A stretch of DNA of 30,807 nt from a virus, in the IMG/VR virus record IMGVR_UViG_3300027898_000033, positions 1 through 30,807 of that record. One strand, 5' to 3'. The notes beneath the pieces are model-generated. The model saw only the letters and a program-made list of their open reading frames with translations, made no database searches and was not told the origin of the DNA. A program made the position numbers and the translations under genes. Below, piece after piece: positions 1-30,807 of the stretch; within the stretch, counting starts at the first letter, position 1; every line of letters begins with the position of its first letter.

Positions 1-161
1 ACACAAACCTGTACACTGTCAAAAACACAGGCGTTAACACAGTTTCGATTGCCACGACCTCAAGTCAAACAATCGACGGCTCGACAGCGCCTATCACTTT
101 ACCTGTGGCAAACACATCTCTTGACCTCATCTCCGATGGGTCTAATTGGAGGGTCATCTAA
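1..161 (+). CDS. 3' end of a fibre-like structural protein (partial)
   Basis: Reading from base 3 there is an open frame that ends at TAA 159-161, giving 52 residues. The C-terminus contains LYTVKNTG, SQTIDGS and a final SDGSNWRVI, a pattern of short beta strands and Thr/Ser/Asn-rich turns that I associate with the ends of phage fibre and appendage proteins. The start lies outside the window. The stop overlaps the ATG of the next gene by one base (TAATG), so the two are translationally coupled. The frame matches the frame left open at base 30807, so this may be the tail end of that gene if the molecule is circular. Function as virion appendage is inferred. Confidence 0.6.
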   Translation, partial: TNLYTVKNTGVNTVSIATTSSQTIDGSTAPITLPVANTSLDLISDGSNWRVI

Positions 162-1621
162 TGGCTTACAATCCGAACAATCCAAATGGTTCAGCAACAT
201 CGGCTAATAGCGCCCCCGTGGTGATCGCATCAGATCAGGCGGCGGTGCCAGTATCAAGCACCACATTGGCTACTAGTGCTTTGCAGACTACTGGAAACAC
301 AAGCCTTGCTACCTTAGCTACAAACTTACCAGCAAAAGGCCAGGCGGCTGCTGCCTCATCAATGCCAGTGGTTATTGCAACCAACCAAAGTGATATTCCA
401 GTAGCCTCGTCTCCTGCAGCCGTTTTGCAAACCCCCACATCAAACTCAATGGCGGCTTTAAACGCCACTATTCAGTATCAAGTTGAGGGCGGCGCAGGTG
501 TGTTCTTAACCTTGACCAATGCCGCTGCCGCTACTACGGCTTGGTCAGGTACTGTTACTTTCCAGTACAGCTTAGACGGTTCGACTTGGAACTCGTTCAG
601 CGTTATGCCGGTCTCATCACCTGCCAACTCTGCTGCGGTAACTACTGCCACAGCCAACGGTTTGTGGTTTGGCACTATTCCGGCAGGTACTGTACAGAAC
701 CAAGGGTCTACAGTAGCTTATGTCCGCGCCAACATGACTGCGTACACCTCCGGTACAGCTTATTTCTTTGTGCAATCGTCTGCAGTGCCTAATGCCCGCA
801 TTCTATTGCCTTGGATTTATTCAGTAACTTCGGGCGCAACTCTTGTTGGTCCCATCGAAGCTAGCGGTTTTTCTGAGGTTGCAATTCAATTGTCGGCAGT
901 TACCACGACTGTTTTGACGGCTCAAGGTACCAATGACCCTTCTTTGACAACTTGGCAAACCATTCCAGTAATTCAAGGCCAAGCTATTGCGTCTTCTGCA
1001 ACAACAATGACAGCCGCAAGTACTTATCGTTTCAATCCAAATGGATATAAATGGACCAGAATTCAGGTCACAACCACGGGCACAGTTTTAACCGTGCAGG
1101 GCGTGAACGGAACCCTCGGACAACAAATTATTTTGACCTCAATTGGCAATGACATGGGCGTGACAATCAATGCGGGGACTTTGCCAACCGTCACCACTGT
1201 TGGAACTGTATCCAGCATCACTGCCGGTACAATCACAACTGTTGGGTCTGTGACTGCTGTTGCAGCAATCAACTCAGTGGCCACGACCAACGGATTGACG
1301 CTTGGAACCCAAATCACACCAACCACTCCGGCAGCTTTATCAGTCAAAGCATCGGCTGGCCGGTTGCATTTTCTTCAGCTTGGAAACCCAAACACAACAG
1401 CAGTTTATTTAAAAATCTACAACGCTGCGTCTGTGACTCTTGGAACTACCTCTGCAGCAATGAACTTCTATGTCCCTGCATCTAGTTCAATTGCAATTCC
1501 AATCAATGCCGTTGGCTTGTATTTTTCAACCGGCATTTTCATTGCTGTAACTGGTGCTGCATCTTTGACTGATAACACTGCAATTACAACTGGTTGCGAA
1601 TTAAATTACAGTTTCATATAA
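161..1621 (+). CDS. Fibre-like virion structural protein
   Basis: This is a 486-residue protein poor in charge and rich in Ala, Thr, Ser and Val. I chose ATG 161 because GGAGG sits at 147-151; an upstream TTG at 146 overlaps that site. The N-terminus repeats a motif (APVVIASDQAAVPV, then MPVVIATNQSDIPV) typical of phage fibre-like proteins. A beta-sandwich-like stretch (TVTFQYSLDGSTW) resembles one in the gene at the right edge of the window. Near residues 340-370 there is a run of VGTV/AGTI triplets of the kind seen in beta-helical stalks. The C-terminus (FLQLGNPNT, GLYFSTGIFIAVTG, ELNYSFI) matches a recurrent terminal domain of phage appendage proteins. A receptor or capsid-surface role is likely but unproven. 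Confidence 0.7.
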   Translation: MAYNPNNPNGSATSANSAPVVIASDQAAVPVSSTTLATSALQTTGNTSLATLATNLPAKGQAAAASSMPVVIATNQSDIPVASSPAAVLQTPTSNSMAALNATIQYQVEGGAGVFLTLTNAAAATTAWSGTVTFQYSLDGSTWNSFSVMPVSSPANSAAVTTATANGLWFGTIPAGTVQNQGSTVAYVRANMTAYTSGTAYFFVQSSAVPNARILLPWIYSVTSGATLVGPIEASGFSEVAIQLSAVTTTVLTAQGTNDPSLTTWQTIPVIQGQAIASSATTMTAASTYRFNPNGYKWTRIQVTTTGTVLTVQGVNGTLGQQIILTSIGNDMGVTINAGTLPTVTTVGTVSSITAGTITTVGSVTAVAAINSVATTNGLTLGTQITPTTPAALSVKASAGRLHFLQLGNPNTTAVYLKIYNAASVTLGTTSAAMNFYVPASSSIAIPINAVGLYFSTGIFIAVTGAASLTDNTAITTGCELNYSFI

Positions 1622-1631
1622 GGGGAAATGC

Positions 1632-1835
1632 GTGCAAGATGCCAATATTCCAAGCTCAGTCTATTACGCTCTTGGCGTTTTGGTTGTGACAAATATTGGC
1701 ACTCTTGTCAGCATTGCCACGGTTGCATTTCGAGCTCTTTGGTGGGCTTCAAAACTTGATTCGCGAGTCGAGGATGCAAAATCAACTTCGGTCCGGGCTC
1801 ATCGACGCATTGACATAATAGAATCAAAAAAATAG
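1632..1835 (+). CDS. Small single-pass membrane protein, holin candidate
   Basis: A 67-residue protein starting at GTG 1632, six bases after a GGGG ribosome-binding stretch at 1622-1625; the ATG at 1628 is in another frame. Residues about 10-37 form one long hydrophobic segment (YYALGVLVVTNIGTLVSIAT and onward), followed by a basic, Arg/Lys-rich tail (SKLDSRVEDAK, RAHRRIDIIESKK) likely to be helical and cytoplasmic. It sits 750 bases before the endolysin, with only tiny genes between, so a holin or holin-accessory role is a reasonable inference. Sequence alone does not separate a holin from another small membrane protein. Confidence 0.6.
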   Translation: MQDANIPSSVYYALGVLVVTNIGTLVSIATVAFRALWWASKLDSRVEDAKSTSVRAHRRIDIIESKK

Positions 1836-1856
1836 CATTTTACCAGGAGGTAAACC

Positions 1857-2081
1857 ATGGGAGTCGCAATCGATCAATTACAAGCGGTTTTGGCCAAACT
1901 TGAGGCCGCGGATTTGCCAATTTTGGAAGCTCAACTTTTGCCAGCCCTTGAAGAAATCCTGAATTCCCTTTTGCCTTCGGCTGAAGCATCAATTGCTGGG
2001 TCAATTGAGGCAATGTTTAATCCTGCATTGCAAGCAGCCCTGTCAGCTTTGATTGCAAAAATTCAACCTCCGAGCGCCTAA
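1857..2081 (+). CDS. Small helical protein in the lysis block, unknown function
   Basis: A 74-residue protein with a very good ribosome-binding site (AGGAGGTAA, seven bases before ATG 1857). It is almost entirely Ala, Leu, Ile and Glu with Pro breaks (LLPALEEILNSLLPSAEA), which predicts amphipathic helices; there is no clear transmembrane helix and no Cys. Its strong translation signal and place between two small membrane proteins suggest a lysis or structural accessory role. I do not recognise a family. It ends one base before the next ATG. Confidence 0.6.
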   Translation: MGVAIDQLQAVLAKLEAADLPILEAQLLPALEEILNSLLPSAEASIAGSIEAMFNPALQAALSALIAKIQPPSA

Positions 2082-2261
2082 ATGGTGCTCATTCCTTGGT
2101 TGATTGAAAATTCATCTTGGCTTGTGCCGGCCGCTGGCTGGCTAGCCTCAGAAGTTTTGGGCTGGTTTTCTGGTGGCCCAAAGGCATCAATCAGCCAAAT
2201 CATTTTTGATTTTATCAAAGAGATTTTTGTAATTCTCAAAGATAAGGCTGGGATGAAATGA
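2082..2261 (+). CDS. Tiny hydrophobic protein, possible holin or antiholin
   Basis: A 59-residue frame starting at ATG 2082, directly after the previous stop at 2079-2081. The N-terminal half is hydrophobic and Trp-rich (MVLIPWLIENSSWLVP, then GWLASEVLGWF), and the C-terminal half is an amphipathic helix ending in Lys residues (FIKEIFVILKDKAGMK). Its stop TGA 2259-2261 overlaps the next ATG as ATGA. Tight coupling on both sides supports it being translated. The holin suggestion rests only on size, hydrophobicity and location just upstream of the endolysin. Confidence 0.5.
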   Translation: MVLIPWLIENSSWLVPAAGWLASEVLGWFSGGPKASISQIIFDFIKEIFVILKDKAGMK

Positions 2262-2395
2262 AACGGGTTTTTGCAAAAATCCTGAGTTTTTTTTTGGGGC
2301 TCAGATTTTGGCGCACAAAATACGAAAAGAATTATCAGCAATTGAATATGGGCGATGATCCCAAGCGGACAAATATCATCACAATTAGGCATTGA
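2258..2395 (+). CDS. Tiny basic protein upstream of the endolysin
   Basis: A 45-residue frame coupled to its neighbours on both ends: ATG 2258 overlaps the previous stop, and its TGA 2393-2395 overlaps the TTG start of the endolysin. An N-terminal hydrophobic stretch (VFAKILSFFLGLRFW) is followed by a highly charged tail (RTKYEKNYQQLNMGDDPKR). It may be a membrane-associated lysis accessory or simply carry the coupling that allows translation of the TTG-started endolysin. No family recognised. Confidence 0.45.
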   Translation: MKRVFAKILSFFLGLRFWRTKYEKNYQQLNMGDDPKRTNIITIRH

Positions 2396-2811
2396 GCCAC
2401 GTCAATTCTGGCAATTGCCCTGGATGTCTGGCGATTTTTGAAAAATTCCCAGGATTTTACCAGCCTTTGCAATCTTGGTTTTTTGCAGTTCAGACCGCAA
2501 ATCCCACTTTTCACATTTCTTGCGCCGGCCGCGGTCAAGTTGACCAAGAGGCCGCCTTTGCGCGAGGGGCGAGCAAGGCGCACTGGCTGCAAAGCTCGCA
2601 CAATTTCAATGCCGCCATTGACACTTTTTTTCTGATCAATGGTCAATATCGCCTTGACCACAATTTTTATGATCAAATTGCGCCGCTGATTGATGCATCA
2701 ATTGAATGGTATGGGCGACCAGGCGCTGCTTTTCCCGAAAGGCCTCATTTTGAGATTGCCAATTGGCGCCAGCTTGTTGCAGACAATACCCTTGAGGCTG
2801 TTGAAAAATAG
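2392..2811 (+). CDS. Endolysin, M15-type peptidoglycan peptidase
   Basis: A 139-residue protein with the zinc-peptidase pattern of the M15 family (VanY/L-Ala-D-Glu carboxy- or endopeptidase type): SSHNFNAAID at 68-77 (zinc ligands H70 and D77), a likely catalytic E105 in the EWYG region, and PHFE at 118-121 with the third zinc ligand H119. The usual Gly of SHxxGxAxD is Asn here. The enzyme would cut peptide crosslinks in the host wall late in infection. The start is TTG 2392, overlapping the previous TGA, so translation is probably coupled. A CPGC pair at residues 9-12 precedes the catalytic domain. There is no signal peptide, so release would need a holin. Confidence 0.85.
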   Translation: MSHVNSGNCPGCLAIFEKFPGFYQPLQSWFFAVQTANPTFHISCAGRGQVDQEAAFARGASKAHWLQSSHNFNAAIDTFFLINGQYRLDHNFYDQIAPLIDASIEWYGRPGAAFPERPHFEIANWRQLVADNTLEAVEK

Positions 2812-2837
2812 TCTGTTAAAGACTAATCGGAGGGGAT

Positions 2838-3137
2838 ATGGCAAAAGACAAAATCAAACCAATGAATGATTATGTGATCGTAAAACAAGCGGAAGCTGAG
2901 ACCAAGACCAAGGGCGGACTCTATGTTCCCGAGATTGCGGCTCAGGCTCCGCTTTATGGCAAAATCGTTGCTGTGGGACCCGGCAAAATTGATCAAAAAG
3001 GCAATCGCACGGCCATGCAAGTGAAGGCCGGCGATCATGTTTATTTCACAAAAAACGCCTTCATTGAGGTTTCCCACAATGGGACCGAGCATCTTATGAT
3101 GAAAGAAGAGAGAATCCTTCTCATCGAAACCAAGTAA
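2838..3137 (+). CDS. groES: Phage co-chaperonin GroES
   Basis: A 99-residue GroES/Cpn10 homologue of normal family length. It shows the conserved opening (IKPMNDYVIVKQAEAE), the mobile-loop position with TKGGLYVPE, the VGPGK turn, the KAGDHVYF segment and the terminal EERILLIE. GroES caps GroEL during folding; phage versions (such as T4 gp31) replace the host subunit to help fold capsid protein. GGAGGGG at 2830-2836 is a strong ribosome-binding site. There is no GroEL gene in the window, so it would act with the host chaperonin. Its stop directly abuts the stop of the convergent minus-strand gene, with no bases between. Confidence 0.9.
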   Translation: MAKDKIKPMNDYVIVKQAEAETKTKGGLYVPEIAAQAPLYGKIVAVGPGKIDQKGNRTAMQVKAGDHVYFTKNAFIEVSHNGTEHLMMKEERILLIETK

Positions 3138-3368
3138 TCAGTTTCCCCAGACATTGCCGGTTGCTGGATTTGGCCCGCCTGGAAGTCCAAAAATGCTGAT
3201 GTCTGGGCGCACAACCGGCTGGGGCTGGTTCACTCGAATGCAGACCCCGCCTGATTGTGAATTTTGCGGCAAAACACAAACCGCTGGATATGGACAATCG
3301 TTGTTCCAATTGCAACCAAAAGACCTAATCGCACCAAGCAAAACCAGAGCAATCAAAAGCAAGCGCAT
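3138..3368 (-). CDS. Small secreted Cys-rich protein, possible moron
   Basis: A 76-residue protein starting at ATG 3368 on the minus strand, with a strong upstream GGAGGA site. Residues 1-18 form a Sec-type signal (RLLLIALVLLGAI). The mature part has four Cys (CNWNNDCPYPAVCVLP, GGVCI) spaced like a small disulfide-bonded fold, then a Pro/Gly-rich tail with PQPVVRPDI. It lies just downstream of a second secreted protein on the same strand, opposite to the phage core genes, which is typical of lysogenic-conversion cargo. The family is unknown to me; a periplasmic or surface role is inferred from the signal. Confidence 0.7.
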   Translation of the reverse strand: MRLLLIALVLLGAIRSFGCNWNNDCPYPAVCVLPQNSQSGGVCIRVNQPQPVVRPDISIFGLPGGPNPATGNVWGN

Positions 3369-3377
3369 ATTTCCTCC

Positions 3378-3719
3378 TTATTGTTGAATGGAATAAACCA
3401 AAAGCCTGTGACAAGTAAACTTTTCAAACGAAGTCCGATTGCGAGCCGTGTTTTCAAAGCAAGTGCTGCGTTTTGGCTCAACTGTGAATTTTTTACCATT
3501 GCAGTCAGAAGACAGTTTGCAAATGGCTTTGAATTCATTCACAGATTGAACAAAAGCAAGCTCGCGAGCCTGTCCTTCTGTTGAGGCCGTTCCGACGCCG
3601 CAAATCCCCATCAATGATCCATTTTTAAAAGCCTGATCATCTGTGCAATACCATTGATCCGAAGCATGAGCAATTTCTGATAAAAATAGAACAATGACCA
3701 TTTTGAACAGGGTTCGCAT
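3378..3719 (-). CDS. Secreted protein of unknown function, possible moron
   Basis: A 113-residue protein starting at ATG 3719 on the minus strand, preceded by GGAGGCT. Residues 1-19 look like a cleavable signal ending in AHA-S. The mature chain carries six Cys (WYCTDDQ, GICGVG, AICKLSSDCNGK, STCFE, FTCHR) and a segment TASTEGQARELAFVQSVNEF that is likely helical. This resembles short exported proteins of unknown function in Gram-negative genomes but I cannot name a family. It is the first gene of a two-gene leftward unit with the 76-residue secreted protein. Divergence from the lytic operon suggests expression from the prophage. Confidence 0.7.
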   Translation of the reverse strand: MRTLFKMVIVLFLSEIAHASDQWYCTDDQAFKNGSLMGICGVGTASTEGQARELAFVQSVNEFKAICKLSSDCNGKKFTVEPKRSTCFENTARNRTSFEKFTCHRLLVYSIQQ

Positions 3720-3820
3720 TGAGCCTCCATGGCAATGTCAAATTCAAACTGGCTTATAACTCCCAGCTCTTTTGCCACAATCAGTTTTTGTAAGTTTTTC
3801 ATTCTTTGTTCCATGCAATA

Positions 3821-3848
3821 AGAATAACACAATGCGACGATCATGCAA
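3821..3848 (-). promoter_or_regulatory. Possible leftward promoter for the secreted-protein pair
   Basis: On the minus strand TTGCAT (3843-3848) and TATTCT (3821-3826) are 16 bases apart, a moderate sigma70-like pair upstream of the two leftward genes. The -35-like element contains one of three ATGCAA copies in this control region. The match is modest and the start point would leave about 95 bases of leader. Confidence 0.3.
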
Positions 3849-3873
3849 AGTAAATTGATTTATTGGTTTCAGG

Positions 3874-3904
3874 TTGATACGGATCATTCAAATTGGTTTA
3901 TAAT
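3874..3904 (+). promoter_or_regulatory. Rightward sigma70-type promoter of the early operon
   Basis: TTGATA (3874-3879) and a perfect TATAAT (3899-3904) are separated by 19 bases, slightly longer than ideal. The predicted start near 3911 lies about 30 bases before ATG 3942 of the Xre-type regulator, whose leader carries AGGAGG. This would drive the regulator, Gp157-like, recombinase, zinc-ribbon and integrase genes as one unit. Confidence 0.55.
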
Positions 3905-3941
3905 GCAATTCACATCAAATATATTGAAAACAGGAGGTCAG

Positions 3942-4184
3942 ATGTCAAAAACTGGAAGAATGATAAAATCGATTCGGACAGCAAAAGGGTTAACGCAAAC
4001 TGAATTGGCAAAAAAAATGGGCGGATACCCAGTGCAGTTTATTTGCGCAATTGAGTCTGGGAGATCCAACTTACCGCTCAAAAAAATAAAGGCTTTGGCA
4101 AAAGCTTTTGATGTGCCGGAGCGTTGGATAATCAATTTTATAGTTGATGATTATTTTGAAAAACTTAAAAAGGTATTAAAATGA
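3942..4184 (+). CDS. Xre-family helix-turn-helix regulator
   Basis: An 80-residue DNA-binding protein. I place the start at ATG 3942 because AGGAGG lies at 3932-3937; an upstream in-frame ATG at 3843 would run through the promoter. Residues about 6-63 form the HTH_3/Xre fold: MIKSIRTAKGLTQTELAKKM, then the recognition region VQFICAIESGRSNLPL and the third-helix segment ALAKAFDVPERW. There is no C-terminal LexA-like peptidase domain, so it is not a CI-type self-cleaving repressor; it could be a Cro-like or small repressor controlling the divergent 3720-3941 region. Its stop overlaps the next start as ATGA. Confidence 0.8.
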   Translation: MSKTGRMIKSIRTAKGLTQTELAKKMGGYPVQFICAIESGRSNLPLKKIKALAKAFDVPERWIINFIVDDYFEKLKKVLK

Positions 4185-4714
4185 GCAAAACTCTGATGGA
4201 TATTGTCAGCAATCGCCGCGCAATTGATGAGCTTTTAATGGAATGCGAGGGTGAGGTTTCAGACGAATCAGTTGAATTGATTGTCAATAATTGGATGGCT
4301 GAAATCACATCTGATTTGGCCAACAAGGCGGATAATTACAAATATCGCCAAGACGATATGAGCCAAATGCAAGAGCAATTTAAAAAAATGGAAATCCTTT
4401 ACAGGTCGGCCAGGAAGTCCCTTGAGCGAGTTGAGGAATCTTTGAAAGACAAAATGAAGCTCGCAATGGCCCAAATGAACGTGACTGAAATTCAAGGAAA
4501 TCAATTCAAGTACAAGCTCAGCGATTCCGCCCCAAGCGTTGAAATTACGGATGAAACCCAGCTTCCTGCCAAGTTTTGCCGTGAAAAAGTAATTCTGGAA
4601 GTCGACAAGGCGGCGGTGAAAGAACATGTCTTGGCGACGGGTGAGGAAATTCCTGGAGTGATTTTGACTCGAGGAAAAACATTGCGTGTTTCAATTGTAA
4701 AGGACAAAAAATGA
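4181..4714 (+). CDS. Gp157-like phage protein
   Basis: A 177-residue protein whose layout matches the Siphovirus Gp157 family: an N-terminal helical part, a long charged coiled coil at about 55-110 (MSQMQEQFKKMEILYRSARK, LERVEESLKDKMKLAM), then a compact beta part beginning IQGNQFKYKLSDSAPSVEI and ending PGVILTRGKTLRV. The family is commonly found beside recombinase or replication genes in phages and its biochemical role is not settled. Here it is coupled to the regulator upstream and to the recombinase candidate downstream (ATGA at both ends). Confidence 0.75.
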   Translation: MSKTLMDIVSNRRAIDELLMECEGEVSDESVELIVNNWMAEITSDLANKADNYKYRQDDMSQMQEQFKKMEILYRSARKSLERVEESLKDKMKLAMAQMNVTEIQGNQFKYKLSDSAPSVEITDETQLPAKFCREKVILEVDKAAVKEHVLATGEEIPGVILTRGKTLRVSIVKDKK

Positions 4715-5460
4715 GCAACATTGTTTTAAAAAATTCGGCCATTGAAAAGGCATTGATTGAAGGGGATTTGTCTCAGCTTTCGGTTGATGATCGGCTGGCA
4801 TATTACAACCAAGTCTGTAAATCAGTCGGATTGAATCCAATCACTCAACCATTTTCTTACATAAAATTGAATGGAAAATTGGTTTTGTATGCCCTGAAGG
4901 CGGCGTCGGATCAGCTTCGCAGGCTTCACAGTGTTTCAATCAACATCACTTCCCGAGAATCAATCGAGGGAGTCTATGTTGTGACCGCTAAAGCAAAAGA
5001 TGCCAGCGGTCGCGAAGACGAATCAACTGGAGCGGTGACAACCGCTAATTTGAAGGGCGATGCGCTTGCAAATGCGTTCATGAAGGCCGAAACAAAGGCC
5101 AAGCGCCGAGTGACTTTGTCAATTTGTGGCCTTGGAATGCTTGATGAAACTGAGGTTGATTCAATTGAAGGGGCGCAAAAGCTTCGAGATGTGGGTCCAG
5201 GTGGCCCAAAACAAGACCCGCCAAAAGAGCCACCAAAAGAAAAGCCAGTTGAGGCAAAACCCGCCGGGGAAATAAAAAACGAGGCGCCGATCAGTATGCA
5301 TGAGCTTGGTGTCTTGTACGAAAAAGCATACAGCGCAAAGGGCATTTCAAGGGACCGTTTCAATGAGATGATTTTTGAAAGATTCGGCGTTGAACGCGGC
5401 ACTGACTTGAAAAAATGGCATTTTGAGCAAATAATCAAAGGGCTGGAGGGCAAAGGATGA
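4711..5460 (+). CDS. Probable single-strand annealing recombinase
   Basis: A 249-residue protein. The core at about 20-150 has YYNQVCKSVGLNPITQPF, a KLVLYALKAASDQLR segment, and the strongly conserved GDALANAFMKAETKAKRRVT followed by LSICGLGMLDETE. This pattern recalls phage annealing proteins of the RecT/ERF/Rad52-like group, where a basic helix binds single-stranded DNA near a hydrophobic strand. A Pro/Lys linker at about 160-190 (PKQDPPKEPPKEKP) leads to a small C-terminal helical domain. Location after Gp157 and before an integrase supports a recombination role. The exact family is uncertain; structure-based comparison would settle it. Confidence 0.6.
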   Translation: MSNIVLKNSAIEKALIEGDLSQLSVDDRLAYYNQVCKSVGLNPITQPFSYIKLNGKLVLYALKAASDQLRRLHSVSINITSRESIEGVYVVTAKAKDASGREDESTGAVTTANLKGDALANAFMKAETKAKRRVTLSICGLGMLDETEVDSIEGAQKLRDVGPGGPKQDPPKEPPKEKPVEAKPAGEIKNEAPISMHELGVLYEKAYSAKGISRDRFNEMIFERFGVERGTDLKKWHFEQIIKGLEGKG

Positions 5461-5678
5461 AAGCGGCTTATTGCTCATCAAGGCATTGTGACCCGCGGCA
5501 AAGGTCAGCTCTGGGGCGTGAAAAAGAAAACGCTGCAGCTGGCTCGACAAATTGCCCGGATTGCAATTCTTTGTTGATTTGGCATGATGAGCGGTCTAGG
5601 TGCAGGCCCGGCATTGATCATCGTGGCAAATGGTATGCTGAGCGAAAAAGCAAAAAAGCCTTGGAATCCGCTCGCTGA
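5457..5678 (+). CDS. Small zinc-ribbon-like protein
   Basis: A 73-residue basic protein with potential metal ligands in two groups: YCSSRHCD near the start and NCPDCNSLLIWHDE in the middle, followed by RSRCRPGI. A CxxC pair followed by LLIWHDE is typical of zinc ribbons in small phage nucleic-acid-associated proteins. It overlaps the recombinase stop (ATGA) and its own TGA overlaps the integrase ATG (TGATG), so it belongs to the early operon. Function unknown; a DNA- or RNA-binding accessory is the likeliest guess. Confidence 0.6.
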   Translation: MKAAYCSSRHCDPRQRSALGREKENAAAGSTNCPDCNSLLIWHDERSRCRPGIDHRGKWYAERKSKKALESAR

Positions 5679-6583
5679 TGGCCAAAAAAGAGCTCTTTTT
5701 TGCATATTACGACCGAATGATTGCGCAAAAAAAAGCCTATGAAATTTCGCCAGTGACTCTTTCAAGGATTGAAGTCATTTGGCGAAAATCCATCGCTCCG
5801 TTTTGGCGAGAAATTGATCCCAAAAAAATAAATCAGGAAATGGTTGTCGATTTTATCAATTGGCACAGAGCCCACAGGCCCGGAATTCAGCTGGTCAATG
5901 TTTTCAAATATTTGGGCAATATTTTTGCCGTCATGGTTGAGTCCAGCGCCATGGATCCAGCAAAAAAACCAAAATTGGACCTTCCGCGAGATGAACAAAA
6001 GCATCATGCCCGTCAAAAAGGCCGTTACATTACCGATGCCGAATTTGATCAAATCTTAACTCAAACCAAAGGCTGGTTTCGATTATTTTTGTTGATTGCC
6101 TTCACGACCGGAATGCGAAAAATGGAAATCGGCAAGCTTGAAATTTCACGCCTTGAATTTGATTCTGATTCGAATCGATTCATTATTTCCCTGGACACGG
6201 ATGACACAAAAACCGGGATGGCGAGAAAAATTCCGATTCCCGGCGCTTTGAATGAGCTCATCAGACAACAAATAAATGCAGGCTCAAGATATCTTTTTCC
6301 CTCATTTGACCTTTCACAACACGTCCCCGCTCAAGCGATTGACCGAAAGTGGGCCGCGGCCAAAAAAGCGGCTGGCATTGTTGGCAAAATGCGCGAACAC
6401 GATATTCGCCACACTGCCGCATCAAATATGGCAAAAGCCGGAATTAATCCCATGATGGCGACCACAATTCTCGGAATGAGCCTGAGCACCTTCCAAAAAA
6501 GATATCTGAAATTGACTCCACAGGACCTTATGTTAGCAAGTGAAAGTGCAGTTTTGCGACTAAACAAAGACAAGATTTCTTAG
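5678..6583 (+). CDS. int: Tyrosine-family integrase
   Basis: A 301-residue site-specific recombinase. The N-terminal part (about 1-105) is a SAM-like core-binding domain; the catalytic domain begins near 116. Visible catalytic residues are R147 (TTGMRKMEIGKL), K178 (TKTGMARK), H241 and R244 (HDIRHTAA) and the nucleophile candidate Y276 (FQKRYLK). At the usual second His/Trp position of the LGH box the sequence is LGMS, so Met267 replaces the expected His. It would insert the phage DNA into the host chromosome. It closes the early operon; a tRNA gene lies about 660 bases downstream and could mark the attachment region. Confidence 0.9.
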   Translation: MAKKELFFAYYDRMIAQKKAYEISPVTLSRIEVIWRKSIAPFWREIDPKKINQEMVVDFINWHRAHRPGIQLVNVFKYLGNIFAVMVESSAMDPAKKPKLDLPRDEQKHHARQKGRYITDAEFDQILTQTKGWFRLFLLIAFTTGMRKMEIGKLEISRLEFDSDSNRFIISLDTDDTKTGMARKIPIPGALNELIRQQINAGSRYLFPSFDLSQHVPAQAIDRKWAAAKKAAGIVGKMREHDIRHTAASNMAKAGINPMMATTILGMSLSTFQKRYLKLTPQDLMLASESAVLRLNKDKIS

Positions 6584-6591
6584 GGGACAAA

Positions 6592-6855
6592 ATGGATTCT
6601 CAAACTTTTGGATATGCGATTTTGCTGACTTTTTGGACCTTTTTGATTTATTTGATTTGGTCTGAAAAATCCGCCAAAGATCGTCAAGACCTGTACTCGT
6701 ACAATAATTTGAGCCAGCTTAATATTTTGCGCCAAATTTTGTCATCTCAACAGGAATTTGTGAAACAGGTCACTCAAAAGCCAGCCACTCGCGTTGATGC
6801 AAAAAAAGCAGGCAATGGCGTTGCGGCACTTGTGAAAGAGCTTCCAAAGCAATAA
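6592..6855 (+). CDS. Small membrane-anchored protein with coiled tail
   Basis: An 87-residue protein with ribosome-binding GGGGAC just before ATG 6592. One transmembrane helix at about 6-24 (FGYAILLTFWTFLIYLIW) is followed by a charged, helical stretch (SEKSAKDRQDLYSY, LNILRQILSSQQEFVKQV) and a basic tail. The shape, an N-in anchor with a long coiled extension, would suit an inner-membrane spanin or an exclusion protein, but it sits downstream of the integrase rather than in the lysis block. No family recognised. Confidence 0.55.
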   Translation: MDSQTFGYAILLTFWTFLIYLIWSEKSAKDRQDLYSYNNLSQLNILRQILSSQQEFVKQVTQKPATRVDAKKAGNGVAALVKELPKQ

Positions 6856-6880
6856 ACTTTTGCCAAAAGGCGGTGTTTCT

Positions 6881-7240
6881 ATGGGGAAAATTATCATGAT
6901 TTCGTGTCTATTTTGCGCAAGCGTTGCAATGGCTTCCGGGGAATTGGTTTCAGAATTGTATTATTTGAACGATTCTCAAAATTTTCAAGCCTCGCCATAT
7001 TTGGGTTTCAAGGGTGATTTGCAAATTGCAAGCGTGATTTTGGCTGGCGAATTTGGTGGCGGTTATATTGACCCAGGCGCTGGCGCAAATGGATCATATG
7101 CGCACGCGGCCGGGGACCTGTTTTATATTTCAAAATCAAATTGGAAATATGGAATTGGCGCTGGAGTGCAATCAAATCCTGGCTTGTTCAAGCCTTTTGA
7201 GGATTACGCTCATATCAGCGCATCTTATAAGCTTTGGTGA
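6881..7240 (+). CDS. Exported small beta-barrel-like protein
   Basis: A 119-residue protein. I chose ATG 6881 (AAGGCGG eight bases upstream) over TTG 6860 because it places a clean signal peptide at the N-terminus (KIIMISCLFCASVAMAS). The mature chain alternates hydrophobic and polar residues (ELVSELYYLNDS, YLGFKGDLQIASVILAGEFG, WKYGIGAGVQS) and ends in ISASYKLW; a C-terminal aromatic residue after alternating strands is a mark of outer-membrane barrels. It is short for a complete barrel, so it may be a fragment or an outer-membrane accessory. Likely lysogenic-conversion cargo changing the host surface. Confidence 0.55.
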   Translation: MGKIIMISCLFCASVAMASGELVSELYYLNDSQNFQASPYLGFKGDLQIASVILAGEFGGGYIDPGAGANGSYAHAAGDLFYISKSNWKYGIGAGVQSNPGLFKPFEDYAHISASYKLW

Positions 7241-7246
7241 TTTTGT

Positions 7247-7321
7247 TGGAGTGTAGCACAGAGGTAGTGCAGCGAGCTGTTAACTCGAAGGTCAGAGGTT
7301 CGATCCCTTTCACTCCAGCCA
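7247..7321 (+). tRNA. tRNA-Asn (anticodon GTT)
   Basis: A complete 75-nt cloverleaf. The acceptor stem 7247-7253 pairs perfectly with 7311-7317; the D stem is GCAC/GTGC (7256-7259 with 7267-7270); the anticodon loop is CTGTTAA (7277-7283) with anticodon GTT at 7279-7281; the T arm has the loop TTCGATC (7299-7305). The anticodon stem has one terminal G-A mismatch (7272/7288). The discriminator is G and CCA is encoded at 7319-7321. It may supplement host Asn tRNA or be part of the attachment site. Confidence 0.95.
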
Positions 7322-7322
7322 A

Positions 7323-7400
7323 TTTTTTCAAAGAGTCGGGGCAATCCCGAAAGGTCCCAAATCCAAAGGCGCGGGCAACCTTTGGCGACTCTTTGAAAGA
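7323..7400 (+). ncRNA. Structured RNA element just 3' of the tRNA
   Basis: A 13-bp perfect inverted repeat (7326-7338 with 7386-7398, extendable by wobble pairs) encloses two smaller hairpins: GGG 7338-7340 with CCC 7346-7348, and CCAAAGG 7363-7369 with CCTTTGG 7379-7385. A competing pairing is possible, AAAGGT 7350-7355 with ACCTTT 7378-7383. No T-run follows the 3' arm, so it is not a standard terminator. It could shape tRNA processing or be a recombination-site arm. Seen directly as pairing; function unknown. Confidence 0.5.
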
Positions 7401-7447
7401 ATTTCAAGCTAATTGATTTTTAAAGTTTAATTTGCAAATATCAAAAA

Positions 7448-7633
7448 ATGAAAATTGATTTATTGATTAAAAAATTGCAAAACATCAGAAAAAAAGAAAA
7501 AAATGAAGATGTCAGGATTTATTTGCGATACAGCAATTATGAAAGGGTCCCGGCAAAACACATTGAATTTTTAGAATCGCATGACGCTGGCGACAAAAAA
7601 CCAAAATTAAAGCTTTACGAAATTAAATTTTAG
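7448..7633 (+). CDS. Small basic hypothetical protein
   Basis: A 61-residue Lys-rich protein (LLIKKLQNIRKKEKNEDVRI, then FLESHDAGDKKPKLKLYEIKF). No membrane segment, no Cys. There is no strong ribosome-binding site before ATG 7448, which lowers confidence. The residue pattern (helix, short beta strands) looks protein-like rather than a shadow, and no longer frame competes here. Function unknown. Confidence 0.45.
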   Translation: MKIDLLIKKLQNIRKKEKNEDVRIYLRYSNYERVPAKHIEFLESHDAGDKKPKLKLYEIKF

Positions 7634-7648
7634 ATGATTCATTGAAAA

Positions 7649-7849
7649 ATGACCACGGCTGAAAAAGTAAGAATCATTCATCAATTATTCAATTCGGGCC
7701 GGCTTTGCGCTTGTCTTGATTTCGGCAATGAGCACAAAAAAAATTGTGGCGGCAAAAAACTAGGTCGAGCTCTTTTCAATTATTCATTTTTGCTTGAAAA
7801 GTTTTTGGAAAAAAACAGTCCTACAGAGACCACCGAGGTTAAAAAGTGA
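7649..7849 (+). CDS. Small hypothetical protein with Cys cluster
   Basis: A 66-residue protein beginning at ATG 7649. It has a helical N-terminus (TTAEKVRIIHQLFNSGR), three Cys and a His that could bind metal (LCACLDFGNEHKKNCGG), and a charged C-terminus. Its TGA overlaps the next GTG start (GTGA), which supports translation. No family recognised; the ribosome-binding site is weak. Confidence 0.5.
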   Translation: MTTAEKVRIIHQLFNSGRLCACLDFGNEHKKNCGGKKLGRALFNYSFLLEKFLEKNSPTETTEVKK

Positions 7850-8121
7850 CTGCGCGTGAAAATATTCGTGAGGCAATAAAAGAAATGTTGTTGGATAACA
7901 ATTTAGGCAAACAAACCTGGACCGAGACAAAGTGGCCATCGGGTTATTATGGCTGGATTAGCGGTGCAATGATTCGTGATTTGCTTGGCGAATATGACAA
8001 ACTCGAAACTGCTCTTAGTTGTATTTATAATTGCAGCGAGACAAGCCCAGATTTAATGAGAATGTACGCAATTGAGGCTTTAGGCAGTCCAAGCACGATT
8101 GCCACAAAGGATAAGAAATGA
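7846..8121 (+). CDS. Hypothetical protein, GTG start
   Basis: A 91-residue soluble protein starting at GTG 7846, overlapping the previous stop. It reads as a helical domain (TARENIREAIKEMLLDNN) followed by an aromatic patch (TWTETKWPSGYYGWISG) that might bind a partner or sugar, then another helix (IRDLLGEYDKLETALSCIYN). Its stop overlaps the next ATG. Unknown function; genes like this are common as phage accessory ORFs. Confidence 0.5.
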   Translation: MTARENIREAIKEMLLDNNLGKQTWTETKWPSGYYGWISGAMIRDLLGEYDKLETALSCIYNCSETSPDLMRMYAIEALGSPSTIATKDKK

Positions 8122-8234
8122 GCAAAATTGATAATTTTTTAATTTTGATTGTTCAAATTGTTGGTGCAATTTGTCTCTCATCTGTTTTTGTCGCGTGCTC
8201 GGTGCATGTTTGGAAAGAATGCGTGCTTCAATGA
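8118..8234 (+). CDS. Tiny membrane peptide, possible lipopeptide
   Basis: A 38-residue frame starting at ATG 8118, overlapping the previous stop. Residues about 6-26 are a hydrophobic helix (NFLILIVQIVGAICLSSVFV) directly followed by AC, so the site SVFVAC could be a degenerate lipobox; the remaining 12 residues carry one more Cys. It overlaps the next ATG (ATGA). Coupling on both ends and hydrophobicity support it; function unknown. Confidence 0.45.
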   Translation: MSKIDNFLILIVQIVGAICLSSVFVACSVHVWKECVLQ

Positions 8235-8371
8235 AACGCCTAAATGAACAAGAATTGATTGTGGGGCCGTCGCCCGACCCAGCATATTTGGAGCAAAAAG
8301 AATTTCAAAAGCAGCTGCTTGAAAAGCTGGATACTGTCATTTATGTTCTAGGTCTCATCGGCATAAAATAA
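8231..8371 (+). CDS. Small hypothetical protein
   Basis: A 46-residue protein. ATG 8231 is the best start because it overlaps the preceding TGA; the longer upstream frame would run through the preceding membrane peptide. Sequence runs from a Pro-rich patch (VGPSPDPAYLEQKEF) to an amphipathic C-terminal helix (QLLEKLDTVIYVLGLIGIK). No family recognised. Confidence 0.45.
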   Translation: MKRLNEQELIVGPSPDPAYLEQKEFQKQLLEKLDTVIYVLGLIGIK

Positions 8372-8380
8372 GGGGTAAAA

Positions 8381-9031
8381 ATGATCGATTCACTAGGGCT
8401 CATCTGTCAGACAAATGGCGACCGAGGCGACACGCCTTGCCGAATGGGTCCAGTCATTGCTCAGCAGTTCACTCAATTTGTCATGTCGGACCAAGATTTC
8501 ATTGGCGCTGCCCAAAAGCATTTGCAGGTGAGCCCTGGAGTTTATATTAGGGACCCAGACAAATGGAACCAGCCAAGCGATTTCAGCCGAGACCAGGCCT
8601 CAAGGCTGATGCTTGGGTTTTTTATTGCTGGTCAAATTGATTTGGCAAAAGCTTTTTACAAATTGGCACTAAAAAATTGGTGCAGACATCAAAATGGCGA
8701 CATCATTGGTTTCACAGAATGGGCAAACATTATCCGGGGATTTAAGATGTGGTATCTTTACCCGCTTTTGTGGTTTTTTGATTTGGGTTTTATTTTTGGG
8801 ACAACTATTGGCGTCAAATTAAAACCATGGGATTCGGACAATTTGCAGGTCATTGATCTTTATTTGGCACAAAAAAAATACAATACGCTGCCGGCTTATT
8901 TTGCTTCGTTGTTATACGATAAAGCGGCGGCCAAAGCTCGCTTGCAAGCCAATCTATCAAACGACAATGGCAACAATGGATGCATTGAGGCGCTCAATGC
9001 CAATTTGTATTTTTTGGGATTGCTTCCATAA
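8381..9031 (+). CDS. Paralogous hydrophobic protein A, unknown function
   Basis: A 216-residue protein with GGGG nine bases upstream of ATG 8381. It opens with MIDSLGLICQTNGDRGDTPC, a motif I recognise from uncharacterised phage and prophage proteins, then shows QASRLMLGFFIAGQIDLAKA, an RHQNGDIIGFTEW segment and a hydrophobic aromatic stretch (WYLYPLLWFFDLGFIFGTTI) likely to associate with the membrane. The C-terminal part has LPAYFASLLYDKAAA. The gene at 9671-10288 is a diverged copy with the same motif order. Function is unknown; a catalytic fold using the DG..H/E residues or a membrane receptor or exclusion protein are both open. Confidence 0.65.
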   Translation: MIDSLGLICQTNGDRGDTPCRMGPVIAQQFTQFVMSDQDFIGAAQKHLQVSPGVYIRDPDKWNQPSDFSRDQASRLMLGFFIAGQIDLAKAFYKLALKNWCRHQNGDIIGFTEWANIIRGFKMWYLYPLLWFFDLGFIFGTTIGVKLKPWDSDNLQVIDLYLAQKKYNTLPAYFASLLYDKAAAKARLQANLSNDNGNNGCIEALNANLYFLGLLP

Positions 9032-9261
9032 TGCGAGGCGCAAGCAAGTTAAACCTAAACCAATTCGCGTTTTTGTTTTGTCCACTTGCTTGCGTCTTGC
9101 TTTCATCTTGTTCGACAAAACTTGAAATCGAAACTGATTACATTGAGCCACTTCTTTGGAAAATCGATTGTCGCATAAAATTGAAAGAACAGGAAAATTT
9201 GAATTTGAACCGGGCGCAGATTTTTGAAATTTGCGATTTGCTCAGATTGGGGACCGAATGA
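9031..9261 (+). CDS. Small lipoprotein
   Basis: A 76-residue protein starting at ATG 9031, overlapping the previous stop by one base (TAATG). A hydrophobic segment ends in CVLLSSCS, a good lipobox, so Cys near residue 27 would be lipidated. The mature part is charged and short (STKLEIETDYIEPLLW, KLKEQENLNLNRAQIF). It sits inside a unit with two paralogous hydrophobic proteins, so an envelope-based complex or an outer spanin-like role is possible. An 11-bp inverted repeat lies within its 5' end. Confidence 0.6.
   Translation: MRGASKLNLNQFAFLFCPLACVLLSSCSTKLEIETDYIEPLLWKIDCRIKLKEQENLNLNRAQIFEICDLLRLGTE
9039..9094 (+). repeat. Inverted repeat inside the lipoprotein gene
   Basis: CGCAAGCAAGT at 9039-9049 is perfectly complementary to ACTTGCTTGCG at 9084-9094, leaving a 34-base loop. 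It begins eight bases after the ATG, so the hairpin could reduce initiation or mark a protein-binding site. The arms encode part of the signal region, so some constraint comes from coding. Confidence 0.5.
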
Positions 9262-9497
9262 AGGCTTGGATTGTTTTTAAAAAAGCAGTGCCACAAAGTA
9301 TGCAGGCAATGGAGCAAGCTCTTAGTTCCGACAATGTTGAGCATATTGAGCTTGCGACTTCAAAATTTTATTTAAATGCGGCTCACGCAAAAGAGCGCCA
9401 AATGGCCATGATGGAATTGATCAAAGATTTGGGGTTTTGGCCATTTTACACGGCTGGGATAGCGCAAATTGAAATTGATGAGACAAAAATAGTCTGA
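9258..9497 (+). CDS. Small hypothetical protein
   Basis: A 79-residue protein. ATG 9258 overlaps the lipoprotein stop (ATGA), so I prefer it to an upstream in-frame start at 9231. The protein is mostly helical (VPQSMQAMEQALSSDNVEHI, HAKERQMAMMELIKDLGF) with a short beta end (GIAQIEIDETKIV). Its stop lies inside a 7-bp hairpin that begins a structured RNA element. No family recognised. Confidence 0.5.
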   Translation: MKAWIVFKKAVPQSMQAMEQALSSDNVEHIELATSKFYLNAAHAKERQMAMMELIKDLGFWPFYTAGIAQIEIDETKIV

Positions 9498-9631
9498 TGC
9501 AGACTACCACGCGGGAAATGGCTCAAAACTAGACCTGAGAGGTGTCCCGAACATCAGCGGCGCTCGGGACAACACGCCATGGAAGTCCCGACAGTCAACT
9601 GTGAAGGGAGAGCTGTGGGCAGCTGATTTTT
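9490..9631 (+). ncRNA. Compact structured RNA ending in a terminator
   Basis: By-eye pairing gives: hairpin TAGTCTG/CAGACTA (9490-9496/9500-9506); an outer stem CGGGA/TCCCG (9512-9516/9586-9590) continued by ATGGC/GCCAT (9518-9522/9576-9580); an inner hairpin TCCCGA/TCGGGA (9545-9550/9564-9569) flanked by GTG/CAC; ACAG/CTGT (9591-9594/9599-9602); and the terminator stem. No convincing frame spans it. The region lies between paralogous genes and could be a small RNA or an attenuating leader of the 9671 gene. No known class was recognised. Confidence 0.55.
9611..9631 (+). terminator. Intrinsic terminator before the second paralogue
   Basis: AGCTG (9611-9615) pairs with CAGCT (9620-9624) around a TGGG loop and is followed, after GA, by five Ts (9627-9631). 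The stem is short but flanked by GAG and GAT, so it may be moderately efficient. It sits 40 bases before ATG 9671, consistent with attenuation or with ending the upstream RNA. Confidence 0.6.
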
Positions 9632-9670
9632 CCACTTTCAATGAATATCGCGAAATGATAAAAAATTGAA

Positions 9671-10288
9671 ATGATTGATTCCCACGCGCTCATTATTCAA
9701 CAAAATGGTGAAACCTCGCTTTGTGCTCAAAATATGGGCTCGGTGATCGGATATTACGGCGCAACAGAGCATCAGCCGAGCTCTGACAACCTGATTGCGG
9801 CAGCTGAACAGCATCTTTCGCCGAATCCCGCGGTTTATAAACATCATCCCAAGGCTGAAAATCGCCATTTGTACCTCCCAAAGGACCAAATTGGCCACTT
9901 GATGCTGGGATATGCGATTGCCGGAAGGTTGTCGCTGGTCCGCCAATATTACAAGTCCGTGCAAAAAAACGGATTTCGCCATGCCGACGGGTCTTTCATT
10001 TCATTTGCAGAGATTGGAAACCTGTTGCGCATCTTTTGCGGGAATTGGGCCTATTTTTTGTTGTGCTTTTTTGACATCAGATTTTTATGGCTTGGAAATG
10101 AGCCTGAAAAATGGGCAATGGCTTTGTGGTATGCCAAAAATCGTCACCAGACGCCAATTATTTGGCTTGCGGTTCTTTTTTTGGACAAGGGCAAGGCAAA
10201 TTTTTATTTGAGCGAAAAATCTGGACATCCCGTTAAAGGCTCGCGGGAGGCTTTCCATTGCGACAAATGGTTCATCGACAATATCTGA
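9671..10288 (+). CDS. Paralogous hydrophobic protein B, unknown function
   Basis: A 205-residue protein aligned by motif to the protein encoded at 8381-9031: the start MIDSHALIIQQNGET, a shared LIAAAEQHLSPNPAVY segment, DQIGHLMLGYAIAG, RHADGSFISFAEIGN and the aromatic hydrophobic stretch FLLCFFDIRFLW, then IIWLAVLFLDKGKA. The first copy keeps NGDRGDTPC where this one has NGETSLCAQ. No strong ribosome-binding site is seen. It follows a structured RNA with a terminator, so its expression may be conditional. Its stop directly abuts the stop of the minus-strand gene at 10289. Function unknown. Confidence 0.65.
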   Translation: MIDSHALIIQQNGETSLCAQNMGSVIGYYGATEHQPSSDNLIAAAEQHLSPNPAVYKHHPKAENRHLYLPKDQIGHLMLGYAIAGRLSLVRQYYKSVQKNGFRHADGSFISFAEIGNLLRIFCGNWAYFLLCFFDIRFLWLGNEPEKWAMALWYAKNRHQTPIIWLAVLFLDKGKANFYLSEKSGHPVKGSREAFHCDKWFIDNI

Positions 10289-10477
10289 TCAACTGGCTAG
10301 CGATTCAAGCTCACGATCAAGCTGTGCTCGCAAGGAATGAAGTTTAAGGCGTTTGTGAAACAGCTCATCCTTGAGCTTCGCCGTGCCACTTCCTCCGATG
10401 TGCCAATTTTCATCCAACAGGTCGATAATTGCCAGGATATCGCTCTCGAGAATTTCGATGCGCTCGACTAGGCTCAT
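10289..10477 (-). CDS. Small coiled-coil protein on the minus strand
   Basis: A 62-residue protein read from ATG 10477 (CAGGTC upstream is a weak binding site; TTG 10513 is an alternative giving 74 residues). The chain is strongly helical with heptad-like spacing (VERIEILESDILAIIDLLDE, then LFHKRLKLHSLRAQLDREL), interrupted by a Gly-rich turn (HIGGSGTAK). Composition and the exact abutting of stop codons with the + strand gene argue that it is real, though opposite to its neighbours. It could be a small regulator or dimeric accessory. No family recognised. Confidence 0.5.
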   Translation of the reverse strand: MSLVERIEILESDILAIIDLLDENWHIGGSGTAKLKDELFHKRLKLHSLRAQLDRELESLAS

Positions 10478-10547
10478 GACCTGATTGTGATTGGCTCGGT
10501 GCGCAATTGGCAAGTGATATTTTTACGCATGGCGGGGAAAAAAAGAA

Positions 10548-10583
10548 CGGGCTTGATGGGTGAGATCAAGCCCGGTAGTTTTT
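10548..10583 (+). terminator. Bidirectional intrinsic terminator
   Basis: A perfect 10-bp palindrome, CGGGCTTGAT (10548-10557) with ATCAAGCCCG (10565-10574), surrounds a seven-base loop. On the + strand TTTTT follows at 10579-10583; on the minus strand seven Ts (complement of 10538-10544) follow. It separates the accessory region from the RNA-rich leader of the late operon. Confidence 0.8.
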
Positions 10584-10618
10584 AGGTGCGAAAAAAAAAC
10601 TATTGATGAAGATTTTAA

Positions 10619-11080
10619 TTAAAAAAAATCCAAAATCAAGAGCTTTTTACGCAAACAATGCAAGCCTGAAAAAGTTTTAAAATCAGGCAATGAATTGGGT
10701 GAGTGATTCTTTTTGGCTCGAGGTTGAAGTTTTAAAATCTTCACGCGGCTGATTAAAGGACTGCCAGAGATAAGGCGAACAAAGCCGGACGTTGGCAAGG
10801 GATAGCATGGTCTGAGGACCTCACACTGGTTCAGCCCCCGAAAGGGCATGGCAATTCACTTTGTCTCGAAGACCAAAACGGGATTGAAAGTGAAGGATGG
10901 TTTCAAGGTTTATGCGGGGAAGGGAATACCGGGCCGATACCTTCGCAAGACTGGCCAATTTCCAAAGTCACTGCTAAGCGGTGATTCTGGAAATGAGCCA
11001 GGTACCCGACCGAGAAACTAGACTAAAGATGACCGCCACTCCGAGAGGAGAGGGGATAGGCCCGCTTTTGTCTTTTGAGT
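10619..11080 (+). ncRNA. Candidate large structured noncoding RNA upstream of the terminases
   Basis: No convincing gene lies in 10584-11245. Several strong pairings are visible: GCCTGA/TCAGGC (10664-10669/10683-10688); TGCCA/TGGCA (10762-10766/10793-10797); GGTC/GACC (10809-10812/10817-10820); GCCC/GGGC (10834-10837/10844-10847); TTCACTTT/AAAGTGAA (10855-10862/10887-10894) around GTCT/AGAC; a long arm CTGGC/GCCAG, ATTTCCA/TGGAAAT and TCACTGC/GCGGTGA (10951-11001); CTCC-GAGA-GGAG with a GNRA loop (11039-11050); and CGGGCC/GGCCCG (10930-10935/11059-11064) closing a domain. Density and nesting argue for a folded RNA. Ends are approximate. Between 11081 and 11245 I see only AT-rich leader. Class unknown; large phage RNAs such as GOLLD or ROOL are comparison points only. 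Confidence 0.55.
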
Positions 11081-11245
11081 TTTTTTAACTTAATATCAAA
11101 AACTCAATTTTGTTAAAAAAATGCCGAATCAAATGCAAATTGCCAAATCAATTTAAAATGGGGTACGCTTTAAATATGAATGTTGATGCGTCAAATCAAA
11201 TTTATGCACATAATATGCAAAACAAAATTCCAAAGGTGTTAAGCG

Positions 11246-11614
11246 ATGGCGAACCATTTGCCAAAAGGCGATAAAATGCCGAAAGGAAAACCTTTTGTGA
11301 AGGGTGATCCAAGGGCCGGAAGGCCGAAAGATTCTCCTGAACTGAGGACGATCAAGCGTTTGACTCGGCCTGAGTTTGAACTTTTGATGCAAAAATTGTT
11401 GAATTTAACTCCAAATGAGCTCAATGAATATCAGGGCTCTGTGCTTGAAATGTCGATGGCTTCAATCATTAAAAAATCAATCGAACATGGTGATCATTGG
11501 CGACTGCAATTTTTTATTGAGAGATTATTTGGCAAAGTGACGGATAAAATTGAACTGACTGATAAAACAGGTCCAGCCGCGGGGCTTGCGCGGTTTAAAA
11601 CGCATGGGAAATGA
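11246..11614 (+). CDS. terS: Terminase small subunit
   Basis: A 122-residue protein directly before the large terminase. It opens with a Lys/Gly-rich disordered segment (KGDKMPKGKPFVKGDPRAGR) typical of this small-subunit type, then a helical core (LRTIKRLTRPEFELLMQKLL, SVLEMSMASIIKKSIEHGDH) and a C-terminal patch (IERLFGKVTDKIELTD). Small subunits recognise the packaging site and load the large subunit. AAGGTG lies just before ATG 11246. The gene overlaps the large-subunit start by 11 bases. Assignment rests on position and the recurrent sequence style, since small subunits diverge widely. Confidence 0.75.
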   Translation: MANHLPKGDKMPKGKPFVKGDPRAGRPKDSPELRTIKRLTRPEFELLMQKLLNLTPNELNEYQGSVLEMSMASIIKKSIEHGDHWRLQFFIERLFGKVTDKIELTDKTGPAAGLARFKTHGK

Positions 11615-13076
11615 AAAAATTGATTATGACCTTGAACTCGCGAGAGAGGTTGCGAAATTTGAATTCGATCCGCTGGGATTTGTTGAGCGAACTTTCGCCT
11701 GGGGAAGTGGTGAACTTGTCGACTCTGTTGGGCCAAGGAAATGGCAAACTCAATGCTTTGCAGACATTAGCGGCCACCTTGCTGATCCAAAGTCCAGGTG
11801 CCAGCCTCTCCAAATAGCGGTCGCTTCAGGCCACGGCATTGGCAAATCTTCATTCATCGGAATGGTCTCAAACTGGGCAATGAGCACGCACCACGATTGC
11901 AAAATCGTGATGACAGCGAACACTGAAAATCAGCTTTTGACCAAAACAGTCCCCGAAGTGTCGAAATGGTTTAAACTTTCTGCAACCGCTCATTGGTTTA
12001 AATCAAATGCCACGTCAATTCACGCAATCGATAAGGGCCACGAAAAGACTTGGCGCCTGGATGCTGTGACATGGTCGGAAAACAACACTGAAGCTTTTGC
12101 CGGCCTCCACAATAAGAACAAAATCATTGTTTTGATCTTTGATGAGGCTTCGGCGATTTCAGACAAGGTCTGGGATGTGGCCGAGGGCGCTTTGACTGAT
12201 GAAAACACAATCATTCTGTGGCTGGTTTTTGGAAATCCGACGAGAAACACGGGGAAATTCAAAGATTGTTTCACTCGCAATCGGCATCGCTGGAAAACTT
12301 ATCAAATCGATTCCAGAGATGTTGAGGGAACCAATAAAGAGAAAATCAATTCCTGGATCGAAGATTATGGCGTCGATTCAGATTTTGTGAAAGTTCGCGT
12401 GCGCGGCATGTTCCCGTCTGCTTCGCTCAAGCAATTTATTTCAACTGAAGATGTGGACAAGGCTTTTGGCCGGGCAATTGATCAAAAATCATACAACTTT
12501 GCGCCAAAAATCATCACCTTGGACCCAGCTTGGGAAGGTGGCGATGAGCTTGTCATTGGCATGCGCCAAGGCCTGCATTTTCAAATCATGCGGACTTTGA
12601 TGAAAAACGACAATGACATTGATGTGGCCAACATCCTAGCCCGCATTTGCGATGAACAAAAGCCAGACGCGGTTTTCATCGATGGCGGTTTTGGAACTGG
12701 TATTGTGTCAGCCGGAAAGACTCTCGGGTATCAATGGCGCATTGTCTGGTTTTCGGCAAAATCAGATGATCAAGGATGCATCAATAAGCGAGCCGAGATG
12801 TGGAAGCTGATGCGCGATTGGATCAAAGAAGGCGGCTGCATCCCCGCGGATTCATCACTGCACGATGAGCTTGTGGGGCCTGAAACTGTTGCAAGGCTTG
12901 ATGGAAAAATTCAGCTTGAATCCAAAAAGGATATGAAATCCCGTGGCCAAAGATCACCAAACCGAGCCGATGCGCTGGCCTTAAGTTTTGCTTATCCTGT
13001 GAACAAAAGAAAAACTCCAGAGCCTCAAAACAGATTTCGCGAGCCTTCAAGCGCCGGCTCATCTTGGATGGGATGA
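11604..13076 (+). CDS. terL: Terminase large subunit (packaging ATPase-nuclease)
   Basis: A 490-residue protein from ATG 11604; a TTG at 11586 would add six residues. Walker A is GHGIGKSS at 76-83; Walker B is IVLIFDEA at 175-182 with D180 and E181; the coupling motif FGNPT lies at 209-213. The C-terminal nuclease domain shows D307 (TLDPAW), D360 (FIDGG) and D456 (NRADAL), the three acidic residues of the RNase H-like fold. It pumps DNA into proheads through the portal and cuts concatemers. The length is normal for the family. It is the best sequence for placing this phage in a tree. Confidence 0.95.
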   Translation: MGNEKIDYDLELAREVAKFEFDPLGFVERTFAWGSGELVDSVGPRKWQTQCFADISGHLADPKSRCQPLQIAVASGHGIGKSSFIGMVSNWAMSTHHDCKIVMTANTENQLLTKTVPEVSKWFKLSATAHWFKSNATSIHAIDKGHEKTWRLDAVTWSENNTEAFAGLHNKNKIIVLIFDEASAISDKVWDVAEGALTDENTIILWLVFGNPTRNTGKFKDCFTRNRHRWKTYQIDSRDVEGTNKEKINSWIEDYGVDSDFVKVRVRGMFPSASLKQFISTEDVDKAFGRAIDQKSYNFAPKIITLDPAWEGGDELVIGMRQGLHFQIMRTLMKNDNDIDVANILARICDEQKPDAVFIDGGFGTGIVSAGKTLGYQWRIVWFSAKSDDQGCINKRAEMWKLMRDWIKEGGCIPADSSLHDELVGPETVARLDGKIQLESKKDMKSRGQRSPNRADALALSFAYPVNKRKTPEPQNRFREPSSAGSSWMG

Positions 13077-13144
13077 CGTGACATTTCATTTAATTTAATA
13101 ACAGGTCTTGTCATTTTTACACTGTTACCGATACACTTCGAGAA

Positions 13145-15280
13145 ATGCAGGAAGATTCAAACGAAGACGAAATGCATGGCTCTGATGAGGAAATCTTAGC
13201 CTCCGCAAAAAAGCGTTTTCGTGATGTGGACGAAGCTGAAGCTGAAATCCGCAAAAATGCCATCGAAGATATGAAATTTCGCGCTGGCGACCAGTGGCCG
13301 GACGATGTCAAAACACAGCGCAATTTGGATGGTCGACCATGCCTGACCATCAATCGACTTCCCCAGTTCATTCGCCAAATCACCAATGATCAGCGCCAAA
13401 ACAGGCCGTCAATTAAAGTTTACCCGGTTGATGACAAAGCGGACTTGGACACGTCCAAAGTCTTGCAAGGCATGATCAAGCACATCGAATATAATTCGAA
13501 TGCTGATATGGCCTATGATACGGCATTTGAGGCCGCGGTGACTTCTGGCCGGGGCTTTTTTCGGATCATTACTGATTATGTGAATCCTTGGAGTTTTGAT
13601 CAGGAAATCTTGATTAGGCTCATTGAAAACCCGCTTTGTGTCTATTTTGACCCGTTTTCGGTTGAACCTGATGGATCCGATGCCAATTTCGCATTGATCG
13701 TTGAGGATATGTCAAAAAGTGAGTTCAAAGACATGTATCCAGACGCTGAGCTCACAGGTGCCGCGGACTGGTCATCAATGGGCGCTGGTTCTGAGGGCTG
13801 GATCACATCCGACACTTGCCGAGTGGCTGAATATTTCTGGAAAGATTACAAGACCGAAAAACTCGCACTTTTGTCAAATGGCGACGTGGTCCCGGCCAAA
13901 AGTATTGATGAATCAATGGATCTTGGCTTCCATGACGAAGCAAAAACCAAGCCTGTTACAATCAAAGATTATCGCGAAAGCCAAATTCCTGTCATTAAAT
14001 GGGCAAAATTGACAGGAAATGAAATCCTAGACCAAAAAGAAATGCCTGGATTCTGGATCCCTATTGTTCCGGTTTATGGCGACCGATTCAATATTGATGG
14101 AAAACGAATCATCGAAGGAATTGTCCGCCACGCCAAAGACCCTCAGCGCATGTATAACTATTGGAGTTCAAACGAGACTGAAGTCATTGCTTTGGCTCCT
14201 CGCACTCCATTTATTGGCGCTGCTGGTCAATTTGAAGGGTTCGAAGACCAATGGCGAGACGCCAACAGGCGAAATTTCCCATTCCTGCAATACAATCCAA
14301 TGAATGTTGAGGGTCAGCCCTCGCCGCCCCCACAGCGTAATGTTTACGAGCCCCCAGTGGCTGCCATAACACAGGCCAAAGCACTGTCAGCTGATGACTT
14401 AAAGGCCACGACTGGAATTTATGATTCAGCACTGGGGGCTCAAGCTGTTGAATCAAGCGGAATTGCAATTCAACGGCGAAATGCGCAAAGCCAAATTTCC
14501 AATTTTCATTTTATCGACAATTTTACCAGAGCTTTGCGCCACGCCGGTCGGATCATTGTAGACTTGATACCGACCATTTATGACGCGCCAAGAGCTCAGC
14601 GCATTATCAAAGATGACGGGACTTCCGACATTGTTGCGCTGAACAAGATTTTCCAAACTCCAGGTGGCCAACAAAAAATGCACAACCTGGCAATCGGCGA
14701 ATATGATGTTGTGGTTGAAACTGGACCAAGCTTTGCCACTCGTCGGGCAGAGGCTGCCGCTTCAATTGAAAAAACGGTCAAAGCATTCCCTCAATTGATG
14801 AGCGTGGCATCTGACATTTTGATCAAAAACATGGATTGGCCGGGGGCTGATGAGCTTGCGGAGCGGTTGAAAAAGACCATTGATCCAAAACTTTTGGCTG
14901 ATGACAAAGCAAATCCAGTCCCGCCACAGGCTCAGGCGCAAATGGCTCAAATGAATGCCATGATCCAACAATTGACGCAGTCTTTGAACATGGCAAATCA
15001 GGTGATTGAAAATAAAAAATTGGAACTTGCAAGCAAAGAGCGCATTGAGCTTGCAAAACTGCAAATGGGTGCAGAGGAAACGCTTTTAAAGGTCGGAAAT
15101 GACCATGCTCAGTTTTCACTGGAGCAACAAATTGCGCTCATTGATAAGAAAATGGCCTTGCTCCAAGCGCAACAGCCATTGTCTCCACAACCAAATTCAA
15201 ACCTGCAAATGACTGGCCCTATGGCTGCGTCTGGAGCGGGACAAAACCCACAACCTACCGGCGGGATGCCACCGGGTTAA
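13145..15280 (+). CDS. Portal protein, P22-like
   Basis: A 711-residue protein close in length to the P22 portal (725). Recognisable segments include the acidic N-terminus, FRAGDQWPDD near 47-56, RNLDGRPCLTINRLPQFIRQ, the QRQNRPSIKVYPVD stretch, SGRGFFRI and CVYFDPFSVEPDGSDA, all characteristic of the P22 portal family. The C-terminus is a long helical barrel-like region rich in Gln and Lys (LQMGAEETLLKV) and a Pro/Gly tail. Twelve copies form the DNA channel at one vertex. The ribosome-binding site before ATG 13145 is weak; the 68-base gap upstream contains TTGTCA at 13108 but no convincing -10. Confidence 0.9.
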   Translation: MQEDSNEDEMHGSDEEILASAKKRFRDVDEAEAEIRKNAIEDMKFRAGDQWPDDVKTQRNLDGRPCLTINRLPQFIRQITNDQRQNRPSIKVYPVDDKADLDTSKVLQGMIKHIEYNSNADMAYDTAFEAAVTSGRGFFRIITDYVNPWSFDQEILIRLIENPLCVYFDPFSVEPDGSDANFALIVEDMSKSEFKDMYPDAELTGAADWSSMGAGSEGWITSDTCRVAEYFWKDYKTEKLALLSNGDVVPAKSIDESMDLGFHDEAKTKPVTIKDYRESQIPVIKWAKLTGNEILDQKEMPGFWIPIVPVYGDRFNIDGKRIIEGIVRHAKDPQRMYNYWSSNETEVIALAPRTPFIGAAGQFEGFEDQWRDANRRNFPFLQYNPMNVEGQPSPPPQRNVYEPPVAAITQAKALSADDLKATTGIYDSALGAQAVESSGIAIQRRNAQSQISNFHFIDNFTRALRHAGRIIVDLIPTIYDAPRAQRIIKDDGTSDIVALNKIFQTPGGQQKMHNLAIGEYDVVVETGPSFATRRAEAAASIEKTVKAFPQLMSVASDILIKNMDWPGADELAERLKKTIDPKLLADDKANPVPPQAQAQMAQMNAMIQQLTQSLNMANQVIENKKLELASKERIELAKLQMGAEETLLKVGNDHAQFSLEQQIALIDKKMALLQAQQPLSPQPNSNLQMTGPMAASGAGQNPQPTGGMPPG

Positions 15281-15300
15281 AATCATGGAAGGTAAAAACC

Positions 15301-16248
15301 ATGCAGCAAGTTGAAGTCGTATCAACAACTGATTCAAAGGAAGATGTTGCCCGAGCACAAGGCATGTATTCCAAAAAATCAAAAGTTGAGGAAAAATCCG
15401 CGCCTGAGCCAAAACCGGCTGAGGCAAAAGCCCCTGAAGCGTCGGAAACTCCAGAAAAAGACATCGAAACCTCAGCAAAAATTGAGGATGACGATGTTGA
15501 TGAAACCGAAGAGAGCGAAGAGTCCAGAGATGCTGAAAAGCCAAAGAAAAAAGGCGGATTTCAAAAGCGTATCGACAAGCTCACAAAGTCTAAGACTGCT
15601 GCTGAGCAGGAGAGGGACTATTGGCGGGAATTGGCGCTCAAAAACAGCGGTCAAAAGCCGGCTGATTCTGATCGACCTGTAATCGATGCGAAAAGCGAAG
15701 CCCCGAAGGATGCAAAACCAGACCCTGAAAAATTCAACTCGCAAGCTGATTATCTTGAAGCTTTGGCCGATTGGAAATATGAACAAAGGACCAAAGCTGT
15801 TGAGATGGCAAAAAAGGTTGAGGCTGCAAAAATTCAGCACGAAAAAACCGTGCGTGGATTTCAAGAGCGGGTCAAAGAATTCAAAAAAACGGCAACAGAT
15901 TTGCCTGAAGTTTTGGAAGCGGTTGACCACATCCCTTTGAGCCCAGCACTTCAAAACATCTTCATTGAATCAGAGCGCGGCCATGAACTCATGTATGACT
16001 TGGCAAAAGATCCAGCAGAATATGAGCGCATTGCAAAACTTCCGCCTGAGCAAGCCGGAATGGAAATGGGAAAACGCGCTTCAAGGCTTGCTTCAAAATC
16101 TTCGGATGCTGAACCAGAAACAAAAACAACAAAAGCGCCACCGCCAATTAAACCAGTGACTCGAGCAAATGCGGTCTCCACAAAAGATCCAGGCGAAATG
16201 AGTTATCAGGATTACAAGGCATGGCACAAAAAACAATTTGGATCCTGA
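15301..16248 (+). CDS. Scaffolding protein
   Basis: A 315-residue, highly charged protein placed between portal and coat, the usual position. The N-terminal 100 residues are Pro/Glu/Lys-rich and acidic (EDDDVDETEESEESRD), followed by a coiled coil (RIDKLTKSKTAAEQERDYWR) and a Lys-rich helical middle (EMAKKVEAAKIQHEKTVRGF). The segment ESERGHELMYDLAKDPAEYE is common in phage scaffolds. The C-terminus is basic (YKAWHKKQFGS), as expected for the coat-binding tail. It directs prohead assembly and leaves before or during packaging. GGAAGGT precedes ATG 15301. Confidence 0.85.
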   Translation: MQQVEVVSTTDSKEDVARAQGMYSKKSKVEEKSAPEPKPAEAKAPEASETPEKDIETSAKIEDDDVDETEESEESRDAEKPKKKGGFQKRIDKLTKSKTAAEQERDYWRELALKNSGQKPADSDRPVIDAKSEAPKDAKPDPEKFNSQADYLEALADWKYEQRTKAVEMAKKVEAAKIQHEKTVRGFQERVKEFKKTATDLPEVLEAVDHIPLSPALQNIFIESERGHELMYDLAKDPAEYERIAKLPPEQAGMEMGKRASRLASKSSDAEPETKTTKAPPPIKPVTRANAVSTKDPGEMSYQDYKAWHKKQFGS

Positions 16249-16259
16249 AAGGATAAAAA

Positions 16260-17483
16260 ATGAGCAACAGTATTTTAACCATTTCGATGATCACTCGCGA
16301 ATCAATGCGGGTGCTTGAGAATAATCTGAAATTCACAAAAGGCGTCAATCGTCAATTTGACGACAAGTTCGGTGTTGAAGGTGCCAAAATCGGCTCCACT
16401 TTAAACATCCGCTTGCCCGCTCGATATGTTGGCCGGTCTGGACCTGTTTTGTCTGTTGAAAACCAGACTGAAACCTATGTTCCATTGACTCTGTCCAATC
16501 AATTCGGCGTTGACGTGCAATTCACTTCTGCTGACCTTGAATTGTCTATGGATGATTTTTCTGAGCGATATCTGATGCCAGCAATGGCAGCTGTCGCCAA
16601 TAAAATCGACCGTGACGGCTTGGCTCAGGCGCTCAATGTTTATCAAACTGTCGGTGTGCCCGGAACCACTCCCGCGGCATTGTCGACATATTTGGCAGCA
16701 AGCGCGAAACTGAAATTTGCAGCAGCTCCAGAAGACAATTTGCGCTCTATCGTGATTGATCCAAATGCAGAGGCGTCGATTGTCAACAATCTGACAACTC
16801 TGTTCAATCCGTCTCAGGAAATTTCGGACCAATATAAAGACGGCAGCATGGGCCGCGCGATTGGTTTCAAATGGAATGCAGACCAGAACGTGAACAGTTA
16901 CACCACAGGACCTCAAGGCGGAAGCCCACAAGTCGCGGCTGTGCCTGCCAGCGGAGCAACATCGATTTCAACTCAAGGCTGGACTGCATCGGCAGCCATT
17001 CGCTTGAATGTTGGCGATATCTTCACAATGGCCGGCGTTTATGCCGTGAATCCTCAGTCCCGCGCGACAACTGGACAGCTGCAACAATTCGTTGTCACTT
17101 CTCAGTTCAGCTCAAGCGGTTCTGGCACTGGCACCTTGTCGTTTTCTCCTGCAATTGTGAGCTCTGGACAATTCCAGAACGTGTCTGTACTTCCAGCGGT
17201 GAATGCTGCGATTGTTGTGCTTGATGCTTCCGGAAATCCTGGAAACACAGTTTCACCAATGAACTTGGCATTTCACCGAGATGCGTTTGTGCTTGGAACT
17301 GCTGATCTGCCATTGCCAAAAGGCGTCGACATGGCTTCGCGCGTGTCTGACAAAAAAGTGGGCGTTTCAATCCGTATGGTTCGAGCCTATGACATTGTCA
17401 ATGACATGTTTCCATGCCGTCTTGATGTCTTGTACGGCTGGAGCACAGTGTATCCTCAGTTGGCAGTTCGGATCCAAGGCTAA
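16260..17483 (+). CDS. Major capsid protein, P22 coat-like
   Basis: A 407-residue protein, near the P22 coat length (430). The N-terminus contains ITRESMRVLENNLKFTKGVN and the conserved region IGSTLNIRLPARY, then VDVQFTSADLELSMDDFSER and RAIGFKWNADQNV, which fit the P22 coat (HK97-fold) group. An inserted domain at about 240-320 with TGTGTLSFSPAIV resembles the surface-exposed insertion of that family. The end VYPQLAVRIQG closes the axial domain. It builds the icosahedral shell with the scaffold encoded just upstream; the phage GroES could assist folding. GAAAGGA precedes ATG 16260. Confidence 0.9.
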   Translation: MSNSILTISMITRESMRVLENNLKFTKGVNRQFDDKFGVEGAKIGSTLNIRLPARYVGRSGPVLSVENQTETYVPLTLSNQFGVDVQFTSADLELSMDDFSERYLMPAMAAVANKIDRDGLAQALNVYQTVGVPGTTPAALSTYLAASAKLKFAAAPEDNLRSIVIDPNAEASIVNNLTTLFNPSQEISDQYKDGSMGRAIGFKWNADQNVNSYTTGPQGGSPQVAAVPASGATSISTQGWTASAAIRLNVGDIFTMAGVYAVNPQSRATTGQLQQFVVTSQFSSSGSGTGTLSFSPAIVSSGQFQNVSVLPAVNAAIVVLDASGNPGNTVSPMNLAFHRDAFVLGTADLPLPKGVDMASRVSDKKVGVSIRMVRAYDIVNDMFPCRLDVLYGWSTVYPQLAVRIQG

Positions 17484-17491
17484 TTAAAACT

Positions 17492-17550
17492 TGAGCCGAA
17501 TCAGCAATGATTCATCCCCGGAAGGGCTAAAGATCCAACCGGGGAGCTCA
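17492..17550 (+). ncRNA. Three-way-junction-like RNA element between coat and head-fibre genes
   Basis: Outer arms TGAGC (17492-17496) and GCTCA (17546-17550) enclose two hairpins, GAATC/GATTC (17498-17502/17509-17513) and CCCCGG/CCGGGG (17516-17521/17539-17544). No T-run follows, so it is not a standard terminator. In the polycistronic mRNA it would sit between two highly expressed virion genes and might stabilise or mark a processing point. Confidence 0.45.
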
Positions 17551-17574
17551 CAACAAAAAACAGGAGAATAAAAA

Positions 17575-17868
17575 ATGAGCAATCCAGGACCAAATGTTAC
17601 ATCGACCTCAAATTTGACCCAGACCAATATTCCAGGAAACTCTGATGGCCATTTAGTTGGCGCATCGTCTTCCGCCTATGTTGGTTTTTGGGGCGCAACT
17701 CCAATCGTTCAACCAGGAAGCCCCGCCGGCAACGTCCACACTGTGACAGCTGGCTCGACAACCGCGGTATATGTGAACACTTCATTCGACGGCAGCATCG
17801 GATCGACAGCATACACATTGGGCGATATTGTTGCGGCTCTGAAAAGCGCCGGACTTTTGGCGAAATAA
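17575..17868 (+). CDS. Head fibre/decoration-like protein
   Basis: A 97-residue protein right after the coat gene with a good site AGGAGA before ATG 17575. The C-terminal half (VGFWGATPIVQPGS, VNTSFDGSIGSTAYTLGDIV, ALKSAGLLAK) matches a recurrent small phage domain I associate with head fibre/decoration proteins of the phi29 gp8.5 type (Phage_fiber_2-like). Such proteins trimerise on the capsid surface. The N-terminal 40 residues are Ser/Thr/Asn-rich and probably a capsid-binding tail. The family assignment is from memory of the motif, not a search. Confidence 0.65.
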   Translation: MSNPGPNVTSTSNLTQTNIPGNSDGHLVGASSSAYVGFWGATPIVQPGSPAGNVHTVTAGSTTAVYVNTSFDGSIGSTAYTLGDIVAALKSAGLLAK

Positions 17869-17874
17869 TATCTA

Positions 17875-17904
17875 GGCCGCTGGTTTCGGCTGGCGGTCTT
17901 TTTT
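17875..17904 (+). terminator. Intrinsic terminator after the head-fibre gene
   Basis: GGCCGC (17875-17880) pairs with GCGGTC (17893-17898), loop 12 bases, followed by six Ts (17899-17904). It lies seven bases after the head-fibre stop and before the binding site of the next gene, so it would reduce readthrough into the tail genes and raise the relative amount of head proteins. Confidence 0.75.
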
Positions 17905-17917
17905 GTGGAGAGTGAAG

Positions 17918-18151
17918 ATGGATTATCCAAGATGGAAACATCACGCAGAGCAAGGTGCAAAACTGGTTCAAAGCAAAGAGCACGAAGAGTCACTCGGCGA
18001 AGGCTGGGGAGACGATTCGGCTGTCTGGCGGCCGCATCTCTTGAAAAAGGATGTGGAGGTTGAGATTCACGAGCAATTGGCGCAAGTCTCGTCTGAAGAT
18101 CAAAAACCAAAAAGGGGACGCAAAAGTGCCACTGATAAAATCAGCCAGTAA
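17918..18151 (+). CDS. Small hypothetical structural-region protein
   Basis: A 77-residue protein starting at ATG 17918 with GGAGAG upstream. It begins MDYPRWKHHAEQGAKLVQSK and contains GEGWGDDSAVWRPH before a Lys-rich end (QKPKRGRKSATDKISQ). Short proteins opening with this Tyr-Pro-x-Trp style are common between coat and adaptor genes in podophages. No catalytic motif is visible. Function unknown. Confidence 0.6.
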   Translation: MDYPRWKHHAEQGAKLVQSKEHEESLGEGWGDDSAVWRPHLLKKDVEVEIHEQLAQVSSEDQKPKRGRKSATDKISQ

Positions 18152-18269
18152 ACTGGCATTCAAGCAAAATGTTCAAGCTGAAGTTGAGGCCAAGCGACCA
18201 GTGAAACAAGCGGTTGCCATTGCATACAGCGAAAAGCGTGCTGCAATGAAAAAAAGGCCTAAAAAATGA
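18126..18269 (+). CDS. Small basic phage protein
   Basis: A 47-residue, strongly basic protein beginning at GTG 18126 (AAGGGG ten bases upstream), nested 26 bases into the previous gene in another frame. The pattern MPLIKSASKLAF, then VQAEVEAKRPVKQAVAIAYS and a Lys/Arg-rich tail is a widespread short phage protein that I recognise by its KQAVAIAYS core. Its function is not established; the charge suggests nucleic acid binding. The stop overlaps the following ATG. Confidence 0.7.
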   Translation: MPLIKSASKLAFKQNVQAEVEAKRPVKQAVAIAYSEKRAAMKKRPKK

Positions 18270-18979
18270 CAATTGCTGACATTATTCGTCTGGCAATGAT
18301 GACAATTGGCGTGCTCGCAGAGGGTGAGGCGCCAAGCGCCGCTCAAATGGCGGACGCAATTAGCCTGATGAATATGCTTTTTGACGCATGGTCGACAGAA
18401 AAGCTTTTTGTCTATTCGGTAACTCAAGACGTGTTTTCTTTTGTGGGATCCCAGCAAACCTATCAATGGGGAATCGGAGCTCCTGATTTTACCACAGCCC
18501 GTCCGGTTTATATTCAGTCAGCATCGGTTCGAATTAGTCCCGGAAATCCCCAGCAAATTGATATTCCCCTTGAAATTTACAATACAGACCAATGGGCGAG
18601 ACTTTCAGTTAAAAACACCTCTGGGGTTTGGCCCACTCGTCTCTATGTTGATTTTCAATTTCCATATGCAAAATTAAATTTTTGGCCAATTCCTCAAGGC
18701 GTGAATCAAGTTTATATCAACTCTTGGAAACCGCTTGCCGCGGTGACAGGACCGACAGAATCTTTTTCGCTTCCGCCAGGATATTCCGATGCGGTCATGT
18801 ATAACTTGGCGGTCAGGCTTGGCATGATGTACGGCAAACCACTTGTGCCAGAGCTTGCCGCATATGCATCAAGCTCAAAGGCCAAGCTCAAAATCTCTTT
18901 GAATAAAGTTTTGTTGATGCGGGCCGATGACGGGCTTTTGCCGCCGGATAAAGTTTTCAACTATTTGACGGGTGAATAA
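18266..18979 (+). CDS. Head-tail adaptor, P22 gp4-like
   Basis: A 237-residue protein. The N-terminus (IADIIRLAMMTIGVLAEGEA, then SAAQMADAISLMNMLFDAW) is the helical module typical of gp4-like adaptors, in which helices dock onto the portal crown. A beta-rich middle with DQWARLSVKNTSGVWPTRLY and a C-terminal helix pair (YNLAVRLGMMYGK, AAYASSSKAKLKIS) follow. These proteins close the head after packaging and connect portal to tail factor. It is longer than P22 gp4 (166). Both ends are coupled to neighbours. Confidence 0.75.
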   Translation: MTIADIIRLAMMTIGVLAEGEAPSAAQMADAISLMNMLFDAWSTEKLFVYSVTQDVFSFVGSQQTYQWGIGAPDFTTARPVYIQSASVRISPGNPQQIDIPLEIYNTDQWARLSVKNTSGVWPTRLYVDFQFPYAKLNFWPIPQGVNQVYINSWKPLAAVTGPTESFSLPPGYSDAVMYNLAVRLGMMYGKPLVPELAAYASSSKAKLKISLNKVLLMRADDGLLPPDKVFNYLTGE

Positions 18980-21270
18980 TGAGATTTCCTGGCTTTGTGG
19001 GCGGCAGTTACCAAATGCGCTCAATCACAACAGACTGCCAGCGATGCATCAATCTTTATGCCGACATTGATGAAATGGGGACCGCCAAAGAAGGCGAGAT
19101 TGGAGCATTGCTTGGCACGCCAGGGATTCAAACCCTTCTCACGCTTCCAACATCCCCAATCCGCGGCATCTATATGGCCCCAGGCAATGGTCGCGTTTTT
19201 GCTGTTGCTGGTAATGCTTTTTACGAAATTGTGAGTTCATCGGGGTCTTATTCTTATTCGCTTTTGGGAAATCTTAACACATCAACCGGCACGGTCTCGA
19301 TGGCCGACAATGGCCAGACGATTTGCATCGTTGATGGTGCAAATGGATATTACTACAATTTTGCAGAAAATAATTTGTTGAATTTTTATGTGTTCACAGT
19401 GCCAAACGGAACCACGACCGCAATTGGTTCAGTTTATTCAAATAATGCCAATGCATTCACTGTCATGGATTTGGTTGAGCCGACCTATACTTTCACAACT
19501 GCATCAGCAAATGCGGTCAACGGGGCGGTTTATCAAGACCCAAACACGACTCACCAATTTACAGTCATGGGGTCAATTTCAGGCGCGACATCTTTGATTT
19601 GTTTTGGCAATTACGCCCCGACATTCAATTATCATTTTGCGGTGAGCTCGGCTAATGTCGTGTCCGGCGCAATTTATATTGATCCCGCCAACAATCAATT
19701 CACAATTGAACAGACCGCAAGCGGCACATTGATTGTCTATGCATATGGCACAATTGCGCCAGTTTCAGGCGGAATCAATTTGACAAAAACATATGGCTCA
19801 GGCGATGCAAGCTTGATCGTGTCCAGCTCAATTTTAATTGGCGGATCATTGACGCTTGTCACTGGGACAACTGGCACGGGTGACGTAAACGATGCCACAA
19901 TCACCACGTCCGCGGTTGCATCTTCCTATGCTTTCACATGCTCAGCAAATGGCGCTCCGACCACGGGCGCAACCACGCTCACTCTGTCATCAGGCACTGG
20001 GCAATCTTCAGTTTCGGTTTCAGGGAGCTTTGTTGCGACTGCTGTGCCATGGCTTCCAAATTATGCATATCAAATCAATCAAATCATTGTGCCGGTTGCG
20101 CAAGGGTATCAATATATCTGCACTCAAGCCGGCACAAGCGGCAGCACAATCCCGACATTCCCCACAACTCGGTTTGGAACTGTGACCGATGGCGGGGCCA
20201 TTTGGCAGAGAATTTCAACTTTTCAGCAAATCACAGACCCTGGATTTTTGGGCTCCAATGTGGTGGCATATCAAGATGGATATTTCTTTTTTGCCAAACC
20301 GGGCACAAATCAAGTTTATTCATCGAACAATAACGCAGTCACTTTCAATGCTCTTAATTTTCTCAATCTTTCTGGCAGTCCTGCTGCAATTCTCAATATG
20401 GTTTCAATGCATCGAAACCTTTATATCCAAACCTCCGAAACCACAGAGGTCTATTATGACGCTGGAGTGAGCCCAGGATTTCCATTTGCGAGAATCAATG
20501 GCGGATATTTAGAGCAAGGATTGGCCGCTCAGTTTTCGCTTTGCCAGACGGCCAATGCAATGTTTTGGCTTGGCCAAGACAAGTCTGGAAAAGGCATTGT
20601 CTACACGACTGCAACCTTTTTGCCGCAAAGAATTTCAACATTTGCAATTGAGGAAGAATTTGACACTTATTCAACAATTGCCGATGCCGTGGCCTATACA
20701 TATCAGGAGGCGGGACATCAGTTTTATGTGCTGAATTTTCCGACTGTTGAAAAAACATGGGTTTTTGATATTTCAACCAAGCTTTGGCACGAAAGAGCAT
20801 ACAATTCCAATGGCCAGCTAATCATGCAGCCTGGAATATATCACGCCTATGGCTTTGGAATTCACATCACGGGAGATTATTCAAATGGCAATATTTATCA
20901 AATGTCTCAAGAGATATACTCAGACAATGGAACGCCTATACTTCGAAAACGAGTGGCTCCGCATATTGCGAAAGACATGCTGAGAATATTTTATCAATCT
21001 TTGCAATTGGACATTCAGCAAGGCGACGGTCTTGATGGCATCCAACAGGGCTCAAATCCGCTTTGCATGATGCGATTTTCCGACGATGGCGGCAGAACAT
21101 GGTCAAATTTGTCTCAAGTGAGTTTTGGAAAAATTGGCCAGACAAAAACTCGGGCCATTTTTCGAAGGCTTGGCCAGGCAAGGGACCGGGTTTTTGAAGT
21201 GACCATTTCGGATCCAGTTTTTGTTGCAATAACTGGTTGTGAATTGATGCTTGAAATGGGGCGAAACTGA
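18979..21270 (+). CDS. Tail factor / packaged-DNA stabilisation protein, P22 gp10-like, with inserted domains
   Basis: A 763-residue protein, much longer than P22 gp10 (472). The N-terminus (PGFVGGSYQMRSITTDCQRC, INLYADID) and the C-terminal half (VAYTYQEAGHQFYVLNFPTV, TWVFDISTKLWHERA) carry the family signature of stabilisation proteins that plug the portal. Residues about 140-415 look like an insertion: several copies of a beta unit (SANAVNGAVYQDP, SANVVSGAIYIDPAN, with GSGDASLIVSSS) and a following WLPNYAYQINQIIV module ending near GGAIW, similar to small carbohydrate-binding decorations. Coupled at both ends (TAATG, TGATG). A structural role is firm; the role of the insertion is inferred. 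Confidence 0.8.
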   Translation: MRFPGFVGGSYQMRSITTDCQRCINLYADIDEMGTAKEGEIGALLGTPGIQTLLTLPTSPIRGIYMAPGNGRVFAVAGNAFYEIVSSSGSYSYSLLGNLNTSTGTVSMADNGQTICIVDGANGYYYNFAENNLLNFYVFTVPNGTTTAIGSVYSNNANAFTVMDLVEPTYTFTTASANAVNGAVYQDPNTTHQFTVMGSISGATSLICFGNYAPTFNYHFAVSSANVVSGAIYIDPANNQFTIEQTASGTLIVYAYGTIAPVSGGINLTKTYGSGDASLIVSSSILIGGSLTLVTGTTGTGDVNDATITTSAVASSYAFTCSANGAPTTGATTLTLSSGTGQSSVSVSGSFVATAVPWLPNYAYQINQIIVPVAQGYQYICTQAGTSGSTIPTFPTTRFGTVTDGGAIWQRISTFQQITDPGFLGSNVVAYQDGYFFFAKPGTNQVYSSNNNAVTFNALNFLNLSGSPAAILNMVSMHRNLYIQTSETTEVYYDAGVSPGFPFARINGGYLEQGLAAQFSLCQTANAMFWLGQDKSGKGIVYTTATFLPQRISTFAIEEEFDTYSTIADAVAYTYQEAGHQFYVLNFPTVEKTWVFDISTKLWHERAYNSNGQLIMQPGIYHAYGFGIHITGDYSNGNIYQMSQEIYSDNGTPILRKRVAPHIAKDMLRIFYQSLQLDIQQGDGLDGIQQGSNPLCMMRFSDDGGRTWSNLSQVSFGKIGQTKTRAIFRRLGQARDRVFEVTISDPVFVAITGCELMLEMGRN

Positions 21271-22055
21271 TGTCGAGCACTCCGACAAATGTCATTTCGC
21301 CAGTCCCAAATAATCAGCCAGTGACTGATTCTAATGGCATGATTTCGCAAATTTGGTCTGGGTTTTTCAATCAATTATGGTCTAGAGCCGGCGGATCAAA
21401 TGCGCCCTCAAATTTGGCCCTTTCACAAGCAATCACTGACCTTGCGGCATCCGCGCCAAATTCAATTGTCGGCAATAATACGTCCGCGACTGCCGCGGCG
21501 GTTGATTTGACTCCAGCTCAAGTCAATGCCATGTTGCCGGCTTTCACTTCTTTACTCGCTGGCCTTGTGCCAGCTTCGGGTGGCGGCACTGCAAAATTTT
21601 TGCGGGCCGATGGAACTTTTCAAGTGCCTCCTGTGGCCGTGCTTGATTTTTTTGTTTCAAGCCCAGTTTCAACCTCAAGCTCCTCAATTTCATCAGCATC
21701 ATTTGTGACGGCAAGCAACAGCCCGGCTTTGGCATTTATTCCAAACTATACGGGAAAGTATAAGGTTTACGCCTCAATTCCCATGATTGTTTCCGGCGCG
21801 ACGGTCGCAACAGCTGTTGGACGAATTGCCAACACAACAGGCGGCGGCACTCTTTTGGCTGAATCCCAAGGCGTGGTTTCAGCATCAGCCACAACTGTCG
21901 GAGATGAGGCGTCGGTTTATTGTCAATCCGTGTACTCTTTGAGCTCTGGAATCAACTATATTTTCAACATTCAAGCAAAACTAGACGCTGGCACCGGCGT
22001 CATCATTGATGGAACAAATGCCAATTTTTACATGTTCGCCGAGCGTGTCGCGTGA
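21270..22055 (+). CDS. Tail fibre-like protein
   Basis: A 261-residue protein. The N-terminal part has SQIWSGFFNQLWSRAGG, a virion-attachment-like start, then a segment common in fibre stalks (DLTPAQVNAMLP, GGGTAKFLRADGTFQVP). The C-terminal half, Ser/Thr/Val-rich with YTGKYKVYASIPMIV and IIDGTNANFYMFAERV, looks like a compact beta domain at the tip. Start ATG 21270 overlaps the previous TGA; the stop overlaps the GTG start of the next gene. A host-contact role is likely by position, yet no receptor can be guessed. Confidence 0.7.
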   Translation: MSSTPTNVISPVPNNQPVTDSNGMISQIWSGFFNQLWSRAGGSNAPSNLALSQAITDLAASAPNSIVGNNTSATAAAVDLTPAQVNAMLPAFTSLLAGLVPASGGGTAKFLRADGTFQVPPVAVLDFFVSSPVSTSSSSISSASFVTASNSPALAFIPNYTGKYKVYASIPMIVSGATVATAVGRIANTTGGGTLLAESQGVVSASATTVGDEASVYCQSVYSLSSGINYIFNIQAKLDAGTGVIIDGTNANFYMFAERVA

Positions 22056-22936
22056 AACATCAAATAATGAAAATGGATAAAGCGATTCCAGAGATTGGCA
22101 AAATGAAGATTGAGGCGCTTGAGAAAAAAATGCTGGAGCATGATCAAGTCGAATGCCCAGTCATTCACAGGTTTGGTCCAGGGACATATATTCGCGAGGT
22201 CCACATCCCAGCCGGATCAATTGCAATTGGGCATCATCAAAATTTTGAGCATACCAATGTCATGCTTTCTGGTTGCGTGATTATGCTCAACGAAGATGGC
22301 AGCACAACCGAATTCAAAGCGCCAATGGTCTTCGTCGGCCGCCCTGGACGAAAAGTTGGATACATCAAAGAAGACATGGTCTGGCTCAATGTTTATCCAA
22401 ATGTCGAAAATGAACAAAATATTGAGACCTTGGAAGCAAAATATCTGACAAAATCTGACAATTTTAAACTTTCGGATGCATCACGAAATGCCTTATTGTT
22501 GGGCAATATCTCAATTGATCAAAGGGATTTTCAACAGGCTTTGGTTGATATTGGTGTGCCGGCCCAATTGGTGCGCAATCAATCCGAGAATAAAGATGAC
22601 ATGATGGAGCTTCCTTTCGGCGGCTATCGGTTTAAAATCGCAAATTCACCAATCGAAGGTCGAGGAATTTTTGCCATGGGCGACATTGTGCCAGGCGAGA
22701 TTATTGGACCGGCGAGAATTGGTCAAAAAAGAACAGCGCTTGGCCGATATACAAATCACGGGGCTCAGCCAAATGCAAAATTCATTGCGACAAAAACTGG
22801 CGACATCAATTTGGTGGCCACAAAAAAAATCTTTGGTTGTCGCGGCGGTTTTGATGGCGATGAGGTCTTGGTTGATTATCGGGAAGCATTCAGGCTTAAT
22901 TTAGAATTGGCAAAGGCGGGCAAATGTCAGGTGTAG
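22052..22936 (+). CDS. Cupin-SET domain fusion protein
   Basis: A 294-residue, two-part protein in the tail gene run. Residues about 38-130 look like a cupin barrel: IPAGSIAIGHHQNFEHTNVM with His 61, 62 and 67, a LSGCVIML strand and APMVFVGRPG. Residues about 188-280 match a SET domain: IEGRGIFAMGDIVPGEII, then TNHGAQPN at 234-241 (equivalent to NHSxxPN) and GDEVLVDY at 269-276 with the terminal Tyr. SET domains transfer methyl groups from S-adenosylmethionine to lysine. The start is GTG 22052, coupled to the fibre gene; ATG 22067 is an alternative. The substrate is unknown; another virion protein is plausible. Confidence 0.75.
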   Translation: MKHQIMKMDKAIPEIGKMKIEALEKKMLEHDQVECPVIHRFGPGTYIREVHIPAGSIAIGHHQNFEHTNVMLSGCVIMLNEDGSTTEFKAPMVFVGRPGRKVGYIKEDMVWLNVYPNVENEQNIETLEAKYLTKSDNFKLSDASRNALLLGNISIDQRDFQQALVDIGVPAQLVRNQSENKDDMMELPFGGYRFKIANSPIEGRGIFAMGDIVPGEIIGPARIGQKRTALGRYTNHGAQPNAKFIATKTGDINLVATKKIFGCRGGFDGDEVLVDYREAFRLNLELAKAGKCQV

Positions 22937-23685
22937 CAACAGCAGTCGGCGCAAGCTCAGTTGTCGGACTCATTGGGTCTAATAATGCATCCAACAAAAT
23001 GGCCGGGGCCGCAAATAATGCCACAGCACTTCAGGCGGCAGAATTTGCACAGCAGCAAGCAAATCAAGCCCCGTATCAGCAAGCCGGAACCGCGGCACTC
23101 ACGCAAATGCAGGACCCGAGATTTCAGCACAATTTTTCAGCTGCTGATTTTACGGCATCCCCTGGATATCAATTTTCATTGCAACAGGGCCAAAACGCAT
23201 TACAGGCGGCACAGGCTGCCACCGGAAATCAGGTTTCAGGCGCTGGTCTTGCGGCCCTTGGCCAGTACAATATCGGTGCAGCTAATCAGGAATATCAACA
23301 GGCATTTAATAATTATCAAACCCAGCAAAACAATCAATATGGGCGTTTGTCGACTTTGGCAGCAGGCGGAGCTGGCGCGAATCAGGCGATGGGCAATGCG
23401 GCAATGAATTATGCAAATCAAGCCGGTCAAAATATGATGGGCGCTGGCAATGCATCGGCAGCTGGCGACATGGCAATGGCCAATCTGCTTGGAAAAGGCA
23501 TCAGCGGAATTTCTGGAACTCTAAACACTCCGACGCCAAATGGATCGGGCTCAGCTTCACCAAATCCATACACGGCACCAAGTCAAGACGGCTCGACTTT
23601 GGCGGGTGGATCAGATGCAGCAAATTTAAATTACTCCAATGCAAGCAGTTTTGCCGGCACTGGCGGGCCAATGGTGACAACTTAA
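22924..23685 (+). CDS. DNA ejection protein, P22 gp7-like
   Basis: A 253-residue protein rich in Ala, Gln, Asn and Gly with AGGCGGG before ATG 22924. An N-terminal hydrophobic stretch (GASSVVGLIGS) is followed by long Gln-rich helices (EFAQQQANQAPYQQAGTAAL), the characteristic FTASPGYQFSLQQGQNALQA segment of short-tailed phage ejection proteins, and VSGAGLAALGQYNIGAANQE. The C-terminus is low-complexity Ser/Asn/Gly. These proteins ride inside the virion and leave with the DNA to form a conduit. First of three ejection-type genes in a row. Confidence 0.75.
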   Translation: MSGVATAVGASSVVGLIGSNNASNKMAGAANNATALQAAEFAQQQANQAPYQQAGTAALTQMQDPRFQHNFSAADFTASPGYQFSLQQGQNALQAAQAATGNQVSGAGLAALGQYNIGAANQEYQQAFNNYQTQQNNQYGRLSTLAAGGAGANQAMGNAAMNYANQAGQNMMGAGNASAAGDMAMANLLGKGISGISGTLNTPTPNGSGSASPNPYTAPSQDGSTLAGGSDAANLNYSNASSFAGTGGPMVTT

Positions 23686-23694
23686 GGGGATTTT

Positions 23695-25014
23695 ATGGGA
23701 ACTGATCCAAGCATTTTGAGCGCATCAAACCTTGCAAATCCCGTTGAGGAATATCAAAAGGCATTGACTGCTGGAGTCGACCGTCAAGCTCAAGGGATGA
23801 AACTCTCTCAGCTTGCCAATGAAACCACGACCAATCAGCAGAATTTTCAAGATCAACAGGCCGCTCGCCAGGCCATGCAACAAAACACAGACGCAACCGG
23901 AAATCTCAATCAGCCCGAAGCAATCAAGCAAATTGCCCGGCAAAATCCATTGATGGCCAAAAAAATGGACCAAATGTTGAACCAATACGGGATTGATGGA
24001 GCTGCCCAACACGCGGAAATGCTCCAGGAATTTGCTGCGCATGCCGGGCCTGAAGACTATGCCCAAAGAAAACAAGCTTTGATTGATCAAGGGATCAAGG
24101 AAGCTGCAAATCTTCCAGACTATTACAGCCAAAACACAATGCAAAAATTGTTGATGTCCAGCGGATCAGCCGCCCAGCAAACGGAAATGATCAAAAATCA
24201 GGCTGCAATGCAAAATCAAAGAGCAATGGAATATATTAAACTTGGAAAAGTTCCGCCCGAGGCTGATCAAAATCTTTATAATATTTATGGCTCGCACAAA
24301 TTAGAGGGCAATGAAAAAAATCCGCATCTTATTCCATCAAATCATTTGCCTCCTGGCGCCGAAGGACTCAAGCCAGGAGATACGATTCCAGGTGGCGAAC
24401 TGGATCGAAAAGCATTGCAGGAGTACGACAAATCAATTGGATCAAGAGCACAAAATGACCCGGCATATCCGCAAGCTGGATCCAATCTTTTGGCGGTTTC
24501 CAATGCAATGGCTGTTTTCAATAAATATAAAGACCTGAATCAAATCAATACCAACGACCAGCATATTCTCGCAATGGAAGGCGCAAAAGCCATGAAAGGC
24601 GGCGCCTCACCAACAGAAGATGAGGTCCAAGCTTTGATGCCACACAATGGAAAAAGCATGTTGGCGGAAGGATTGTCGCGAGTTACTGGTCGGCCAATGC
24701 CAACTAATAATGCGCAACATTGGGAAATGATGAAAGATTATTTTGGAAAATTGCGGGATGACTCTGTCAATACTTTAAAATCTGCGCACGACGAAGCAAA
24801 ACAAAATGCTATTTTGCAAGGTGCCAATCCAAATTCCGTTGAAAGAAGATATCGTGCAGGCCTTCAGGAAATTCAAAGCAAAGCATTTGGGCGCGGTCGC
24901 AATGAAAAAACCGCGGCTTTTGAGCCTGATGTAATGAATTACGCAAAAACTCACAACATCAGTCCAGAACAGGCTCAGAAAATTAAAGAACAGCGAACGG
25001 GGCCTCGCGAATGA
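23695..25014 (+). CDS. Internal virion/ejection protein, gp20-like
   Basis: A 439-residue protein that is nearly all helical and Gln/Ala/Met-rich (NLANPVEEYQKALTAGVDRQ, QQAARQAMQQNTDATGNLNQ, EAIKQIARQNPLMAKKMDQM). A less repetitive middle contains PGAEGLKPGDTIPGGELDRK. The C-terminus includes EIQSKAFGRGRNEKTAAFEP. Length, composition and position between the gp7-like and large ejection proteins match the second ejection protein of P22-like phages. AGGGGAT precedes ATG 23695. The stop overlaps the next ATG. Function by position and composition. Confidence 0.65.
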   Translation: MGTDPSILSASNLANPVEEYQKALTAGVDRQAQGMKLSQLANETTTNQQNFQDQQAARQAMQQNTDATGNLNQPEAIKQIARQNPLMAKKMDQMLNQYGIDGAAQHAEMLQEFAAHAGPEDYAQRKQALIDQGIKEAANLPDYYSQNTMQKLLMSSGSAAQQTEMIKNQAAMQNQRAMEYIKLGKVPPEADQNLYNIYGSHKLEGNEKNPHLIPSNHLPPGAEGLKPGDTIPGGELDRKALQEYDKSIGSRAQNDPAYPQAGSNLLAVSNAMAVFNKYKDLNQINTNDQHILAMEGAKAMKGGASPTEDEVQALMPHNGKSMLAEGLSRVTGRPMPTNNAQHWEMMKDYFGKLRDDSVNTLKSAHDEAKQNAILQGANPNSVERRYRAGLQEIQSKAFGRGRNEKTAAFEPDVMNYAKTHNISPEQAQKIKEQRTGPRE

Positions 25015-27758
25015 TTGGGTATGCTCGGGGCGGGATGATCACGGGAAAAGAGCTTGTTTCTGGCAATTCGCCAAAAAATGACACTGTGACGGTCAAAGCA
25101 AGCCCCGGCGAAATTTTCGTGGACAAGGAAACAATTTCTAAAGGTCCAAAAGCAATTATTGATTTTGTTTTGAAAGAAGTTCGCAATCATTACCCTGAAT
25201 TTAAAACTCATTTTGATGAGGGCGGCACCACGGTCAATCGTCCGGTCGCTCAAGTCAATGATGCTCAGAAAAAAGCCTTCAGCACAGTCAATCAGCCAGC
25301 TCAAATTGAAACTGATATTGCAAATGGTGTAAAATCCATCAAATCGGCTCTTGGTTTTAACAAAGGCGGGACAGTTCCATGGGATGCGGCACCTCCCTCT
25401 CAAGATGAAATTGAATCCGCCCCGCCAATGGCATGGGATGAGGCGCCTCCCCGAAAAGATGAGCTGAAGGATATTAGCAAAACAAAAACTTCTTTTGGCG
25501 AAAAAGCTCAAACAGCTCTTGAAAATCTGGGAAATATGACCACGCTTGGATATTTGCCACAACTTCAAGCAGCAAGCGGACCTTATGTCGACAAAGCAAT
25601 GGATTATGTTTTAGGAGAAAAATCAGAGCCGAAATCATATGTTCAAAGGCGAGATGAGGCAAATGCCCGCATCAAAAAAGAATCAGCCGAAAATCCAAAT
25701 TCGGCGCTTGCTGGAAAAGCGGCTGGGTTCATTATCAGTGCAGGGGCCACTCCCGAGCTTCCATTTTTGAAAGGTGCTGGAATATTGAAAGGGGCTCAAA
25801 GGGGCGCAATTTATGGCGCTGGTTTTGGTGCCGCTTCAAATCCTGGCGATGTTGAGGGCACTGTTGACCCGGCTCAGCTTGGAAATCGAGCTGAAAATGC
25901 AATTCGCGGCGCTGGTTTTGGTGCTGCCCTTGGTGCAGGCTTTGGAATAATTGGCAGAAAAGCGGCTTTGGCAAAAGAAGCTGAGCTTGCGGACAAGCAA
26001 TCTGTCGAAGCCAATCAATCTCAAAGCACAAATGCTTCAGCGTCTGGCGAAGCAAATGCCAAAGCCAACATCCAAGGCGGCGAACAATCTGTTGAAATGG
26101 GCGGAGCGCCTTTTGCTTATAGGGCGCCAAAAAATCTTGAGGAGCTCAACAATTGGAATCCGCCAGCGGGCACAGGAGAGCTCAGGGGAGCATCAAGACT
26201 TCGTGAAATTGAACAAATTTTGCCGGATTTAAAAACTCCGCCACTCAGTTATCATTACGACATGATGCAAAATCCAAAATCAATGAAAGAGCTCAAGTTA
26301 CAATTTGAGAATCTTCCAACTGATTCGGCAAAAAAAATTGCACAGTACAATCAGGGAATTGTTGACGAATCCGCGGCAAAAACCCTGGAAACCGTTCACA
26401 ACATGACTGGCAGCGTGCCAAAAACTGCAACCGAAGCCGGCCATGCAATCATCAATCACGCAAAAGAACTTTACACGACCGAACAGCAAGCTTTGAAACC
26501 TGTTTTTGAGAAATTTCAAGATTCGCCACCGCTGAGCCCGGCTGAAGGTCAAGATTTGATTCAAAACTTGGCTGAAAATTCAAAATTTGGAAAATTTCTC
26601 GCAAAAAATGAAAATGGCGAATTTTATTTGAAGCCAAATAAAACAACTTCTGGCCTCTCAAACGAAGAACACCAAGCTCTTGGCGAAGTGGTGCGCGATT
26701 TGAACAATGGCGCAACCTTTAAAGAAATTCAAAATGCGCGAGAATATTTGAGAAAAATGATGGACCCGGCCAATCCAAAAGCGACAGAGGAACTCGGAAA
26801 AGTTCGCTCCTTGATGCTTGGTCAGCTTGGCGAAATGGCAAAAAAACAAGGCGAAGATGTTGGATCAGCATTTCAAAAATATGCAATCAATGAAAAAAAT
26901 CGCGAAGCATTTGAGGAAATAATCGGCGGAAGCATCAAAGACATGGGAAAAATGTTCAATGCAAATCCAAATGCCGTGGTCGGAAAAATCTTTGCCAATC
27001 CAAATCATACCGAAATTGTCCGCGATTATTTGGGCAAGGGCATTGTTGATGAAATGGCTCAATCTTATATTATGAGCGGAATTGAAAAGTCCTTTGATTC
27101 AGTCAAAGGCTTTCAGCCTCACGTCATGAGGTCATTTTTAAATTCAAAAGCAACAAAGCAAATTTTGGATGCAAATGTTGACCCGGCTGTCGTTGAAAGA
27201 TTAAACGCATTGGCTGACTATGGGGCCTATGGGAAAAAATTCCTTGAGGACGTAAATCCATCGGGGACGGCCGCATCCCTTGTTTCGGCTCTTGAGCCAA
27301 AAAACTTTTTTGCAAAAGTGAAACAAAAAGGAATTGTTGGAGCTCTTGAGGCAACCGTGGGCGAAAAAGTTCAAGCTGTAACGCAACAAAAACAAGCGAT
27401 AAAGGCTGTAAATGAAGCTCTTGGAACAAAAACGCCAGACTCTTTGATGAGTCAAGCTGGGAATGCAATCAATCAAAATATTCCAAGGAAAATGCTTGAG
27501 GCTGTGCCGGCCAGGGCCGCGGTCGGTGAGCCTGAAAATCAAACCTTGTATGGGCCAAAAAAATGGCAAAACGACGGGCTCAATAATTTGATGAATCATG
27601 CCGACAATGAAATGGATCAACAAATGCTGACTCAAATGAAAGACAAACTTCAATCGACCAAAAAAGGTCAGCAATTATTGATTGAGGCCTCAACCTTGAA
27701 GCCTGGATCAAAAAGACTGGACCGCGTTTTGTCGGATATTAAGGGGATGCAAAAATGA
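25011..27758 (+). CDS. Large internal virion/ejection protein, gp16-like
   Basis: A 915-residue protein, the largest in the window. The start holds a motif common in phage virion proteins (RGGMITGKELVSG then SPKNDTVTVKASPGEIFVDK). Pro-rich repeats follow at about 123-150 (PWDAAPPSQ, MAWDEAPPRKDE). Residues about 250-317 contain two glycine-zipper-like stretches (RGAIYGAGFGAAS, RGAGFGAALGAGFGIIGRKA) able to enter membranes. The rest is long, charged helix (KFGKFLAKNENGEFYLKPN, MMDPANPKATEELGKVRSLM). It probably spans the envelope during DNA delivery. No lysozyme motif was seen. Confidence 0.7.
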   Translation: MIGYARGGMITGKELVSGNSPKNDTVTVKASPGEIFVDKETISKGPKAIIDFVLKEVRNHYPEFKTHFDEGGTTVNRPVAQVNDAQKKAFSTVNQPAQIETDIANGVKSIKSALGFNKGGTVPWDAAPPSQDEIESAPPMAWDEAPPRKDELKDISKTKTSFGEKAQTALENLGNMTTLGYLPQLQAASGPYVDKAMDYVLGEKSEPKSYVQRRDEANARIKKESAENPNSALAGKAAGFIISAGATPELPFLKGAGILKGAQRGAIYGAGFGAASNPGDVEGTVDPAQLGNRAENAIRGAGFGAALGAGFGIIGRKAALAKEAELADKQSVEANQSQSTNASASGEANAKANIQGGEQSVEMGGAPFAYRAPKNLEELNNWNPPAGTGELRGASRLREIEQILPDLKTPPLSYHYDMMQNPKSMKELKLQFENLPTDSAKKIAQYNQGIVDESAAKTLETVHNMTGSVPKTATEAGHAIINHAKELYTTEQQALKPVFEKFQDSPPLSPAEGQDLIQNLAENSKFGKFLAKNENGEFYLKPNKTTSGLSNEEHQALGEVVRDLNNGATFKEIQNAREYLRKMMDPANPKATEELGKVRSLMLGQLGEMAKKQGEDVGSAFQKYAINEKNREAFEEIIGGSIKDMGKMFNANPNAVVGKIFANPNHTEIVRDYLGKGIVDEMAQSYIMSGIEKSFDSVKGFQPHVMRSFLNSKATKQILDANVDPAVVERLNALADYGAYGKKFLEDVNPSGTAASLVSALEPKNFFAKVKQKGIVGALEATVGEKVQAVTQQKQAIKAVNEALGTKTPDSLMSQAGNAINQNIPRKMLEAVPARAAVGEPENQTLYGPKKWQNDGLNNLMNHADNEMDQQMLTQMKDKLQSTKKGQQLLIEASTLKPGSKRLDRVLSDIKGMQK

Positions 27759-29170
27759 GCATTATCACTCAGCTTTCGCCAGACTTTGAGCAACAGTTTT
27801 GCGACAATAATGGCGTGCCTCTGGCTGGCGGTCTAATCTATACCTATGCGGCCGGGACCACAACTCCACTTGCGGCTTATACTGATTCGACTGGAAACAC
27901 GGCTCAAACCAATCCAATCGTTCTTGATGCTTACGGCCGAGCTCCAATTTGGCTTGGTTCAGCTGCGTACAAATTTGTTTTGCAAAATTCAAGTGCGGTG
28001 ACAATTAAGACTGTCGACAATGTTTCAATCATTGCGGCTGGATTTGTCACTGGCAGCATGATCGGTGCCGGGACAATCACTTCAAGCAATTTGGCAACAG
28101 GGGCGATTTCCGCTGCCAATATTGCGGATGGATCAATCACGACCGCAAAGCTTGCGGCAAATGCTGTCACAACAGCCAAGATTGCTGCAAATGCTGTTGG
28201 CGCTGCGCAAATTGCCACAGGTTCAATTACGACCACGCAAATCGCATCAAATGCAGGAATTCTCGCAAGCCAGCTTGCAATCCAGACTGGCTTTTCTCTT
28301 GGTGCAACAACTGTTACCTTTCAAACCTTCACAGTCGTTTCCGCAAATGCCACGATTGGCGCGACTTATTCGGCGTCAAATGGAGCAATTTTCACTGTTT
28401 TGACAACAATCCTTGCGGGCTCGACTTTGTCTTGCTCTGCGACCGGATATCCTCCAGCTGGCGCAATTACTTTGACTCTGGTTTCAGGCACGGGTGACGC
28501 CACAATTTCGGTCACGGCAAGCACCGCGGTCGGGTCATATACCTATATCGTTCCAAGCGGCATATATCGAATGCTTGTCACTGGAGTCGGAGGCGGTGGC
28601 GGCGGCGGCGGCGGCGGCCAATATGCAGCGGCCGGCACAGGCGGCAATGGCAACATTACAGTATTTAACGGCATTTATTTGGGACAAGGCGGATACGGCG
28701 CGGTTGCGGGAAGCCCCGGAACAGGTGGCCAAGGTCCAAATGCACAAGATTTTTATCTTGGCGGTAATGGCGGATTGGTTGCAAATGCTGGCACTCAAGG
28801 CGGATACAGCCAATTTTATGTTGGCGGCGTTGGTGGCCCAGCTCCAGGTTCAGGTCAAGGCGGGTCAGGTGGTGGCGGTGCCGCGTCTGGTTTTGCAATG
28901 GGCGGCGCTGGCGCGGGAAGCCAAGGCTCAAGCGGATCCGCTGGTTCGCTTGGATCGGGTGGCGGAGGCGCATCGGGCGGCCCTGGCGGGTCTGGATGTG
29001 GCGGCGGTGGCGGTGGCGCTGGTCGAATGGCTTTAATGGTTTTGCCGGTAACTCCTGGGCAAAGCATTTCATTGTCAATTGGTGCGGGCGGTGCGGGCGG
29101 TGGCCCGACTGGATCAGGGGCTGGCACTGGCGGAAAAGGTGGCGATGGCGCTGTCTTTCTTTACTATTGA
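27755..29170 (+). CDS. Tailspike-type protein with glycine-rich adhesin tip
   Basis: A 471-residue protein. Residues 1-95 resemble the P22 tailspike head-binding domain (FCDNNGVPLAGGLIYTYAAG, then DAYGRAPIWLGSAAYKFVLQ). Residues about 98-175 are a repeat of the type ITTAKLAANAVTTAKIAANA, probably a stalk. Residues about 191-256 are a beta module (VVSANATIGATYSAS, LVSGTGDATISVTAS) also present in the gp10-like protein. Residues from about 262 to the end are a Gly-rich domain (YTYIVPSGIYRMLVTGVGGG, later VTPGQSISLSIGAGGAGG and GGDGAVFLYY), matching glycine-rich adhesin domains. There is no polysaccharide-degrading beta-helix, so binding rather than cleavage is likely. Confidence 0.8.
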   Translation: MSIITQLSPDFEQQFCDNNGVPLAGGLIYTYAAGTTTPLAAYTDSTGNTAQTNPIVLDAYGRAPIWLGSAAYKFVLQNSSAVTIKTVDNVSIIAAGFVTGSMIGAGTITSSNLATGAISAANIADGSITTAKLAANAVTTAKIAANAVGAAQIATGSITTTQIASNAGILASQLAIQTGFSLGATTVTFQTFTVVSANATIGATYSASNGAIFTVLTTILAGSTLSCSATGYPPAGAITLTLVSGTGDATISVTASTAVGSYTYIVPSGIYRMLVTGVGGGGGGGGGGQYAAAGTGGNGNITVFNGIYLGQGGYGAVAGSPGTGGQGPNAQDFYLGGNGGLVANAGTQGGYSQFYVGGVGGPAPGSGQGGSGGGGAASGFAMGGAGAGSQGSSGSAGSLGSGGGGASGGPGGSGCGGGGGGAGRMALMVLPVTPGQSISLSIGAGGAGGGPTGSGAGTGGKGGDGAVFLYY

Positions 29171-29185
29171 GAAAAGGGAAATAAA

Positions 29186-29602
29186 ATGAAGCAGTCTCCA
29201 GCAAATTATTGCAATTACTTGGTGAGTTCGCCGATCACGCTGAACACATCATTTTCGCTTGCCTGGGTCCCGATTTACTACAAGGGATATTATGTGCAAG
29301 CGGTTTGGACCGGCACGCCAACAGGGTATTTTGTTTTGAATGCTTCAGGTGACGCTTATCAAAACGGCGGAACAATAATTCCAGCACAAAATTTGCCTTT
29401 TTATGTTCCGCCAAGCATGATAACTCCTGTGAACTCAAGCATTATCACTGGGTCTCAATACAACATCACAGCGGCCGGCTCCAATGCCTGGAATGTCTAC
29501 AATGCAGAATACAGCTGGGTTCAATTGGCATATGTGGATTCAAGCGGTGGCACAAGCACAGCGACTTTGAATTTCGCAAATATCACGCAGAAGGGCGGCT
29601 GA
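29186..29602 (+). CDS. Small virion-type protein of unknown function
   Basis: A 138-residue protein with GAAAAGGGA before ATG 29186. It is beta-rich, full of Tyr, Ser and Thr (WVPIYYKGYYVQAVWTGTP, VPPSMITPVNSSIITG, YSWVQLAYVDSSGG). There is no signal or membrane segment. Placement between a tailspike and a fibre gene suggests a tail appendage, chaperone or tip protein. No family recognised. Confidence 0.6.
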   Translation: MKQSPANYCNYLVSSPITLNTSFSLAWVPIYYKGYYVQAVWTGTPTGYFVLNASGDAYQNGGTIIPAQNLPFYVPPSMITPVNSSIITGSQYNITAAGSNAWNVYNAEYSWVQLAYVDSSGGTSTATLNFANITQKGG

Positions 29603-29603
29603 G

Positions 29604-30807
29604 ATGGCAAATGGCTGGGAAGATCTTCCATCATCAGGCGGGGGCAGCAGCTCAAATGCATCGGTCGGGACAAATGGCTCGGCCGCGCCCTCATCTTCGA
29701 CACAAATTGCATTTGTCAACGGCTCTGGAAATTTAACTCCAGTCAGCCCATCATTTCCGCTGCCAATTGATGTTCACATCGACACTGTAACGGTCAGCGA
29801 GAACATTGCCCAAATCAATGGTGCGACGGTAAATGTCGGAACAGGCGCAAGCGGCACTGGCACAATGCGAGTCGCGGTTTCGACTGATTCGAGCATGCTT
29901 GCAAATCTTCAGGTGGCCGGCGCTGCTGTCACGTCATCAAATGCCGTGCCGATGTACGATGGATTCCAAGCTCCAGTTACCACAACATGGAATTCCTCAA
30001 CTTCAGTCAACACGGCCCTTTCGGTGACAACCGCGGGCTTTGACACTTGCATGGTCACATTGGTCCCAAGCGGGACCCTGACCGGCGGAACAATTGTCTG
30101 GGAAGGATACGACGGGGCGACTTGGATTGGAATCAAGGCTCCGCGGTCTGACAGTTATTCAACAGACAACACTTATTCTTTGAGTGGCGGATCGACTCAC
30201 GCTTGGCAAGTGCCGGTTGCTGGATTCCCGCAATTTCGCGTGAGACTTGCATCTTCAATCACTGGCTCAAGCCCCTCATTGCTTGTGACAATTGTCACTT
30301 CAAGCGCGCCCGATGTTTCAATTGTCACTGTTGGACTAGACCCAGCTCAACCATTGCCAGCCGGTTCAAATGCACTGGGGTCTGTGAGTGTCACTGGCAC
30401 GGTTTCCGACAACTTGGCTCAAGTCGGTGGCGTTTCATTTTCTCTTGGCCAACAATTAGCCGCGGCTTCCCTTCCTGTGGTTTTGACAGCGGCACAGCTT
30501 GCGACTTTGACTCCGCTAAGCACTGTTGCGATTAGCAATACAAGTTTTGCGGCTACGCAAAGTACGGCGAGCGCCCTGAATGCCACAGTTGTTGGAACTG
30601 GCACTTTTGCGACGCAAGTCACAAGCCTCCCGGCTTTGCCAACAGGTTCAAACACGATTGGCGCTATTTCGAACACTTCATTTGCTGCCACACAGGCCAC
30701 AGCCTCAGCTCTGAACGCGACAGTTGTTCAGCCAACAGCTGCTAACTTAAATGCAACCGTGGTGGGCTCTGGTAACTTTACAGTGGTCCAGCCAACCGCT
30801 GCTAACC
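29604..30807 (+). CDS. Fibre-like virion protein (partial, open at right edge)
   Basis: An open frame of 401 codons starting at ATG 29604, two bases after the previous TGA; it has no stop before the window ends. Residues 1-45 are Ser/Gly-rich. A beta-sandwich-like region (TLTGGTIVWEGYDGATWIGI) resembles one in the gene at 161-1621. The segment LPAGSNALGSVSVTG is typical of phage structural proteins. From residue 312 a NTSFAATQ..ASALNATVV unit repeats with a 45-residue step, then shorter VVQPTAAN units. The frame is in phase with the one that ends at 161, so they may be one gene on a circular molecule. Confidence 0.75.
   Translation, partial: MANGWEDLPSSGGGSSSNASVGTNGSAAPSSSTQIAFVNGSGNLTPVSPSFPLPIDVHIDTVTVSENIAQINGATVNVGTGASGTGTMRVAVSTDSSMLANLQVAGAAVTSSNAVPMYDGFQAPVTTTWNSSTSVNTALSVTTAGFDTCMVTLVPSGTLTGGTIVWEGYDGATWIGIKAPRSDSYSTDNTYSLSGGSTHAWQVPVAGFPQFRVRLASSITGSSPSLLVTIVTSSAPDVSIVTVGLDPAQPLPAGSNALGSVSVTGTVSDNLAQVGGVSFSLGQQLAAASLPVVLTAAQLATLTPLSTVAISNTSFAATQSTASALNATVVGTGTFATQVTSLPALPTGSNTIGAISNTSFAATQATASALNATVVQPTAANLNATVVGSGNFTVVQPTAAN
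30531..30806 (+). repeat. Tandem coding repeats at the right edge
   Basis: The unit NTSFAATQ-x-TASALNATVV starts at codons 312 and 357 of the edge gene. At the DNA level CAGCCAACAGCTGCTAAC (30729-30746) recurs as CAGCCAACCGCTGCTAAC (30789-30806), 60 bases apart with one mismatch, ending one base from the window edge. Such repeats often break assemblies. Confidence 0.7.

What the first reader, a model, noticed from the sequence alone, without database searches (positions are those of the whole stretch)
10619..11080. A large, multi-hairpin RNA candidate just upstream of the terminase genes
About 660 bases without a convincing gene hold many perfect complementary arms, including a three-part arm of 19 pairs (10951-11001), an 8-bp stem around a hairpin (10855-10894), a GNRA-capped hairpin (11039-11050) and a distant 6-bp closing pair (10930/11059). 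This density is unusual for phage intergenic DNA and the segment follows a strong terminator, so it would need its own promoter. Large phage RNAs (GOLLD, ROOL) and packaging RNA near terminases (phi29 pRNA) are known precedents; I do not claim this belongs to either.
Basis: partly seen in the sequence, partly recalled or inferred. Interest (0 to 1): 0.78.

Follow-up and report, generated by a model that had tools for sequence, protein, structure and literature searches.

The report
Orphan structured RNA before terminase genes
A bacteriophage carries a roughly 320-base stretch without a convincing gene, just ahead of its DNA-packaging genes, that looks like a folded RNA on one strand; it matches no known RNA family, and with no usable relatives its function and even its conservation remain unproven.

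Summary
10584-11245 has no convincing gene, and every named arm exists: a 21-pair three-part arm (19 Watson-Crick plus 2 G-U), an 8-bp stem, a GAGA hairpin, and a 6-bp closing helix 10930-10935/11059-11064. The core 10750-11075 folds better than shuffles (z about -4; second of 122 same-length windows in this phage). Its 136-nt domain reaches z -5.3 on + against -2.6 on -. On 200-nt windows the region is not exceptional. No Rfam family matches, even at E 10.

The decisive covariation test cannot be made. One sibling phage (L003, TerL 81% identical) keeps the same gene order with a 400-480-nt noncoding stretch there, also better folded on + than - (z about -3 against -0.9). But the two stretches share no convincing sequence or structure, and no further homologue turned up in 8 IMG/VR scans, a GTDB TerL scan, phage and plasmid records, or a covariance-model search.

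It follows a terminator and precedes TerS, the first gene of a one-directional late cluster. Best guess (about 0.38): a structured late leader controlling entry into the packaging operon, like lambda 6S/tR' or HK022 put. Rivals: a stand-alone phage RNA, or incidental structure. Not GOLLD, ROOL or phi29 pRNA by the tests available.

The parts
10548..10574 (.). Terminator-like hairpin with T tails on both strands; closes the upstream genes, so anything transcribed beyond it on + needs its own start (inference)
   Evidence: Consensus scan finds it on + and -; a similar sequence sits at the same place in L003 (about 466-496), though there it does not pass the scan
10584..10749 (+). A/T-rich lead-in with two look-alike hairpins (10667-10690 and 10724-10743, both with TTTTAAAA); presumed place of the promoter, none recognised
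   Evidence: no + strand sigma-70-type match between the terminator and the core
10750..11075 (+). Core of the candidate structured RNA
   Evidence: z -3.94 and -4.05 on +, -2.54 on -; fold better defined than 56 of 60 shuffles on +; no Rfam match
10855..10894 (+). Hairpin closed by an 8-bp stem with a second inner stem
   Evidence: z -1.8 on its own
10930..11064 (+). Domain closed by CGGGCC/GGCCCG, holding the long arm and the GAGA-capped hairpin
   Evidence: z -5.3 on +, -2.6 on - for 10928-11063
10951..11001 (+). Three-part arm, 21 pairs, two of them G-U
   Evidence: the opposite strand loses pairs at the G-U positions
11065..11114 (+). U-rich run after the closing helix, then a 10-bp A/T-rich inverted repeat with a U-rich tail; possible 3' end or attenuator (inference)
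   Evidence: Inverted repeat 11075-11084/11098-11107; does not pass the strict terminator scan
11246..11614 (+). Probable small terminase gene, first gene of the late cluster
   Evidence: Relative found in L002 (33% identical); no Pfam or PHROG match, so named by position before TerL
11586..13076 (+). Large terminase gene
   Evidence: PHROG 5902 match (annotated unknown function) and relatives beside P22-type genes
10289..10477 (-). Small minus-strand ORF flanking the element; kept in L003 (40% identical) and weakly in G003

Best explanation
10750-11075 (+) is the structured, untranslated leader of the phage's late operon. Shown: it lies between a terminator that closes the upstream genes and TerS, the first gene of a one-directional late cluster (terminase, portal, coat, tail and, if the contig is a circular permutation, lysis); its core fold is stronger on the + strand. 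Inferred: a late promoter in the A/T-rich 10584-10750 starts a transcript that folds into this RNA; the U-rich signals at 11065-11114 end it or pause RNA polymerase; read-through into the packaging genes depends on the folded RNA itself or on a factor acting there, as lambda's 6S/tR' leader depends on Q, or as HK022 put RNA acts by itself.
For: No convincing gene. Core fold beyond shuffles and stronger on +. Terminator on both strands just upstream. All late genes on + starting at TerS 171 bases downstream of the core. Sibling L003 keeps a noncoding, + strand folded stretch at the same place.
Against: No promoter recognised. No covariation test possible. In L003 a convergent 83-aa ORF lies between the stretch and TerS, which does not fit a simple leader there, though that ORF has no relatives. 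put RNAs are about 70 nt (PMC9378689), far smaller than this. No match to any antitermination family was seen.
Confidence: 0.38

Rival explanations
1. A stand-alone phage RNA (GOLLD/ROOL-like in kind, not in sequence) made from its own promoter, ended near 11075-11114, acting in trans during infection or lysogeny.
For: Sharp GC boundaries, U-rich signals after the closing helix, and in L003 a convergent ORF separates the stretch from TerS.
Against: No homologue anywhere searched; smaller than GOLLD and ROOL; no promoter or transcript evidence.
Confidence: 0.27
2. Incidental structure: a spacer between the upstream genes and the late operon that happens to contain one strong hairpin arm and several weak ones, with no selected fold.
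For: At 200 nt the region is ordinary for this phage; coding windows reach similar or lower z; no conservation between siblings in sequence or fold; most P22-like relatives have no such stretch.
Against: The domain z of -5.3 and arm z of -6.7 on +, and the same + strand bias at the same place in L003.
Confidence: 0.25
3. A DNA-level element (packaging or replication site) whose inverted repeats are read by proteins as DNA.
For: Next to TerS; several relatives carry long both-strand inverted repeats in the equivalent gap (L008, L093, L259, L261).
Against: Here the core fold is clearly better on one strand, with G-U pairs in the main arm. In P22-like phages the pac site lies inside the small terminase gene (own knowledge).
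Confidence: 0.06
4. A small protein gene: the 57-aa ORF 10848-11021 (+).
For: Codon usage intermediate, not excluding it.
Against: No relatives; chance ORF of that length in 21% of shuffles; the strongest arm lies inside it.
Confidence: 0.04

Closest known systems
HK022 put RNA (cis-acting antitermination RNA)
   Same: Phage RNA proposed to act in cis on transcription of downstream phage genes near terminators.
   Different: put is about 70 nt with two stem-loops near early promoters (PMC9378689); this is about 320 nt, multi-domain, before late genes, with no sequence test of kinship possible.
lambda 6S RNA / tR' late leader
   Same: Position: between early-side genes and the first late genes, with a terminator-like signal after it (own knowledge of lambda).
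   Different: Larger and more structured; no Q-like gene identified; no promoter recognised.
GOLLD and ROOL RNAs
   Same: Large ornate RNAs of phages and prophages, often near tRNA genes; function unknown (PMC12286853).
   Different: No Rfam match at E up to 10; about 320 nt against 659 nt for one ROOL RNA and over 800 nt for many GOLLD RNAs; the tRNA here is 3.4 kb away.
phi29 packaging RNA (pRNA)
   Same: Near packaging genes.
   Different: P22-type portal and coat, not a phi29-type phage; no Rfam match; about twice the length of pRNA (own knowledge).

Membership tests
GOLLD / ROOL | Match to the family's covariance model | tested here: not met
   No match at gathering score or at E up to 10
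GOLLD / ROOL | Length of about 600-800 nt or more | tested here: not met
   The folded core is about 326 nt; sizes in PMC12286853
GOLLD / ROOL | RNA-only homo-oligomeric cage | not testable with these tools
   Needs cryo-EM
phi29 pRNA | Phi29-type phage and packaging motor | tested here: not met
   P22-type portal and coat; terminase pair of the P22-like relatives
phi29 pRNA | Match to an Rfam pRNA model | tested here: not met
HK022 put RNA | About 70 nt, two stem-loops, close to the early promoters | tested here: not met
   Size and layout differ
HK022 put RNA | Antitermination in cis without a protein | not testable with these tools
   Needs a reporter or in vitro assay
lambda 6S/tR' type late leader | Late promoter upstream and terminator downstream of the leader | tested here: inconclusive
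   No promoter found and the downstream signal misses the strict scan; a U-rich inverted repeat is present
A conserved RNA family shared with the L003 stretch | Alignable homologues with covarying pairs | tested here: inconclusive
   Same position and + strand bias but sequence and structure alignments no better than shuffles apart from two short look-alikes, p about 0.01-0.02 uncorrected

The most novel reading that the evidence does not exclude
A new, fast-evolving family of structured phage RNAs sits at the head of the late operon in a rare lineage of P22-like phages. Its position and + strand fold are kept while the sequence turns over almost completely, and it acts as a protein-free switch for late transcription or as a stand-alone RNA machine.
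Probability: 0.25. Interest if true: 0.62.

Novelty: new member of a known kind. Interest (0 to 1): 0.36.

Why it matters
Large phage RNAs of unknown function are known, but few are tied to a place in the phage programme. A structured RNA fixed at the entrance of the late operon, if real, would give a direct test of whether RNA alone can control late gene expression in P22-like phages. If it is incidental structure, it shows how easily dense hairpins in phage spacers look like RNA genes.

Tried and rejected
Known RNA families: Rfam at gathering score and at E up to 10, nothing at the finding or in L003. Group I intron: the GACUA-like motif at 11020 suggested it, but no partner strand was seen by eye and there is no Rfam hit. 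tRNA or tmRNA: none here.

Small genes: no relatives for either ORF.

Homologue hunts: DNA motifs in IMG/VR; the L003 repeat CTSAACAGGTRAGCYSATGACC, whose 25 other hits are mostly single matches inside long open frames with no second copy or shared neighbour motif, so taken as chance; TerS, TerL and upstream-protein scans; GTDB genomes by TerL; covariance model of the 136-nt domain, built from the single window sequence, in 85 sources and 247 genomes (an empty genome answer proves little).

Homology of window and L003 stretches: local look-alikes GCAAGRGRTAGCAT-GGTCT (p 0.009-0.024 with two scorings, 0.74 with a third) and, in the opposite orientation, CCCCSGAAAGGGCATRGCAA (p about 0.007-0.017). 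Both are uncorrected and point to opposite orientations, so not accepted as homology. A script written here for combined sequence-structure alignment gave z -0.3 and 0.4 against shuffles; that run stopped at the time limit after two of four settings.

Structured gaps before TerS in other TerL relatives: mostly both-strand inverted repeats, judged unlike this one. The host was not identified, so no targeted search of host prophages was possible.

Full report
Setting. The window is an IMG/VR virus record of 30,807 bases. It has a P22-type portal and coat and an integrase and a tRNA-Asn. The gene order is early-side genes and integrase, tRNA, small unknown genes, the finding, TerS, TerL, portal, coat and tail. 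The long open frame at the right end continues in frame into the left end, and an endolysin follows the left-end genes. This fits a circularly permuted genome in which TerS is the first gene of one long + strand late cluster; that the ends really join is inference.

The observation. The stretch has no gene with relatives. Its 57-codon ORF is what chance gives in a fifth of shuffles, although codon usage does not exclude it.

Is the structure more than chance? Yes for the core. The 326 bases 10750-11075 have z about -4 on + and -2.5 on -, second of 122 such + strand windows in this phage, whose background already averages -0.94. The 136-nt closed domain has z -5.3 on + and -2.6 on -, and its long arm alone -6.7. 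The fold is better defined than in most shuffles on + (4 of 60 shuffles as well defined) and not on - (21 of 60). Against this: with 200-nt windows the region is unremarkable apart from the terminator, the first third of the core is unstructured (z -0.8), and the whole 662 bases score lower on the minus strand than on plus (20 shuffles each).

Comparison. TerL finds one close sibling with the upstream region, L003 (81% identical TerL). It keeps the order: end of the 205-aa-type ORF, small minus ORF, terminator-like remnant, then a noncoding stretch of about 400-480 nt, also GC-richer than its flanks and with a + strand fold (z -3.1 and -2.6 on +, -0.9 on -; no shuffle of 60 as well defined). 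Yet the two stretches cannot be aligned: no global similarity and no shared fold in a combined sequence-structure alignment. Only two short look-alikes are found, in opposite orientations, each around p 0.01-0.02 before correction. Another sibling (G003, TerL 74% identical) has a weak homologue of the small minus ORF at the last bases of its contig, so whether it has the RNA is unknown. Most other TerL relatives have no comparable stretch; several of those that do carry both-strand inverted repeats of a different kind. No sequence homologue was found in phage or plasmid records, in all eight IMG/VR scans, or by a covariance model of the domain in the held loci and 247 genomes.

Mechanism. Shown: terminator on both strands just before, + strand bias of the core, position at the head of the late cluster. 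Inferred: promoter in the A/T-rich lead-in (none recognised), 3' end or pause at 11065-11114, control of entry into the packaging genes. lambda's late leader (own knowledge) and HK022 put RNA (PMC9378689) are the closest working models, and only as models. The L003 arrangement, with a convergent ORF between the stretch and TerS, favours a stand-alone RNA instead. Incidental structure remains a real possibility.

Known families. GOLLD, ROOL and phi29 pRNA fail on Rfam match, on size or on phage type. put fails on size and layout. The element is best filed as an orphan candidate structured phage RNA.

Noticed in passing
window 7325-7402: Directly after tRNA-Asn (7247-7321) lies a hairpin with a long closing stem (CAAAGAGTCG/CGACTCTTTG) and inner hairpins, like a three-way junction; z -3.2, one shuffle of 200 as good.
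   Followed up: partly
window 2838-3137: The phage encodes a GroES/Cpn10 co-chaperonin (PF00166, E 1.3e-27).
   Followed up: no
window 8381-9031 and 9671-10288: Two paralogous unknown proteins of 216 and 205 aa, 34% identical; the stretch around the first (8258-9033) is 79% identical in DNA to an otherwise different phage, L185, which suggests recent transfer.
   Followed up: partly
window 22052-22936: Weak match of the C-terminus to the SET domain (PF00856, E 7e-4, below the curated cut-off) in a structural-gene cluster.
   Followed up: no
L008 3679-4131, L093 3996-4594, L259 3762-4317, L261 3833-4115: Other TerL relatives carry long nested inverted repeats, strong on both strands, in the gap upstream of TerL; purpose unknown.
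   Followed up: partly
L003 698-719 and 804-825: The sibling's noncoding stretch holds a 22-nt motif twice (CTSAACAGGTRAGCYSATGACC), each copy followed by a small hairpin; it may be a repeated RNA motif.
   Followed up: partly
window 11246-11614 against L003 1643-2089: TerL is 81% identical between the siblings, but the window's TerS is of another type (relative in L002; no PHROG match) than L003's phrog_51-type TerS, so the small subunit appears to have been swapped.
   Followed up: no
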